Below are positions 1 to 64,000 of a stretch of DNA of 64,000 bases, piece by piece; positions within the stretch are counted from its first letter, which is position 1; each line of letters starts with the position of its first letter. The notes under the pieces were generated by a model, which saw only the letters and a list, made by a program, of their open reading frames with translations, was not told the origin of the DNA and searched no databases. The position numbers and the translations under genes are program-made. This stretch comes from Burkholderiales bacterium (GTDB taxonomy: Bacteria; Pseudomonadota; Gammaproteobacteria; Burkholderiales; Ga0077523). The stretch spans positions 1 through 64,000 of the forward strand of contig JAIESW010000001.1 of the NCBI GenBank assembly GCA_019745565.1, written 5' to 3'.

Positions 1-1097
1 CACTGCTTCATGCCGAGCGAGATGCGGCGGCGGTCCTCGTCGATCTCGAGGATCATCACCTCGACCTCGTCGCCCAGCTGCACCACCTTGGACGGATGGA
101 CGTTCTTGTTGGTCCAGTCCATCTCGGAGACGTGCACCAGGCCCTCGATGCCGGACTCGATCTCGACGAACGCGCCGTAGTCGGTGAGGTTGGTGACCTT
201 GCCGAACAGGCGGGTGCCTTGCGGATAGCGGCGACCGAGGCCGACCCACGGATCTTCGCCGAGTTGCTTCAGGCCCAGGGAGACACGGTTCTTCTCCTGG
301 TCGAACTTGAGCACCTTGGCTTCCACTTCGTCGCCCACCGACAGGATCTCGGACGGGTGCTTGACGCGGCGCCACGCGAGATCGGTGATGTGCAGCAGGC
401 CGTCGATGCCGCCCAGGTCAACGAACGCACCGTAGTCGGTGATGTTCTTGACGATGCCCTTGACCACCGCGCCTTCGTGCAGCGTCTCGAGCAGCTTCTG
501 GCGCTCTTCGCCCTGCGAGGCTTCGACCACGGCGCGGCGCGACACCACCACGTTGTTGCGCTTGCGGTCGAGCTTGATGACCTTGAATTCGAGGTTCTTG
601 CCTTCGTACGGCGTCGTGTCCTTGACCGGGCGCACATCCACCAGCGAACCGGGCAGGAAGGCGCGGATGCCGTTGATCATGACGGTGAGGCCGCCCTTCA
701 CCTTGCCGGTGATGAGGCCCTGCACCAGCGTGCCCTGCTCCAGGGCCTGCTCCAGCGCATGCCAGGCGGCGAGGCGCTTGGCCTTCTCGCGCGAGAGGCG
801 CGTTTCGCCGTAACCGTCTTCCAGCGCTTCGATGGCGACGGAGACGAAGTCGCCGGGCTTTACTTCCACTTCACCCTTGTCGCCGCGGAACTCGTCGATC
901 GAGATGAAGCTCTCGGATTTGAGGCCTGCGTTCACCACGACGTGGTTGGAATCGACGCGGACGACTTCGGCGGTGATCACTTCACCGGCGCGCAATTCCT
1001 GTCGGGACAGGCTTTCTTCGAAGAGTTCGGCAAAGTTCTCCATGGCGCCGGGAATCGACGTGGAGGATGAAGCGACGGTCTGGGTGGCGGTTGTCAT
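1..1097 (-). CDS. rpsA: 30S ribosomal protein S1, N-terminal part (runs off the window)
   Basis: Ribosomal protein S1 binds mRNA on the 30S subunit and helps start translation. The 365 visible codons match S1 closely: the N-terminus reads [11 protein letters not shown], followed by [48 protein letters not shown] and [19 protein letters not shown]. They cover roughly four of the six OB-fold repeats; the rest lies left of position 1. I chose the ATG at 1097, which puts about 18 residues before the conserved start, much as in other betaproteobacterial S1. An in-frame ATG at 1115 would add six residues, and one at 1043 would start directly at MENF. No strong ribosome binding site precedes any of them, as is typical of rpsA. 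It follows aroA-cmk after a gap of about 145 bp, as in related genomes. Identification is certain; the exact start is not. Confidence 0.97.
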
Positions 1098-1134
1098 GAG
1101 ATTGAAGGGATCCATCTTCCAGCCGCAGGGGCTG
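1098..1134 (-). promoter_or_regulatory. rpsA translation leader with weak SD and small hairpin
   Basis: On the minus strand, CAGCC and GGCTG (1134-1130 and 1124-1120) can pair around a CCTGC loop, followed directly by GGAAG and the upstream ATG at 1115. No canonical AGGAGG is present. In E. coli the rpsA leader also lacks a strong Shine-Dalgarno, uses hairpins and a GAAG, and is repressed by S1 itself. Similar autoregulation is plausible here but is inferred from this short stretch only. Confidence 0.3.
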
Positions 1135-1242
1135 GGTTCGAACTTCGAAAAAAATGCCTTCCTGTCAGACCGTTGGGTTGGCAGGCAACACCTGCTCGAC
1201 CGCAAATCCGGCCCGAAACGGGAAGACGACCGGTTGTATGGA

Positions 1243-3213
1243 CTACGTGCTGCTGCTGCGTTGCCGGACCCAGGCTACCACCTGGTTAGCGGCCTCTTCA
1301 GCCGAAAGTTCAGTAGTATCAAGGGGCAACGCATCGCTTGCCGCCTTGAGGGGGGCCACACTGCGTTGGCTGTCCCGCTCGTCTCGACTCGCGATTTCCT
1401 GCAAAAGGGCGGGAAGATTAACATCCATTCCTTTTGCTATCAACTGCTTATATCTGCGCTCCGCGCGCACCTTGGCGGTGGCAGTCAGGAACACCTTCGG
1501 CGAGGCGTCGGGGAACACCACGCTCCCCATGTCGCGCCCCTCGGCAACCAGGCCCGGCATCGCGCGAAAGGCCTTCTGGCGCCATAGGAGAGCGGCGCGC
1601 ACGGCGGGCAACGCGGCCACTTTCGACGCTGCGTCAGACACTTGTTCCGAGCGGATCCGATCGCTCACGTCCCGGCCCGAAAGCCAGACGCGCCCCTCAT
1701 CGAACGCCACGTCGAGCCCTGCCGCGATGGGCGCAAGCGCCCGTTCGTCCTGCAGGTCCACGCCCTGCTCGAGCGCGGCGAGGCCCACCACGCGATAAAG
1801 CGCACCGCTTTCCAGCAGATGCCAGCCGAGCTGCCGTGCCACCAGCAGCGCCACCGTGCCCTTGCCCGAGGCAGCCGGCCCGTCGAGTGCCACCACCGGC
1901 ACGTGCGCGGGCCTGGTCACCGACGCGAACCGCTGGAAATAATCGGGAAACGTCTTCGCGACGCAACCGGGATCGTTGATGCGCATCGGCACACCACCCA
2001 GCGCCACGAGCGAGAAACACATCGCGATGCGATGGTCGTCGTAGGTGTCGATCGCCGCCCCGTGCAATGCAGCGGCTGGTGTCACACGCAGAAAGTCCGG
2101 ACCCTCTTCCACCGTCGCACCCACCTTGCGCAGCTCGGTCGCCATCGCGGTGAGCCGATCCGTCTCCTTGACCCGCCAGCTCGCCACGTTGCGCAGGCGG
2201 CACGGGCCATCGGTGAAGAGCGCGGCCACCGCCAGCGTCATTGCGGCGTCGGGGATGTGATTGAGATCGAGATCGAACGCTTTCAACCGCCCGTTCGCCG
2301 GTCCGCTCGCCTCGATCCACGTGTCGCCCCAGGTGATGCGCGCACCCAGTTGCTCCAATGCATCCGCAAAGCGCACGTCACCCTGGATGCTGGTACGCCC
2401 CACCCCTTCGATGCGCAACGGACCCCCGCCGATGGCACCGGCCGCGAGGAAGTACGACGCACCGGAGGCGTCCCCCTCCACCGGCACCGTCCCGGGCGAT
2501 CGATAGTGCGCACCGGCAGGAATCGTGAACCGCTCCCAGCCCTCGCGTCGCACCTCGATGCCGAAGCGCGCCATCAGGTTGAGCGTGATGTCGATGTAGG
2601 GCTTGGAGATCAGTTCGCCGTCCACCTCGATGACGGTGGCCGCTCCAGTGAGCGGCAGCGCCATCAGCAGCGCGGTCAGGAACTGACTCGACACGTCGCC
2701 GCGCACCCGCACCGTCGGCAGCGGCCTGATCGCGCCAGGGCCGATGGCGAGCGGCGGAAAACCGTCGTTGGCCTCGAAGCGGATGTCGGCCCCGATGGCG
2801 CGCAGACCCTCCACCAGATCACCGATGGGTCGCTCGTGCATGCGCGGCACGCCGGACAACCGGTAGTGCCCCCCAGCCAGTGCCAGCACGGCGGTCAGCG
2901 GACGGAAAGCCGTCCCGGCATTGCCCAGGAACAGATCGGCCGCCCTGACCGGAAACCGCCCGCGACATCCGGTGATGCGAGCCACACCGGACGCCACATC
3001 CCCTGCGATGTCGACGCCGAGTTTGTCCAGGGCCTCCAGCATGTGACGCGTGTCATCGGAATCCAGCAGGTCGCGGATCTCGGTGACACCATCGGCCAGG
3101 GCGGCTAGCAGCAGCGTGCGATTCGAGATGCTCTTCGACCCCGGCAATCGCACGGTGCCCCCGGCAGCGCCGAGCGGCGGCAGATCGAGGTGCTCGGGGT
3201 AGCCGGCAGCCAC
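1243..3213 (-). CDS. aroA-cmk: fused EPSP synthase / cytidylate kinase (AroA-Cmk)
   Basis: One uninterrupted frame of 656 residues encodes two enzymes. Residues 1 to about 428 are 3-phosphoshikimate 1-carboxyvinyltransferase (shikimate pathway step six), with [46 protein letters not shown] and the KETDRL loop. After a linker near 1915, residues from about 435 are cytidylate kinase (CMP/dCMP to the diphosphate), with the P-loop [19 protein letters not shown] and [13 protein letters not shown]. The GTG at 3213 is chosen because it overlaps the TAG of tyrA by one base (TAGTG) and gives a normal AroA N-terminus; frames further upstream are noise. In most relatives aroA and cmk are adjacent but separate; joined forms are known. 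Both catalytic domains look complete, so both activities are expected in one polypeptide. Confidence 0.93.
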
Positions 3214-4091
3214 TAGCGGCCTTGCTCGATGCGCCGCAGCCAGGCGTTGCGGGCATCGCGGGATTGGGTGAACAACTCCTGCAGCGCGTCGCCATCGCCT
3301 GCCGCCACCAGTTTGCGCATGGTCGCAAGCGCGTCGCCATAGCGATCGATCTCCGCCAGCAGGGCCTCGCGGTTCGCGAGTGCGATGTCGCGCCACATTT
3401 CCGGCGAGCTGGACGCGATGCGTGTGAAATCGCGGAAGCCGCCGGCCGCGAAGCCGAACAGCCGCTCGGCATCGGGTCGCTGCGCGATCATCGCCACCAG
3501 CGCGTACGCCAGCACGTGCGGGAGATGGCTCACGGCGGCGAACACGCTGTCGTGTTCATGGGCGCTCATGCGCGCCACACGGGCGCCGCACTGTTTCCAG
3601 AGCGCCTCGGCCCGGTCCGCCGCATCGGGCGCCGTCTCGGGCAGCGGCGTCAGCACGACGTTGCGGCCGTCGTACAGATCGGCGCGCGCAGCGTCGACGC
3701 CGGAATGCTCGGCACCGGCGATGGGATGCGCCGGCACGAAGCGTGGCCACCGCGCGCCCAGTGCCGGCCGGGCAACCGCGATCACGTCCTGTTTGGTGCT
3801 GCCGCCATCGGTCACGACCGTGCCCGGGTCGAGCCTGGGGGCGATCGCTCGCAACACCGCATCGAACTGGCCGACCGGCACCGCAACCACGACCGCATCG
3901 GCGCCGTCCACGCCGGAGGCCGGATCGGCGGCGATCTCGTCGACCACGCCGAGCTCCAGCGCACGTTCGAGATTGGCCCGGCCGCGCCCGATGCCGACGA
4001 CGCGATCCACCGCTCCCGCCCGCTTGAGCGCGAGCGCGGTGGAACCGCCGATCAGGCCGACGCCGATCACGGCGAGGCGTCGCACTTTCAC
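3213..4091 (-). CDS. tyrA: prephenate dehydrogenase
   Basis: TyrA oxidatively decarboxylates prephenate to 4-hydroxyphenylpyruvate with NAD(P) for tyrosine synthesis in the cytosol. The 292-residue protein begins with the Rossmann motif [17 protein letters not shown], followed by [31 protein letters not shown] and the helical C-terminal domain ([34 protein letters not shown]). Length and motifs fit the monofunctional enzyme without an ACT or chorismate mutase domain. The start is GTG at 4091, 12 bases after the hisC stop; the end overlaps the aroA start by one base, so translation is probably coupled. In pseudomonads tyrA is itself fused to aroA; here the fusion point is instead between aroA and cmk. 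Confidence 0.95.
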
Positions 4092-4103
4092 TGCCGCCGG
4101 TCC

Positions 4104-5222
4104 CTACCGGTGGGCCGCCGCCGGCGCCAGCACCGCACCGAGCGCTTCGAGAAAGCGCTCGTTCTCGGCCGGCAGCCCCACGCTGACGCGCAGCCACTCT
4201 GGCATGGCGTAGCCCCCGACCGGGCGGACGATGACGCCGCGCTCGAGCAGCCGGCGGAAGATGCCGGCGGCATCGCCGACCCGCACGCACACGAAGTTGC
4301 CGAACGACGGGATATGCGGCAGCTCCATGGGGCCGAAACCGGCAACCAACTGCCGCAGTCCCTCGTCGTTCAAACGTCGACTGCGCGCGACGTACTCGTC
4401 GTCGTGCAGCGCCGCGATGGCACCGGCCTGCGCGACCGTGTTGACGTTGAACGGCTGGCGGATGCGATTCATCAGGTCGGCCACGTCGGGGTGCGAGAGC
4501 GCGAAGCCCACGCGCATCCCGGCCAGCCCGTAGGCTTTCGAGAACGTGCGCGTGATCACCAGGTTCGGATGGGCCTTGAGCCAGGCGATGCTGTCGTAAC
4601 GCTGCGCGTCCGGGAGATACTCGGTATAGGCCTCGTCCAGCACGACGACCACGCGCCGCGGCACCTTCGCGAGCAGTGCCGCCAGGGCTTCGCCGCGCAG
4701 AAACGTCCCGGTGGGATTGTTCGGATTGGCGATGAACAGCATGCGCGTGTCGTCGCGGATGGCGGCGACCATGGCATCGGGGTCGTGCCCGAACTCCCGC
4801 GCCGGAACCTCGATGCCCGTCGCGCCGATCGACTGGATCGACAGCGGATACACGGCGAACGCATGCTTGGCGTAGACGGCGCTGGTGCCGGGCGACAAAA
4901 ACGTGCGCGCCACCAGTTCGAGCACGTCGTTCGACCCGTTGCCGATGGCAATCTGCGCCATGTCCACACCGAAGCGGGCTGACAGCGCGCGCTTCAACTC
5001 GAAACCGTTCGCGTCCGGGTAGCGGGCGATCTCGGGCAGCGCCGCCTGCATCGCGGCCAGCGCCTTGGCGCTCGGTCCGAGCGGATTCTCGTTGGACGCG
5101 AGCTTCACGATCCCCGACTCGGGCAGGCCCAGTTCGCGCGCCACCTCGGAGGCCGGCTTGCCCGGGATGTACGGCGCAAAGGTGCGGATCCAGGACGGGG
5201 CGGACTCACAGACGTCGATCAT
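4104..5222 (-). CDS. hisC: histidinol-phosphate / aromatic aminotransferase
   Basis: This 372-residue class I/II PLP aminotransferase belongs to the HisC family. Visible hallmarks are LASNENPLGPS near the N-terminus, ANPNNPTGT, VVVLDEAYTEY and the PLP lysine in TFSKAYGLAGMRVGF. The ATG at 5222 gives MIDVCESAPSW; the open frame continues upstream only because of base composition. The gene lies between pheA (20-bp gap) and tyrA (12-bp gap) rather than with his genes. This suggests that, like HisC2 of related bacteria, it mainly transaminates phenylpyruvate and hydroxyphenylpyruvate as the last step to Phe and Tyr. Whether it is also the only histidinol-phosphate aminotransferase cannot be told from this window. 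Confidence 0.93.
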   Translation of the reverse strand: MIDVCESAPSWIRTFAPYIPGKPASEVARELGLPESGIVKLASNENPLGPSAKALAAMQAALPEIARYPDANGFELKRALSARFGVDMAQIAIGNGSNDVLELVARTFLSPGTSAVYAKHAFAVYPLSIQSIGATGIEVPAREFGHDPDAMVAAIRDDTRMLFIANPNNPTGTFLRGEALAALLAKVPRRVVVVLDEAYTEYLPDAQRYDSIAWLKAHPNLVITRTFSKAYGLAGMRVGFALSHPDVADLMNRIRQPFNVNTVAQAGAIAALHDDEYVARSRRLNDEGLRQLVAGFGPMELPHIPSFGNFVCVRVGDAAGIFRRLLERGVIVRPVGGYAMPEWLRVSVGLPAENERFLEALGAVLAPAAAHR

Positions 5223-5242
5223 GACGGACCTTTTCGAGGACT

Positions 5243-6313
5243 TCAGGCGACGGCGACGGGATAGGACCCGAGCACCTTGAGGAAAGCGGCCTTCGCGCGC
5301 ACCTCGGCGAGCGCCTGTGCGACGGTGGGGTCGGCCTGGTGCCCTTCGATGTCCACGAAGAACACGTACTCCCAGAGTCCGGTGCGCGAGGGGCGGGATT
5401 CGAACTTCGACATGCTGACGCCATGCTGCGCCAGCGGTTCCAGCAACTCGTGCATGGCGCCCGGTCGATTTTGGGCCGACATCACGAAGGAGGTCTTGTC
5501 CCGGCCGGAGGGCGACACGTCCTGATCCGCCACCACGAGGAACCGCGTGGTGTTGTTCGGTTCGTCTTCGATGTTCTCGGCGAGCAGCGGCAGCCCGTAC
5601 AGTTCGCCGGCCCCGCGTGATGCGATGGCCGCGGCACCGGTCTCGGCGGCCGCACGCTTTGCCGCCTCCGCGTTGCTCGCCAGCGCGACGCGTTCCGCCG
5701 CCGGCAGATGCCGCGCGAGCCACTCGTTGCACTGGCCGAGGCTCTGCGAATGGGCGAAGACGACCTTCACGTCCCGGATGGCCGCTGCCTTGGACAGCAG
5801 GCAGTGGTGGATCGGCAGCAGCACTTCGCCGCAGATGCGCAGGCGCGTCCCGACCAGCAGGTCGAGCGTCGTGCCGACGCTGCCTTCGGTCGAGTTCTCC
5901 ACCGGCACCACCCCATAGCCAGCCGCGCCGGACTCCACTTGCCGGAAGACTTCGGCGATGGACGCGCACGCGAGCGGCGTCGCCGCGCCGCCGAACTGCT
6001 TGCGCACCGCCTCTTCGCTGTAAGTCCCGCGGGGACCCAGGTAGGCGATGGCGAACGCGCGCTCCAGCGCTCGACCCGCCGAAATGATCTCGACGAACAG
6101 GTGCTGGATGGCCGCGTCGGGCAGCGGCCCCCGGTTGAGTTCGGCCAGGCGGCGCAGTACCTGCGCCTCGCGCTCGGGCCGATAGACGACCCCGCCCTCG
6201 CCCTTCAGATGGCCGATCTCCGAGGCGTAGCGCGCCCGTTCGTTGACCAGTTCCAGGAGCTTCGCGTCGAGTTCGTCGATGCGATCGCGCAGCCGGCGGA
6301 TGCCCTCGTCCAT
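5243..6313 (-). CDS. pheA: bifunctional chorismate mutase / prephenate dehydratase (P-protein)
   Basis: PheA converts chorismate to prephenate and then to phenylpyruvate. The 356 residues show an N-terminal AroQ-type mutase helix (RRLRDRIDELDAKLLELVNER, about residues 5-85), a prephenate dehydratase domain starting AYLGPRGTYSE (about 92), with VPVENSTEGSVGTTLDLL and the catalytic-site NNTTRFLV, and a C-terminal ACT domain with KTSFVMSAQNRPGAMHELL and SKFESRPSRTGLWEYVFF. The last contains the ESRP motif linked to phenylalanine feedback inhibition. The ATG at 6313 lies seven bases after the serA stop. Length and domain order are those of the usual proteobacterial P-protein. Confidence 0.96.
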   Translation of the reverse strand: MDEGIRRLRDRIDELDAKLLELVNERARYASEIGHLKGEGGVVYRPEREAQVLRRLAELNRGPLPDAAIQHLFVEIISAGRALERAFAIAYLGPRGTYSEEAVRKQFGGAATPLACASIAEVFRQVESGAAGYGVVPVENSTEGSVGTTLDLLVGTRLRICGEVLLPIHHCLLSKAAAIRDVKVVFAHSQSLGQCNEWLARHLPAAERVALASNAEAAKRAAAETGAAAIASRGAGELYGLPLLAENIEDEPNNTTRFLVVADQDVSPSGRDKTSFVMSAQNRPGAMHELLEPLAQHGVSMSKFESRPSRTGLWEYVFFVDIEGHQADPTVAQALAEVRAKAAFLKVLGSYPVAVA

Positions 6314-6320
6314 GACCGGC

Positions 6321-7502
6321 TCAGCCCTCGGTCGGCAGATAGCGCACGGCCAGCACGCCCCCGATCGAGGCGATGCCGCGGATCACCGTGTCCGGCACAG
6401 GGCTGTCTACGTCCACCAGCGTATACGCCATCTCGCCGCGCGACTTGTTCAGCATGTTGTGGATGTTGAGCCCGGCGGTGGCCATGGCGGTGGAGATCTG
6501 CCCCAGCATGTTCGGCACGTTCGAGTTGGCGATGCCGACACGGTACGGCGATTCGCGCGCCATCACCACGTCGGGGAAATTGACCGCATTGCGGACGTTG
6601 CCGTGCTCGAGGAATTCACGCAACTGGTCGACCACCATGAGCGCGCAGTTCTCCTCGGCCTCGCGGGTCGAGGCGCCCATATGCGGCAGCGCGACCACAC
6701 CGGGCTGGCCGATCAGCGTCTCGGTCGGGAAGTCGGAAACATACCCCTTGAGTTTCTTCGCCTTCAGCGCCTCGAGCACCGCACCGGCATCGACGATCGC
6801 CTCGCGGGCGAAGTTGAGCACGACGGCTCCATGCTTCATCAGCGCGATGCGCTTGGCATCGATCAGGCCCACGGTCGCGGGCACCTGCGGCACGTGCACG
6901 GTGATGAAATCGGAGGCGCGGATCAGTTCCTCGATGCTGTGCGCCCGCTTCACCTGGGACGGCAGACTCCAGGCCGCGTCCACGGTGATCTCGGGGTCAT
7001 AGCCGATCACCTGCATGCCGAGCCGGATCGCGGCATCGGCCACCAGGCTGCCGATCTTGCCAAGGCCGATCACACCGAGCGTGTGACCGGGCAGCTCGAT
7101 GCCGGCGAACTGCTTCTTGCCGTCCTCGACTTGGGTTTCCAGTTCCGCGCCGGAAGCCTTGAGGCCCTCGACGAACCGCGCCGCCGGAACGATGTTGCGC
7201 GCCCCCAGCAGCAGGCCTGCGATCACCAGTTCCTTCACCGCGTTCGCGTTCGCGCCCGGCGCATTGAACACCGGCACGCCGCGCGCGCTCATCTTGGGTA
7301 CCGGGATGTTGTTGGTACCCGCCCCGGCACGACCGATGGCGAGCACCGAGTCCGGAATGGCCATCGCGTGCATGTCCTGGGATCGCACCAGGATCGCGTC
7401 GGGTTCGGCCTCGCCGCTGCCATGGCTGTACAGCTCGGCCGGCAGGCGCGACAGCCCCTTCGCCGAAATGCTGTTCAGCGTCAGGACCCGAAATCTAGCC
7501 AT
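6321..7502 (-). CDS. serA: D-3-phosphoglycerate dehydrogenase with C-terminal ACT domain
   Basis: The protein (393 residues) is a D-isomer-specific 2-hydroxyacid dehydrogenase of the SerA type, first step of phosphoserine synthesis. It has RAGAGTNNIPVPKMSARGVP and NAPGANANAVKELV in the substrate domain, an NAD-binding GVIGLGKIGSLVADAA with a following YDPEI, HVPQVPATVGLI, and the catalytic His in ALPHMGASTREAEENCA. A single ACT domain (about residue 325 onward, NVPNMLGQISTAMATAGLNI) suggests allosteric control by serine. It overlaps the serC stop by eight bases, and pheA follows after seven, so it is co-translated with both. Some relatives have pdxB or nothing at this place in the operon. Confidence 0.93.
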   Translation of the reverse strand: MARFRVLTLNSISAKGLSRLPAELYSHGSGEAEPDAILVRSQDMHAMAIPDSVLAIGRAGAGTNNIPVPKMSARGVPVFNAPGANANAVKELVIAGLLLGARNIVPAARFVEGLKASGAELETQVEDGKKQFAGIELPGHTLGVIGLGKIGSLVADAAIRLGMQVIGYDPEITVDAAWSLPSQVKRAHSIEELIRASDFITVHVPQVPATVGLIDAKRIALMKHGAVVLNFAREAIVDAGAVLEALKAKKLKGYVSDFPTETLIGQPGVVALPHMGASTREAEENCALMVVDQLREFLEHGNVRNAVNFPDVVMARESPYRVGIANSNVPNMLGQISTAMATAGLNIHNMLNKSRGEMAYTLVDVDSPVPDTVIRGIASIGGVLAVRYLPTEG

Positions 7503-8576
7503 TTCGCTGCGCGAAATCAGTCATGAAGGCCGCGAGCGCCTGCACCCCTGCCATCGGCATCGCGTTGTAGATGGATGCGCGCATGCCTCCCACGGAGCGG
7601 TGCCCTTTCAATTGGATCAGCCCGTGCTTCTTGGACTCGGACAGGAATTTCTCGTCGAGGGCCTCGTCGCGCAACCGGAAAGGAATGTTCATCAGGGACC
7701 GGTCTTCCTTCGCGACGGGATTGGTGTAGAAGCCGCTGCCGTCGATCAGGTCGTACAGCAGTGCCGCCTTGGCACGGTTCACCCGCTCCATGCCGGCGAG
7801 ACCGCCGTTGCGCTTCAACCACTGGAACACCAGCCCCGCGATGTAGACGCCATAGGTGGGCGGCGTGTTGAGCATGGACTCCCCTTCCGCCATGGCCTTG
7901 TAGTCGAGCAGGGTCGGCGTGCTGGCGGGCGCGCGGCCGATGAGATCCTTGCGCACGATCACGATGACGAGGCCGGCCGGACCGATGTTCTTCTGCGCGC
8001 CGGCGTAGATCAGGCCGTACTTCGACACATCCATGGGTCGCGACAGGATGTGCGACGACATGTCCGCCACGAGCGGCACGCCGCCGGTATCGGGCACTTC
8101 GTGGAATTCGACGCCGCCGATGGTCTCGTTGGTGGTCACGTGCACATAGGCCGCGCCCGGATCGAGCTTCCAGGCGGCACGCTTGGGCACGTAGGAGAAA
8201 TTGCGATCCTCGGCGGTGGCGGCGACGTTCACCTTCCCGAACTTCTTCGCCTCGCCGATGGCCTTCTTCGCCCACTCGCCGGTGTGGATGTAGTCCGCCC
8301 GACCGGCCGCCCCCATCAGATTCATCGGCACCATCGCGAACTGCAGCGTGGCACCGCCCTGCAGAAACAGCACTTCGTAGTTCTCGGGAATCGCCATCAG
8401 CTCGCGCAGATCAGCCTCGGCCGCCGCGATGATGGATTCGAACTCCTTGCCGCGATGGCTCATCTCCATCACCGACATGCCCGACCCGTGCCAGTCGAGC
8501 ATCTCGTCGCGCGCCTGCGCCAGTACTTCTTCGGGCAGGACCGCCGGACCGGCGCTGAAGTTGTGGACGCGGGCCA

Positions 8577-8577
<1 letters not shown>
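7495..8577 (-). CDS. serC: phosphoserine aminotransferase
   Basis: SerC transfers the amino group of glutamate to 3-phosphohydroxypyruvate, and to the related intermediate of pyridoxal phosphate synthesis. The 360 residues begin NFSAGPAVLPEEVL and contain MSHRGKEF, FLQGGATLQFAMVPMNL, the PLP-lysine segment YAGAQKNIGPAGLVIVIV, NTPPTYGVY and the C-terminal GHRSVGGMRASIYNAMP. All are family signatures and the length is standard. The ATG at 8577 overlaps the gyrA TGA by one base (TGATG), and the end overlaps serA by eight, so serine synthesis is translationally tied to gyrase A in this operon. Confidence 0.97.
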
Positions 8578-11240
<2,663 letters not shown>

Positions 11241-11533
11241 CGACGAGGTCTGTGAACGGGCGAACGACCCGTGGAGAGATTTGTCCGATCCGGTGTCTCC
11301 GGCACACCGCAAGCCGGGTCGGAAAAAACGCGAAGTTTAGCACGCGACCACGCCGGAAATCCCCGCTCCGGGACCTCTCGAACGCTGCCTCCGCCCTATG
11401 GAACTCGACGGATGAATGTCTGTGTTATCGTTCCCGGACGCTGACCGGGAGGAGCGTCGTAGCACGCGTTGGAGCCTGAGCAGCTGACCAATCAAAGAGA
11501 CCAAGCCCGTAACCTCTCTCCAACGGTGATGCC
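11241..11533. other. intergenic region between divergent gyrA and OmpA-like gene
   Basis: This 293-bp stretch separates two divergent genes and must hold promoters for both. I see no convincing open frame, RNA or long repeat. A CCGGGAGGAG stretch near 11448-11457 is too far from the next start to be its binding site. No clear -35/-10 pair can be assigned by eye. Confidence 0.5.
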
Positions 11534-13426
11534 ATGAAATTCAAGCTCAAGAAATCCCTCATCGGGGTCGCTGCGCTGTCCGTCCTCGTGCCCGTCGCGA
11601 GCCACGCGGACACCGGCAAGGGCCAGTACATCAACGACGGGTTCAACCGGACCACCAAGGACGGCCGCGGCAGTACCTGCGTATCGAGCGGCGGCGCGGA
11701 CAACGCGTTCGATGCCGCCAACTGTGCCTCGGCCGCACAGGAAATGAGTGCAACGGCGGCCTCAGAGAGGGCCGCACGCCAGGCCGCTGCAGCGGAAGCC
11801 GCCGCTGCGGCCCAGGCGGCCCGGGAAGAGGCCATGATGGCCGTCGAGCCGGGTTCCGCGTTGAAGCCCGGCGAAAAGGGCGCATACGTGAGCCATGGCA
11901 GCGCCGCACCGATCCGCGACGGTTTCGGCCGCGCATGTGTGAAGGACGGCCGGTGGAATCCCGCCATGGCGACTGAGGAGTGCGATCCGGACCTGCACAA
12001 CCTCTATCGCTCCAAGAAAACCGCGAAACCGCAGCAGGAACTCGCACCGCGGCTCACGGCGAAACCGCCTGAAGTGGTGCGCGCGGCGCCGACGGCAGCA
12101 GCCTCTGCCGCCCCCGCTGCCGCTGCAGCGGCAGCCGCCACCGGAGCCGCGGTCGCTGCCACGAGCGCCGCCGACGATGACGTCATTCCGGCCTTCGTTC
12201 CGCCGCCGGGTGCCGACGACGATGACGTCGCCGATGCGGTCATGGCACAGGATCTCGCCCAGGACGAGGAAGTCACGCCCGACATGATGCTCTCCGAGGC
12301 CGATCGCACGTTGCCGGATGACGACGCCGCGCTGTTGGCGGCCGTACCGCTGATGGACGACGACGCCGACGAAGCGGACGACGCCATCGAAGAGCTCGCC
12401 GAGGACGACGAAGTCACGCCCGACATGATGCTCTCCGAGGCCGACCGTACGCTGGCCGACGACGAGGAAGCGGCCTTGGTCGCAGCCCTCGACGACGACG
12501 AGGACGACGACGGCGGGCCCGCCAACGACGACGGCGAGGACGAGGACACCACGCCCGACATGATGATGTCCGAGGCCGATCGCACTCTGGAAGGCGAGGA
12601 AGACGTGGCCGTGGTCGCGCTCCTGGCCGATGACGACGACGACGAGGAGGATGAAGTCGCGGCCGCCGACGACTTCGACGACGAGGAGACGACGCCGGAC
12701 ATGATGCTGGCCGAGAACGATCGCCGCCTCGACGACGAAGACATCGGCATGCTCGCCGCCATCCCCACGGACGACGACGATGACGACGCCAGGAATGTCG
12801 ACGAGGACGACGACGACGAAACGACGCCGGACATGATGCTGTCCGACGCCGACCGGACGCTCGAGGGCGAGGAGGTTTCCCCGGGCGTTGCGACGCTGAC
12901 CGACACCGCCCCGGGCGTGGCACCGCCCCCCGAAAAGGTGGAGGAAGCCAAGCCGGTCATCGACAACACGCTGCCCAACTTCCCGATCACGAAGCACGAA
13001 GTGGCGGATGCCGCGCCGGCGAAGAAAGAAGCGGTGCCGACGTCGCTGCCCGTGACCATCGACGTGAAGGAGGACGGCCTGTTCGACTTCGACCGCGCGA
13101 TCCTCAAGTCGGACCTGGTCTCCAAGCTCGACGCGGTCGCCGCCATGCTGCGTGACTCCAAGTACGAAGCGATCAACATCGTGGGCCACGCCGATCCGAT
13201 CGGCACCGAAAGCTACAACCAGGGCCTGTCGCAGCGCCGCGCCGCGGCAGCCAAGAAATACCTGGTCGGCAAGGGTATCGACGCGAGCCGCATCAACGTC
13301 ACCGCCCGGGGTGAGACTGATCTCGTGGTCGCCCGCGCCGATTGCGCCGGTCTGCGCAAGCAGGCCCTGATCGACTGCCTGCAGCCGAACCGCCGCGTCG
13401 TGGTGGAAGCCGCGGGCAGCAAGTAA
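11534..13426 (+). CDS. OmpA-family protein with five acidic repeats
   Basis: A 630-residue exported protein. It has a Sec signal (residues 1-25, cut after SHA) and two short related N-terminal modules (GQYINDGFNR... and APIRDGFGRACVKDGRWNP), the second like the Cys/Trp motif found in betaproteobacterial OmpA proteins. Then follow Ala-rich stretches, a very acidic central region of about residues 190-450 with five copies of a TPDMMLSEADRTL-type motif, and a C-terminal OmpA domain (about 505-625). The OmpA domain has LFDFDRAILKSD, IVGHADPIGTESYNQGLSQRR and PNRRVVVE, so it should bind peptidoglycan in the periplasm. No transmembrane beta-barrel is evident. It is monocistronic, ending at a strong terminator. 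The acidic region suggests cation binding or a stiff spacer; its role is unknown. Confidence 0.88.
   Translation: MKFKLKKSLIGVAALSVLVPVASHADTGKGQYINDGFNRTTKDGRGSTCVSSGGADNAFDAANCASAAQEMSATAASERAARQAAAAEAAAAAQAAREEAMMAVEPGSALKPGEKGAYVSHGSAAPIRDGFGRACVKDGRWNPAMATEECDPDLHNLYRSKKTAKPQQELAPRLTAKPPEVVRAAPTAAASAAPAAAAAAAATGAAVAATSAADDDVIPAFVPPPGADDDDVADAVMAQDLAQDEEVTPDMMLSEADRTLPDDDAALLAAVPLMDDDADEADDAIEELAEDDEVTPDMMLSEADRTLADDEEAALVAALDDDEDDDGGPANDDGEDEDTTPDMMMSEADRTLEGEEDVAVVALLADDDDDEEDEVAAADDFDDEETTPDMMLAENDRRLDDEDIGMLAAIPTDDDDDDARNVDEDDDDETTPDMMLSDADRTLEGEEVSPGVATLTDTAPGVAPPPEKVEEAKPVIDNTLPNFPITKHEVADAAPAKKEAVPTSLPVTIDVKEDGLFDFDRAILKSDLVSKLDAVAAMLRDSKYEAINIVGHADPIGTESYNQGLSQRRAAAAKKYLVGKGIDASRINVTARGETDLVVARADCAGLRKQALIDCLQPNRRVVVEAAGSK
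12266..12865 (+). repeat. five acidic protein repeats, period 44-47 codons
   Basis: Within the OmpA-like gene, the motif (E/T)-(V/T)-TPDMM(L/M)-(S/A)-(E/D)-(A/N)-DR-(T/R)-L occurs five times. Its TP threonine falls at residues 248, 295, 340, 387 and 431, giving spacings of 47, 45, 47 and 44. Runs of Asp and Glu (up to seven in a row) fill the gaps. The motif is better conserved than the acidic spacers, so selection acts on it rather than on composition alone. Confidence 0.9.
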
Positions 13427-13446
13427 CCCGAAGCACGAGAGCAGCG

Positions 13447-13478
13447 AGAGCCCTGCCGATGCAGGGCTCTTTTCTTTT
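13447..13478 (+). terminator. rho-independent terminator after OmpA-like gene
   Basis: A perfect 10-bp stem AGAGCCCTGC / GCAGGGCTCT (13447-13456 and 13461-13470) with a CGAT loop is followed by TTTCTTTT. It lies 20 bp after the stop of the OmpA-like gene and ahead of the amidohydrolase gene, so it ends the former transcript. Confidence 0.9.
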
Positions 13479-13487
13479 CCGACCACG

Positions 13488-14813
13488 ATGACGACCGTCT
13501 CGGGAACCATACAGCTGATCGAGCCGCGTTGGATCATCCCGATCGTGCCCGCGGAGGCGGTGCTCGAAGGGCATGCCGTTGCCGTCGGCGACGGACGCAT
13601 CCTGGACGTGCTGCCGTCGGGCGAAGCACGGCGACGCTATCCGGACGCCGGCGTGACCACCCTGCCCGACCACGCACTGATTCCCGGGCTGGTCAACGCG
13701 CACATCCACGCCGCCATGGCCCTGATGCGCGGGCTCGCCGACGATCTGCCGCTGATGCGCTGGCTGCAGGAACACATCTGGCCGGCTGAGGCGCGCCATG
13801 TATCGAAGGAGTTCGTCCACGACGGCACGCTGCTCGCGATCGCCGAGCTGTTGCGCGGCGGCGTCACGTGCATGAACGACATGTACTTCTTCCCCGAGAT
13901 GGCGGCCGATGCGGTCATCGAGTCGGGCATCCGCGCGGCACTCGGCATCATCGTGATCGACTTTCCCACGGTGTACGCGGCCGACGCCCAGGATTACCTC
14001 GCGAAGGGCCTCGCGATGCGCGACGCCCACAAGCACGAGTCCCGGCTGTCGTTCTGCATGGCGCCGCACGCGCCCTACACCGTCTCCGACGCCACGTTCG
14101 GCCGCATCGTGACGCTCGCGGAGCAGCTCGACATCCCGGTGCACGTGCATGTCCACGAGACGGCCGGTGAACTGCAGGACCACATCGCCAGGCACGGTGT
14201 GCGGCCGATCGAACGCATGCAGTCCCTCGGGCTGATCGGGCCGGGCTTGATCTCGGTGCACAGCGTTCATCTGAATGCAGCCGAGATCGAGCTCTACGCG
14301 TCCCACGGCTGCCACGTCGCCCATTGCCCGAGCTCGAACCTCAAGCTCGCATCGGGCTTTGCACCGGTGACCGCGATGCTGGACGCCGGCATCAACGTCG
14401 CGCTCGGCACCGACGGGGCCGCCAGCAACAACAGCCTCGACTTGTTCGAAGAGATGCGCCTGGCCGCGCTGGTCGCCAAGGGTGCGAGCGGTCGCGCAGA
14501 CGCGTTGCCTGCGCGCACGGCCCTCACCATGGCCACTCTCGGCGGCGCCCGCGCGCTTGGCCTGGAAGAGCGCATCGGCTCCATCGAAGTCGACAAGCGC
14601 GCCGACCTCGTCGCGGTGAACCTGGGCAGCCTCGAGCTTGCACCCTGCTACGACCCGGTGTCGCACCTCGTGTACTCGGCCGGACGCTCCGACGTCAGCC
14701 ACGTATGGGTGGATGGCGAGCTGCTGGTCGATGAACGTCGCTTCACGCGCCTCGATGAGGCGAACCTCGTTGCCCGCGCGCGACGCTGGCAAGGTATTCT
14801 CGCCGCGAAATGA
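13488..14813 (+). CDS. mtaD: TRZ/ATZ-family amidohydrolase (MTA/SAH deaminase type)
   Basis: The 441-residue enzyme belongs to the metal-dependent amidohydrolase superfamily, subgroup of 5-methylthioadenosine / S-adenosylhomocysteine deaminases. Metal ligands are visible in NAHIH (about residue 70), VHVHVHET (about 220) and LGTDGAASNNSLDLF (about 305). RGLADDLPLMRWLQEHIWP and AHCPSSNLKLASG are typical of the group, which deaminates the adenine ring of MTA or SAH. The next gene is ubiG, a SAM-dependent methyltransferase that makes SAH, which fits a role in clearing methylation by-products; this pairing recurs in relatives. The exact substrate (MTA, SAH or another aminohydrolase substrate) is inferred. 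Confidence 0.85.
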   Translation: MTTVSGTIQLIEPRWIIPIVPAEAVLEGHAVAVGDGRILDVLPSGEARRRYPDAGVTTLPDHALIPGLVNAHIHAAMALMRGLADDLPLMRWLQEHIWPAEARHVSKEFVHDGTLLAIAELLRGGVTCMNDMYFFPEMAADAVIESGIRAALGIIVIDFPTVYAADAQDYLAKGLAMRDAHKHESRLSFCMAPHAPYTVSDATFGRIVTLAEQLDIPVHVHVHETAGELQDHIARHGVRPIERMQSLGLIGPGLISVHSVHLNAAEIELYASHGCHVAHCPSSNLKLASGFAPVTAMLDAGINVALGTDGAASNNSLDLFEEMRLAALVAKGASGRADALPARTALTMATLGGARALGLEERIGSIEVDKRADLVAVNLGSLELAPCYDPVSHLVYSAGRSDVSHVWVDGELLVDERRFTRLDEANLVARARRWQGILAAK

Positions 14814-14828
14814 GATGAAACCGCCCCC

Positions 14829-15527
14829 ATGATCAACGTCGATCCCGTCGAACTCGAGAAATTCAGCGCCCTCGCGCACCGCTGGTGGGACCCGACCAGC
14901 GAGTTCAAGCCGCTGCACGACATCAATCCGCTGCGGCTCGACCACATCGACCGCCTGGCCGGCCTTGCGGGCAAGCGCGTGCTCGACGTCGGTTGCGGCG
15001 GCGGCATCCTGGCGGAATCCATGGCAGTGCGCGGCGCGCAGGTGACCGGCATCGACCTGGCGGAGAAGCCGCTCAAAGTGGCGCAACTGCATCTGCTCGA
15101 AACCGGAAATCACGTCGACTACCGGCTCGCCTCGGTGGAGTCCATCGCGCAATCCGAACCGGCGAGCTTCGAGGTCGTGACCTGCATGGAGATGCTGGAG
15201 CACGTGCCCGATCCGGCGCAGACGGTCCGCTCCTGCGCTGCCGCCGCGCAGCCCGGCGCGCGATTGTTCTTCTCCACCATCAATCGCAACCCGAAGTCCT
15301 ACCTCTTCGCGATCATCGGCGCCGAGTACCTGCTGCAGCTCCTGCCCAAGGGCACGCACGACTACGCGAAGTTCATCCGCCCCTCGGAACTCGCCGCATA
15401 CTGCCGCGGCGCCGGCCTGATGGTGACGGGCTATACGGGCATGACTTACAACCCGATCACGAAAACCTACGCGCTCGGCCGCGACATCTCGGTCAACTAC
15501 ATCGTCGAAGCGCGCAAGCCCGCATGA
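14829..15527 (+). CDS. ubiG: ubiquinone biosynthesis O-methyltransferase
   Basis: UbiG carries out both O-methylations of ubiquinone synthesis using SAM. The 232 residues start [21 protein letters not shown], a UbiG hallmark. They contain the SAM-binding [39 protein letters not shown], and [21 protein letters not shown], the amphipathic membrane-contacting segment. Length is normal. It starts 15 bp after the amidohydrolase and ends in an ATGA overlap with the next gene, so the three genes form one operon. Confidence 0.96.
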
Positions 15528-16183
15528 CCCGGGCGGTCCTGTTCGATCTTGACGGCACGCTCGCCGACACGGCCCCCGATCTGGCCGGCACGCTGAACCG
15601 CATGCTGAAACGCCGGGGACTCGCACCGATCCCCGTCGACAAGTTGCGGCCGCTCGCCTCGAGCGGCGCGCGTGGCATGATCGCGCTCGGCTTCGGCATC
15701 GTGCCAGGTCAGGCGGAATACGAACCGCTGCGCCAGGAGTTCTTCGACGAGTACGAGTCCGACCTGATGGGCGAAACCGTGCTGTTCGACGGCGTGATCA
15801 CGCTGCTCGACGCGATCGAAGCCCGCGGCCTCGCCTGGGGCATCGTGACCAACAAGATCGCACGCTTCACGCGGCCGCTGGTGGGTCTGCTGGGGCTCGA
15901 CGTCCGTGCCGGTTGCGTCGTCTCTGGCGACACGACGCCGCACGCCAAGCCGCATCCGGCGCCGCTGCTGGAGGCGGCACGGCGGCTCACCGCCCCGCCG
16001 GAACACTGCATCTACGTGGGCGACGACGAACGCGACATCCAGGCTGCACGCAGCGCAGGGATGGGTGCGATCGCGGCAGGCTACGGTTATCTCGGTCCGG
16101 GCGCCCCGCCCTCGGCCTGGGGCGCCGATCACATCATCGCTTCGCCGGGCGCCCTGCTCGACCTCATCCCTCCAGGGCGCTGA
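15524..16183 (+). CDS. gph: HAD phosphatase, Gph / MupP type
   Basis: A 219-residue HAD hydrolase. It has the nucleophile motif [14 protein letters not shown] at the N-terminus, a helical cap, IVTNK (motif II), the motif III lysine in [13 protein letters not shown] and motif [14 protein letters not shown]. It is the usual annotation target for phosphoglycolate phosphatase. However, in pseudomonads the homologue next to ubiG is MupP, which dephosphorylates N-acetylmuramic acid 6-phosphate in peptidoglycan recycling, so that function is an equal candidate. The start overlaps the ubiG stop (ATGA). The last 20 bp overlap the convergent GGDEF-EAL gene. Confidence 0.88.
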
Positions 16184-19100
16184 CCCACTCCCGGTTGTGC
16201 GCGCCGATCCAGGCGTGCATGTCCGGCCAGGGCTTGGGCGGGCTCAGGACGTAGCCCTGCGCCAGGTCGCAGCCGAGGTCGGCCAGCATGCGCAGCACCT
16301 CGTGGGTTTCCACGCCTTCCGCCACCACCTGCAGCCCGAGGTTGCGGGCGAGCCCGATGGTCGAGCGCACGATCGCCAGATCCTGATTGTTGGTCGCCAT
16401 CTCGGTCACGAACATGCGGTCGATCTTGAGCGCATGGATCGGCAGCCGCCGCAGGTGCGCGAGCGACGAGTACCCGGTCCCGAAGTCGTCGATCGAAATG
16501 CGCACGCCGAGGGCGGCGATGCGCCCCAGGCGCTCCGCAGCGCCGGCCGGATCCTGCATCAGCGCGGTTTCCGTGAGTTCGAGTTCCACCAGCTTCGGAT
16601 CGACTCGATGGCGACGCAGCGCCTGCTCGAAGCTCGACACGAAATCGCGCTCCAGGAGATTCCGCGGCGACAGGTTGATCGCCATGGTGTAGTTGAGCTC
16701 AGCCGCACTCCACGCATGCAGCTGTGCCAGCGCCAGGTCGATCACGCTGCGCGTGACGCCCTGCATCAGGTCGCCCACCTCGGCGAGCGGGATGAACTGC
16801 CCCGGACCGAGCAACCCCAGGCGCGGATGCTGCCAGCGCACCAGCGCCTCGAAGCCCTGCACCGCGCCGGAAGCGAGATCGAGCTTCGGCTGGAAATGCA
16901 GCACGAGTTGACGGCTGCGGATCGCTTCGCTCAGGTCCTGGACGATGGCGAGGCGCTCCGGCGTGTGCTCGTCGAACGACGGGTCGTAGACCACCACACC
17001 CGCGCCGGAACGCTTGGCCTCGTACATGGCCACGTCCGCCGAGCGCAGCAGTTGATGGCTGTCGGTGCCGTGGTCCGGGAACACTGCGACACCGATGCTC
17101 GCGCCGATCTCGAGACGCATGCCGCCGACTTCGAACGACTGGCGCAACGCGCTCACCACGCGGTCGGCGCTCTCGAGGGCCTTCAACGCACCTCCCGCCA
17201 CGAACAGCAGGACTGCGAACTCATCACCGCCCAGGCGGCAAACCAGGGACGGCTCCGCTGCCAGCGCCTCGGCGATCCGCGGCCCGATCTGCGAGAGCAG
17301 CAGGTCACCCACGTGATGACCGAGCGTGTCGTTGATCTCCTTGAAGCGGTTGAGATCGAGCAGCATGAGAGCCGGGGCCGTCATGCTCTTCGATCCCGTC
17401 GGCGCCAGGCGTTCGAACTCCAGATGCAGCCGCGCGCGATTGGGCAGGCCGGTCAATGCATCGTGATAGGCCTGGTGCTCCAGGCTCGACACATGCCGCA
17501 AGTTGGCGAGCGCCAGCGAAACCGCAGTGGCGATGGATTCGAGGGCACCGGTGGGCGGCACCGACCCTTCGTTGTCGCCGCCGTAGGCAAGCACGATGGC
17601 CCCGAGCGACAGATCACCGTGGGCCAGCGGCAGCGCCACCATCGCCTGCACGCCCTGTTCGATATAGACCTGACGGAATGCCGGGTGGATGCGCTTATCG
17701 TTGGCGATCTCGCGGGTGATCACGACCCGCCGCTCCTGGAGGGAGTAGCCGCTCAACGTACCGTCGCAGGGCACGCTGCGCACCATCCGCAACATGCCGT
17801 CGTCGACGCCGGCATGGGCGGCGAGTCGCAGACGCGTGCCGTCCGGTTCGAGCAGGAAGAAGAGGATCACCGGCGGCTGGCGAAAACCCACCAACACGCT
17901 GACCGTCTCGCGAGCGATGGATTCGGGCGAATCGCTCGTCTGGAGCCGCGCCGACAGCCTGTTGACGACGCTCAGCACCTCGTTCTGGTTGAGCAGTTCG
18001 GTGCGCGAGGCGCGCAGGATCATCTCGCGCCGGTTGCCGTCCAGCTCCGCCGCGGCGCGTGCAGCGAAGATGCGCAGCAGCGTCTGTGCGAACGGAATGT
18101 CCTGGATCGGACCGCTGTGCAGGACCGCCAGGATCCCGATGGGCTCCCGATCGGCCGACATGAGGTGGGCGCCGAGATAGCTTTCCACCTTTAAGTCGCT
18201 CAGCAATGTGTCCTCGGGAAACAGCGCCTGCACACCAGCCGGATAGACGCACAGGGCCCCCGCCATCACCTGCTCGCATGGGGTGCCCGCGAGCGAGTAC
18301 TCGAAGTTGGGTACGTGGCGGCCCTCCGCGTAGACCGAGATCGTCCGCATAGACGTGGCCGACGGCATGGGAAGTTCGCCGACACACACATGGTCCACAC
18401 CCAGCACATGGGCCAACTCTCGCGTCAGCGTGTCGAAGAACTGATCGCCGGTCGCCGCTGCCGTCCCCTCGGCCACGTGCAATAGCAGTTCGCGCCGCCG
18501 CTCCGAACCCTCATCGACCCGCTTGCGATCGGTGACGTCGGTGATGACGCCGTCCAGCAGGATCATCGCCTTGTCCGGGTCGCGTGTGGCCTGGCTTTGC
18601 TCGTGGACCCAGCGCACGTCGCCATCGGGCCGGACGATGCGATACTCGAGATCGACCTGCTTGCCTTCGTCGTGGGCCTGCCGCAGCGCTTCGGCCAGCC
18701 GATCCATATCCAACGGATGCACGTGGGAGTCGAGGCTGCCGCGGCGTGGGCCGCGCAATTCCTTGTCCGGCACGCCGTAGATCACGGCCGAGCCGCCGCT
18801 GATGAACTGCACCGTCCAGCCCGATTCCCACACGCAGCGGATCGCCGCCGAGGGCATGTTGTCGAGCAGCGCGCGATAGCGGGCCTCGCCGCGGCGGGTG
18901 CGATCCTGGATCAGCAGTTGCGATACCAGATCGGCCATCGACACCGCGAAGCGCCGCTCCGGATCGGTCCACAGCCGCGGACCGCCGACGTGCTCGAGGC
19001 TCAGTACCCCCACGGTCTCGCCGGCGAGGCGCAGGGTGCTGTCCATCAGTGCGCCAACGCCAGCCTCGCGCAGGTAGTTCTGCGCCAGTTCGCTGGTCCT

Positions 19101-19436
19101 TGGGTCGGTCCAGGCATCGTGCGCATCCACCAGCCGGCCGTTGCGCAGCGCCTGGAAGTACAACGGGTACTCGACGTAGGCCAGATCGACGCCCGGCGAG
19201 AACTGCTGATCGATCGAGTCGTACAGGATCGTGCAACGCATCGCCGCACGATCGTCCTGCATCAGCCAGATGCTGGCGCGCCGGACCTGGAGGGCTCCCG
19301 CGAGGGTCTGGGCGACGCGTCGCAGGGCGTCGTCGAGTTCCGCGTACCAGATGGACCAGTCCGTCGCCAGCGCCAGGTAGGCGTGCTGAAGCGACCGGTC
19401 GTCGAGGGGCTTGCGATGCTGCCGAGTGACACTCAT
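16164..19436 (-). CDS. GAF-PAS-GAF-GAF-GGDEF-EAL cyclic di-GMP protein
   Basis: A 1,090-residue cytosolic sensor without clear membrane segments. In order I see an N-terminal GAF domain (about 25-195), a PAS domain with PAC (about 200-335, ending DGVITDVTDRKR), two further GAF-like domains (about 340-500 and 510-660), GGDEF (about 675-830) and EAL (about 840-1085). The cyclase signature is intact (CRLGGDEFAVLLF), and the phosphodiesterase shows EALVRWQHP, the metal-site region IDDFGTGYSSL and AEGVE. Both activities are therefore possible, with sensors choosing between them. The ATG at 19436 is preferred over an in-frame TTG 21 bp upstream. It is monocistronic and convergent with the Gph/MupP gene. 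Confidence 0.93.
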   Translation of the reverse strand: MSVTRQHRKPLDDRSLQHAYLALATDWSIWYAELDDALRRVAQTLAGALQVRRASIWLMQDDRAAMRCTILYDSIDQQFSPGVDLAYVEYPLYFQALRNGRLVDAHDAWTDPRTSELAQNYLREAGVGALMDSTLRLAGETVGVLSLEHVGGPRLWTDPERRFAVSMADLVSQLLIQDRTRRGEARYRALLDNMPSAAIRCVWESGWTVQFISGGSAVIYGVPDKELRGPRRGSLDSHVHPLDMDRLAEALRQAHDEGKQVDLEYRIVRPDGDVRWVHEQSQATRDPDKAMILLDGVITDVTDRKRVDEGSERRRELLLHVAEGTAAATGDQFFDTLTRELAHVLGVDHVCVGELPMPSATSMRTISVYAEGRHVPNFEYSLAGTPCEQVMAGALCVYPAGVQALFPEDTLLSDLKVESYLGAHLMSADREPIGILAVLHSGPIQDIPFAQTLLRIFAARAAAELDGNRREMILRASRTELLNQNEVLSVVNRLSARLQTSDSPESIARETVSVLVGFRQPPVILFFLLEPDGTRLRLAAHAGVDDGMLRMVRSVPCDGTLSGYSLQERRVVITREIANDKRIHPAFRQVYIEQGVQAMVALPLAHGDLSLGAIVLAYGGDNEGSVPPTGALESIATAVSLALANLRHVSSLEHQAYHDALTGLPNRARLHLEFERLAPTGSKSMTAPALMLLDLNRFKEINDTLGHHVGDLLLSQIGPRIAEALAAEPSLVCRLGGDEFAVLLFVAGGALKALESADRVVSALRQSFEVGGMRLEIGASIGVAVFPDHGTDSHQLLRSADVAMYEAKRSGAGVVVYDPSFDEHTPERLAIVQDLSEAIRSRQLVLHFQPKLDLASGAVQGFEALVRWQHPRLGLLGPGQFIPLAEVGDLMQGVTRSVIDLALAQLHAWSAAELNYTMAINLSPRNLLERDFVSSFEQALRRHRVDPKLVELELTETALMQDPAGAAERLGRIAALGVRISIDDFGTGYSSLAHLRRLPIHALKIDRMFVTEMATNNQDLAIVRSTIGLARNLGLQVVAEGVETHEVLRMLADLGCDLAQGYVLSPPKPWPDMHAWIGAHNREWVSALEG

Positions 19437-19693
19437 GAATTCTTTTCGGCCGGGCAAGCCGACGCGGGCCCGGGCGGCCGATCGGGAGCCGCCCGGTTAT
19501 CTTAACGCAGCCGGTATCGGGAGCCGGCTGCGCCTCAGGACCTTGATCGGCAGAAATCTGCACAAACTTGAGGGTTGCCCGCAAATCGGTCCCGCAATGC
19601 GGGACGGTCGGGCATAATCCAGTCGTGGTGTTTCGCCGGTCTCAGTGTCGCTGCCGGCAGACACCCCGTGTAGTTCGCAGGATTTCGTCTTCC
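19437..19693. other. intergenic region upstream of ssrA
   Basis: This 257-bp region separates the divergent GGDEF-EAL gene and ssrA and should hold both promoters. GGTCCCGCAATGCGGGAC (19588-19605) can fold into a hairpin, and CATAAT at 19613-19618 resembles a -10 box, but no matching -35 is seen. No protein is supported here. Confidence 0.4.
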
Positions 19694-20056
19694 GGGGGCG
19701 CATTTGGCTTCGACGGGGGTCACGAAGCAGTGCAGTGCATGCCGAGGCCCAGTCACCTCGTTAATCCGCTGGAAATCGACAGTCGCCAACGACGACCGTT
19801 ACGCTCTCGCGGCCTAACACCCGCGGGACTCTGCTCCGGTTCTGCCTCGGACCGGCTAGCGCAAGCTAGAGCAGAGTCATTTTCGAGGCATCGCTCGGTT
19901 TCGGGTTACTTGACTCCGGGTTAAATCCAAGGTGACTCGCCCTGAGATTGCCTGCCCGTCGGCGGCCGAAGGGTTAAACCCAATGACGTGGCTAAGCATG
20001 TAGTACTGTCTGTGTAGGGCTTTCGGACGCGGGTTCGATTCCCGCCGCCTCCACCA
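19694..20056 (+). ncRNA. ssrA: transfer-messenger RNA (tmRNA)
   Basis: tmRNA rescues stalled ribosomes and tags the incomplete protein for proteolysis. The 5' end GGGGGCG pairs with the 3' CGCCTCC before ACCA, forming the tRNA-like acceptor with CCA encoded. The conserved 5' CATTTGGCTTCGACGGGGG and the 3' T-arm GGGTTCGATTCCC are present. The resume reading frame at 19785-19817 encodes the tag ANDDRYALAA and then TAA, close to other betaproteobacterial tags (ANDE/D..ALAA). Length (363 nt) is normal for a one-piece tmRNA. The pseudoknot stretches between tag and T-arm were not folded in detail. Confidence 0.97.
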
Positions 20057-20099
20057 ATTAAAAAGGGCTCGCCAACCGGCGGGCCCTTTTAATTGGTGG
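20051..20099 (+). terminator. hairpin terminator sharing the tmRNA 3' end
   Basis: CCACCAATTAAAAAGGGC... (20051-20073) is repeated in inverted form at 20078-20099, giving a stem of about 22 bp with one bulge and a G-U pair. CCCTTTT follows the core stem. It ends ssrA transcription. Unusually, the outer stem includes the encoded CCACCA of the tmRNA itself. Confidence 0.8.
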
Positions 20100-20176
20100 A
20101 TGTGGCGCGGATGACCCCCAAGCGGGGTGGCGGTCCTGCGCAGCCTGGCGGGATCGCCATAAGGCGAGACCGGCAC

Positions 20177-20195
20177 AATCCCGCCACCTCCATCA
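20177..20195 (+). repeat. imperfect copy of the tmRNA 3' end (possible att remnant)
   Basis: AATCCCGCCACCTCCATCA matches the tmRNA 3' end at 20038-20056 (ATTCCCGCCGCCTCCACCA) at 16 of 19 positions in the same orientation. Tyrosine-recombinase islands that integrate in ssrA leave such a copy at their far end. No integrase is present and the copies are only about 120 bp apart, so this is at most a remnant. Confidence 0.4.
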
Positions 20196-20468
20196 TACTA
20201 CCTACGGTCTTGATTCTTCAGTGGACATGTGACGCTGGGGGTCAAGGTTGGGGGTCAATCGTATGGCTCACCGGCTGCAACCGAAACCCGTAACGCGTGC
20301 CTCGCACCGCACGAGGGTTGCGGCTGCGGGGGCTGTCCTCGTGGTGTGCAATTCGCCGCTGTGACTGCGTCCTATACCTCACGGGACCGCATCTCGATGG
20401 CACAGTGTTAGTTGCCAAGGCAACTAGCGTGCGACTGGTACGGGGGTCGCCCTGAACGCCTATGCAGC

Positions 20469-20510
20469 GGGGTCCGGGGTCCGGGGTCCGGGGTCCGGGG
20501 TCCGGGGTCC
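20469..20510. repeat. six tandem copies of GGGGTCC
   Basis: A perfect 7-bp unit, GGGGTCC, is repeated six times (42 bp) and followed by GCGGCCC. The tract is a simple-sequence repeat that could vary in copy number. It lies between ssrA and a small secreted-protein gene read from the other strand, about 50 bp past that gene's stop. Confidence 0.95.
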
Positions 20511-20559
20511 GCGGCCCACGGCCGATGCAATTCGACTGCGTCAACCGCGGAGGATCGCG

Positions 20560-21021
20560 CTATTTCTTCGTTCGCACCGCGGCCCTTTCGTACCTCTGAC
20601 GGATGGTCAGTGTGGTCTTGTCCCAGTGATCGAAGTAATACCCGCGCCGGCACTGACGCGCTTCCCGTGACCCCCTGTCCATTATCCGGGCCTCATCCCT
20701 ATCAGACTTGGCGTCCGCCAGCGCCCTTAAGTCCCGGTTCGCGAGGTAGTAGATTTCTTCCATGCAAGAGCGGTTTGCTTTGGCCGTCCAGAAATCAGCT
20801 ATGAAGTCTGCCGCTTTCTGGTCCGCTTGGCTGAGTTCGTTGAGTTCGTCGGTAGCACCAGCCTCATTCATGAGCGAGTACTGCACAAGCGCATAGTCGA
20901 TGAGGAAGCTGTCGTACATAGATTCGCCTTCTTGCGCAGCCGCCGTGCCCCCGAATGCAAGCGCCAGAATCGCGAGTCTGAGCACGTGCCGGATTGGCTC
21001 GGTCCGTACGGGAAATGTCAT
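20560..21021 (-). CDS. small secreted protein, no recognised family
   Basis: The 153-residue product from the ATG at 21021 (MTFPVRTEPIRHVLRL) begins with a likely Sec signal, LRLAILALAFGGTAAAQEGES, cut near residue 30. The mature part is charged and mostly helical, with two Cys (SCMEEIYYLANRDLRAL and ARQCRRGYYFDHW) that could pair, and a basic C-terminus. I do not recognise the family. The gene is less GC-rich than its neighbours, stands alone between ssrA and a truncated TpsB gene, and its 5' leader abuts the TpsB break point. Together these suggest horizontal acquisition. An upstream in-frame start at 21054 is possible but would bury the signal peptide. Confidence 0.6.
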   Translation of the reverse strand: MTFPVRTEPIRHVLRLAILALAFGGTAAAQEGESMYDSFLIDYALVQYSLMNEAGATDELNELSQADQKAADFIADFWTAKANRSCMEEIYYLANRDLRALADAKSDRDEARIMDRGSREARQCRRGYYFDHWDKTTLTIRQRYERAAVRTKK

Positions 21022-21053
21022 GGTTTTTTCCGTGTTGATATCGATGGTATCCA

Positions 21054-21662
21054 CGCAGCGACTCGCTGCCCGTCACGCTCGGCTTCGACAAGCGCGACGG
21101 CCTCCTCGGCGGCGGCATTACCTATGGCGCTTTGTCGTGGGCGCCCGGCCGGCTGAATCTCGATCCGGCGCTCGCGGCGACCGACCAGGTGACGGCACAG
21201 ACCGAGGGCCGCTTCAACCGCGTCAACCTCGACGTGGCGCGGCTGCAAAGCATCACGGGCGGGCTGAGCGGCTACGTCCGGCTCTCGCTGCAGCACGCGA
21301 GCAAGAACCTCGACTCGTCGGAAGGCTTCGGCCTCGGCGGGCCGACGGGGGTGCGCGCCTATCCGGTGGGCGAGGCGTACGGCGACGCGGGGCACTTCAT
21401 CCAGCTCGAGCTGCGCCAGGCGCTCGGCAACTGGGAGCCGTTCGCGTTCTACGATGCGGGCGAGATCAAGGTGAACGAGCGGCCGTGGGCCGCAGGCCCG
21501 AACGAGCAACGCATTGCGGGCGCCGGGCTGGGCGTGCGCTTCCATGGCCGCGCGTGGACCGCGGACGCCGCGCTCGCCTGGCGCACGGAAGGCGGCGCCC
21601 CGCAGTCGGACACCGCCGACCGCAATCCGCGCGCCTGGGTGAACGTCGCCTACCGGTTCTGA
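21054..21662 (+). pseudogene. TpsB (ShlB/FhaC-type) outer-membrane transporter, C-terminal fragment
   Basis: The frame from about 21054 reads SDSLPVTLGFDKRDGLLGGG, GLLGGGITYGALSWAPGRLN, SGYVRLSLQHASKNLDSSEG, LGGPTGVRAYPVGEAYGD, LGNWEPFAFYDAGEIKVN and ends ARAWVNVAYRF-like (NPRAWVNVAYRF). This is the C-terminal half of the beta-barrel of a two-partner secretion exporter, with the usual LGGPTGVRAYP motif and a terminal Phe. A TGA at 21036-21038 closes the frame upstream, and the POTRA domains and first half of the barrel (roughly 350 residues) are absent. There is no credible start or binding site. The break lies exactly where the leader of the opposing secreted-protein gene begins. Confidence 0.85.
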
Positions 21663-21810
21663 CGCGTCGCGGCTCGGGCGCCGGCGGGTCACCCCACGCG
21701 GTCGAGGCCTACGCCTGGTTCCGGCCCGCACCGTCTCGGGCAGCTTTCGCAGCATTCGGGAAGACAGGGTGCTCCCTCGCTCCGTACGCTTGCATCGAAC
21801 AGGAGCGCGC

Positions 21811-22836
21811 ATGCTGAAAGTCAATCCGACAGCCGGGGTCGAACAGGCGCCCGGCTTCCGCCGCATGTTTCATGCGGGCCACCTCACGCTCGGCGTCTTC
21901 TTCCCCATCGAGGCCTTCAAGGGCGACGAGCCGTCGATGCGCGACCAGGAGCGGCTTGCGCAACGCGCCGAGGCCCTGGGCTACGCCGCGCTTTGGGTGC
22001 GCGACGTGCCGTTGCGCGATCCCAGCTTCGGCGACCTCGGCCAGATCTACGATCCGTGGGTGTACCTCGGCTGGATCGCGGCGCACACGCAGACGATCGC
22101 GCTGGCCACCGGCTCCATCGTGCTGCCGCTGCGGCACCCACTGCATGTGGCGAAGGCAGCCGCTTCGGTCGATCAACTCTCGGGCGGACGGCTGGTACTG
22201 GGCGTGGCGTCGGGCGACCGGCCCGTGGAGTTCCCGGCCTTCGGCGTCGACATCGAACAGCGTGCCGTCCTGTTCCGCGAGTACTTCGAGGTGATCCGCA
22301 GCGTGCTGGAGCACGAGTACCCGGTGCTTAAGTCGGCGGCCGGCCTGCTCGGCGGCAATGCCGACCTCGTGCCCAAGCCGCTCGCGAGGCTGCCGATGCT
22401 CGTCACCGGACACAGCGGGCAGCCGCTGCCCTGGATCGCGGAGCATGCCGACGGCTGGATCACTTATCCCCGCGGCGTGGACAGGCAGGCCGAGGTCGCG
22501 GCCCGTTGGCGCAGCGCAGTCCATGCCGCCACGCCGGGCGCCTTCAAGCCGTTCGCGCAATCGCTCTACGTCGACCTGGCCGACGATCCGCACCTGCCGC
22601 CCACGCCTATCCACCTCGGGTTCAGGGCGGGGCGGCACTTCCTGCTGCGCTTTCTCGGCTCGCTGGGCGCAGTCGGCGTCAACCACGTCATCCTCAACTT
22701 CAAGTACGGCGCGCGGCCGGCGTCCGAGGTCCTCGAAGAGATCGGCACCGGGGTGCTGCCGGCCCTGGCCGACCTGCAGGGCGACAAGCTTGGCGGCAGC
22801 AGCGGTTCAGCAGCGGTCCGGACCGAGCCAGTCTAA
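21811..22836 (+). CDS. LLM-class (luciferase-like) flavin-dependent oxidoreductase
   Basis: A 341-residue bacterial-luciferase-like protein that uses reduced flavin (FMNH2 or F420). Features are the N-terminal TLGVFFPIEAFKGDEPSM, ALGYAALWVRDVPLRDPSF, YDPWVYLGWIAAHT, ATGSIVLPLRHPLHVAKAAA and DQLSGGRLVLGVASGDRP, the core of the TIM barrel. It ends with a subgroup-specific HLGFRAGRHFLLRFL and NHVILNFKYGARPASEVLEE. The ATG at 21811 follows AGGAG at 21801. The physiological substrate is not predictable. It stands alone on the plus strand; its last 30 bp overlap the end of a small minus-strand frame. Confidence 0.88.
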   Translation: MLKVNPTAGVEQAPGFRRMFHAGHLTLGVFFPIEAFKGDEPSMRDQERLAQRAEALGYAALWVRDVPLRDPSFGDLGQIYDPWVYLGWIAAHTQTIALATGSIVLPLRHPLHVAKAAASVDQLSGGRLVLGVASGDRPVEFPAFGVDIEQRAVLFREYFEVIRSVLEHEYPVLKSAAGLLGGNADLVPKPLARLPMLVTGHSGQPLPWIAEHADGWITYPRGVDRQAEVAARWRSAVHAATPGAFKPFAQSLYVDLADDPHLPPTPIHLGFRAGRHFLLRFLGSLGAVGVNHVILNFKYGARPASEVLEEIGTGVLPALADLQGDKLGGSSGSAAVRTEPV

Positions 22837-23049
22837 GCGCACCGGGCGACCGATCGACGCGGCGAACTCGCGGCGCCAGACCTCGCAATGCGCGATCCAT
22901 ACGGGCAGCGTCTCCTCGCTATCGGGGACCGGACACGGCGCCACTGCGATCTGCGCGACGTCTTCGGGTATCCGTACGCGCCGGACCCGCTGATTGGCCG
23001 CGGCCCACTCCTCGATCAGCCTGCGTAGCGCCTCGGTTTCGCCGCTCAT
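22807..23049 (-). CDS. small protein of unknown function behind the cls fragment
   Basis: An 80-residue frame starting MSGETEALRRLIEEWAAANQ, with a helical N-terminus and a Pro/Cys-containing middle (IAVAPCPVPDSEETLPVWIA). Its ATG lies one base after the TGA of the cls fragment (TGACATG), which suggests coupled translation and a real gene. No family is recognised. The last 30 bp overlap the 3' end of the convergent luciferase-like gene. Because the upstream cls is broken, expression may depend on the DUF1931 operon promoter. Confidence 0.45.
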   Translation of the reverse strand: MSGETEALRRLIEEWAAANQRVRRVRIPEDVAQIAVAPCPVPDSEETLPVWIAHCEVWRREFAASIGRPVRLDWLGPDRC

Positions 23050-23050
23050 G

Positions 23051-23290
23051 TCAAAGGTAGGGCGCGAACAGCCGCGCGGCGCCGTCACGCAGCTTGACCG
23101 GTAGCGGCCGCGACTCGAGATCGGCGGAAGAGATCCGGCGCGCCCCGGCGCGCCGCTCGAGGAGGTGCTCGTCAGCGCGGCGCCCGAGCTCCGCGGAATA
23201 GCACTCCACGTTCAGCTCGAAGTTGAGCCGCAGGCTGCGCGTGTCCCAGTTCGCCGAGCCGCGCAGCGTCCAGGCGCGGTCCACCACCAT
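23051..23290 (-). pseudogene. cardiolipin synthase, C-terminal fragment
   Basis: The 79 residues LMVVDRAWTLRGSANWDTRS..LRLNFELNVECY..LFAPYL are the end of a phospholipase-D-type cardiolipin synthase, spanning the second HKD motif. The fragment begins at the LMVVD part; the catalytic His and Lys just before it, and the first 300 or more residues, are missing. Directly upstream lies the TAG of the DUF1931 gene, so the break is at about 23291. As it stands the product could not be active. Confidence 0.85.
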
Positions 23291-23293
23291 GAG

Positions 23294-23743
23294 CTACAGC
23301 AGGAGGTTGAAGACCTTGAGCGCCCGGTCCCAGTCCGGGGTGGCGGGGTTCTTGATCCCGGGCTCGATGAGCTTGAAGGTGCGCGCGAGCGCCACGCTCA
23401 TGCCGCCGGCAATTTCCGGCAGCTCGGCTTTCGTCTCGTCGTTGTAGTCGAGGTCCATCGGCGGGTGCTTCGTGAGGCCCTCGAGGATCGGCAGGAGATC
23501 GATCTGCTCGTCGATCTCGCGGAACACGTGGATGCTTTCCTGGAGTCCCTTCGTGATCGGCAGGTCGCTCGGCCAGATGAGCACGTGGTCGTTGGTCTTC
23601 GCGTGCGCCTGGCCGACCAGAAGCAGGTCGTAGATCTCCTGGTCGATGAAGTCGTTGTAGCGCCTGAGATCGCCCTTGTCGACGTCCAGGCTCGCCGCGA
23701 GGCGGAAGAAACGCTCGAACTTGGCTACGTTCATCACGGCCAT
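23294..23743 (-). CDS. DUF1931 bacterial histone-fold protein
   Basis: A 149-residue protein of the DUF1931 family, which includes the Aquifex aq_328 protein of known histone-fold structure. Visible signatures are VAKFERFFRLAASLDVDKGD, RRYNDFIDQEIYDLLLVGQA, SDLPITKGLQESIHVFREID and IAGGMSVALARTFKLIEPGI. Two tandem helix-strap-helix units are predicted, giving a monomer shaped like a histone dimer. Whether it binds DNA is not established for this family. The ATG at 23743 has AAAGGA upstream. It sits in a minus-strand run with an Old Yellow Enzyme, a DegP-type protease and a PRC-barrel protein, which points to a stress role. Confidence 0.85.
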   Translation of the reverse strand: MAVMNVAKFERFFRLAASLDVDKGDLRRYNDFIDQEIYDLLLVGQAHAKTNDHVLIWPSDLPITKGLQESIHVFREIDEQIDLLPILEGLTKHPPMDLDYNDETKAELPEIAGGMSVALARTFKLIEPGIKNPATPDWDRALKVFNLLL

Positions 23744-23761
23744 GGCGGGTTCATCCTTTCG

Positions 23762-24934
23762 CTAGCGCCAGGTCTCGTCGACGGATTCCTTGGGCTGCTC
23801 GCCCCGCTCCTGCGCGAGGCTGGGGTAGTCGGTGTAGCCCTTTGCGCCGCCGCCGTAGTAGGTGGACGAGTCGTCCTTGTTGAGCGGCACGCGTTGCCGG
23901 AAGCGCTCGGGCAGGTCGGGGTTGGCGAGGAACTTGCGGCCGAAAGCGATCACGTCTGCGCGGCCCATCTTGAGCCAGGCTTCGGCGGAATCGCGGTCGA
24001 AGCCGCCGCACAGCACCAGCTTGCCGCGGTACGTGGAGCGGATCAGCTCCACCATGCGCAGCGCCCGGGGCGCCGGCGGCAGCCCCTGCTCGACCTGGGC
24101 CGACGCGGGATTGATCAAGTGCAGGTAGGCGAGGTTGTAGTCGTTCAGCCTTTCGGCGACATGGCCGAACGTCTCCTCGGGATTGTCGTCGCTCATGTCG
24201 TTGAAGCTGCCCAGCGGAGAAATCCGTACGCCGACGCGCTCCGGGCCCCAGACTTCGCACGCGGTCTCGACCACTTCCATCAGCAGGCGCGCACGGTTCT
24301 GCACCGAGCCGCCGTACTCGTCTGTGCGCTGGTTGGTCCCGGATTCGAGGAACTGGTCCAGCAAGTAGCCGTTGGCGGCGTGCACTTCGACCCCGTCCAT
24401 GCCCGCGCGCTGCGCGTTGCGGGCGCCGCGCGTGTACTGCCGCACGAGGTAGGGCATCTCCTCGAGCTGCAGTGACCGCGGCGCCACGAAAGGCACGAGC
24501 TCCGGCTCGCCGCGCTCGTTCTCGATGAACGCCTGGCCGCTCGCGCCGATCGCCGAGGGCGCGACCGGCAGCATCTGGTCGGGCTGCAGCGCGGGGTGCG
24601 AGATGCGCCCGACGTGCCAGAGCTGCATGACCATGCGGCCGCCCGCCTCGTGGACCGCCTCGCTCACCTGTTGCCAGCTGTCGATCTGCTCGCGGCTGTG
24701 GATGCCCGGGGTCCACGCATAGCCCTGGCCCTGCATCGAAACCTGCGTCGCCTCGGTAATGATCAGCGCCGCGGACGCGCGCTGCGCGTAGTAGCAGGCG
24801 TTGAGCGGCGCCGGCACGTTCCCCGGCTGGCGCGCGCGCGAGCGCGTGAGCGGGGCCATGACAATGCGATGCGGCAGTTCCAGCCCGCCGAGCCGGACCG
24901 GCTCGAACAGGAGCTCCGCCGAGCCTCCGGCCAT
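23762..24934 (-). CDS. Old Yellow Enzyme family alkene reductase
   Basis: A 390-residue FMN-dependent, NAD(P)H-using ene-reductase of the NemA/OYE type. FELL-like LLFEPVRLGGLELPHRIVMA opens the barrel, then APLTRSRA, GYAWTPGIHS, VMQLWHVGRISHP, GVEVHAANGYLLDQFL (with the active-site HxxN region), GTNQRTDEYGGS, VGVRISPLG and the C-terminal ADVIAFGRKFLANPDLPERF. It reduces activated C=C bonds or nitro and nitrate-ester groups. The start ATG at 24934 is one base after the degP-like stop, so the two are co-translated; an upstream extension has no family support. Confidence 0.93.
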   Translation of the reverse strand: MAGGSAELLFEPVRLGGLELPHRIVMAPLTRSRARQPGNVPAPLNACYYAQRASAALIITEATQVSMQGQGYAWTPGIHSREQIDSWQQVSEAVHEAGGRMVMQLWHVGRISHPALQPDQMLPVAPSAIGASGQAFIENERGEPELVPFVAPRSLQLEEMPYLVRQYTRGARNAQRAGMDGVEVHAANGYLLDQFLESGTNQRTDEYGGSVQNRARLLMEVVETACEVWGPERVGVRISPLGSFNDMSDDNPEETFGHVAERLNDYNLAYLHLINPASAQVEQGLPPAPRALRMVELIRSTYRGKLVLCGGFDRDSAEAWLKMGRADVIAFGRKFLANPDLPERFRQRVPLNKDDSSTYYGGGAKGYTDYPSLAQERGEQPKESVDETWR

Positions 24935-24935
24935 T

Positions 24936-26489
24936 CTAGGCGAGCTCCACTGGAACATAGAGCGCGCTTGCTCCGCGCCGCACGAGCAACGGCGCGCGCT
25001 CGCCCTTCTTGCGCCGCGCAAGGAGCTTGTTGAATTCCTCGAAGCTGCGGAACTGCTCCTGTCCGACTGCCACGATCACATCACCGGGCCGGATCCCGCT
25101 CCCCTCGCCCGGGCCGCCGCGCACCTCCTCGACGACCAGCCCGTAGTCGACGCCGAGGGCCTTGCGTCCTCGAGGCGGCAGCTCGCTTACCGCGAGTCCC
25201 AGACTGATGTCGGCTGCCTTTGCCGGCGCCTCACGTGATGCGGCACTCGTGTCGGCCGGGAATTCGCCCACGGTCGCGGCGAGCTGCTCGCGCCTGCCGC
25301 CACGCCAGACTTCGAGCGTCGCCTTTTCGCCCGGCTTGGTCGCCGCGACGAGGCGCGGCAACTCGTCGGGGTCTTCGATCTTCTTTCCGTCACAGGACAG
25401 GATGACGTCGCCGGCCTTGAGCCCGGCTTTGTCCGCGGGGCTGCCTTTCTCGACAATGACGACCACTGCGCCGACGGGCGCGTCGAGCTTGAAAGACTGG
25501 GCCAGCTCCTTCGTCATGGGCTGGATCCCCACGCCCAGGCGTCCGCGCCTGACCTTGCCGGCGGCCTGGAGCTGCTTGGCGACGTCGAGGGCGACCTCGA
25601 TCGGGATGGCGAACGAGACGCCCATGTAGCCGCCGGTGGCGCTGTAGATCATCAAGTTGATCCCGATCACCTCGCCCTTCAGGTCGATGAGCGGACCGCC
25701 GGAGTTTCCCGGGTTCACCGCCACGTCGGTCTGGATGAACGGCACGAAGCCCTCGTCGGGCAGCGCCCGGCCGGTGGCGCTCACGATGCCGACGGTGATG
25801 GTATTGGCGAAGCCGAAGGGCGAGCCGATCGCCGCGACCCATTGGCCAGGCGCGACCTGCGAAGAGTTGCCGAGCTTGGCACTCGGCAGGTCCGTTGCCT
25901 CGACCTTGAGCAGTGCGACGTCGGTGCGCCGGTCGAGTCCCACCAGCCTCGCCTTGAACTTGCGCTTGGGATCCGCGAGCCGCACCGTAATGTCGTCGAA
26001 ATCCGCCACCACGTGCGCGTTGGTGAGGATGTAGCCGTCCGGCGTAATGATGAAGCCCGAGCCGATGCCGCCGCGCTGGCGCCCCGCGTCCGGAGCGCCC
26101 GGGCCGCCGGAATGGACGTCCGGAATGAAGCGCCGGAAGAACTCGTACATCGGGTCGTTTTGCGGCGGCCCGCCTCGGCGCGATGCGACAGCGGCCCTGT
26201 TCGTGGTGATGACGTTCACCACCATCGACCCCTGCGCCTTCATGAGCGGCGTGAAATCCGGCAGCGCCACGACGCGCTCGCTCGCTGCCCCGGAGGACGC
26301 GGCAGGACCGGGTTGCGAAAGTGCGGTCTGCAAAGCGAGCGGCGGCCGTGACGCGGTGGATGCCTCGCCCGCGTCCTGCTTGCGATCGCACGCGGCGAGC
26401 GACAGGGCGAGCAGCGCCGCGATCGACATACGTCCTGCGTCGCTCAGGTGAGCGCGAAGGGGCTTCCCCGGCTGTTCAGTGCTGCGCAT
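24936..26489 (-). CDS. DegP/DegQ-type periplasmic serine protease, lipoprotein
   Basis: A 517-residue HtrA-family endopeptidase for envelope protein quality control. The N-terminus has a lipobox, ALLALSLAAC, so it is probably lipid-anchored, unlike classic soluble DegP. The trypsin-like domain shows the triad in LTNAHVVADFDD (His), RRTDVALLKV (Asp) and NPGNSGGPL (Ser). Two PDZ domains follow (about 310-400, GVGIQPMTKELAQSF..., and 425-510, LGVDYGLVVEEVRGGPGEGS). Start is the ATG at 26489; an in-frame Met 20 codons later would place the signal peptide closer to the start. It lies between the PRC-barrel and OYE genes. Confidence 0.93.
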   Translation of the reverse strand: MRSTEQPGKPLRAHLSDAGRMSIAALLALSLAACDRKQDAGEASTASRPPLALQTALSQPGPAASSGAASERVVALPDFTPLMKAQGSMVVNVITTNRAAVASRRGGPPQNDPMYEFFRRFIPDVHSGGPGAPDAGRQRGGIGSGFIITPDGYILTNAHVVADFDDITVRLADPKRKFKARLVGLDRRTDVALLKVEATDLPSAKLGNSSQVAPGQWVAAIGSPFGFANTITVGIVSATGRALPDEGFVPFIQTDVAVNPGNSGGPLIDLKGEVIGINLMIYSATGGYMGVSFAIPIEVALDVAKQLQAAGKVRRGRLGVGIQPMTKELAQSFKLDAPVGAVVVIVEKGSPADKAGLKAGDVILSCDGKKIEDPDELPRLVAATKPGEKATLEVWRGGRREQLAATVGEFPADTSAASREAPAKAADISLGLAVSELPPRGRKALGVDYGLVVEEVRGGPGEGSGIRPGDVIVAVGQEQFRSFEEFNKLLARRKKGERAPLLVRRGASALYVPVELA

Positions 26490-26552
26490 GCTCCGGCGCC
26501 GGCAACATCAGCGGATCACGCAATTTGATGATCTGCCGCACGCCGTTCTTCC

Positions 26553-27008
26553 TCACGCGTACTGGAATTCGGGCAGCGCCTTGAGCGCTTCCTTCGTGGC
26601 GCCGGGCAGGACCAGCTTCTGCGCCTTGATGTCGGCGAACTTTTCCACCGGGATGGCCACGCGGTGGCTGCCGATGCCGAGGAAGCCACCGACCTCGATC
26701 ACCGCGGCGGAAACCTTGCCGTCGGGCGAGACGATCATGTCCTCGATCTTGCCGATGCGCTGGTTCTGATCGTTGAACACGCTAGCGCCGAGCAGCTTCG
26801 AGGCGCGCCAGCCCTGCAGCACCAGCGCCTTCGCCGCGACGGTGGGCTCGAGCGGCTGCACCCCGGCGATCGGCGCCTCGCGGGCCGCACCGGCGGCTGG
26901 CCGGTCCTTCTGCGAATCCTGCTGCTTCTTGTCCTCCGCGACGGCCGGGCCGGCAAGGATGGCGGCCAGGACCAGAGCAAGGATGTGATTGAAGAATTTG
27001 CGGCTCAT
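26553..27008 (-). CDS. exported PRC-barrel domain protein
   Basis: A 151-residue protein with a Sec signal (FFNHILALVLAAILAGPAVA, cut after AVA) and a C-terminal PRC-barrel (about 70-140) with GWRASKLLGASVFNDQNQRI, GKIEDMIVSPDGKVSAAVIE and GGFLGIGSHRVAIP. PRC-barrel proteins of this type are small adaptor or structural proteins in the periplasm, often in stress clusters with BON and CBS proteins; a precise function is not known. It is probably the first gene of the minus-strand run that continues with degP, OYE, DUF1931 and the cls fragment. A GGGTCCTCC on the plus strand (GGAGGACCC on the gene strand) just upstream serves as binding site. Confidence 0.85.
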   Translation of the reverse strand: MSRKFFNHILALVLAAILAGPAVAEDKKQQDSQKDRPAAGAAREAPIAGVQPLEPTVAAKALVLQGWRASKLLGASVFNDQNQRIGKIEDMIVSPDGKVSAAVIEVGGFLGIGSHRVAIPVEKFADIKAQKLVLPGATKEALKALPEFQYA

Positions 27009-27160
27009 GGGGTCCTCCGATGGTGGAAGGGGTGGCAGTCGCAGCCTATGGCGCCGCGGCCGCCGGTTGTTGCGGCTCCTTGCGCAGGCTTTCCGGATCG
27101 TTGCTGCAATCGAGCAAGGACGCAGAACATGGCATGGCGCGGCGCGGCTAACCTGCCACC

Positions 27161-27580
27161 ATGGAACTGGGTATGTTGGGTACTCGCCGCGCGGTGTGCG
27201 TCGACGCCGACCAGACGGTCGAAGCAGCGTGCTTCGCCATGCGCCAGCAGAAGATCGACCGGGTCGTGGTCATGCAGCGCAGCGGCGCCGCCAGCGCTCC
27301 GCTCGGCATCCTGTCGGCCAGCAACATCGTCACGCGGGTGGTCGCGCTCGGGCTGGACGCCTCGGCCGTGACGGTCAGTGACCTGCTCTGGGCGGCGCCC
27401 GCGCGCGCACGCGTGAGCGACACGTTACCGCAAGCGCTCGAGCGGCTGAGCGCGGCGGGCGCCGACGCCCTGCCGGTCGTCGATAGCGACGACCGGCTGA
27501 TTGGCGTAGTATCGCTAGAGGATCTCCTGGTCGCGCTTGCCGCAATTGCTATCCCCCGAGTCCATCGTATTCGTCGTTGA
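27161..27580 (+). CDS. CBS-pair domain protein
   Basis: The 139-residue protein consists of two CBS motifs (about 10-65 and 72-125), recognisable in VDADQTVEAACFAMRQQKID, PLGILSASNIVTRVV, DTLPQALERLSAAGADALPV and DDRLIGVVSLEDLLVALA. Such free-standing pairs bind adenosyl nucleotides and act as energy or redox sensors. It starts divergently from the PRC-barrel gene with a 150-bp gap and overlaps the following response regulator by 44 bp, so it is likely co-expressed with the two-component genes. Confidence 0.85.
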   Translation: MELGMLGTRRAVCVDADQTVEAACFAMRQQKIDRVVVMQRSGAASAPLGILSASNIVTRVVALGLDASAVTVSDLLWAAPARARVSDTLPQALERLSAAGADALPVVDSDDRLIGVVSLEDLLVALAAIAIPRVHRIRR

Positions 27581-28172
27581 CGACGATCCGTCGGTCCGGG
27601 AAGCGATTGTCAGCCTGATCCGCTCGGCCGGGCTGCGCGCCGCGGCCTTTTCCTCCGCGGAGGAAGTCCTCAGCGCGGAAGGCACCGAGTTTTCCGCGTG
27701 CCTGGTCGTCGACGTGCATTTGGCGCTCATGGGCGGGTTCGAACTGCAGCGCCGGCTGGTGGCACTTGGCTGGGATATCCCGGTGATCTTCATTACCGGC
27801 TACGGCGACATCCCGATGAGCGTGCGCGCGATGAAGGCCGGCGCGATCGACTTCCTGACCAAGCCCTTTTGCGATGACGAGCTTCTCGCGTCGATCCGCC
27901 ATGCGTTGGTCATGCAAGACGGCTCGCGCGCCGAGCGCGAGCACGCTCTGGAGCTCCGGCACCGCTTCACGACGCTCACCCGGCGCGAGCAGGAGGTGAT
28001 GCAGCACGTGGTGAAGGGGCTGCTCAACAAGCAGATCGCCGCGACGCTCGGCGTCGCGGAGATCACGGTCAAGGTCCATCGCCGCCGCGTGATGACCAAG
28101 ATGCGCGCTGCCTCGCTCGTCGACCTGGTGCACCTGAGTGACGCGCTCGAGCGCGGATATACCAAGGTGTAA
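27537..28172 (+). CDS. FixJ/NarL-type response regulator
   Basis: A 211-residue two-domain regulator. The receiver starts VFVVDDDPSVREAIVSLIRS, has the phosphoacceptor Asp in CLVVDVHLALMGG (about residue 59), IFITGYGDIPMSVRAMKAGA and the conserved Lys in FLTKPF. The LuxR-type helix-turn-helix is LTRREQEVMQHVVKGLLNKQ followed by AATLGVAEITVKVHRRRVM. The frame opens with TTG at 27537, inside the CBS gene; a second TTG nine bases later is equally possible, and no ATG precedes the receiver. The cognate kinase is almost certainly the next gene. Confidence 0.92.
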   Translation: MPQLLSPESIVFVVDDDPSVREAIVSLIRSAGLRAAAFSSAEEVLSAEGTEFSACLVVDVHLALMGGFELQRRLVALGWDIPVIFITGYGDIPMSVRAMKAGAIDFLTKPFCDDELLASIRHALVMQDGSRAEREHALELRHRFTTLTRREQEVMQHVVKGLLNKQIAATLGVAEITVKVHRRRVMTKMRAASLVDLVHLSDALERGYTKV

Positions 28173-28214
28173 TGGGGCGCGTCGCCGCGCGGCGTTACTT
28201 TCCGGGTTCCTTCC

Positions 28215-30458
28215 ATGCTGCTAGGTGGGACGGTGGACTCGCCAGTGCTCGATGGCGTTGGCTCGCACGACCAACTGTGCTCGATCTACGAGACGGATGT
28301 GGAGCGCGATGCCGTGGCAGTGCCTTTCCTGCGGATCGGCCTTGGGCGCGGTGAGAAATGCGTTTATCTCCATAGCGACGGCAAGTGGGACGACATCGCG
28401 CGGGCGCTCTCCGCGGACGGCCTGGATGTCCAGCGTTTCATCAGCAATGGCGCGCTCGTTATCAAATCCAAGGACGAGTCGTACCTGCGCAACGGTCGCT
28501 TCGACGTCGAGCGCATGCTTGGATTGTGGCAAGACGAGTCTGCGGCGGCGAAGAGCCAGGGCTACAGCGCCATGCGAGGCGCGGGCGAGACCGACTGGGT
28601 GCTCTCCACGGCGCCGGACCTCGAGCATTGGCTCGACTACGAAGCACGCCTCACCGATGCAATCGCGCTCTGCGACTGCCGGCTGGTTTGCCAATACAAC
28701 CGCGCACGCTATCCGCCCGAGCTCCTGCTTGGCATCATCCAGATGCACCCGCTCGTGATCCACGACGCTGCGGTGTGCCGCAATCATCACTACGTCCCAG
28801 CCGTGGAGTTGCTGCCCCTGCGCGACGCCCGGCGCACGGTGCAGCGCTGGCTACGCGACATCCGCGCTGATGGGCAAGGGGAGCTCGCGTTGCGGCGCGC
28901 CGAGGAGACAATCGCGCGCGAGCGGATCGACATGCAGCACCAGCACCAGCGCCTGGCCGAACAGGTCGAGGCCATGGCGAAGCTCGAGGAGCGCCTGCGG
29001 CAGACCGACGCGAGAAACACCGCGATCCTCGAGAACATCACCGACATGTTCTTCAGCTTCGACAAGGACTTTCGCTTCCTCTACATGAACCGCCAGGGCG
29101 CAGACCAGATGCGCCTCGCCGGCAAGGAGCCTGAGCTGCTGATCGGCAAACTGCTATGGGACGAGTTTCCGGACGCCCCGAACCGGGAGGCGATGCGGCG
29201 GGTGATGGACGAGCGCGCGCCCGAGACCGACGAGGTTTGCTACCCGCTGCTCCGGCAATGGTATGAAAACCGGATGTATCCCAGCCCGGACGGCGGCATG
29301 GTTCTCTTCGTGCGCAACGTCACGCAGCGCCGGCAGCACGAGGAGGCGCGGCGGCGAGGCGAAGCGTACCTCGATGCGGCGCAGCGCATCAGCCACACCG
29401 GCAGCTGGGGCTGGAATGCGTCGACCGGCGAGCTCGTCTGGTCGGCGGAGCTTTTCCGCGTCATGGGCCACGACCCGCAGGGCCGCAAGCCGAGCCGTGA
29501 GATGCTCTACGAGCGGATGCATGCGGACGACCGCGAGGCGGTGCGGCGAGCCTTCGATGCAGCGGTGCGTGGGCGGCAGAATTTCTCCGCCAACTACCGC
29601 ATCGTGCGGCCCGACGGCGCTATCCGGCATGTTCTGTCGGAGGCGCACCCGATGCTCGACGATTCAGGGACGCTCATCGAGTACGTCGGCGCCATCGTCG
29701 ACGTCACCGAGCGCAAGGAGTCCGAGGACGCCGCGCACAAGGCACGCGCGGAGCTCGCGCACGTCAACCGCGCGCTGACCGTCGCCGAGTTCACCGCTTC
29801 CATCGCGCACGAGTTGAATCAGCCGCTCGCCGCGGTAGTGGCGAACGCCGCGGCCGCTGAGCGCTGGCTCGCTGCGCAGCCGCCGGACGAACTGGAGCTG
29901 CGTGCAGCGGTGAAGCGCATGGCGCGGGACGCCAAGCGCGCATCCGACGTGATCACGCACATCCGTGGGCTGCTCACGCGCCGCGAACCGCACAAGGCCG
30001 AACTGCTCCTGAGCGCGGTCATTGCCGAAGTCATCAGCTTGGTGGAAGGCGACGCGCGGCACAAGGAGATCGCCCTCAGTGCTACCGTGCAAGCGGTGCT
30101 GCCGCCGATTCGCGCCGACCGCGTGGGCATCCAGCAGGTGCTGCTCAACCTGCTCGTCAACGGCATGGACGCGCTCGCCTCGGCGCCCCAGCCGCGCACG
30201 CTGACGGTGAGCGCGCGGCGCGAAGGCGCGGAGGTGAGCGTGCAGGTCAGGGATTCCGGCCAGGGCATCGAGCCGCAGAGCTTCGCGCTTCTCTTCGAGC
30301 CATTCTTCACCACCAAGGCGCAAGGCATGGGCATGGGGCTCGCGATCAGCCGCTCCATCATCGAAGACCATGGCGGGCGCATCGGTGCGCTGAACAATGC
30401 CGAAGGACACGGCGCCACGTTCGAGTTCACGCTGCCGGCGTATACGCAGGTTCAATAG
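28215..30458 (+). CDS. MEDS-PAS-PAS sensor histidine kinase
   Basis: A 747-residue soluble kinase. The N-terminal MEDS domain (about 15-180; HDQLCSIYETDVERDAVAVP, RGEKCVYLHSD, YEARLTDAIALCDCRLVCQY) is known from DcmR-type regulators and is thought to sense small hydrophobic ligands. A coiled coil (about 225-265) leads to PAS1 (about 265-375) and PAS2 with PAC (about 385-505, ending VGAIVDVTERK). The HisKA domain has the phosphorylated His in IAHELNQPLAAVVANA (about 532), and HATPase_c shows LLNLLVNGMDAL (N box), VRDSGQGIE (G1), FEPFFTTKAQGMGMGLAISR (F and G2 boxes). It pairs with the FixJ-type regulator 42 bp upstream. Confidence 0.92.
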   Translation: MLLGGTVDSPVLDGVGSHDQLCSIYETDVERDAVAVPFLRIGLGRGEKCVYLHSDGKWDDIARALSADGLDVQRFISNGALVIKSKDESYLRNGRFDVERMLGLWQDESAAAKSQGYSAMRGAGETDWVLSTAPDLEHWLDYEARLTDAIALCDCRLVCQYNRARYPPELLLGIIQMHPLVIHDAAVCRNHHYVPAVELLPLRDARRTVQRWLRDIRADGQGELALRRAEETIARERIDMQHQHQRLAEQVEAMAKLEERLRQTDARNTAILENITDMFFSFDKDFRFLYMNRQGADQMRLAGKEPELLIGKLLWDEFPDAPNREAMRRVMDERAPETDEVCYPLLRQWYENRMYPSPDGGMVLFVRNVTQRRQHEEARRRGEAYLDAAQRISHTGSWGWNASTGELVWSAELFRVMGHDPQGRKPSREMLYERMHADDREAVRRAFDAAVRGRQNFSANYRIVRPDGAIRHVLSEAHPMLDDSGTLIEYVGAIVDVTERKESEDAAHKARAELAHVNRALTVAEFTASIAHELNQPLAAVVANAAAAERWLAAQPPDELELRAAVKRMARDAKRASDVITHIRGLLTRREPHKAELLLSAVIAEVISLVEGDARHKEIALSATVQAVLPPIRADRVGIQQVLLNLLVNGMDALASAPQPRTLTVSARREGAEVSVQVRDSGQGIEPQSFALLFEPFFTTKAQGMGMGLAISRSIIEDHGGRIGALNNAEGHGATFEFTLPAYTQVQ

Positions 30459-30499
30459 CGACGAGCACACCCGCACGTCTACGATACTGGCGGGAGAGC

Positions 30500-30820
30500 A
30501 TGGTGTACTTTGCGATCGTCCATGACCATTTGGGCCTGCGCGAGGCGATCGCTGCGCTGCTCGGTGCCGCCGGCTCTCCCTCGCGCGGCTTCGGCTCCAC
30601 GGAGGAATTCATGAGCTCGCCGAAAATGGCCGAGGCCGCCTGCCTGGTGTTCGACCTGCGGCTGCCCGGCATCGACGGCCTCGCCCTGCGGCAGGGGGCG
30701 GTGGCCTTCTTCCGCAAGCCGTTCGGCGAAGCGGAGTTCCTCGGCGTCGTAGGGCGCACCTGGCAGACGCGACCAGAACCTGTTGACGCCGTCCGCCGGC
30801 ATCAGGCCAAGGCGCAATAG
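30500..30820 (+). pseudogene. single-domain receiver with internal deletion
   Basis: The 106 residues resemble a FixJ-type receiver: YFAIVHDHLGLREAIAALLG, the phosphoacceptor strand CLVFDLRLPGIDGLALR and the last part GAVAFFRKPFGEAEFL. Between LALR and GAVAF about 30 residues are missing, namely helix 3, strand 4 with the conserved Thr/Ser, and helix 4. The join is near 30688-30697, in frame. The usual acidic pair at the N-terminus is also HD rather than DD. A receiver fold is therefore unlikely to form. It follows the histidine kinase by 41 bp and was probably its second output. Confidence 0.75.
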
Positions 30821-30851
30821 CGCACCGCCGCGGCGGCAATATCCTGTGCGC

Positions 30852-31412
30852 ATGCGTGACGAGATGACCGACCTAGAGATCACGGTCGTTGCCGGCGGCG
30901 CAGCACTGGATGCGGTGGTCGTGCGCCTGCGGTTCGCCGACCGCAGAGTCCTCGAGCAACTCGAGCGCGGCCAGCTGCGCGACGCGATAGAGCTCGTCGT
31001 CTCGCAGCATCTCGCGCGACACGCAGGCGCCGCACCGGGCGGCCTTGGCCCGGAGCGCCTCGAGCGCGTGCGGGTGCTCGTCGAGCGCTCGCTCGACCAG
31101 CCGCTGCACGTCGAGGATCTCGCTGCCGCTGCGCACATGAGTGCGTTTCACTTCTCGCGGCTTTTCAAGCTCGCCACCGGCCAGTCGCCGCACGCGTACC
31201 TCACCCAGCAGCGCGTCGAGCGCGCGAAGGAACTGCTGGCCGAATCCCGCCTGCCGCTCGTGCACATTGCCTCGGCCGTCGGCTTCCAGACCCAAGGGCA
31301 TTTCACCGAAGTATTCCGGCGCCACACCTGCACCACGCCGCGGCGGTTCCGCCTCGCGGCGCTCGCGCCGGCCGCCCGCGCCGCGCCACCCCCGTCATCA
31401 ATGGCGGATTGA
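30852..31412 (+). CDS. AraC-family transcriptional regulator
   Basis: A 186-residue regulator whose C-terminal 100 residues form the two helix-turn-helix units of AraC/XylS: ERVRVLVERSLDQPLHVEDL, AAAAHMSAFHFSRLFK, GQSPHAYLTQQRVERAKELL, LPLVHIASAVGFQTQGHFTE and FRRHTCTTPRRFR. The N-terminal 75 residues are too short for a cupin sensor and show no known domain. The ATG at 30852 is chosen (MRDEMTDLEITVV); the frame upstream has no family support. It lies downstream of the two-component genes on the same strand. The target genes are unknown. Confidence 0.85.
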   Translation: MRDEMTDLEITVVAGGAALDAVVVRLRFADRRVLEQLERGQLRDAIELVVSQHLARHAGAAPGGLGPERLERVRVLVERSLDQPLHVEDLAAAAHMSAFHFSRLFKLATGQSPHAYLTQQRVERAKELLAESRLPLVHIASAVGFQTQGHFTEVFRRHTCTTPRRFRLAALAPAARAAPPPSSMAD

Positions 31413-31415
31413 ACC

Positions 31416-31595
31416 ATGGCGGTGACCCTTTTCCGCAACTCGCGGCCGTTCGCACTGCGCGGCATGGTCGCCATCGTGTTCGGCGTGCTGGCGGTCGGCT
31501 GGCTGATCAGCGTCTACGCGATCGCGAGCGGCGTCCCGCTGCTCGCCGCGGCCTGGCGTCTGCGCCGGCCGGAAAGCTCCTGGCGCTGCGGCTAG
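31416..31595 (+). pseudogene. HdeD-family membrane protein with internal deletion
   Basis: A 59-residue frame starting four bases after the AraC stop: NSRPFALRGMVAIVFGVLAV matches the first helix of HdeD (DUF308) proteins, and WLISVYAIASGVPLLAAAWRLR matches their last helix. The usual protein of about 190 residues has six helices, so about four are missing and the join is near 31500. The remnant could still insert in the membrane but not as a normal HdeD. Its TAG shares the CTAG palindrome with the stop of the convergent BON fragment. Confidence 0.65.
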
Positions 31596-31894
31596 GCGAC
31601 GCGCGGGCTCGGCCCACGCGCGGCCCAGGCGCGCACGCTGCCCGGTTGGAGGCGGCGGTCCAGCCGGATCCGCTCCCGCACCGCGGCCGCGTCGACCGGA
31701 GCCCGGATCGCGATCAGGTTGCGCAGTTGCCCGAGCGCCGGCAGCGCGCGCAAAGCGCTCTCCGCACGCTCCTTCTGATAGGGCCAGTCGACCTCGCCGC
31801 TCAGCGTGGTGCCGCCGGCATCGGCCGACAGCCGGATCGAGCCGTGCGAGCAGGGCAGCAGCGCGTGCAGCGCTTCGCGGGCGGGGGTTTCCAT
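31592..31894 (-). pseudogene. BON-domain protein fragment
   Basis: A 100-residue frame related to the intact BON protein at 32379-33032. ALLPCSHGSIRLSADAGGTT and LSGEVDWPYQKERAESALRA align with its second BON domain. The last part, LQPGSVRAWAARGPSPRVA, matches the end of its third ([15 protein letters not shown]), but about 25 residues between the two are missing and the first domain is absent. It is the last frame of the minus-strand stress run and looks like a decayed duplicate. Confidence 0.65.
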
Positions 31895-31898
31895 GCTT

Positions 31899-32375
31899 TC
31901 AGTGCATGCCTGCACGGTCGGCCGCCGACTGCGCGCTGAGGGTGGCGTAAATCAAGGCGAATCCCTGCATCATGCCGAGATAGCTCCTCTGGCGCGCGGC
32001 GAAGCCGTGCGCCATCTGCAGCAACTCCGGGTTGGCGCGCTCCATCTCGTCGAGGGCCTCGAAGGTGAAGTACTCGGCGCCCTTGTCGTCGATCTCGCTC
32101 ACGATACCGTCGCGCGTGGCGGACGAGACGCGCGGCAGCGCGAACTCCGCGGCTGCCTCGGCGACCAGCAGGCGGTAGAACATCGCCAGCCCGACCATCG
32201 GCTCCTGCCCCGCGCCCTGGTCCGCCGCGCAGCGCTGCGCCATGTCGAGCAGGTCCGGGTTGTGGCGGCGCATGGCGGCGGCGATGTCCGCGACGCAGGC
32301 GTCGGGGCCCAGGTTGTCGAACTCCCGGCTGATGCGCTCTCGCGTCACCGCGGTTACGCGGGGCAACGAACTCAA
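31899..32375 (-). CDS. unknown protein made of two homologous halves
   Basis: A 158-residue protein without a recognised family. The halves align with each other: SLPRVTAVTRERISREFDNL and ALPRVSSATRDGIVSEIDDK, then AAAMRRHNPDLLDMAQRCAA and LDEMERANPELLQMAHGFAA, then VGLAMFYRLLVAEA and QGFALIYATLSAQS. Each half of about 72 residues is predicted all-helical. The only start that keeps the first repeat whole is a TTG at 32375, three bases after the stop of the BON gene, so translation is probably coupled. No signal peptide or membrane segment is seen. Confidence 0.7.
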   Translation of the reverse strand: MSSLPRVTAVTRERISREFDNLGPDACVADIAAAMRRHNPDLLDMAQRCAADQGAGQEPMVGLAMFYRLLVAEAAAEFALPRVSSATRDGIVSEIDDKGAEYFTFEALDEMERANPELLQMAHGFAARQRSYLGMMQGFALIYATLSAQSAADRAGMH

Positions 32376-32378
32376 TGG

Positions 32379-33032
32379 CTAATAGCTGATCGTGATGCGG
32401 TTCTCCACCTTGTGCACGCCCGGCGCGAGCCAGGCGGCGCGCTCGGCCTCCTCGCGCTCGGCCCAGGAGCGCACCGTGCCCTTGAGAACCACCTCGCTGC
32501 CGTTGGCTTCGACCGTGATGCGGCTCGCGTCGATCTCCGCGCTGCGCTTGAACGCGTCCTCGATCTTGCGCTTCACGTCCTGGGCCTCGATCTTGGGCCT
32601 GATCATCAGGAAGTTGGTAATGCCCTTGATGCCTTTCACGCGGCGCGCGGCCGCCTCGGCGCGCTCCTTCTGGTAGTTCCACTCGACGTCGCCTTCGAGG
32701 GTCACCCAGCCGTTGCTCACCACCGCCTTGATCAGCTTGTGCGAATAGGGAAGCTCGGATTCGAGCTCCTGCGCCACCTCGCGTGCGATTTCCGGGTCGG
32801 GCTTCTGGTGGATCGCCGGCAGGCGTACTTCCAGATCGTTCGCCACCGCGAGCACCCCCGCGACGCGCTTCACGTCGCGCTCCGCGTGGTACTTCTGCAT
32901 GTAGCTGCGCACGAAGCCGGTCAGCGTCACCACGCCGTTCTTGACCGCGATGCCGATATCCGTCGCATCGATGTCCTGGTCCCAACGCAGCTCGGTTTCC
33001 ACGTCCCGCTTGATGTCCTCGTCCGATCTCAT
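32379..33032 (-). CDS. triple BON-domain protein
   Basis: The 217 residues form three BON domains of about 65 residues (about 5-70, 75-145, 148-215), each with the pattern of a charged helix and a Gly-containing VTLTGFV / VTLEGDVEW / [10 protein letters not shown] strand turn. BON domains bind membranes or phospholipid surfaces and occur in osmotic-stress proteins such as OsmY. No signal peptide is visible, unlike OsmY. It begins [20 protein letters not shown] with a good GGAGGCGAC upstream, and is followed at once by the two-halves protein. Confidence 0.88.
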
Positions 33033-33148
33033 GATGTCGCCTCCTTTCGATGGCTGCTAAAGGGACGGTATGCGGCGGTCGGCGCCCGGTCTTCCGCTTC
33101 CCTGCGCACTGCTGCCGGTTTCTTGCGTCTCACCCGGTCGTAAACGCC

Positions 33149-34060
33149 CTACGGCAGCTTGCAGGCGAGGACGTCGACCCTCTCGATGAGCGGCGCCCGA
33201 GCGAACAGCTCGCTCGCCCGATCGTTGAGCGAACGGGCGACGCGTCCCGCGAGATGCGCCCTGCGGCCCGAGTCGTCCGTGAACGTGTCGAAGATGCCGA
33301 AGGTGGAGTTACCGAGGCGCACGCCGTACCAGGCGGTCGTATCCGGCTCTTCCCGCACCAGCGAGAGGCCGCTGCGCAGCAACTGCTCCACGTCCGCTTC
33401 GCGCCCCGGCTTCGCCTCGAGCCGGACGAGGAGCGCGACACCGGCTTCCTCCCCGGCATCCGCGCGCGGCGGCTGTGCGAGCGCCTCGGAAGAGTTGCCG
33501 AACAGCGCGAGCATCTCCCGGTTGAATGCGGGGATGTCGTCGGGCTTGCGGCTGGTGACGAGGTTGCCGTCAATGCAGACTTCGCGGTCCTGCCAGGTTG
33601 CACCGGCGTTCTCGAGGTCGGTCCTGAGCGAGGGCCACGAGGCGATTTCCCGCCCCTCGGCGCAGCCGGCTTCGATGATCGTCCACGGCGCGTGGCAGAT
33701 TGCCGCCACCGGCTTGCCCGCATCGAAGAACGCCCGCACGAACCGTATCGCGCTCGGCTGCATGCGCAGCTGGTCCGGATTCATCACTCCGCCGGGCAGC
33801 ATCAGCGCATCGAAATCGTCCGCCTTCGCCTGGTCGAGCGGCACGTCCACCGCCACCTCGTCGCCCCATTCGGTGAACTTCCAGCCGCGAATCTTCCCGG
33901 ATTTCGGCGACACCACCTGCGTCTTCGCTCCGGCGGCGTCCAGCGCCTTGCGCGGCTCGGTCAGCTCGACCTGCTCGAAGCCGTCGGTGGCGAGTATTGC
34001 AACCTTCTTGCCCTTCACACCGGCCTGCTGCTTGTCAGCCTGCTTTTGCTTTTCAGCCAT
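33149..34060 (-). CDS. PfpI/DJ-1 family domain fused to ABM monooxygenase-like domain
   Basis: A 303-residue fusion. Residues 15 to about 200 are a PfpI/YhbO-type class I amidotransferase-like domain with KVAILATDGFEQVELTEPRK, DALMLPGGVMNPDQLR, the nucleophile elbow PVAAICHAPWTIIEA and TSRKPDDIPAFN. This family is linked to protease, deglycase or hydratase activity under stress. Residues 215-303 look like an antibiotic-biosynthesis monooxygenase (ABM) dimeric barrel: GVALLVRLEAKPGREADVEQ, WYGVRLGNSTFGIFDTF. The ATG at 34060 has AAAGGAG upstream. Each domain is common alone; their fusion is not one I know well. It lies in the redox-stress run with BON and TrxR-like genes. Confidence 0.85.
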   Translation of the reverse strand: MAEKQKQADKQQAGVKGKKVAILATDGFEQVELTEPRKALDAAGAKTQVVSPKSGKIRGWKFTEWGDEVAVDVPLDQAKADDFDALMLPGGVMNPDQLRMQPSAIRFVRAFFDAGKPVAAICHAPWTIIEAGCAEGREIASWPSLRTDLENAGATWQDREVCIDGNLVTSRKPDDIPAFNREMLALFGNSSEALAQPPRADAGEEAGVALLVRLEAKPGREADVEQLLRSGLSLVREEPDTTAWYGVRLGNSTFGIFDTFTDDSGRRAHLAGRVARSLNDRASELFARAPLIERVDVLACKLP

Positions 34061-34159
34061 TGGTAATCTCCTTTCGCCAAACTGCAAGGCTAGGCGGACC
34101 AGCCCTCGAAGGTTCGCGATTCCTGCTGGCCTGTTCCGGTTTCGTGCTGTGCCGCGCCG

Positions 34160-35812
34160 TCAGGACGAGGCGAGGTACTCATGCGCGAACTTGACCGCCA
34201 TGGCGCCCTCGCCGACGGCGGAAGCCACGCGCTTGACCGAGCCGACGCGGACATCGCCGGCCGCAAACACCCCGGGGGCGCTCGTCTCGAGCAGGAACGG
34301 CGGCCGCGCGAGCGGCCAGGCGCGGATGCCTTCCGCCTGCGGCCCCGTCTTCACGAAGCCGTGGCTGTCGAGGCCGATGTCCTGCGGCAGCCAGCCGGTG
34401 TGCGGCCGGGCGCCGATGAAGACGAATGCCGCCGGGCACGTCACGCGCTCCAGCGCGCCGGTCGGCCGCGAGCGCAGGTCGACCGACTCGAGCCACTTCT
34501 CGCCGCGCATGCCCCCGACCTCGGTCTGCCGGCGCACGTCGATCGTCGCCGTGTGCTCGATGCGCCGCGCCAGGTAATCGGACATGTCCTTGCGCAGGTC
34601 GTCCCCGCGCAGGACGAGCAGGACACGCCGAGCCCGCTCGGCGAGGTACACCGCCGCCTGGCCGGCGGAGTTGCCGCCGCCGACGATCACGACCTGCGCG
34701 TTGCGGCAGAGCTCCGCCTCCACCGCGGTGGCGGCGTAGTAGAGGCCGAGGTTCTCGAAGCGCGCGCAGTCCGCCGCGTCGAGCCGGCGATAGCTCGCGC
34801 CGGCGGCGATCAGGACGCACCGCGCGGCGACCTGCTCGCCGCCGTCGACCTCGAGCACATGAAAGCCGCCCTCGCAACGCAACCGCGCCACTTCGGCGGG
34901 GACCGAAAAGATCGCGCCGAACTTCTGCGCCTGCAGCAGGGCGCGATCGGCCAGCTCGGCGCCCGAAAGGCCGGCAGGAAAGCCCATGTAGTTCTCGATG
35001 CACGAGCTGCCGCCCGCCTGCCCGCCGGGGGCCATGCGGTCGAGGACGAGCGTCTTCAGGCCCTCGGACGCGCCGTACACCGCCGCAGCGAGGCCCGCCG
35101 GACCGGCACCAACGATGACGAGATCGTAGACCGCGCGCTCGATCGGCTTGCGGATGCCGAGCGCCGAGGCGAGCTCGGCGTTCGGCGGGCTGCGCAGCAT
35201 CCGCCCGTCGACGAGGATGACGAGCGGCGTGTCCTGCGCGCCGACCTTGAAGCGCGAGAGCAGGCGCTTGACGGCGGGGTCCTTCTCGAGGTCGAGCCAC
35301 TCGAAGGGGATCTTGTTGCGCAAGAGGAACTCGCGGATGCGATGGGCGTCGCGGCAGAAACGCGAGCCGACCACGCGCAGCGCGGCGATGCCCGACTCAT
35401 CGAGGAGCTGGCGCCGCATGAGGAACGCCTTGAGGAGCACGTCCCCCACGCGCGGTCGCTCGTCAACTACGCGGCGCAGGTCCTTGGCCGAGATACGCAG
35501 CGTGGCGCAGTCGGTGCGTGCGAGCGCGCTCACGCGGGCCGGCCTGCCGGCGAGGATGTCGACGTCGCCCGTGATCTCCCTGGGGCGGTGCAGCGCGAGG
35601 ATCTCTTCCGGCCGCGACGGGTCGACCACCGCCACTTCCCCCTGCTCGACGACGAAGAACGGCACGCTGCAGTCCCCCGCGGAGAAAAGCGGCTCGCGCG
35701 CAGAGAAGCGGGCCGGCGTGCCGATGCCGCGCAGCGCCGCGATCTGCTCGTCGTCCAGCCTGGGGAACGCGACCGCGCGCTGCAGCTCGTCCAGGCGCGC
35801 GTCGCGCTTCAA
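34160..35812 (-). CDS. cNMP-binding / glutaredoxin-like / thioredoxin-reductase-like flavoprotein
   Basis: A 550-residue three-part protein. Residues 1-130 are a cyclic-nucleotide-binding domain (FSAGDCSVPFFVVEQGEVAV). Residues about 145-225 are a glutaredoxin-like fold with a lone Cys (SRFCRDAHRIREFLLRNKIP). Residues from about 228 are a thioredoxin-reductase-like FAD/NAD(P)H module with VIVGAGPAGLAAAVYGASEG, GQAGGSSCIENYMGFP, VIVGGGNSAGQAAVYLAERA and FAAGDVRVGSVKRVASAVGE. The redox-active CxxC of true thioredoxin reductase is replaced (YYAATAVEAELC), so it cannot reduce thioredoxin in the usual way. A TTG at 35812 overlaps the stop of the quinone-reductase-like gene (TTGA) and is the probable start. 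Confidence 0.85.
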   Translation of the reverse strand: MKRDARLDELQRAVAFPRLDDEQIAALRGIGTPARFSAREPLFSAGDCSVPFFVVEQGEVAVVDPSRPEEILALHRPREITGDVDILAGRPARVSALARTDCATLRISAKDLRRVVDERPRVGDVLLKAFLMRRQLLDESGIAALRVVGSRFCRDAHRIREFLLRNKIPFEWLDLEKDPAVKRLLSRFKVGAQDTPLVILVDGRMLRSPPNAELASALGIRKPIERAVYDLVIVGAGPAGLAAAVYGASEGLKTLVLDRMAPGGQAGGSSCIENYMGFPAGLSGAELADRALLQAQKFGAIFSVPAEVARLRCEGGFHVLEVDGGEQVAARCVLIAAGASYRRLDAADCARFENLGLYYAATAVEAELCRNAQVVIVGGGNSAGQAAVYLAERARRVLLVLRGDDLRKDMSDYLARRIEHTATIDVRRQTEVGGMRGEKWLESVDLRSRPTGALERVTCPAAFVFIGARPHTGWLPQDIGLDSHGFVKTGPQAEGIRAWPLARPPFLLETSAPGVFAAGDVRVGSVKRVASAVGEGAMAVKFAHEYLASS

Positions 35813-36804
35813 GCGCGCAGCACCATTTTGCCGAGCACGTGTCCCGCGGCAAGGCGCCGATGCGCCTGGGCCGTCTGGGCCAGCGGGAACGCGGCGCCGA
35901 CGTGCACCTTCAGCTGCGCGGCATCGACGGCGCGCGTGAGGCGGGCGAATTCGTCGATGCCGGGCGTCGCGTCGTAGGACAGGAACTCCATGCCCGGGCG
36001 CTGCCGCGGCTCCGGCTCGATACCGTTCGGCCATGCCACGCGGGCGCCCTCGCGCATCGCGGCGAGCAAATGCTCGAGCGACTGACCACCGATGAGGGCG
36101 AGGAGCTGGTCGAGGCCCTGGGGCGCGAAGCGCCGCGCCGCTGCGGCGGCGTCGGCCTTCCTGCCGTCGACCGCCGCCTCGGCGCCGAGGCGATGGACCA
36201 GCGCGACGCCGTCTTCGCCCGAAGCGATGCCGAGCACCTTCGCGCCGCGCAGCCTTGCGAACTGAACGGCGAGGTGGCCGACGGCGCCGGAAGCGCCGTG
36301 GACGGCCACCGCTTCGCCCTGCTGCACGCGAAGCTGATCGTCGATGCCCTGCAGCGCGGTCAGCCCGATGCAGGCGATCGCACCGGCCTCAGCGAGGGCG
36401 AGCGAAGAGGGAATCGGTCCGGCATGGCTTTGCGAGACGGCAACGTACTCGGCATAAAAGCCGCGGCGTTCATAGTCGTAGGCATAGACCGCGTCGCCCT
36501 CCGCAAAGCGCTCCACGCGCGCGCCGCGCGCCGCGACGACGCCGGCGCCGTCGGTGCCGAGCACCAGCGGGAAGCGCGGCTGCTCCGGCGCGTCGCCGCC
36601 CTCGCGATGCCAGGCGTCCCACTCGCCCACGCCGGCGGTGTGCAGCTGGACGAGGATGTCCTCGGGGCCGGGCTGAGGGACGGCAACCTCCCGCAGCTCG
36701 AGCACTTCCGGGCCGCCGAATCGCTCGATGACGGCGGCGCGCATGGTCTTCGGGACCACGCGCGGAGCGGCCAGCGTGTCAGAAGGGGAAGCGTGGCGGC
36801 TCAT
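35809..36804 (-). CDS. zinc-independent quinone-oxidoreductase-like MDR enzyme
   Basis: A 331-residue medium-chain dehydrogenase/reductase of the quinone oxidoreductase (QOR) group. It has MRAAVIERFGGPEVLELREV at the start of the GroES-like domain, LGTDGAGVVAARG, the NADPH-binding AVHGASGAVGHLAVQFARLR and a C-terminal HRRLAAGHVLGKMVLRA. The zinc ligands of classic alcohol dehydrogenases are absent. It probably reduces quinones or enones with NADPH. The frame opens at 36804, overlapping the upstream aldehyde dehydrogenase remnant by 26 bp; an internal ATG at 36744 gives exactly the family start and may be the true one. Its stop overlaps the TrxR-like start. Confidence 0.88.
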   Translation of the reverse strand: MSRHASPSDTLAAPRVVPKTMRAAVIERFGGPEVLELREVAVPQPGPEDILVQLHTAGVGEWDAWHREGGDAPEQPRFPLVLGTDGAGVVAARGARVERFAEGDAVYAYDYERRGFYAEYVAVSQSHAGPIPSSLALAEAGAIACIGLTALQGIDDQLRVQQGEAVAVHGASGAVGHLAVQFARLRGAKVLGIASGEDGVALVHRLGAEAAVDGRKADAAAAARRFAPQGLDQLLALIGGQSLEHLLAAMREGARVAWPNGIEPEPRQRPGMEFLSYDATPGIDEFARLTRAVDAAQLKVHVGAAFPLAQTAQAHRRLAAGHVLGKMVLRA

Positions 36805-37657
36805 GCTGGAGACTCACCCATTGGTCGGTGGTAAAGGCCTCGATCGCACAGGCGCCGTCGAGCTCGAGCTCCAGGCGCTTGAGCGTCGGCGCGCGCGCAG
36901 AGAGTCCGGCGATGTGGCGGCCCACGGCGGTCGATCCGGTGAACGAGACGACGCGCGGCGCCGGATGCAGCACGAGCGGCTCGCCGATCTCGCTCCCCGG
37001 CCCGACCAGCACGCTGAAGAGGCCCGCGGGGAAGCCCGTTTCCTCCACGATGCGCGCCGGCAGGAGGCCCGCGGTGACCGGGGTATCGCTCGAGGGCTTG
37101 AGCACGACGGCGTTGCCGACGGCGAGCGCGGGCGCGACGCAACGCAGGCAAAGATGCAGCGGCCAGTTCCACGGCCCGATCACGCTCACCACGCCGACCG
37201 GCTTGCAGTGCGCCTGGGATTCCTTGCGCGGCGCATCGACCGGCAGCAAGCGGCCTTCAACGCGGTACACGAGCGCGGCCGCTTCGAGCAAGATGTCCCG
37301 TGCCCACTGCCACTCGAGCTCGGCCTTGACGCGCGCGCTGCCCGACTCCTCGGTCAGCCAAGTGACGATCTCGGCGCGCCGTATCTCCATCACCTGCGCG
37401 GCGCGGCTCATCACCGCGGCGCGCTCCGCCGGAGGCTGGCGTGCCCATGCACGCTGCGCGTCGAGCGCCTTGTCGCAGGCGGCATCGAGATCGGCGCGGT
37501 CGCATTGCTGCCTCTCGACCATCAGCGCGCCGCTGTAGGGGTTGCGGTCCTGCAGGCGCCGCTTCAGGCCACCCGGGCGCCAGAGCCCCGCGATCGGCAA
37601 CAGGTCGAATTTGGGATGGGCCTCCGGCACGAGCCGGCCGCCGGGTAACCGTTCCAT
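36779..37657 (-). pseudogene. aldehyde dehydrogenase lacking its catalytic half
   Basis: The 292-residue frame is an aldehyde dehydrogenase of the benzaldehyde/vanillin type through the cofactor domain: RNPYSGALMVERQQ, VGVVSVIGPWNWPLHLCLRC, NAVVLKPSSDTPVTAGLL, ETGFPAGLFSVLVGPGSEIG and SFTGSTAVGRHIAGL. It then jumps in frame from LKRLELELDG to AIEAFTTDQWVSLQHEP, which is the normal extreme C-terminus. About 190 residues, including the catalytic Cys and the glutamate-containing stretch that follows LELGG, are missing; the join is near 36855. The usual length is about 480. The product cannot be a working dehydrogenase, though no stop or frameshift interrupts it. Confidence 0.88.
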
Positions 37658-37679
37658 GCAAGCACACTAACCAAGCGCG

Positions 37680-37883
37680 TCAGGGCCTTGCGCTTCTTTC
37701 TTGCTGCCTTATTCCGGCTTCGTGCGGTTCTCTACGCGTCGAGAGCAAAGCCTGGTACAGGCGGACATGATCGCCGGCCATCCGCGCTGCCGTAAGGCGC
37801 TCGACTAAGCACCTGCGCACGTGGCGCGGGTCGATCGCCACCGCGCGATGAACGCAATGCGCGCCTTCCTCGATCGAGTGCAC
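37680..37883 (-). pseudogene. possible glycosyltransferase C-terminal remnant
   Basis: A short frame whose middle, RRCLVERLTAARMAGDHVRL followed by YQALLSTRRE, resembles the last helices of family-4 glycosyltransferases (typically ...RFTAARMADDYVRLYRRLL). Nothing upstream supports the rest of such an enzyme. It fits the pattern of gene ends left in this region. Confidence is limited because the match is short. Confidence 0.4.
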
Positions 37884-38053
37884 GCTGAGCCAGTGGTTCC
37901 GTCATCGATAATCTCCGGAACGGCGCCGCACGGCCTATGCGCTCGCTCCCGGCGTCGTCAAGACCGAGCACTCAGGCTGGGGTCAACCGCGGGCTGGTGA
38001 AATCGGGCATCCTCGATCGCCACCTGCTTCGGACTGGTTCAGTGAGCTAAAGC
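37884..38053. other. intergenic stretch, possible SDR gene scrap
   Basis: No complete gene. On the plus strand 37933-37980 can be read AYALAPGVVKTEHSGW, which is like the conserved NALAPGVVKTE segment of short-chain dehydrogenases, but without any flanking match. A 7-bp inverted repeat, GTGAGCT-AA-AGCTCAC (38042-38057), overlaps the stop of the enoyl-CoA hydratase gene and might contribute to its termination. Confidence 0.3.
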
Positions 38054-39208
38054 TCACGCGCTCAAATCCGCCAATGGATGCGGCCTCCCCCTCCACGCCT
38101 CCCACGGCGCCGCGAAGTGCTCCGCCACCCACGCTTCGGTCATCCGATCCAAGGTCGGCGGCGTCCACTGCGCCTGGTTGTCCTTGTCCACCAGCCGCGC
38201 CCGCACGCCCTCGACGAAATCGGGATGCTCGCAGCATTGCAGGGCGACTATCAGTTCGACCTGGAACACTTCCGCCAGGCTCATCCGTTTCGCGCGCTGC
38301 CAAAGCTCCCAGATCAGCGCGAACGTCGTCGGAGATCCGCCGGCCAGCGCAGTCGCGGCGCCCCGCAACCAAGCGTCGTCTCCGTCGTACGCAGCGATCG
38401 TCGCCACCACTTCGGCAAGCGTGTCGCCGTCGGTCATCCGTGCGATGGTGTCCTCATGCTTGCGCACGTTCGATTCAGGCTTCGCATCAGTGGCTCGGGC
38501 AGCAAAGTGACGAAGCATCTTGGATAGCGCAATGCGGTTGGCCGCGCCCGAATCCGTCCAGGCGATCGAAGCCAATCCCTCCATCACCGCATCGCGATCT
38601 GAGCTCCGCAAGAAGTAGTCACCCAGGCCGACCGCCAGCGCATCGCTCCCGTTGAGCGGCGCCGCCGTCAGCCCCAGGAATAGACCTACCCGTCCCGGCA
38701 TCCGCGGCAGGAACCAGCTGCCACCCACGTCGGGGAATAGACCGATGTTGATCTCGGGCATCGCGATCCGGGAGGTCTCGGTGACGACGCGATGGCTCGC
38801 GCCCACCAACAACCCGAGGCCGCCGCCCATCACGATGCCGCTGCCCCATACCATGATCGGCTTCGGATAGGTGTGGATGCGATAGTCGAGCCGATACTCT
38901 TCGCCGAAGAAGGCGGCCGCCTGCGGTATCGGCCCCGGCCCCTGGTGCGCGAGGATCGCGCTGCGCAGCGAGCGCACGTCGGCGCCCGCGCAGAACGCCC
39001 TGCTCCCGGCCCCGTCGAGCACGACGCACGCGATCTTCGGATCGGCCGCCCACCGGATGATGGCCGCATCGAGCGCGCGGATCATGTCGAGCGTCAGCGA
39101 GTTGAGCGCCTTCTCGACGTTGAGGGTCGCAATGCCGACGAGGAAACCGCCGGCGGCCGGCACTTCGCGAACGAGGACAGCCGGCGGGCTCTGGGTTGCG
39201 TCAGCCAT
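38054..39208 (-). CDS. enoyl-CoA hydratase/isomerase family (3-hydroxyisobutyryl-CoA hydrolase type)
   Basis: A 384-residue crotonase-fold enzyme. The CoA-binding core shows ATLNVEKALNSLTLDMIRAL, SRAFCAGADVRSLRS, PKPIMVWGSGIVMGGGLGLL, TSRIAMPEINIGLFPDVGGS and FLPRMPGRVGLFLGLTA. The long C-terminal half with LAEVFQVELIVALQCCEHPD, GVRARLVDKDNQAQWTPP is typical of the ECH_2 / HIBYL-CoA hydrolase group used in valine breakdown. The Glu at MPEINIGLFPD matches the catalytic position of the group. The ATG at 39208 is used because the frame upstream carries no homology. It is monocistronic and divergent from the ZrgA-like gene. Confidence 0.88.
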   Translation of the reverse strand: MADATQSPPAVLVREVPAAGGFLVGIATLNVEKALNSLTLDMIRALDAAIIRWAADPKIACVVLDGAGSRAFCAGADVRSLRSAILAHQGPGPIPQAAAFFGEEYRLDYRIHTYPKPIMVWGSGIVMGGGLGLLVGASHRVVTETSRIAMPEINIGLFPDVGGSWFLPRMPGRVGLFLGLTAAPLNGSDALAVGLGDYFLRSSDRDAVMEGLASIAWTDSGAANRIALSKMLRHFAARATDAKPESNVRKHEDTIARMTDGDTLAEVVATIAAYDGDDAWLRGAATALAGGSPTTFALIWELWQRAKRMSLAEVFQVELIVALQCCEHPDFVEGVRARLVDKDNQAQWTPPTLDRMTEAWVAEHFAAPWEAWRGRPHPLADLSA

Positions 39209-39364
39209 GGTGGTGCTCGCGCTGCCCGCGGGTCGTGGTGTGCATGAAGGTTCCTCGGTGGATCGACAACCTGCGATTGTGGTGGACCAGCCGTATCCAG
39301 GGCAATGCCGCTTTCCCGCCTCCCGGAGCATTCGGGACTTTCGCCGGATCGGGCCCGGGACCGG

Positions 39365-39392
39365 TTGCGCTACACTGCGGCCGTCGTAATTT
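39365..39392 (+). promoter_or_regulatory. candidate sigma-70 promoter of the ZrgA-like gene
   Basis: TTGCGC (39365-39370) and TAATTT (39387-39392) are 16 bp apart and end 18 bp before the ATG at 39411. Both boxes match four of six consensus bases. This is a by-eye assignment in a 202-bp divergent spacer. Confidence 0.35.
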
Positions 39393-39410
39393 CACCTGCA
39401 CGAGAACACG

Positions 39411-39926
39411 ATGTATCCGAAATCCGCCCTGACCCTCGCCGTGCTCGCCGCCGCGCTCGCCTCCACTCTCCCCGCCCGGGCCGACGGTACCGCCGCCGCG
39501 CAATACAAGTCCGGCACCCTGACCGTCGATGTCTCCGGCCCCGACGTCAGCATGCAGCTCCGTCTGCCCATGACCCGCGCCGACACCTCGAGCGGCAACA
39601 AGCAGACGCTCGAACCGGCCGACGTCGTGGCTCGCCTGAAGGAAGCCGACAAGCTCTTCGTCTTCCCCGCCAAGGCCAAGTGCCTGGTGGAAAACGCCAA
39701 TGCCTTCGTCGTCGACACGCAGGGCCGCCCCACCAAGGGCGACGGAAACATCCAGGCCATGTACCGCTTCCGTTGCGACGGCGCCACCGCGGCCCGCATC
39801 GACACGCTCGGTATCCGCCTGGCGGACCAGCTGCCGGGGCTCGACAAGCTGAAGCTCCAGGTGGCTACCGACAAGGGCGAGATCAGCAAGGAGCTCTCGC
39901 CAGCCTCCGGCGACTTGACGTTGTAA
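39411..39926 (+). CDS. exported DUF2796 (ZrgA-like) protein
   Basis: A 171-residue protein with a Sec signal (LTLAVLAAALASTLPARA, cut after ARA). The mature part follows the DUF2796 pattern: GTLTVDVSGPDVSMQLRLPM, KEADKLFVFPAKAKCLVENA, IQAMYRFRCDGATAARIDTL and a C-terminal beta-rich stretch. The two Cys could form a disulfide. Members such as ZrgA take part in periplasmic zinc uptake and carry a His-rich loop. Here that loop is absent, so zinc binding is doubtful and the role uncertain. It stands upstream of the MalT-like regulator with a 70-bp gap. Confidence 0.65.
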   Translation: MYPKSALTLAVLAAALASTLPARADGTAAAQYKSGTLTVDVSGPDVSMQLRLPMTRADTSSGNKQTLEPADVVARLKEADKLFVFPAKAKCLVENANAFVVDTQGRPTKGDGNIQAMYRFRCDGATAARIDTLGIRLADQLPGLDKLKLQVATDKGEISKELSPASGDLTL

Positions 39927-39996
39927 TACAGGCGAGCCGGCCCGTCCGGCTCGTTCGCTCTTCGCAGCGGCGCGGCGCTGGCACATACTCGGTGCC

Positions 39997-42726
39997 ATGC
40001 TGCGACGCACGGATGCTTCCGCCGTCGAACCGCCCCCACCCGGACCACGCGCCGGTGGCGGGCTGTTGCGCACCAAGCTTGCTCCACCGCTGATCCGCGG
40101 CGACACCGTCGCGCGCGAGCGCCTGCAGGCGGCTCTCGACAAGGGGCGATACGCCAAGCTCGCGCTGATCCACGCCCCGGCGGGCTACGGCAAGACCACG
40201 CTCATGGTCCAGTGGATGAAGCACCTGCAGACGGTCGGCGAGCGGGTCGCGTGGCTCGGGCTCGACAGCTCCGACAACGACGTGTCGCAATTGCTCGTCG
40301 CGCTGCACGCGGCGATGCTGCCGCACGAACCGGATCGGCCGCTCGACCTGTTCGCCCTGATCAATCGCTGTGCGGCAGAGGAACAGCCCTTCACGCTGTT
40401 CCTCGACGAAGTCGAGGCGCTCACCGAGGCTGCAGCCTTGCAGCTGGTCGGCCAACTCCTCGAGTACTCCCCGCCCCAGTTGCACATCGTCATGGGTACA
40501 CGCAGCGTTCCGGATCTGCCGCTCGCGCGCCTGCGCGTACGCGGTGACCTGATTGAGATCGACGGCCAGGATCTGCGCTTTGCGCTGCGCGAAGCCGCAG
40601 AGTTCCTCTACGTGCGCTGCGGCGTGCAGTTGAGCAAGGCCACCATGAACGAGTTGCTGGAGCGGACCGAAGGCTGGGCCGCCGCCCTGCAGCTGCTCGC
40701 GCTCTCGCTGCGCCAGGGCACGGACCAGGACATGCTCCACCACCTCTCCGGCTCCCGCACCCAGATCATCGAGTACCTCGCGGTCGACGTGGTCGCCAAG
40801 CTGCCGGAGGACATGCGCGAGTTCCTGATGCAGACGTCGATCCTGCGCCGGCTGAGCGGCCCGCTGTGCAACGCGGTGACCGGCGCCAGCGACGGCACCG
40901 AGATGCTGCAGCGGCTCGAGAACGCCAATCTGTTCGTGCTGGCGATCGATCAGGAGCGGGAGTGGTACCGCTATCACGCGCTCTTCGCCGAATTCCTGCG
41001 CGACCGGCTGCTGCGGACTGCTCCGGAGTGCGCGGCCGCGAATGCCCGCAGAGCCTCGGACTGGTGCGCCGATCACGGCTTCCTCGCCGAGGCCGTCGAC
41101 TACAGCCTGCAGGCGCGGGACTACGAGACCGCGATCGAGCGCCTCCTCGCGTGCGTCGATCAACAGATCCAGAGCGGGCAGTTCCGGCGGATGCGCGGCT
41201 GGATCGCCGCACTGCCGGACACGGCCGTCGAGCGGGAGCCGCGGTTGTTGGTGGCACGGGCCTGGGCCGCCACCTTCTGCCAGGCGTTCGAGTTGGCCGA
41301 GCGCCTGATCGGCCAGCTCCGGCGCATCGCGGACAACCCCACGACTTCAGCGACGCTGCGCAAGTCGCTCGTCGCGCTGGAGCCGCAACTCCTGATCAGC
41401 ACCGGACGCATCGACCTCGCCGCCAAGCGCGCCGCCGCCGGCCTGCTCGATATGGGCCGCGATTCGCCGTTCGAGCGCGGCCGCACAGCGACGGCCCTCG
41501 CCTACACACGCATCGCATCCGGCCGGCATGAGGAGGCACAGCGGCTCCTGCGCGAGGCCGAGGCATGTCACTCCATGCCCCCTCCGAGTGTGCTCGGTCT
41601 GGTGTACGCGATGGGCTATTCGGCCTTACTGGAATTCAGCCTGGGCAATCTGTCGGGCGCGCTGCATTTGCTGCGTTCGATCGACCACCTGGTGACGGAC
41701 CAGGGCCGGACCGGACCGGAGACGGCCGACGTGTCCTTCCTGCCGGCATTCTTCATCGGCAACGGCGCCGAGATACTGTACGAATTGAACGAACTCGACG
41801 ACGCCGAGGAATGGCTCGATCGCCGGTTCGGTCTGATCGATTCGATCCCGACGGTCCAGTCGGTCTTGCTTGCCTACGTGGTGCGGGCACGCCTGCTGCT
41901 CGCGCGAGGCGAGCGCCAGGCCGCCGAGGAAGTCCTGCTCGCGGGCAGTCGGCATGCGCTGCGCAACGGCATCGAACGGTTGACCCATGCCGTCGAGTGG
42001 GAACGCGTCCGGATCGCGCTGACCGAGGGCGATGTCCCGCGCGCCCGTGTGCTCGCGCGGTCACTGGCACCCCATCCTCCGGCGGACGTGCCGCCCGCCC
42101 TGATCGAGACCTACGACGAGGTCAACGGCGCCGGCATCGAGACCATGCGGCTGCACCTGCACGACGGCGATCCGCAGACGGCGCTCGGCTGGGTGGACAT
42201 GCACATCGAACACGCCGCCGGGGCCCTGCGGCGACGGCGGCTGATGAAGCTGCACATCCTCCGGGCGCTCGCCCTGCGCGCCCTGGGACGGAACGAAGAG
42301 GCCGTCGACAGCATGGCAGCCGCCGTGACGCTGGCGGCCCCCATGGGAGCCGTTCGGTCTTTCAGCGAGGAAGGCAGCGGATGCCAGGCTTTGCTGAGCG
42401 CGTTGGCAGCGCGGCCCGGTCCTTGGGCGGACGAGAAGACCCAGGGGCACGTCAGGACGCTGCTTTCCACGTTCGACGGTGGTACCCCCGAGCCCGAGGC
42501 TGCCCAAGCCGTTCCCGCGGCCGTGGGCGATGACACGCTGTCCAAGCGGGAGGCTCAGATCCTCCAGCGGCTGTCGCAGGGGTACTCCAATCTGGCCGTC
42601 GCCCAGCAGCTCTTCGTCTCCACCCACACGGTCAAATGGCACCTGCGGCAGATCTACGACAAGCTGGGTGCCCGCAACCGCAGCCAGGCGATCTTCAGGG
42701 CTCGCCAGCTCGGCCTCCTGCAGTAG
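39997..42726 (+). CDS. MalT-type large LuxR-family regulator (LAL)
   Basis: A 909-residue signal-transduction ATPase (STAND class). The N-terminal NTPase has the P-loop HAPAGYGKTTLMVQW (about residue 55) and Walker B TLFLDEVEAL. A winged-helix region (YLAVDVVAKLPEDMREFLMQ, FLMQTSILRRLSGPLCNAVT, WYRYHALFAEFLRDRL) and TPR-like superhelix follow. The last 65 residues form a LuxR HTH (LSKREAQILQRLSQGYSNLA, VAQQLFVSTHTVKWHLRQIY, DKLGARNRSQAIFRA). Such proteins bind a small inducer in the TPR part, oligomerise and activate promoters. No target is obvious; the next gene is a chemoreceptor 230 bp away. Confidence 0.92.
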   Translation: MLRRTDASAVEPPPPGPRAGGGLLRTKLAPPLIRGDTVARERLQAALDKGRYAKLALIHAPAGYGKTTLMVQWMKHLQTVGERVAWLGLDSSDNDVSQLLVALHAAMLPHEPDRPLDLFALINRCAAEEQPFTLFLDEVEALTEAAALQLVGQLLEYSPPQLHIVMGTRSVPDLPLARLRVRGDLIEIDGQDLRFALREAAEFLYVRCGVQLSKATMNELLERTEGWAAALQLLALSLRQGTDQDMLHHLSGSRTQIIEYLAVDVVAKLPEDMREFLMQTSILRRLSGPLCNAVTGASDGTEMLQRLENANLFVLAIDQEREWYRYHALFAEFLRDRLLRTAPECAAANARRASDWCADHGFLAEAVDYSLQARDYETAIERLLACVDQQIQSGQFRRMRGWIAALPDTAVEREPRLLVARAWAATFCQAFELAERLIGQLRRIADNPTTSATLRKSLVALEPQLLISTGRIDLAAKRAAAGLLDMGRDSPFERGRTATALAYTRIASGRHEEAQRLLREAEACHSMPPPSVLGLVYAMGYSALLEFSLGNLSGALHLLRSIDHLVTDQGRTGPETADVSFLPAFFIGNGAEILYELNELDDAEEWLDRRFGLIDSIPTVQSVLLAYVVRARLLLARGERQAAEEVLLAGSRHALRNGIERLTHAVEWERVRIALTEGDVPRARVLARSLAPHPPADVPPALIETYDEVNGAGIETMRLHLHDGDPQTALGWVDMHIEHAAGALRRRRLMKLHILRALALRALGRNEEAVDSMAAAVTLAAPMGAVRSFSEEGSGCQALLSALAARPGPWADEKTQGHVRTLLSTFDGGTPEPEAAQAVPAAVGDDTLSKREAQILQRLSQGYSNLAVAQQLFVSTHTVKWHLRQIYDKLGARNRSQAIFRARQLGLLQ

Positions 42727-42958
42727 CCTACCGTCGCCTGACGGCGACAGCGCACGGAAACCCTACTGTGCGCCGCACAAAAACTATCCTTTCGGCTAGT
42801 CATGGCCGTGCCCTCTCCTGCCGATAATCCGGGTGCCTGGGAGATGGGAGCTCCCGGAGCGTTCTCTTGCCGCGCCGCACAATAAGCAACGTCGGGGGCA
42901 TGGATCGGAGCACCCGAGGTCTCCCCTGATGGATTTCTACTGAATCGGAGCGGCAGCC
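42727..42958. other. intergenic region before the chemoreceptor gene
   Basis: A 232-bp spacer that should hold the promoter of the chemoreceptor gene. No open frame of note, RNA or clear terminator is seen; CGGAGCGG (42946-42953) may act as the ribosome binding site for the ATG at 42959. Confidence 0.4.
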
Positions 42959-44593
42959 ATGTTGGGGAACCTGAAGATCGGCAAGCGCCTCGCCATCCTG
43001 GTGGGGGTGTTGAGCATCCTGTTACTCGCCGTCGGCATCATCGGCATCGCCGGGATGTCTTCCACCAATGAGCGCCTGCGCACGGTCTACGAAGACCGCA
43101 CCGTCGCGCTGCAGAAGCTCAACACGGTGCTGGACTACACGTACCGGAACCGCGGCCGCGTCGACGCCGCGTTCTACGAAGAGAACGTGGCCGAGGCACT
43201 GAAGGATCTGGGCAAGGTGGAGGAATACGCTGCCACGCTGAACAAGGCCTGGTCGGAGTACCTCGCCACGCACCTGACGGCCGAGGAGAAGGCGCTCGCG
43301 GACCAGGCCGACGCTGCCCTCGTGATCTTGCGCGAGGCGCGCTCTCAGGTGGTCCAGGCCCAGCGCACGCAGAGCCGTCCGGCCGCGTACGAGGTGTTCA
43401 AGACGGTTGGCTATCGCCAGAAGCTCTTCGTTTTCCGGGAACTGCTGGGCAAGCTGATCGACCTGCAGGTGCAAGTGGCCGACGCGGAGTACCAGGCCTC
43501 GATCGCGGAATCCAAGCGGATGCAGGCGCTGGCCGTGGGTGCGATCGCGCTCGGCCTGGTGCTCGGCATCGGACTCGCGTGGCTCATCATCCGTTCGATC
43601 ACCCGGCCGCTCGATGCGGCCGTGGCCATCGCCGACCGCATCGCCGGTGGCGATCTGTCGGGTGAGATCGAAGTCCGCGGGAAGGACGAGACCGCTCTGC
43701 TGCTGCAGTCATTCTCGCGCATGCAACACTCGCTGCGAACCCTGGTCGGTGAGATCAACGGCGGCGTCGAACAGCTGTCCAGCGCTGCAACCGAACTGGC
43801 CGCCGCTGCGCATCAAGTCGCGCAGGCCTCCGATGCGCAGAGCGAAGCGGCGTCCTCGATGGCCGCATCGGTCGAGGAGATGACCGTCAGCATCACCCAC
43901 ATCTCCGATCGCGCCACGGATACCCAGGCCATCTCGAGCGAAACCGGGCGCCTGTCGCGCGAAGGCGGTGCCGTGGTTCGGCGTTCCGCCGACGAGATGG
44001 AACTCATCGCCGAATCCGTGAACCAGTCGGCCACGAGCGTCCGGCTGCTGGGCGAGAAGTCGAAGGAGATCGCCCACATCGTGAGCGTCATCAAGGACAT
44101 CGCCGACCAGACCAACCTGCTCGCGCTGAACGCGGCCATCGAGGCGGCGCGCGCGGGCGAACAGGGTCGCGGCTTCGCCGTCGTGGCGGACGAAGTGCGC
44201 AAGCTCTCCGAGAAGACCGCCGGCTCCACCAACGAGATTGCCGCCATGATCCAGGCGATCGCCGACGGTACGCAGCACGCGGTGTCGACCATGGAAGAAG
44301 GCGTGACCAAGGTCGGTGCGGGCGTCGCACTTGCACGCGAAGCCGGTCAGTCGATCGTCGGCATCGAGGACGGATCGGCCCGCCTGCTGGGTGCCGTGAT
44401 CGACATCTCGAGCGCGCTTAAGGAACAGAGCCAGGCGAGCAACGACATCGCCAAGCACGTGGAACGCATCGCCCAGATGACCGAGGAGAACAGTGTCGCT
44501 GTGCGCGAAACCGCGAAGGCGAGCCAGGCCCTGGAAGATCTCGCCACTTCGCTGCAGGCGAGTGCCGGGCGCTTCCGGGTCCACGCCGGCTGA
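42959..44593 (+). CDS. methyl-accepting chemotaxis protein
   Basis: A 544-residue chemoreceptor with classic topology. It has a first membrane helix (about 10-32, [20 protein letters not shown]), a four-helix-bundle periplasmic sensor (about 33-190), a second helix ([20 protein letters not shown], about 192-212), HAMP ([20 protein letters not shown]) and a signalling domain. Its hairpin tip is [60 protein letters not shown]. It should signal to CheA/CheW at the pole. There is no C-terminal CheR-docking pentapeptide (it ends RFRVHAG). No che genes lie nearby, so this is an orphan receptor. It is followed after 22 bp by a GGDEF-EAL gene. Confidence 0.95.
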
Positions 44594-44615
44594 TCCGGCC
44601 CGGCACGCAACGACG

Positions 44616-47600
44616 ATGCCCATGAAGGCCGCGAACAACCGTGCCGCACGACCCGGCGCATCCGTCGATGCGTCGGCGGAGGATGCGACACCTGGAGTCA
44701 CCGTGATTCCATCGGCGCATCTGACGCCCGCGCGGTCGATGGAGTCGGCCGACGCGCGCCTGCGCGCGGTGCTGCGGCTCGGGTCCTTCTGGTATTGGGA
44801 GCTCGATGCGGAATGCCGCTTCATCTCGAGTTCGTTCGGCCGGGATGAGCAGGCCGGTGCGCGTGCGCACGATCGCATCGGCAAGGCCGCCTGGGAAGTG
44901 GGGCAGTTCGCGCACTCCGACGCCGCGTTCCGGCGCTGGCAGGCCACACTCCTTGCGCGGAAGCCGTTCCGCAACGTCGTGCATTTTCGCAAGAGTGTCG
45001 ACGGGCAACTGCGCTGGGTGCGCACGCACGGCGAACCCATCTTCGACGAGCATGGACGGTTCCACGGCTACCACGGTCTGAGCGAGGACATCACCGAGCA
45101 CGTGTCGGCGGAGCATCGCTACCGCGAACTGGTCGAACTGTCCCCAGACGGCACGATGATCCTGTGCGACGGCCGCATCGTGTACGCGAACCAGGCCGCG
45201 GCAACATTGTTCCAGGTGCCCAACCCGTCGGACCTGGTCGGCCGGCGCGCCGTCGAGTTCGTGCATCCGGCACAGCGCGAGGAGGTCGTGGAGTGTCTCT
45301 CGACGGTGCTGCGCGACCGTGAGGTGCCCCCCGCGCTCGAATTGCGCGTGCTGGGCCCAGACGGACGCGAAGCGGTGGTCGAGTTCTCCGGGCGGTTCCT
45401 GGAGTTCGACGGCAGACCGGCGATCCAGGCAATCGCGCGCGACGTGACCGAGCGCCACGAGGCCCGCCACAGGATCCGACGCCTCACCAATCTGTATTCC
45501 GCGTTGAGTCGCACGAACGAGGCGATCACCCGCCTCACCACGCCCGACGAAGTGTTCGACGCGGTCTGCCGCATCGCCGTGGAGTTCGGCCGCTTCAGCA
45601 TGGCCGGCGTTGCACTGCTGGATGGTGAGACGCGCCGCGTGCGTCCCGTCAAGGCAGCGGGCAACACGGCGCTGTTCGAACGTCTCGGCGCGCCGGATGC
45701 CGGCGGGCCCGCAACCGAAGGTCCCACCGCCGCGGCCCTGCGCACCGGAGCCCCGGTCATCTGCCAGGACGTCGCCGTAGAGGCGTGTGCCCTGCCCTGG
45801 CGCGATGCCATGCTGCAGGCGGGCTTCCGCTCGTCGGGCAGTTTCCCCATCGCGCGCGGCGGTCAGGTCGTCGGCGCACTGGTGCTGTACGCGTCGGAAG
45901 TCGACTTCTTCGACCAGCAGCTGCAGGAACTGCTGGCGCGATTGACCGCCAGTGTTTCCTTCGCGCTCGACGCGATGGAGAAGGAGAGCGACAAGCGCGC
46001 GGCCCGGCAGGCACTGGAGGATCGACAGAATGCGCTGTCGACTCTGCTCGATCATCTCCCGGGCATGGCCTTCCGTTGTCGCCCCGACGACGCCTGGACC
46101 ACCGAGTTCGTCAGCGAAGGCTGTTACGAGCTCACCGGCTACCGCGCCGAAGACCTGGTCGGCAACCGGCGCATCTCCTATGCCGAGATCATCCACCCGG
46201 ATGACCGTGCGCGCGTCCACGAGGAGGTGCGGCGCGCCGGCACCCACCGGTTCGTGCTTCGCTATCGCATCGTGACCGCTGCCGGCGAAACCCGCTGGGT
46301 GTGGGAACAGGGGCAACTGGTCGGCACCGCCGCTGGTGACGAGCCACAGCTGGAGGGCATCATCCAGGACGTGACCAGCCAGGTGACGGCCGAGCGGCTG
46401 CTCGACGAGCACCGGCAGAAACTGCTGCTCACCCTCGACGCCGCCGACCTGGGCCTGTGGGATTGGAACCTCACGACCGGCCGCGTCTTTCTCGACCGGG
46501 CGACGGCGCGCATCCTCGGCCTGGGCGACGGCGAAGTCGAGGGTCCGGGCAACATGTGGTTCGATCGCATCCATGCGGCCGACGCCGGCGCGGTGACCGA
46601 CGCGATCCGCAATCACCTCGCGGGGCGTACCGACCGCTGTCACGGCGAGTACCGGATGTGCCTCGGCTACGGCGCGTTCGCGTGGGTCGGCACCAGCGGG
46701 CGGGTGATCGAACGATCGCCGGACGGCCGGGCGCTGCGGATGGTAGGCACGGTCGTCAACATCGCCGAACGCAAGCGCTCCGAAGAACGGCTCGCATTCC
46801 TCGCGCACTACGACGAACTGACCGGCCTGCCCAATCGCACGCTGTTCCGCGACCGGCTGCACACCGCGATCGCGCGGGCACGCCGGACACGCAAGCAGCT
46901 CGCCGTCATGGCCCTGGACCTGCACCGGTTCAACCAGATCAACGACACGCTGGGCCACGCCGTCGGCGACCAGATCCTGCGCGAAGTGGCGCAGCGCCTG
47001 CGCTCCTGCCTCCGTGACGTGGACACGATCGCCCGGCTCGGCGGTGACGACTTCACGCTGCTGATCGAGGACATCGACCATCCCGGCGATCTCACGCGCG
47101 TGGCGGAATGCATCCAGAGCTCCTTCTCGCTGCCGCTCCACGTCGACGCGCGGGAAGTCTTCGTGAGCGCGAGCATCGGCATCGCGCTCTACCCGCGCGA
47201 CACCGAGAACACCGACGAACTCATCCGCTACGCCGATGCCGCCCTTTATCGAGCCAAGGGGCTGGGGGGCAACGCCCACATGTTCTACGACGCCGAAATG
47301 GGATCGCGCACCGTGGCCCGCCTCAAGCTCGAGAGCGAACTGCACCGCGCGCTGGAACGCGACGAGTTCTTGGTGCACTACCAGCCCAAGGTATCCGTGG
47401 ATACGCTGCGCATCACCGGGGCGGAAGCACTGGTGCGCTGGAACAGCCGCAATGGCGTGATCTCGCCGGCCGAGTTCATTCCGATCGCGGAAGAGACCGG
47501 ACTCATCCTCGACATCGGCCGCTGGGTCATGCAGACGGCCTGCACCCAGGCGATGCAATGGCAACGCGCCGGCCTGCCGCCCATCGGTGTCGCGGTCAAC

Positions 47601-48098
47601 CTTTCGCCGCGACAGTTCATGCAGCGCGACCTGTTCGAAACCATCAACAGCGTGCTCGCGCAGACGGGCCTGGACCCGCAGTACCTGGAGTTCGAGATCA
47701 CCGAGAGCATGCTCATGCACCACGGCGAGTCGGTGATCGACACGCTCGAACGCCTGAGCGCCATGGGTGTACGCCTCGCCATCGACGACTTCGGTACCGG
47801 CTATTCCAGCCTGGCGTACCTCAAGCGCTTCCCGGTCCAGGACATCAAGATCGACCGGTCCTTCATCCGCAACCTCACCGAGGACCCCGACGACGCTGCC
47901 ATCGTCACCGCGGTCGCGCACATGACGCGCAGTCTCGGCCTCAACCTGATCGCCGAGGGCGTGGAGACCGAAGATCAGTTGGCAACGTTGCGGCGGCTGC
48001 GCTGCGACACGTTCCAGGGCTACCTGTTCAGCAAGCCGCTCCCGCCGAGGGAGTTCGCGGCGCTGCTCGCGCTCGACGCCAGGAATACCGACCGGTAG
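44616..48098 (+). CDS. PAS-GAF-PAS-GGDEF-EAL protein with GGDDF motif
   Basis: A 1,160-residue sensor. In order I see PAS (about 45-165), PAS (about 165-285), GAF (about 310-450), PAS (about 480-590), PAS (about 595-720), GGDEF (about 725-885) and EAL (about 900-1150). The cyclase signature is IARLGGDDFTLLI, with Asp in place of the usual Glu, so cyclase activity may be lost or reduced. The EAL site looks complete (GAEALVRWNS, LEFEITESMLM, IDDFGTGYSSLAYLK, AEGVETEDQL). The product may thus act mainly as a phosphodiesterase. The start at 44616 (MPMKAANN) follows the chemoreceptor stop by 22 bp, suggesting co-transcription of chemotaxis and c-di-GMP output. Confidence 0.9.
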   Translation: MPMKAANNRAARPGASVDASAEDATPGVTVIPSAHLTPARSMESADARLRAVLRLGSFWYWELDAECRFISSSFGRDEQAGARAHDRIGKAAWEVGQFAHSDAAFRRWQATLLARKPFRNVVHFRKSVDGQLRWVRTHGEPIFDEHGRFHGYHGLSEDITEHVSAEHRYRELVELSPDGTMILCDGRIVYANQAAATLFQVPNPSDLVGRRAVEFVHPAQREEVVECLSTVLRDREVPPALELRVLGPDGREAVVEFSGRFLEFDGRPAIQAIARDVTERHEARHRIRRLTNLYSALSRTNEAITRLTTPDEVFDAVCRIAVEFGRFSMAGVALLDGETRRVRPVKAAGNTALFERLGAPDAGGPATEGPTAAALRTGAPVICQDVAVEACALPWRDAMLQAGFRSSGSFPIARGGQVVGALVLYASEVDFFDQQLQELLARLTASVSFALDAMEKESDKRAARQALEDRQNALSTLLDHLPGMAFRCRPDDAWTTEFVSEGCYELTGYRAEDLVGNRRISYAEIIHPDDRARVHEEVRRAGTHRFVLRYRIVTAAGETRWVWEQGQLVGTAAGDEPQLEGIIQDVTSQVTAERLLDEHRQKLLLTLDAADLGLWDWNLTTGRVFLDRATARILGLGDGEVEGPGNMWFDRIHAADAGAVTDAIRNHLAGRTDRCHGEYRMCLGYGAFAWVGTSGRVIERSPDGRALRMVGTVVNIAERKRSEERLAFLAHYDELTGLPNRTLFRDRLHTAIARARRTRKQLAVMALDLHRFNQINDTLGHAVGDQILREVAQRLRSCLRDVDTIARLGGDDFTLLIEDIDHPGDLTRVAECIQSSFSLPLHVDAREVFVSASIGIALYPRDTENTDELIRYADAALYRAKGLGGNAHMFYDAEMGSRTVARLKLESELHRALERDEFLVHYQPKVSVDTLRITGAEALVRWNSRNGVISPAEFIPIAEETGLILDIGRWVMQTACTQAMQWQRAGLPPIGVAVNLSPRQFMQRDLFETINSVLAQTGLDPQYLEFEITESMLMHHGESVIDTLERLSAMGVRLAIDDFGTGYSSLAYLKRFPVQDIKIDRSFIRNLTEDPDDAAIVTAVAHMTRSLGLNLIAEGVETEDQLATLRRLRCDTFQGYLFSKPLPPREFAALLALDARNTDR

Positions 48099-48117
48099 AG
48101 CGGTACCGGCGCAACCG

Positions 48118-49683
48118 TCAGGCGGCGGCCGCGTCGGCGCCTGAGTGCCCCGCCATCGCACGCCCGATCACACCGACGTCGGCGCTGTCGATGTCGGTCT
48201 CGTGCACGATCCGGCCGTCGAACATCACCACGACGCGATCGGACAGTTCGAGCAGTTCGTCCAGATCCTCACTCACCAGCAGTACCGCCGCGCCGGCCTC
48301 GCGGGCGGCCAGGATGCGGGCATGGATCTCCGCCACGGCGGCGAAGTCGAGACCGAAGACCGGATTGGCGACGATCAGCACCGACACGTCGCCGGACAAC
48401 TCGCGTGCGAGCACGGCGCGCTGCACGTTGCCGCCGGAGAGGTTGCGGATCGGCGCTTCGGCACCCGGCGTCTTCACCTTGAACTCGGCAATGAGCCGGC
48501 GTGCCTGCGCGCGGAGGCGGCCGCGCTTGAGCCACGGCCAGGTCGCCTGCGGCGGGCGGTCGAAATTCCGCAACCCCATGTTGTCCGAAACGGACAACAT
48601 GCCGACGCAGGCGTTGCGCAGCGGTTCCTCCGGCAGGCTGAACACGCGGTGCCTGCGGATCTCGGCCCGCGTCGCTCGGAACGGTTCGCCCGAGATCTTC
48701 ACGCTGCCCGCCACCAGCTCGCGCTGGCCGATCAGGGCTTCGACCAGTTCGCGCTGGCCGTTGCCCGAAACGCCGGCGATGCCAACGATCTCGCCTTCGC
48801 GCACGGACAGTGACAACGCTTCCACCGCAGGCAGACCCGCATCGTCGTGCACCTTGCACGCCTCGAGCGCGAGCCGCACCGAACCCGGTGCACGACCGGC
48901 CTTGCGCTGCAACTCGCCGGATGCCGGCTCGCGCGTTCCGATCATCATCTCCGCCATCGCGGCCGGCGTGAGGTCGGCCACGCGACCCTCGCCGGTCAGC
49001 TTGCCCCGGCGCAGCACCGATACGCGATCCGCAAACGCCATGACCTCGCGGAACTTGTGCGTGATGATGAGGACCGACACTTCCTTGCGCTGCGCGAGTC
49101 CGCGCAGCATGCCGAGGACCTCGTCGGCTTCCTGCGGCGTGAGGACCGAGGTGGGTTCGTCCAGGATCATGAAGCGGCGCTTGAGATACAGCTGCTTCAG
49201 GATTTCGACCTTCTGCTTCTCACCCGCCGCGAGGCTCGTCACCGGTGCGTCGAGCGGAATGCGGAACGGCACGGTTTCCATGAACGCCGCGAGCCGCTCG
49301 CGCTCCGTGCGCCAGTCGATGCGCATCGGCACGTCGTTGCGTGCCATGACCAGGTTCTCGGCCACGCTCATGCTGGGCACCAGCGTGAAGTGCTGGTAGA
49401 CCATGCCGATGCCGATCGCATGGGCATCCTGCGGCGAGCGGATGTCCCGTTCGCGACCGTCGACCGTGATCTGGCCCGCATCCGGCCGGTAGTAGCCGAC
49501 GAGGCACTTCACCAGCGTGCTCTTGCCGGCGCCGTTCTCGCCGAGCAATGCATGGAAGGCGCCGGCCTCGACCTTGATCGTGACGTCGTCGAGCGCGGTG
49601 AAGCTGCCGAACCGCTTGGTCATGCCGAGGCACTCGATCGCGAGTGCGGTCTCGGACGGCGGAGGCGGCGGCGGAATCAGCAC
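48118..49683 (-). CDS. BMP-type ABC transporter, double ATPase subunit
   Basis: A 521-residue ATPase with two ABC cassettes, as in nucleoside/purine (YufO/NupA-like) and sugar importers. Cassette 1 is complete: [53 protein letters not shown]. Cassette 2 has a relaxed P-loop ([15 protein letters not shown]) and the signature [19 protein letters not shown] with a degenerate Walker B ([12 protein letters not shown]). This asymmetry is normal for the class. A GTG at 49683 overlaps the stop of the biuret-hydrolase-like gene and is the likely start. It is the last gene of the six-gene operon; the permeases and binding protein lie upstream of it. Confidence 0.93.
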
Positions 49684-50393
49684 TTCGGCACTCCGGCCAG
49701 TGCGTCGATCACGGCCGTCGAGCTGGCGACAGCACCGAACACCCCGCCCTGCATCTTGACCATGTGGAGCGCGGCCAGGTGATTGCCGCGATCCGTGGCG
49801 CCGGTGCAGTCCTCCAGCAGCAGACACTCGAAACCGCGATCGTTCCCCTCCCGCATGGTGGTGTGCACGCACACGTCGGTGGTGATGCCGGTCAGGATCA
49901 GATTGGTGATCCCGCGTGTACGCAGGATCAGCTCGAGATCGGTCGCGCAGAACGAGCCCTTGCCGGGCTTGTCGATGACCACCTCGCCGGGCAAGGGTGC
50001 CAGCTCGGGAATGATTTCCCAACCGGGTTCGCCGCGCACCAGGATCTTGCCGCACGGCCCCGGGTCGCCGATGCCCGCACCGATGCGCCGCGAGCGCCAG
50101 CGCTTGTTGGCCGGCAGGTCGGACAGATCGGGCCGATGGCCTTCGCGGGTGTGGATGATCGCGAAGCCGCGCGCGCGCATCGCTGCCAGCAATCGACCGA
50201 TCGGCTCGATGGGTGCCCGGGTGAGCGACAGGTCGTAGCCCATCTTGTCCACGTAACCCCCGACGCCGCAGAAGTCGGTCTGCATGTCGATGATGACGAG
50301 CGCCGTGTTGTCCGGGCGCAGCGCACCGTCGTAGGGCCACGGATAGGGGTCGGCCACGACGAAGCGGCCGCTCGTGTTCACGGTCTCAGGCAT
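49677..50393 (-). CDS. biuH: biuret-hydrolase-like cysteine hydrolase (isochorismatase family)
   Basis: The 238-residue enzyme is very like rhizobial biuret amidohydrolase BiuH. It shares the N-terminal [60 protein letters not shown] and the C-terminal [19 protein letters not shown]. The catalytic triad falls at Asp36 (IIDMQTDF), Lys142 (IDKPGKGSF) and Cys175 ([14 protein letters not shown]), the same numbering as I recall for BiuH. The family removes ammonia from carbamoyl or ureido amides; ureidoacrylate (RutB) and N-carbamoyl amides are alternatives. It overlaps the amiF-like gene by eight bases upstream and the ATPase gene by seven downstream, so it is firmly part of the import operon. 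Confidence 0.82.
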
Positions 50394-51411
50394 AGCGACG
50401 CCGCGGTTCGGTCGCGGCCTCCGGTTGATAGTCTCGGGTCGGTGCGGCGAAGCCGCAGGACGTGCCGTCGGTCACGACGACCTCCTGCTCCCACGGCAAC
50501 TCGTAGCGCCCGGCCACCAGATCGTGCATGTAGGTATAGGGACAGTCGCGCGCCCCGCCCTTCACGGCCACGTAGCCGCGATGGCCGAACTGGTAGATGT
50601 TGTTCTCGACACCCCACACGCGGCGGGCCTCGCGCACCAGATCCGGCCGCAGCTCGCACGTGATGATCTCGTCGGGCCGGTGGCTGCCGCGCGCCAGGAC
50701 GGTGCCGTCGAAGTTCACGAACATGCCCTCGCCCATGGAATCGAAGGTGCCGTCGCTGCCGCACATGCACACGCTGGCGGTGGCGATCATGTTGCAGAAC
50801 GCGTTCGCCTGGTTGGTGATGTCCCATGCGTGGCGGATCGGCGCCGTATAACCCGCGGTGCGGATCATGATCTCGGCGCCCTTGTAGGCGCATTCGCGCG
50901 CCATCTCCGGGAACATGCCGTCGTGGCAGATGATGAGTGCGAGCTTCGAGCCGTTCGGCCCGTCGCACACGGGAATGCCGAGATCGCCGGGCTCCCAGGG
51001 CTCCACCGGCACCCACGGATGCAGCTTGCGGTAGTAGAGCTTCAGCTCGCCGCGATCGTCGATGATGAGGCCGCTGTTGAACGGATTGCCGCGCGGGTTG
51101 AACTCCATGATGGAGAAGCAGCCCCAGATGCCGTTCTCGACGCACGCACGCTTGAAGGCCGCCACTTCCGGGCCATCCATGCGGCACATGATCTCGGGAT
51201 TGGTGTCCATCGAGAGCCCGTGCAGCGAATACTCGGGAAACACCACGAGGTCCATGCCGGGCATGTTGCGGCGGGCCTTCGCGACCATGTCGCAGATCAC
51301 CGTGGTCTGCGCACGCAGTTCGTCTACGGTCTTGACGGTGGGAAGTTGCAACTGCACCAGACCCATCACCACACCGTTCGGTGACTTGTTCAATCCACCC
51401 AGTCCGCTCAT
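50386..51411 (-). CDS. amiF: formamidase-like amidase (AmiF/AmiE nitrilase family)
   Basis: A 341-residue nitrilase-superfamily amidase closest to Helicobacter-type formamidase. It has the catalytic Glu60 ([11 protein letters not shown]), Lys129 ([20 protein letters not shown]) and Cys162 ([20 protein letters not shown]), plus [20 protein letters not shown] and [20 protein letters not shown]. Formamidase releases ammonia and formate from formamide; the AmiE branch uses longer aliphatic amides, and the WxxxEPWxPGDLG context favours AmiF. No HCN or histidine pathway gene is near. It is placed between the permeases and the biuret-hydrolase-like gene, suggesting that it acts on a product of, or on, the imported compound. 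Confidence 0.82.
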
Positions 51412-51433
51412 CTCACCTCTCCTCGATCGGGGT

Positions 51434-52357
51434 TCATCGGGTCACGCTCAGTTCGCCCGGGGCACCCGCGAGCGTCCGGCGCGTCGAGCACGTGGCGATC
51501 ATCACGCCCAGGGTCAGCACGTAAGGTGCCGCGTTGAACAGGTAGTAGCCGCTGGTGATGCCCACCGATTGGAGTGCGGGTCCGAGGGCGCTCGCGCCAC
51601 CGAACAACAGCGCCGCCCAGAAGCAATGGATCGGGCGCCAGCGCGCGAAGATCACCAGCGCCACCGCCATCAGGCCCTGCCCGCTCGACAGGCCTTCGTT
51701 CCAGCTGCCCGGGTAGTAGAGCGAAAGGAATGAACCACCGACGCCGGCCGAGAACCCGCCCAGCGCCGTGGCGAGCACACGAACTGCGTTCACGTTGTAT
51801 CCCATGGCCCGAGCGGCGTCGGCGCTGTCGCCCACCATGCGTACGACTAGACCCCAGCGCGTGTTGCGGAACACCCAATGCAGCGCCACCGCAAGCAAGG
51901 CGCCCACGATGAACAGCACGTTGATCTGAAGCGCCGCCTGTACCTGGGGCGACGAAGCCCACGCACCCAACGGCAGTGCCGGCAGCGTCGGCGCCTTGGG
52001 TTGCACGAACGGTTTGCCGAGAAAGAATGCGAGTCCGGTGCCGAACAGCATCAGGCCGATGCCCACCGCGATGTCGTTGACGCGCGGCAGGCTGCACACC
52101 ATGCCGTGCAGCAGACCCAACAACAGGCCGGCGAATCCGGCAGCCAGGACCCCAAGCCAGGGATTGCCGCTCAGGTACGAGACACCGTAGCCGGTCATCG
52201 CGCCCATCACGAGGATGCCCTCGAGACCGAGATTGATGCGGCCGCTCTTCTCGGTCAGGCACTCGCCGAGGCTCACGAACAGGAACGGTGTGCTGATGCG
52301 GATCGCACCACCCAGCACCGCGATGGGCACGCCCCACCAGCCTAGCGAGGCGTCCAT
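51434..52357 (-). CDS. BMP-type ABC transporter permease 2
   Basis: A 307-residue integral membrane protein of the BPD_transp_2 family, YufQ-like. Family signatures are RISTPFLFVSLGECLTEKSG, GRINLGLEGILVMGAMTGYG, VNDIAVGIGLMLFGTGLAFF and MVGDSADAARAMGYNVNAVR. About eight to nine hydrophobic helices are visible. It pairs with the larger permease 49 bp upstream to form the transport channel of a nucleoside-like importer. The ATG at 52357 (MDASLGWWGVP) is preferred over an in-frame upstream start that lacks homology. The amiF-like gene follows after 22 bp. Confidence 0.92.
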   Translation of the reverse strand: MDASLGWWGVPIAVLGGAIRISTPFLFVSLGECLTEKSGRINLGLEGILVMGAMTGYGVSYLSGNPWLGVLAAGFAGLLLGLLHGMVCSLPRVNDIAVGIGLMLFGTGLAFFLGKPFVQPKAPTLPALPLGAWASSPQVQAALQINVLFIVGALLAVALHWVFRNTRWGLVVRMVGDSADAARAMGYNVNAVRVLATALGGFSAGVGGSFLSLYYPGSWNEGLSSGQGLMAVALVIFARWRPIHCFWAALLFGGASALGPALQSVGITSGYYLFNAAPYVLTLGVMIATCSTRRTLAGAPGELSVTR

Positions 52358-52406
52358 CGAATCTCCGTTGTGGTCGCGACATGCAGGTCTTCGGATTCGC
52401 GCACGG

Positions 52407-53507
52407 TCATCCACCCTTCGGCTGGAAGATCCGCGCGCGTCCGTACAGCGTCTCGCTCGCGAGGATCACCATGAACGCGATGCCCTGCAGCAGCAGCACC
52501 GTGGCATCCGGCAGATCGAGCCGGCGCTGCAGCAGGCCGCCGCTGGCCGCGATACCGCCCAGCAGCACCGCGACCGGGAGGATGGCCAGCGGGTTGTGGC
52601 GCGCGATGAACGACACGAGGATCCCGGCGTAGCCGTAGCCCGCGATCAGCGATGCGTTCGCGCTGCCGTGCACCGCGGCCACTTCGGCCATGCCGGCAAG
52701 GCCGGCGGCCGCACCGCCGAGACCGCAACTCGCGAGAATGAGCAGACCTACGGGCAAGCCGGCGAGCTTCGCCGCCCGCACGTTGCCGCCGACGATGCGC
52801 ATCGCGAATCCCTGCACCGTGTAGCGCACCAGGATGAAGGCGACGATGCAGAACATCACGCCGTAGACCAGTCCCCAGTGCACGTCCGTTCCCGGAATGG
52901 TGCCGACCATGGTCGCTTCGCCGATGGGCATGGTCGAAGGCTTGTTGAGGCTCGCGGGATCGCGCAGCGGACCTTCGACGAAATGATTGAACAGCGCGAT
53001 CGCGATGTAACTCAGCAGCAGGCTGCTGATGGTTTCGTTGACGCCGCGGTAGTGGCGCAACGCGCCGGCGAGCGCGATCCAGGCCCCGCCCGCGATCATC
53101 GCGGCGATGGCCATACAGATCTGGATCGTGTGCGGCCCCGCGCCGGACATCGCATGACCGACGACTGCCGCCGCCAGACCGCCGAGCACCAGCGCGCCCT
53201 CGCCGCCGATCACGATGAGTCCGACCTGAGCGGGCAATGCCACGCACAGCGCGGTGAGCACGAGCGGCGCTGCACGCTGCAACGTGTTCTGCCAGGCGAA
53301 GGCACTGCTGAAGGCACCCTTGTAGATGAGCTTGTAGACCTCGATCGGGTCCTTGCCCAGCACCCAGACGAAGGCGCCGAACAGCACCATAGCTGCGAGC
53401 AACGCACCGAGCGGCACGAGCACCGCCTCCGCCGGCCGCCGCAGGCGGTCGAAGGAAAACGTCGCGACGCTCGGTGCCGCGGCAGGCAGGCTGGCGGAAT
53501 CGCTCAT
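52407..53507 (-). CDS. BMP-type ABC transporter permease 1
   Basis: A 366-residue permease, YufP-like. Signatures are GAFSSAFAWQNTLQRAAPLV, LTALCVALPAQVGLIVIGGE, GVNETISSLLLSYIAIALFN, RIVGGNVRAAKLAGLPVG and GYGYAGILVSFIARHNPLAI. It has about ten hydrophobic helices, with a cytoplasmic N-terminus of about 35 residues (MSDSASLPAAAPSVATFSFD). The start at 53507 is the first Met with family support. It lies 58 bp after the binding-protein gene in the same operon. Confidence 0.92.
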   Translation of the reverse strand: MSDSASLPAAAPSVATFSFDRLRRPAEAVLVPLGALLAAMVLFGAFVWVLGKDPIEVYKLIYKGAFSSAFAWQNTLQRAAPLVLTALCVALPAQVGLIVIGGEGALVLGGLAAAVVGHAMSGAGPHTIQICMAIAAMIAGGAWIALAGALRHYRGVNETISSLLLSYIAIALFNHFVEGPLRDPASLNKPSTMPIGEATMVGTIPGTDVHWGLVYGVMFCIVAFILVRYTVQGFAMRIVGGNVRAAKLAGLPVGLLILASCGLGGAAAGLAGMAEVAAVHGSANASLIAGYGYAGILVSFIARHNPLAILPVAVLLGGIAASGGLLQRRLDLPDATVLLLQGIAFMVILASETLYGRARIFQPKGG

Positions 53508-53565
53508 GGTCGGACCGGACGGCGGGCGATCCTGCAGCCCACCGCCCTGCACTTCATGCCCGGGG

Positions 53566-54681
53566 TCAGACCTTGCCGATCACGCCGGCCACGAGGTAGT
53601 TCATCCCTTCCAGGGTCACGTCCTGCTGCTTGAGCGCCGTGCCCGCCGGGATGACCACCTTGCCGCCGTTGTCCTTGAGCGGGCCCTTGAAGATGACGAA
53701 GTCGTCCTTCATCATCTTCGCCTTGATGCCGTCCGCCGCCTTGCGGCCGGCCTCGGGCACGGCCTTGCCGTAGGGCGAAGTCTTCACGAAGCCTTCCTTC
53801 AGGCCGCCGCGCAGGAAGTTGTTCATCGGCTTGCCGGCCAGCGCGTCCTTGACGTGCTCGGTGTAGGGTGTCAGCCAGTTCCATTCGGCGCCCGTGAGGT
53901 AGCCCTTCGGCGCCAGTGCCGACTGGTCCGCGTGGTAGCCGCAGACGTAGATGCCGCGGCGCTCGCAGGTCTCCACGATCACCTTGGGGCTGTCCACGTG
54001 CATGGTGATCACGTCGATGCCCTGGTCGATCATGCTGTTCGCCGCCTCGGCCTCCTTCACCGGCAGGGCCCAGTCGCCGGTGAAGATGACCTGGGTGGTG
54101 ATGGCCGGATTGACGCTCTGGGCGCCCAACGTGAACGCGTTGATGTTGCGCAAGACCTGCGGAATCGGCTTGGCGGCGATGAAGCCGAGTTTCTTGCTCT
54201 TGGTCGCGTGGCCCGCGGCGACGCCGTTCAGGTACTGGCACTCGTCGATGTAGCCGAAGTAGCTGCCGGAGTTCTTCGGGTGCTTGCCCTCGGTCCACAG
54301 GCCGCCGCAATGGGCGAAGCGGACCTTGGGATACTTCTCCGCCATCTTGATGACGTGCGGATCGAAGTAGCCGAAGGACGTGGGAAAGATGAGCGTCGCG
54401 CCGTCCTGCTCGATCATGGAGGCCATGGTCTTCTGCACGTCCATGGTCTCGGGAACCTTCTCCTCCTCGATCACGGTGACGCCGGCCATCTTCTTGAGCG
54501 CCGCCGCGGCCTGGGCCTGGGCCTGGTTGTACCCGTAGTCGTCCTTCGGTCCGACGTAGATCACGCCGACGGTGATCTTGTCCGCGGCGAAAGCCTTGCC
54601 GAACGGGAGCGTGACAGCACCGGCCGCGGCGAGCGCGCGTAGCAGCTCACGGCGGGTGGGTTGAAAGGACTGGCTGGACAT
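53566..54681 (-). CDS. BMP-family ABC transporter substrate-binding protein
   Basis: A 371-residue periplasmic binding protein of the basic-membrane-protein (PnrA/BmpA) family. The signal peptide PTRRELLRALAAAGAVTLPF carries twin arginines and looks Tat-like, cut after KAFA. The mature part shows VGVIYVGPKDDYGYNQAQAQ, TMASMIEQDGATLIFPTSFG, FAHCGGLWTEGKHPKNSGSY and GIDVITMHVDSPKVIVETCE. The family usually binds nucleosides, but this branch, next to amidases, may bind ureides or amides. The ATG at 54681 has GGAGGT upstream. It is the promoter-proximal gene of the operon that runs to 48118. Confidence 0.92.
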   Translation of the reverse strand: MSSQSFQPTRRELLRALAAAGAVTLPFGKAFAADKITVGVIYVGPKDDYGYNQAQAQAAAALKKMAGVTVIEEEKVPETMDVQKTMASMIEQDGATLIFPTSFGYFDPHVIKMAEKYPKVRFAHCGGLWTEGKHPKNSGSYFGYIDECQYLNGVAAGHATKSKKLGFIAAKPIPQVLRNINAFTLGAQSVNPAITTQVIFTGDWALPVKEAEAANSMIDQGIDVITMHVDSPKVIVETCERRGIYVCGYHADQSALAPKGYLTGAEWNWLTPYTEHVKDALAGKPMNNFLRGGLKEGFVKTSPYGKAVPEAGRKAADGIKAKMMKDDFVIFKGPLKDNGGKVVIPAGTALKQQDVTLEGMNYLVAGVIGKV

Positions 54682-54959
54682 GGCTGGAGGACCTCCCTGG
54701 GTTCGCGTCTTGTCTTGGAAGTCGGCGCGGCTGGCACTCGCCGCGGCCGGCCCGACGTGTCGTTCGGGCGCCCCCAATTTCGCAAGGCACGTGCCCAGGG
54801 TTTCCGTGCCCCCGAAGCGCGTCCCGCCGTACAGGCTTCGAGGAAAATCAATGCTCTGGTCGCGCGAACGAGCGCTCCAATTCCGTGCATCGGCCCGGTC
54901 GGGCGCGCGGCATTGGTGCGCCGCCGACCGGTTGCCGGAGGTCCCTTGCGGCGCCCCCC
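54682..54959. other. intergenic region between the ABC operon and groES
   Basis: About 280 bp that must carry the ABC-operon promoter on the minus strand; the groES promoter lies just to its right. No gene, RNA or repeat is supported. No CIRCE element is seen. Confidence 0.5.
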
Positions 54960-54987
54960 CTTGAAACGCTGGGTCGGAACCCCATTT
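54960..54987 (+). promoter_or_regulatory. heat-shock (sigma-32/RpoH) promoter of groESL
   Basis: CTTGAAA (54960-54966), a 13-bp spacer and CCCCATTT (54980-54987) match the RpoH consensus (CTTGAAA and CCCCATnT) at every informative position. It lies 82 bp upstream of the groES ATG. No HrcA/CIRCE inverted repeat is present, so heat induction is probably by RpoH alone. Confidence 0.85.
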
Positions 54988-55068
54988 CCGCGCGCAGGCG
55001 GGGCTGCTTCGGCGGCTCACCGCCCTTTCACCTGTCTTCAGATTCAGCTTTTCAAGGAGAACTGATCC

Positions 55069-55356
55069 ATGAAGATTCGTCCGCTGCACGACCGAATCAT
55101 CGTCAAACGCCTGGAGGAGGAGCGCAAGACCGCCTCCGGCATCGTCATCCCCGATACCGCCGCCGAGAAGCCCGACCAGGGCGAAGTGGTCGCCGTGGGC
55201 ACGGGCAAGGTCCTGGACGACGGCAAGACCCGCGCTGTCGCGGTCAAGCCCGGCGACAAGATCCTGTTCGGCAAGTACTCCGGGCAGACCGTCAAGGTCC
55301 AGGGCGAAGAGCTCCTCGTCATGCGCGAGGAGGACGTGATGGGCGTGATCGAGTAA
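55069..55356 (+). CDS. groES: co-chaperonin GroES
   Basis: GroES caps the GroEL folding chamber as a heptamer. The 95 residues [40 protein letters not shown], the [13 protein letters not shown] roof and the end EEDVMGVIE are standard; the mobile loop is [18 protein letters not shown] lies 10 bases before the ATG at 55069. It is co-transcribed with groEL (24-bp gap) from the RpoH-type promoter. Confidence 0.98.
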
Positions 55357-57021
<1,665 letters not shown>

Positions 57022-57047
57022 GCTTCACCCGCGTACCTGGCAGCATG

Positions 57048-57078
57048 GAGCCCCGCCCGCGTGCGGGGCTCTTCTTTT
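57048..57078 (+). terminator. rho-independent terminator after groEL
   Basis: GAGCCCCGC (57048-57056) pairs with GCGGGGCTC (57063-57071) around a CCGCGT loop, followed by TTCTTTT. It lies 27 bp after the groEL stop and ends the groESL transcript. Confidence 0.9.
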
Positions 57079-57188
57079 CCGGCGCTGGAACCAGCGACGA
57101 CCAGCCGACCAGCGGACGCAGGTGATCGCCATGGCGACCGTGACCTGGGATGCCGGTTCACGGCCCATGGGCCCGACCTCGCACGCGG

Positions 57189-58442
57189 TCAACAGGTCCA
57201 GCGCCCCGTCGCGGCGACCCGCTGCAGGTACGTACGGACCCGCGCGTCCGCCGTAAGTCCGACGGCATGAACCAGCGCGACCCGGGCACTTTCGAGGTCG
57301 GCCGCCTTCGTGCGCAGGTAAGCGAGGGCAACCCAGTAGGGCTGATGGGTACGTACGTCATCGGACGCCAGCGTTTCCAGGATGCGCAGTCCCTCGACGC
57401 CGTCACCCGCCTCCGCCAGGGCGACGGCGTGTCCGATCCGCGCACCTACGCTCGGAAAATGCTCCACCAGCGCCGCGTACAAGGCCGCGATACCGCCCCA
57501 GGGCGTGCTGCCGGTGAACAACCGCTGGCAATGCGCCGACTGGATCGCCGCTTCGATCTGGAAATGACCCGGATCACGTTGCCGCGCAGCCCGGGCCAGC
57601 AGTTCCTCGCCTTCGCGAATGCGGACGCGGTCCCAAAGCGCCGTGTCCTGCTCGGTCAGCGGCACGAAGCGTCCACCGGCATCGAACTGCGCCGGCCGGC
57701 GCGCTTCGCAGTAGCTCATGAGCGCGAGCAGGCCGAGCGCCTCCGCGTGCTCGGGTTCCAGTTGCACGACCAAGCGGGCAAGGTAAAGGGCTTCGTCCAC
57801 GAGTTCGGAGAAGCTGCCGGCACCGTCCGCTTCGAGGCCGTTCACCGCCACGTGCGACCCGATGCCGTAGGCGCCGTAGACGGCATCGAGCACGGCGGCC
57901 ATGCGCTCGGGCCACTCGCGGCGTTCGGGCACTTCGAAGCGGATGCCGGCGTCGCGGATCTTCGTCTTGGCACGAACGAGCCGCTGTGCCATCGCCGCGG
58001 GCGACACGAGGAACGCGCGCGCGACGTCCTTCGCGTCGAGACCGAGCACGGTCTGCAGCATCAGGGGAGCATGCACGGACGGAGGGAGCGCGGGATGCGC
58101 GCACACGAACATCAGAGCCAGGCGATGGTCGGGGATGTCGGGCATCGGTTCGGCCTCCGCTTCTTCGTCGAGCAGCGCCTGCACGGCTGGCGACTGCACC
58201 ATGCGGGCATGGCGCGCGCGCTGGCGCAGGTTGTTGCGTGCGGCCGTGAGCAACCAGGCATCCGGGTTTGCCGGCACCCCGCCGTGCGGCCAGTGGGTCA
58301 AGGCCGCGAGGAAGGCCTCCGACAGCGCATCCTCGGCGCCGGCGATGTCGCGCCAGCGATACGCGAGCCACGCGACGAGCCGTCCGTACGACTCGCGCGC
58401 GGCCCGCTCCGCGGCAGGCCAGCCCAGCGGGGCAGGAGCCAT
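57189..58442 (-). CDS. ECF42-type RNA polymerase sigma factor
   Basis: A 417-residue extracytoplasmic-function sigma factor with a long C-terminal extension. Region 2 is AYRWRDIAGAEDALSEAFLA and NPDAWLLTAARNNLRQRARH; region 4 is MLQTVLGLDAKDVARAFLVS and AAMAQRLVRAKTKIRDAGIR. The remaining 230 residues form the DUF6596/TPR-like domain of this group (LARLVVQLEPEHAEALGLLA, GIAALYAALVEHFPSVGARI). ECF42 factors have no anti-sigma factor and are controlled through this domain, with DGPF/YCII proteins encoded beside them. Here the DGPF gene is immediately upstream, with a TGATG overlap. I use the ATG at 58442; a GTG three bases earlier is possible. Confidence 0.92.
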   Translation of the reverse strand: MAPAPLGWPAAERAARESYGRLVAWLAYRWRDIAGAEDALSEAFLAALTHWPHGGVPANPDAWLLTAARNNLRQRARHARMVQSPAVQALLDEEAEAEPMPDIPDHRLALMFVCAHPALPPSVHAPLMLQTVLGLDAKDVARAFLVSPAAMAQRLVRAKTKIRDAGIRFEVPERREWPERMAAVLDAVYGAYGIGSHVAVNGLEADGAGSFSELVDEALYLARLVVQLEPEHAEALGLLALMSYCEARRPAQFDAGGRFVPLTEQDTALWDRVRIREGEELLARAARQRDPGHFQIEAAIQSAHCQRLFTGSTPWGGIAALYAALVEHFPSVGARIGHAVALAEAGDGVEGLRILETLASDDVRTHQPYWVALAYLRTKAADLESARVALVHAVGLTADARVRTYLQRVAATGRWTC

Positions 58443-58810
58443 CACATCGGGGCGCTTTGCGGTGGCGGCAGAACCGGACGCACCTCGGTGCTTCCCGTGG
58501 TGACGTTGGGCGAGCGAGCGGCCCAGGCGAGGGCTTCGTCGAGCGAGGGGACGTCGACGATCACGTAGCCGCCGAGGTGCTCGCGCGTGTCCGCGAAGGG
58601 ACCGTCCTGCACCTGGCGCTTGTTGTCGCGCACGCGTACGGTCGTGGAGGTCTGCGGCGGCTGCAAGCCGTTGCCGCTGACCATCACGCCGGCGCTCGAC
58701 ATGGCACCGATGTAGGCGGTCCAGGCGCCCCAGTACGCGGGGGCTGCCTTCGGATCGTTGCGGGCGGCAAGGTCCTGTTCGGTTTCGCGGTAGATGAGCA
58801 TGTATTGCAT
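58442..58810 (-). CDS. YCII-related DGPF-domain protein
   Basis: A 122-residue protein of the YCII family with MQYMLIYRETEQDLAARNDP, the defining VQDGPFADTREHLGGY segment and a following DVPSLDEALAWAARSP. Such proteins are the constant partners of ECF42 sigma factors, and their genes are often the main targets. The biochemical activity is unknown; the fold is a ferredoxin-like dimer with a conserved His/Asp pair. The ATG at 58810 has GGAAACC upstream, which is weak. The stop overlaps the start of the sigma gene. Confidence 0.92.
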   Translation of the reverse strand: MQYMLIYRETEQDLAARNDPKAAPAYWGAWTAYIGAMSSAGVMVSGNGLQPPQTSTTVRVRDNKRQVQDGPFADTREHLGGYVIVDVPSLDEALAWAARSPNVTTGSTEVRPVLPPPQSAPM

Positions 58811-58888
58811 GGCGGTTTCCTTTGGGTATCGAAGGGTAAATAAGAAAAAGTGTTCAGCGGGGAGCATCGGATACGGGGTCCGAGCCTG

Positions 58889-59116
58889 CTAAGCGCCTCG
58901 GATGGTCTCCGTCGACAGCCGCGCAGCCAGGACCAGCGCATCGGGGGGATTCTTCACGCCGATGACGAAATTGCCACCCGAGCGGCCGGTCGCCCCGGTG
59001 CCCGGCCGCTGGGCGCGTTCCTGGGAGTGATCGTGAACCAGCAACGTGTATTGGGCAGCGCCCGCCGAGACGCCGACGCCCAGGCCCAGGGCCGCCATGA
59101 GGATGAGAGGTTGCAT
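58889..59116 (-). CDS. small exported protein upstream of the ECF42 genes
   Basis: A 75-residue product with a Sec signal (PLILMAALGLGVGVSAGAAQ) and a mature part QYTLLVHDHSQERAQRPGTG and NFVIGVKNPPDALVLAARLS. It has no recognised family. GAAGGAAGACTT-type sequence upstream (59119-59130 on the gene strand) gives a good binding site, which supports a real gene. It is read in the same direction as the DGPF and sigma genes, with a 78-bp gap, and may be part of the ECF42 regulon. Confidence 0.55.
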   Translation of the reverse strand: MQPLILMAALGLGVGVSAGAAQYTLLVHDHSQERAQRPGTGATGRSGGNFVIGVKNPPDALVLAARLSTETIRGA

Positions 59117-59268
59117 GAAGTCTTCCTTCTTCGAGATGGGGAGCGCACCGATTGCAGCTCCTGACCACTCGATGCGCGGCGGCGGGAGAAATCGACAGGC
59201 CCCCTCGGAAAAAGATTGGAGCCGGTGGCTGGCACAGCGCCCGCGGCGCCTCGCATAATGGGCGGCTC

Positions 59269-60285
59269 ATGCCTCCCGCCATCCGTATCCGTGCCGGCAA
59301 CCCCGTCTACCGCTCCGCCGTCGCTCTCGCCGTCGCGTTACCGATGGCGACCGGTCCAGGATGCGCGACCGTGACATCGAGCCCGTCTCCGCCGCTGCCT
59401 GACGCCGTGTCCGGAGAGCGCCGCGCGTTCTCCGGTCGCCTCGGTGTTCTGAGCTACTACGTGGCCGGATCGCAGGCGACGGACGCCCCGCCATTGCTGC
59501 TGGTCCACAGCATCAACGCGGCCGGCTCGGCCTACGAGGTGCGCCCGCTGCACGAGCACTACCGGGCGCAGCGCACCGTGTACTCGATGGAGCTGCCGGG
59601 GTTCGGTCACTCGGACCGCAGCGACCGGAACTACTCCGCGCGGCTAATGACCGACGCGATCCTGGAGATGGTGGAAGAGATTCGCCGGCGGCACGGACCG
59701 GTCGCCGTAGACGCTCTCGCGCTCTCGCTGTCGTCGGAGTTTCTCGCACGCGCCGCCTCGGAAGCGCCGGACCGGTTTCGCTCGCTGGCCCTGGTGAGCC
59801 CCACGGGCTTCGACAAACGCGCGCCCTGGTACGGGCCGAACGGCAGCACGCGCGGCAAGCGCTGGTTGTACAACACCTTCACGGTCGGTCTTTGGAGCCG
59901 ACCGTTCTTCGACTTCCTGACTTCCCGACGCAGCGTGCGGTTCTTCCTCGAGAAGACCTGGGGTGCCAAGAACATCGACGAGGGACTGCTTGAGTACGAC
60001 CTCCTCACCACCCGCGACCCCGGTGCGCACCATGCGGTGTACTACTTCGTGTCGGGATACCTATTCAGCGCCGACATCATACGGGTGTACGAAGCCCTGC
60101 CCATGCCCGTGTGGATGAGCCACGGCGTGCGTGGCGACTTCACCGACTATCGTCACAAGGCGGCTTTTGCCGGCAGACCGAACTGGTCCTTCGACGTCTT
60201 CCAGACAGGCGCCTTGCCTCACTTCGAAGTACCGGACGTATTCTTCGCGCGTTACGACGCGTTCCTGCAGCAGCGCGAGCGCTGA
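59269..60285 (+). CDS. alpha/beta hydrolase with unusual nucleophile elbow, probable lipoprotein
   Basis: A 338-residue hydrolase-fold protein. The N-terminal SAVALAVALPMATGPGCATV is a likely lipoprotein signal with Cys near residue 32. Fold markers are LLLVHSINAAGSAYEVRPLH (oxyanion strand), VYSMELPGFGHSDRSDRNYS, the elbow VDALALSLSSEFLARAA, FRSLALVSPTGFD and a possible catalytic His in GALPHFEVPDVF. The normal GxSxG elbow reads ALSLSS here, so the small residues around the Ser differ and activity is uncertain. It starts at the ATG at 59269 and is convergent with the CoA-transferase genes (eight-bp gap). Confidence 0.8.
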   Translation: MPPAIRIRAGNPVYRSAVALAVALPMATGPGCATVTSSPSPPLPDAVSGERRAFSGRLGVLSYYVAGSQATDAPPLLLVHSINAAGSAYEVRPLHEHYRAQRTVYSMELPGFGHSDRSDRNYSARLMTDAILEMVEEIRRRHGPVAVDALALSLSSEFLARAASEAPDRFRSLALVSPTGFDKRAPWYGPNGSTRGKRWLYNTFTVGLWSRPFFDFLTSRRSVRFFLEKTWGAKNIDEGLLEYDLLTTRDPGAHHAVYYFVSGYLFSADIIRVYEALPMPVWMSHGVRGDFTDYRHKAAFAGRPNWSFDVFQTGALPHFEVPDVFFARYDAFLQQRER

Positions 60286-60293
60286 ACCCGCCG

Positions 60294-61019
60294 CTACGCG
60301 GCAAGCTGGGCCGCGAAGCGCGGATACGTCTCGGCGATCTCTTCGCGGATGCGCCCGCGCAGCAGCGCAAGCGTCGCATCGTCGGGCGCCGGGGTAGGCG
60401 GCAGCCGCTCCGGCACGTCCAACGGGAAGCCGGTGTTGTCGAGCACCTCTTCCACCGTATGGCCGGGATGCACGCTTTCGATCGCGAAGCGCTTGCGCGC
60501 GCGATCGAATGCGAACACACCCAATCCGGTGACGAGCTTCCAGGGCCCGCCGGGTCGGTAGACGTTCGGCGGGCTGGTCCCCGGTGCGCTGATGAAATCC
60601 ACCTTCGGCACGAACACGCGGCGCGTGTGCTCCTCGCGAAACAGGATCACGCGCGGCACCAGGAAATACAGGTAGGCCGAACCGAACGACCCCGGCCAGC
60701 GCACCTCGCTCGCCGGATAGCCGCCGGCTCCGACCAGATTGATATTGGCTTCGCCGTCGATCTGGCCGCCGCCCAGAAAGAAGGCGTCGACCCTGCCCTG
60801 CGCGGCCAGATCGAACGTCTCGACACCACCATTGGTGAAGGCGTTGTGCCGGCGCGAGCCGAGCACGTTGACGTGCAGGGCGCCCTGCGAACGTGCCCGC
60901 GCCAGCAACGCCCCCGCGCCGGGGATCGGCGAGGCGGCCCCGACGATCACGTGCCGGCATCCTTCGAGCAGGCGGCCGATGACCGTGATCAGCAGTTCGG
61001 CGCGCGTGAACGGTTCCAT
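60294..61019 (-). CDS. CoA-transferase family beta subunit (IpdB/GctB-like)
   Basis: A 241-residue subunit of a family I CoA-transferase-like enzyme. Typical segments are ELLITVIGRLLEGCRHVIVG, GAASPIPGAGALLARA, TNGGVETFDLAAQGRVDAFF, GGGQIDGEANINLVGAGGYP and RRVFVPKVDFISAPG. The (S)ENG motif with the catalytic Glu of true beta subunits is not visible. In this it resembles IpdB of steroid-ring degradation, which works as a ring-opening hydrolase. The substrate is unknown. The ATG at 61019 overlaps the stop of the alpha-subunit gene, so the two are co-translated. Confidence 0.85.
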   Translation of the reverse strand: MEPFTRAELLITVIGRLLEGCRHVIVGAASPIPGAGALLARARSQGALHVNVLGSRRHNAFTNGGVETFDLAAQGRVDAFFLGGGQIDGEANINLVGAGGYPASEVRWPGSFGSAYLYFLVPRVILFREEHTRRVFVPKVDFISAPGTSPPNVYRPGGPWKLVTGLGVFAFDRARKRFAIESVHPGHTVEEVLDNTGFPLDVPERLPPTPAPDDATLALLRGRIREEIAETYPRFAAQLAA

Positions 61020-61822
61020 CACGCGGCGATCGCGTCCGCCTGCAGCCACTCCTCCAGCCATTCGCAGAAACCGTCATCGGTCCGTGCCATGGCTGCGTAG
61101 CGGGCCACTGCCGCATCGTCGCGCGCATAGTGGTCCTGGAACTTGAGCGGCCTCGCACCGCCGGGCGCCAACGCGATCCGACTCACATACATCGCCGGAA
61201 TCACGCCTGCAGCGCGAACCTCGTCGCGCATCAGGTCTTCGTCGGTGACGGCCTCCACGGTCACCAGCGACTGCTTCGAAGCCTGCGCGATGACGAGCAG
61301 ATCGCGCTGCCGGCCGATCCACACGTTGCCTTTCGTGTCCGCGAGCGGGGCGTGGAACAGTGCGAAATCGGGACGGATCGCCGGCAGCAGCACGATCGGA
61401 TCGTCCGCGCCGAACGGATTGTCGATGACCTTCCAGTCGGAGCGATGGCGCACCAGGTCTGACCCGATCAGGCCGCGCAGCGGCATGAACGGCAGCCCCT
61501 TCTGACCCGCCTGCAACGCGGCATGGATGGCCGGACACGTCGAATCGAGCACGCGGATCGTTCCTGCCTTGAGCGCCGCGGCGAAACGCGGCGCGGTGCC
61601 GAATTCACCCAGCGTGACCGCCGAAGTCTCGATGGACCGCACGCAACCCGCACCGATCAGCACGTCGGCCTGCAGCCCGCTGATCGGCACGCCCACGAGA
61701 TCGAGATCGCGCACGCCGTCGCGCACGAGTTCACGCGTCGCAGCCATGGAAACGCCGACCGAATCCTGCGCCAGCGCGACCGTCGCGCCGTCGGGGATTG
61801 CGGCAGCGAGCTCGCCGATCAT
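61019..61822 (-). CDS. CoA-transferase family alpha subunit (IpdA/GctA-like)
   Basis: A 267-residue subunit with the usual DGATVALAQDSVGVSMAATR, DLDLVGVPISGLQADVLIGA, GCVRSIETSAVTLGEFGTAP, GLPFMPLRGLIGSDLVRHRS and DFALFHAPLADTKGNVWIGR. This is the CoA-transferase I fold. The start is placed at the ATG at 61822 (MIGELAAAIPDG), which overlaps the stop of the NIPSNAP gene (ATGA); the frame upstream is non-coding by homology. It forms an operon NIPSNAP-alpha-beta, suggesting catabolism of a CoA-linked acid. Confidence 0.87.
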   Translation of the reverse strand: MIGELAAAIPDGATVALAQDSVGVSMAATRELVRDGVRDLDLVGVPISGLQADVLIGAGCVRSIETSAVTLGEFGTAPRFAAALKAGTIRVLDSTCPAIHAALQAGQKGLPFMPLRGLIGSDLVRHRSDWKVIDNPFGADDPIVLLPAIRPDFALFHAPLADTKGNVWIGRQRDLLVIAQASKQSLVTVEAVTDEDLMRDEVRAAGVIPAMYVSRIALAPGGARPLKFQDHYARDDAAVARYAAMARTDDGFCEWLEEWLQADAIAA

Positions 61823-62148
61823 CCCTTGCGTTCCGGCGGCGTGAAGAACGGCGTGGGTCGCAGGATCTTGTTCTCCATGCTGTCGAGCAGCGGCATGGCC
61901 TTCGCGAGGAATGCGCCCCAGGCCGGGTCGGCGGCGAGACGATTGCGGCGTTCCTCGCGATCGGCGAGGCTGGCATAGGCCCACATGTGCACCACCTGCG
62001 ACAGGGGTCCGATGTCGTTCGACGTGTACCAGCCCACGTTGTGGCCGAGGTACTTCAATTGGAGCGGATACGCCTCGGCCTCGTACAGCTTGAGGTATTC
62101 GGCAAGCTTGCCGGGCTTCACGGCGTAGGTGCGGTGGTCGACGATCAT
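61819..62148 (-). CDS. NIPSNAP family protein
   Basis: A 109-residue protein with the NIPSNAP ferredoxin-like fold: MIVDHRTYAVKPGKLAEYLK, QLKYLGHNVGWYTSNDIGPL, HMWAYASLADREERRNRLAA and ending SMENKILRPTPFFTP. Bacterial members often sit in catabolic operons, but their chemistry is unclear; a monooxygenase-like or ligand-carrying role has been suggested. AGGGGGAGC lies just before the ATG at 62148. It is the first gene of the CoA-transferase operon. Confidence 0.88.
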   Translation of the reverse strand: MIVDHRTYAVKPGKLAEYLKLYEAEAYPLQLKYLGHNVGWYTSNDIGPLSQVVHMWAYASLADREERRNRLAADPAWGAFLAKAMPLLDSMENKILRPTPFFTPPERKG

Positions 62149-62210
62149 TGCTCCCCCTGGTGGATTGTCGTTGTGGTCAACGCACCAAGGTTACACCGTC
62201 CAAGCGGACG

Positions 62211-62247
62211 ACAAAAAACCCCGGCGCCTCGCGGCTTGCCGGGGTTT
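62211..62247 (-). terminator. rho-independent terminator of the OmpA lipoprotein gene
   Basis: On the minus strand, AAACCCCGGC (62247-62238) pairs with GCCGGGGTTT (62225-62216), followed by TTT (six T in all). It lies 18 bp past the stop of the OmpA-family gene and before the NIPSNAP operon. Confidence 0.9.
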
Positions 62248-62265
62248 CGTCGGGAACCGACGTGA

Positions 62266-63537
62266 TCATTGAACCTTGAGGTTGTACTCCTTCAGGGTCG
62301 CGACCACTTCGACCCGGCGATCGCGCTGCAGGCAGTCGATCAGCGCATCGCGCTTCAGACCCTTGCACTCGTCGGGCGTGGTGAGCGGTGCGGCCTTGCC
62401 GCGCCCCACCACTGTGAGCTTGTAGGGCGGCACACCCTTGTCCATCAGGTAGCCGGCGACGGCCCACGCGCGCTTCTCTGAGAGCTGCTGGTTGTACTCC
62501 TCGGTCCCGATGCGGTCGGTGTAGCCGTGCACGATGAGCCGGTCGTAGGGCGCTTCCTTCAGCTTGTCCCAGATCTCGTCGAGCTTCCCCTTCACTTCGC
62601 TGTTGAGCTCGTACTTGTCGAACTCGAACTGGCCTTGCTCGTCCATGTTGAAAGTGGCCGGCAGCGTACCGCCCAGGGTCTGCAGCTTCTCGTCCTGGTC
62701 GATCACCACGCGGTTGGCTGCGGTTTCGACGCGGCCGCGGCGCTCGGCTTCCAGCGCCTCTTCGCGTTCGCGCTGCGCGCGCGCCGCGGCTTCGGCCGCG
62801 GTCTCTTGTGCTCCGCCGCCTGCGGCAGCCGCGCCCGCACCGCCGGCTCCACCAGCGCCAGTGCCTCCGGCACCGGCTCCGCCCGCACCTTTGGCTGCGG
62901 CAACGTCGGTATCACCGCCGCCCGCACCTTTGCGACCGCCCGCCGCGCCCCCTGCCGTTGCGCCTCCGGCACCGCCCGCCGCGCTCGAGCCCGCAGCGGT
63001 CGAACCTGCCCCGGACTTGTTGCTGCTGCCCGCCGCTGCGCTTCCCGCCGCAGCGCCGCCGGCAGCGGTCGATCCGGCCGCGCCCTTGGCGCCGCCGCCG
63101 GCACCCGCCGTATTGGATCCGCCTGCACCCGCGCCGCCGGCTCCTCCAGCCGCACCCGCACCGCCCGTGGATCGTCCGCCGGCCCCGGCTGCACCGCTCG
63201 AATCGGCACCGGATGCGTTCGCGCCATCGGCGGAAAGCGCGGTGACTTCAGCGCCGGAATTGTTCGTGCCCTTTACCGTCGGGTCGGAACTGCCTGTGGC
63301 ACCGGGTCCGCTGCGGGCGCCGGCCGCGCTGCTGCCGGTCGTGGACCCGCTCTGTCCCGCCGTCTTGGAACCTGCAGCCGTCGCCGCACTCTGACCGCTG
63401 CTGCCCGTCGCTTTCGTCGGCGCGACGCCGACGAGCGAGCGCGTGCACGCCCCGAGGCTCAACGCGAGAACCGCGACCGAGAGGCCCGTGATCAGTCGAG
63501 TCGACGATCGGGGTCTGCGTACTGTTGCGTTCGTCAT
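62266..63537 (-). CDS. OmpA-family lipoprotein with Gly/Ala/Ser-rich linker
   Basis: A 423-residue outer-membrane lipoprotein. The signal VAVLALSLGAC gives a lipidated Cys near residue 30. Next comes a low-complexity region of about 220 residues (about 35-255), made almost only of Gly, Ala, Ser and Thr with GAGGAGGAGA-like runs. A short charged helix (EAAARAQREREEALEAERRG) leads to the OmpA peptidoglycan-binding domain (about 300-415; FEFDKYELNSEVKGKLDEIW, LIVHGYTDRIGTEEYNQQLS, DRRVEVVATLKEY). It probably tethers the outer membrane to the cell wall, with the flexible linker as spacer. AAGGAGGG precedes the ATG at 63537. It is monocistronic with its own terminator. Confidence 0.9.
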   Translation of the reverse strand: MTNATVRRPRSSTRLITGLSVAVLALSLGACTRSLVGVAPTKATGSSGQSAATAAGSKTAGQSGSTTGSSAAGARSGPGATGSSDPTVKGTNNSGAEVTALSADGANASGADSSGAAGAGGRSTGGAGAAGGAGGAGAGGSNTAGAGGGAKGAAGSTAAGGAAAGSAAAGSSNKSGAGSTAAGSSAAGGAGGATAGGAAGGRKGAGGGDTDVAAAKGAGGAGAGGTGAGGAGGAGAAAAGGGAQETAAEAAARAQREREEALEAERRGRVETAANRVVIDQDEKLQTLGGTLPATFNMDEQGQFEFDKYELNSEVKGKLDEIWDKLKEAPYDRLIVHGYTDRIGTEEYNQQLSEKRAWAVAGYLMDKGVPPYKLTVVGRGKAAPLTTPDECKGLKRDALIDCLQRDRRVEVVATLKEYNLKVQ

Positions 63538-63795
63538 GGTCCTTCCCTCCTTCAATCGTTGCGCCATTAGTCCTGAACCTTCGTCATCGGTTCCCGGCAC
63601 TGAAAACTTGAGAACATTTCGTCGCCGAATCCCGACGACGCCGGCTCGCGGGAACCCTCAATGCGCGCATTTTGCATTCCCGGGCCGCGAACAGGGGAAA
63701 CAAATTGCGTCGGCCGAGCGTTCGATGAACGCGACAACGCGTGATCGCACATGCGGCGGAGGCTCCGGGCCCGCGTGCTAACCTCTCGCGCCACC
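63538..63795. other. intergenic region between divergent genes
   Basis: About 258 bp between the OmpA lipoprotein gene and the DsbD-like gene, holding both promoters. No gene, RNA or repeat is recognised. Confidence 0.45.
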
Positions 63796-64000
63796 ATGAT
63801 CCGTCTCTTCCTCGCCGGAGCGCTCGCGATACCGGCGCTCGCGTCGCTTGCCGCGCCGCTCGACGTACCGCATGCGCGCGTCGAACTGGTGGCCGCGCAG
63901 GATTCGATCCGTCCCGGACAGCCGTTGCTGGTCGCTCTGCGCATCGAGCACGAGGCCGGCTGGCACACGTACTGGAAGAACCCCGGCGACTCGGGCATGC
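63796..64000 (+). CDS. DsbD-like protein-disulfide reductase, N-terminal part (runs off the window)
   Basis: Sixty-eight codons are visible. A Sec signal (LFLAGALAIPALASLAAPLD) is followed by HARVELVAAQDSIRPGQPLL and the diagnostic GWHTYWKNPGDSG, which is typical of the N-terminal domain of ScsB/DsbD-type periplasmic thiol-disulfide reductases. The membrane core and the thioredoxin domain would lie to the right. The start at 63796 gives a normal signal peptide. Confidence 0.8.
   Translation, partial: MIRLFLAGALAIPALASLAAPLDVPHARVELVAAQDSIRPGQPLLVALRIEHEAGWHTYWKNPGDSGM

What the first reader, a model, noticed from the sequence alone, without database searches (positions are those of the whole stretch)
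12266..12865. Five acidic repeats in an OmpA-type protein
The motif TPDMMLSEADRTL recurs five times at a 44-47-residue period, separated by runs of Asp/Glu, between an exported N-terminus and a peptidoglycan-binding OmpA domain. The motif is kept while the acidic spacers drift. I do not know this repeat family. The acidic spacers could bind calcium or other cations, and the motif might be a docking site.
Basis: seen in the sequence. Interest (0 to 1): 0.65.

Follow-up and report, generated by a model that had tools for sequence, protein, structure and literature searches.

The report
OmpA wall anchor with acidic repeats
This is the ordinary betaproteobacterial OmpA protein that ties the outer membrane to the cell wall, but in this one uncultured genus its short linker has grown into a long, very acidic, unstructured stretch carrying copies of a strongly conserved 13-letter motif of unknown binding partner.

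Summary
The gene at 11534-13426 (+) encodes 630 aa with five TPDMMLSEADRTL copies, spaced 47/45/47/44 residues, between a signal-like N-terminus and an OmpA (PF00691) domain. By gene order (gyrA, ompA, amidohydrolase, methyltransferase) and by a Cys/Trp N-terminal module it is the housekeeping betaproteobacterial OmpA of the Bordetella OmpA/Neisseria RmpM type. In other families of the order this protein is about 210-300 aa with a short Pro/Ala linker. In this genus (12 species held) the linker is 170-425 aa, acidic and mostly repetitive (period about 35-47 residues), and the repeated motif differs between clades. TPDMM..ADR.L occurs 5, 4, 4, 3, 1 and 1 times in six congeners and in 0 of 387 other genomes of the order, always in this gene. 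Across three species the motif is more constrained than the OmpA domain (49/52 against 94/124 invariant columns) with no drop in synonymous change, while the spacers drift. AlphaFold2 gives no structure to the linker. Best reading: an RmpM-like outer membrane to peptidoglycan tether whose linker became an anionic disordered spacer with several copies of a docking motif. Partner and cation binding are untested. New variant of a known kind.

The parts
11534..13426 (+). ompA-type gene, 630 aa (RmpM/Bordetella-OmpA type) with expanded acidic linker
   Evidence: OmpA domain; synteny
11534..11608 (+). signal-peptide-like N-terminus (MKFKLKKSLIGVAALSVLVPVASHA)
   Evidence: sequence by eye; strongly conserved in the congeners
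11714..11836 (+). Ala-rich predicted helix, residues 61-101
   Evidence: AF2, pLDDT 64-79
11876..11998 (+). N-terminal Cys/Trp module (residues 115-155), homologous to the N-module of short betaproteobacterial OmpAs
   Evidence: HMM match iE 6.7e-8, Z=1000
12179..12880 (+). acidic repeat region (residues 216-449), predicted disordered
   Evidence: composition; AF2
12275..12313 (+). motif copy 1 TPDMMLSEADRTL
12416..12454 (+). motif copy 2 TPDMMLSEADRTL
12551..12589 (+). motif copy 3 TPDMMMSEADRTL (its unit has no counterpart in G008/G009)
12692..12730 (+). motif copy 4 TPDMMLAENDRRL
12824..12862 (+). motif copy 5 TPDMMLSDADRTL
13052..13423 (+). C-terminal OmpA-like peptidoglycan-binding domain with its flanks (residues 507-630; PF00691 at 516-601)
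13446..13471 (+). terminator-like hairpin (11-pair stem) just after the gene
   Evidence: consensus match only
8577..11312 (-). gyrA, divergent conserved neighbour
13488..14813 (+). amidohydrolase (mtaD-like), conserved downstream neighbour
14829..15527 (+). ubiG-like methyltransferase, conserved neighbour

Best explanation
It is the genus's version of the housekeeping betaproteobacterial OmpA (Bordetella OmpA / Neisseria RmpM type). The exported protein sits in the periplasm. Its N-terminal Cys/Trp module holds it to outer-membrane protein complexes (inferred from RmpM) and its C-terminal OmpA domain grips peptidoglycan (inferred from the family). The usual ~30-40-residue Pro/Ala linker has been replaced by a ~350-residue, strongly anionic, disordered linker (shown: length, charge, no predicted structure). 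That linker was most likely built by tandem duplication of a ~45-residue unit. Within each unit a 13-residue segment, perhaps a short helix that forms on binding, is kept by purifying selection (shown) and most likely acts as a repeated docking site for a periplasmic or outer-membrane partner (inferred). The acidic spacers act as expanded, self-repelling and weakly cation-holding connectors whose exact sequence does not matter (inferred).
For: Orthology: gyrA(-), ompA, mtaD order holds in eight short-OmpA loci from other families (L015, L020, L021, L026, L030, L032, L033, L034) and in the congeners where the flanks are held; N-module homology; OmpA domain. Linker expansion is genus-specific: 174-425 aa in congeners, while matches to the short-type OmpA in 79 of 120 sampled order genomes span about 430-720 nt with no long insertion. 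Motif restricted to this gene and genus. Constraint: 49/52 motif columns invariant in three species against 85/132 spacer (p 1.5e-5) and 94/124 OmpA-domain columns (p 0.003), with motif pN 0.017-0.025 and pS 0.30-0.60. Copies 4 and 5 keep positional identity across species (0.86-0.89 against 0.43-0.71 for other pairs), so recent homogenisation does not explain the similarity there. Disorder: pLDDT 28-42 over residues 181-500. RmpM: N-terminus associates with porin and Omp85 complexes, C-terminus with peptidoglycan (PMC4226279).
Against: Six of 12 congeners lack a clear motif copy: G001, G005, G006, G007 and G011 have none and G002 only a weak, decayed-looking one. They carry other repeats, so the docking role cannot be essential or genus-wide. 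No partner is identified. Porin binding by this N-module and the periplasmic location of the linker are inferred; surface exposure of RmpM is itself debated (PMC4226279). Motif boundaries were defined by conservation between copies in this protein, which biases the motif test somewhat, and only three close species enter it. AlphaFold2 with 12 sequences shows no helix in the motif.
Confidence: 0.55

Rival explanations
1. Pure spacer / polyanion: the linker works only by length and charge (setting or softening the membrane-wall distance, holding divalent cations). The motif is a by-product of tandem duplication, with folding or solubility constraint but no partner.
For: Length (170-425 aa) and acidity are kept in the genus while the repeat motif differs between clades; spacers drift; no structure predicted; half of the congeners lack a clear motif copy.
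Against: The motif is more conserved than the OmpA domain at comparable or higher synonymous divergence. It is absent from the rest of the order and from other genes, and a single copy is kept in distant G003.
Confidence: 0.27
2. The acidic repeats are specific calcium-binding modules that fold on Ca2+ (as in TSP3 or RTX repeats), making the tether cation-responsive.
For: 42% D+E in the repeat region, with acidic runs in every spacer.
Against: No TSP3 or RTX signature, one isolated EF/dockerin-like stretch, and the acidic stretches drift in length and sequence between copies and species, unlike folded metal sites.
Confidence: 0.1
3. The repeat region is surface-exposed (adhesin, matrix or decoy role), with the N-module inserted in or across the outer membrane.
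For: RmpM/PIII is reported to have surface epitopes (PMC4226279); fast repeat turnover between species resembles surface proteins.
Against: No barrel predicted; [quoted passage not shown] the C-domain must sit at peptidoglycan.
Confidence: 0.08

Closest known systems
Neisseria RmpM / PIII (class 4 outer membrane protein)
   Same: OmpA-like C-domain (PDB 1r1m hit), exported, no predicted barrel. From memory, the RmpM N-terminus carries a similar Cys module (not tested here); it is known to associate with OMP complexes (PMC4226279).
   Different: By my knowledge RmpM has a short linker; here it is ~350 aa, acidic and repetitive.
Bordetella-type OmpA (NCBIfam NF045787)
   Same: Best curated family match (97.5 bits, two stretches). 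A short syntenic OmpA from another family of the order scores 151.7 bits to it.
   Different: Below the equivalog cut-off of 200; the family model has 194 positions and no acidic linker.
OmpA-family proteins with thrombospondin type-3 calcium repeats in front of the OmpA domain
   Same: Acidic repeats before an OmpA domain (recalled, not tested).
   Different: No DxDxDGxxDxxD pattern here, no predicted barrel, and the conserved 13-mer is mixed hydrophobic/acidic.
CBS domains
   Same: One CBS-like protein segment (G020, VTPDMMLSDAVLTMAEHDIG) resembles the motif at E 3.7e-4; both look like Thr-Pro-capped helices.
   Different: Isolated chance-level similarity; no CBS domain found in the window protein.

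Membership tests
OmpA family (PF00691) | OmpA-like peptidoglycan-binding domain above the gathering score | tested here: met
   64.4 bits against 27.2
Bordetella OmpA equivalog NF045787 | whole-protein score above curated cut-off 200 | tested here: not met
   97.5 bits
Betaproteobacterial (RmpM-type) OmpA | gene order gyrA-ompA-mtaD as in the short-OmpA loci of the order | tested here: met
Betaproteobacterial (RmpM-type) OmpA | N-terminal C..W.P..A..C module | tested here: met
   iE 6.7e-8, Z=1000, HMM from nine short OmpAs
Betaproteobacterial (RmpM-type) OmpA | no beta-barrel | tested here: met
   AF2 strands of 3 or more residues only at 507-627; the N-terminal half is modelled at low confidence
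Betaproteobacterial (RmpM-type) OmpA | associates with porin/Omp85 complexes through the N-terminus | not testable with these tools
   known for RmpM (PMC4226279)
Thrombospondin type-3 / RTX / EF-hand calcium repeats | repeated metal-loop signature | tested here: not met
   no TSP3 or RTX; one isolated DEDDDG
Any Pfam repeat family | profile match to the repeat | tested here: not met
   0 families at E up to 10

The most novel reading that the evidence does not exclude
In this genus OmpA has been turned from a simple tether into a multivalent periplasmic scaffold: a disordered polyanionic chain displaying one to five copies of a short linear docking motif, with clade-specific motif turnover in a repeat of roughly constant (~45-residue) length, recruiting a dedicated envelope partner.
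Probability: 0.35. Interest if true: 0.6.

Novelty: new variant of a known kind. Interest (0 to 1): 0.38.

Why it matters
OmpA-type tethers are usually treated as fixed-length links between outer membrane and wall. A genus in which the same syntenic protein keeps both anchors but carries a 170-425-residue anionic, mostly repeat-bearing disordered linker offers a natural series (motif copies 0 to 5) for asking what such linkers do, and gives a sharp, testable short linear motif.

Tried and rejected
Known repeat family: rejected. Gene conversion as the cause of motif similarity: disfavoured, since copies 4 and 5 match their orthologues (0.86-0.89) better than their paralogues and within-protein synonymous divergence is high; copies 1 and 2 are less clear-cut (G009 copy 1 is nearer to G000 copy 2), so some exchange is not excluded. 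Antisense coding as the cause of constraint (ORFs 11762-13600 and 12004-13206 on -): unlikely, because synonymous change in the motif (0.58-0.60 between the window and G008/G009) is not reduced. Motif in other proteins of the genome: none convincing; weak profile hits examined were PyrG and a CBS-like protein. RNA element: no Rfam match. Exact-motif literature search: nothing. Papers on OmpA proteins with acidic repeats like these: none found. TSP3/RTX: pattern absent.

Full report
Observation. The ORF 11534-13426 (+) encodes 630 aa. Five copies of TPDMM[LM][SA][ED][AN]DR[TR]L lie at residues 248, 295, 340, 387 and 431, spaced 47/45/47/44. Between copies, synonymous differences are 0.44 per site against 0.10 non-synonymous. 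So the copies are old and the amino acids are kept. The repeat region is 42% Asp+Glu, and the protein's calculated pI is at or below 4.05, the floor of the calculation. Each unit reads: 13-residue motif, about four mostly acidic residues, a short Ala/Val/Leu patch, then an acidic run.

What the protein is. Pfam sees only an OmpA domain at 516-601. The best curated family is Bordetella OmpA, below its cut-off. PDB matches are OmpA C-domains, including Neisseria RmpM (1r1m, 'outer membrane protein class 4'). The gene sits between divergent gyrA and an amidohydrolase (mtaD-like), followed by a ubiG-like methyltransferase and gph. The gyrA-ompA-mtaD order holds at eight loci of other families of the same order (L015, L020, L021, L026, L030, L032, L033, L034), where OmpA is 212-246 aa. 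An HMM of the N-terminal module of nine such short OmpAs hits window residues 115-155. So this is the syntenic housekeeping OmpA of the order, with a grown linker.

How widespread the linker is. The congeners have long acidic linkers: 174-425 aa where measured, with open frames of 428-900 aa. G001 is split over two contigs and G004's frame starts at a contig edge. In 120 genomes sampled from the order, 79 have a match at E <= 1e-30 to the short-type protein. Those matches span about 430-720 nt, leaving no room for a long insertion. The sample included four members of the genus (the window's own among them), which gave no such match, as expected if the similarity is split by the linker.

Motif distribution. 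The degenerate DNA pattern occurs in this gene in G000 (5), G008 (4), G009 (3, plus one TPDMI copy), G010 (3) and G004 (1), and in none of the 387 genomes from other families. A PSSM also finds one clear copy in the distant congener G003 (TPDMILSQADRTL, 0 of 2000 shuffles) and a weak one in G002 (p 0.02). None is found in G001, G005, G006, G007 and G011. Most of those species have other repeats in the same place. Periods that exceed the shuffle limit are G003 44, G007 43 and G001 38; those of G006 (43), G002 (44) and G011 (37) do not. On a tree of the OmpA domain, G002 and G003 lie on the other side of the deepest split in the genus from the window's clade. A single ancestral motif later amplified is the simplest reading. 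It rests mainly on G003.

Constraint. In G000, G008 and G009, 49 of 52 motif columns are invariant, against 85/132 spacer and 94/124 OmpA-domain columns (Fisher p 1.5e-5 and 0.003). Pairwise motif pN is 0.017-0.025 with pS 0.30-0.60; spacer pN is 0.135-0.179. Copies 4 and 5 resemble their orthologues (0.86-0.89) more than their paralogues. Copies 1 and 2 are less clear-cut. Caveats: three close species, columns treated as independent, and motif boundaries chosen from this protein.

Structure. AlphaFold2 on 12 orthologues gives the OmpA domain mostly at pLDDT 80-89, an Ala-rich helix 61-101 (64-79), and residues 181-500 at 28-42 with no secondary structure. The linker is best read as disordered. 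A helix forming on binding is only an inference from the Thr-Pro-Asp start of the motif.

Mechanism. RmpM is known to associate through its N-terminus with OMP complexes including Omp85 and through its C-terminus with peptidoglycan; [quoted passage not shown] By homology the present linker would lie in the periplasm. A ~350-residue disordered polyanion is far longer than needed to bridge membrane and wall (rough estimate, general polymer knowledge), so a pure minimal tether is unlikely. The kept motif suggests repeated docking; the drifting spacers suggest that only charge and length matter there. Calcium binding has no specific support.

Verdict. Real, correctly located and not filler in its motif part. 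It is a lineage-specific elaboration of a well-known protein, with an undescribed repeat and an unknown partner.

Noticed in passing
window 62266-63600 (-): A second OmpA-domain protein with a Gly/Ala/Ser-rich low-complexity linker and a lipoprotein-like signal (LSLGAC), about 40% identical to the window OmpA over the C-domain; several congeners carry a similar match.
   Followed up: partly
window 20468-20511: 6.3 perfect copies of the heptamer CGGGGTC.
   Followed up: no
L040 1203-3239 and L052 1500-3323: In congeners G001 and G011 Cys-containing N-terminal modules of the same OmpA appear to be duplicated, so both ends of the protein gain repeats in this genus.
   Followed up: partly
window 12899-13006 and congeners: A second linker motif, PGVAPPPEKxxxxKPxIDNxxPxFPxTxY, recurs across much of the genus and is duplicated in some species (G003, G004), apart from the acidic repeats.
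   Followed up: partly
L048 1425-3788 (-), L047 1416-3611 (-), L040 1203-3239: Sister species carry a different acidic repeat (TAYLGDG..., with a VAMVADDDD patch in G006 and G007), with period 43 in G007 and 38 in G001.
   Followed up: partly
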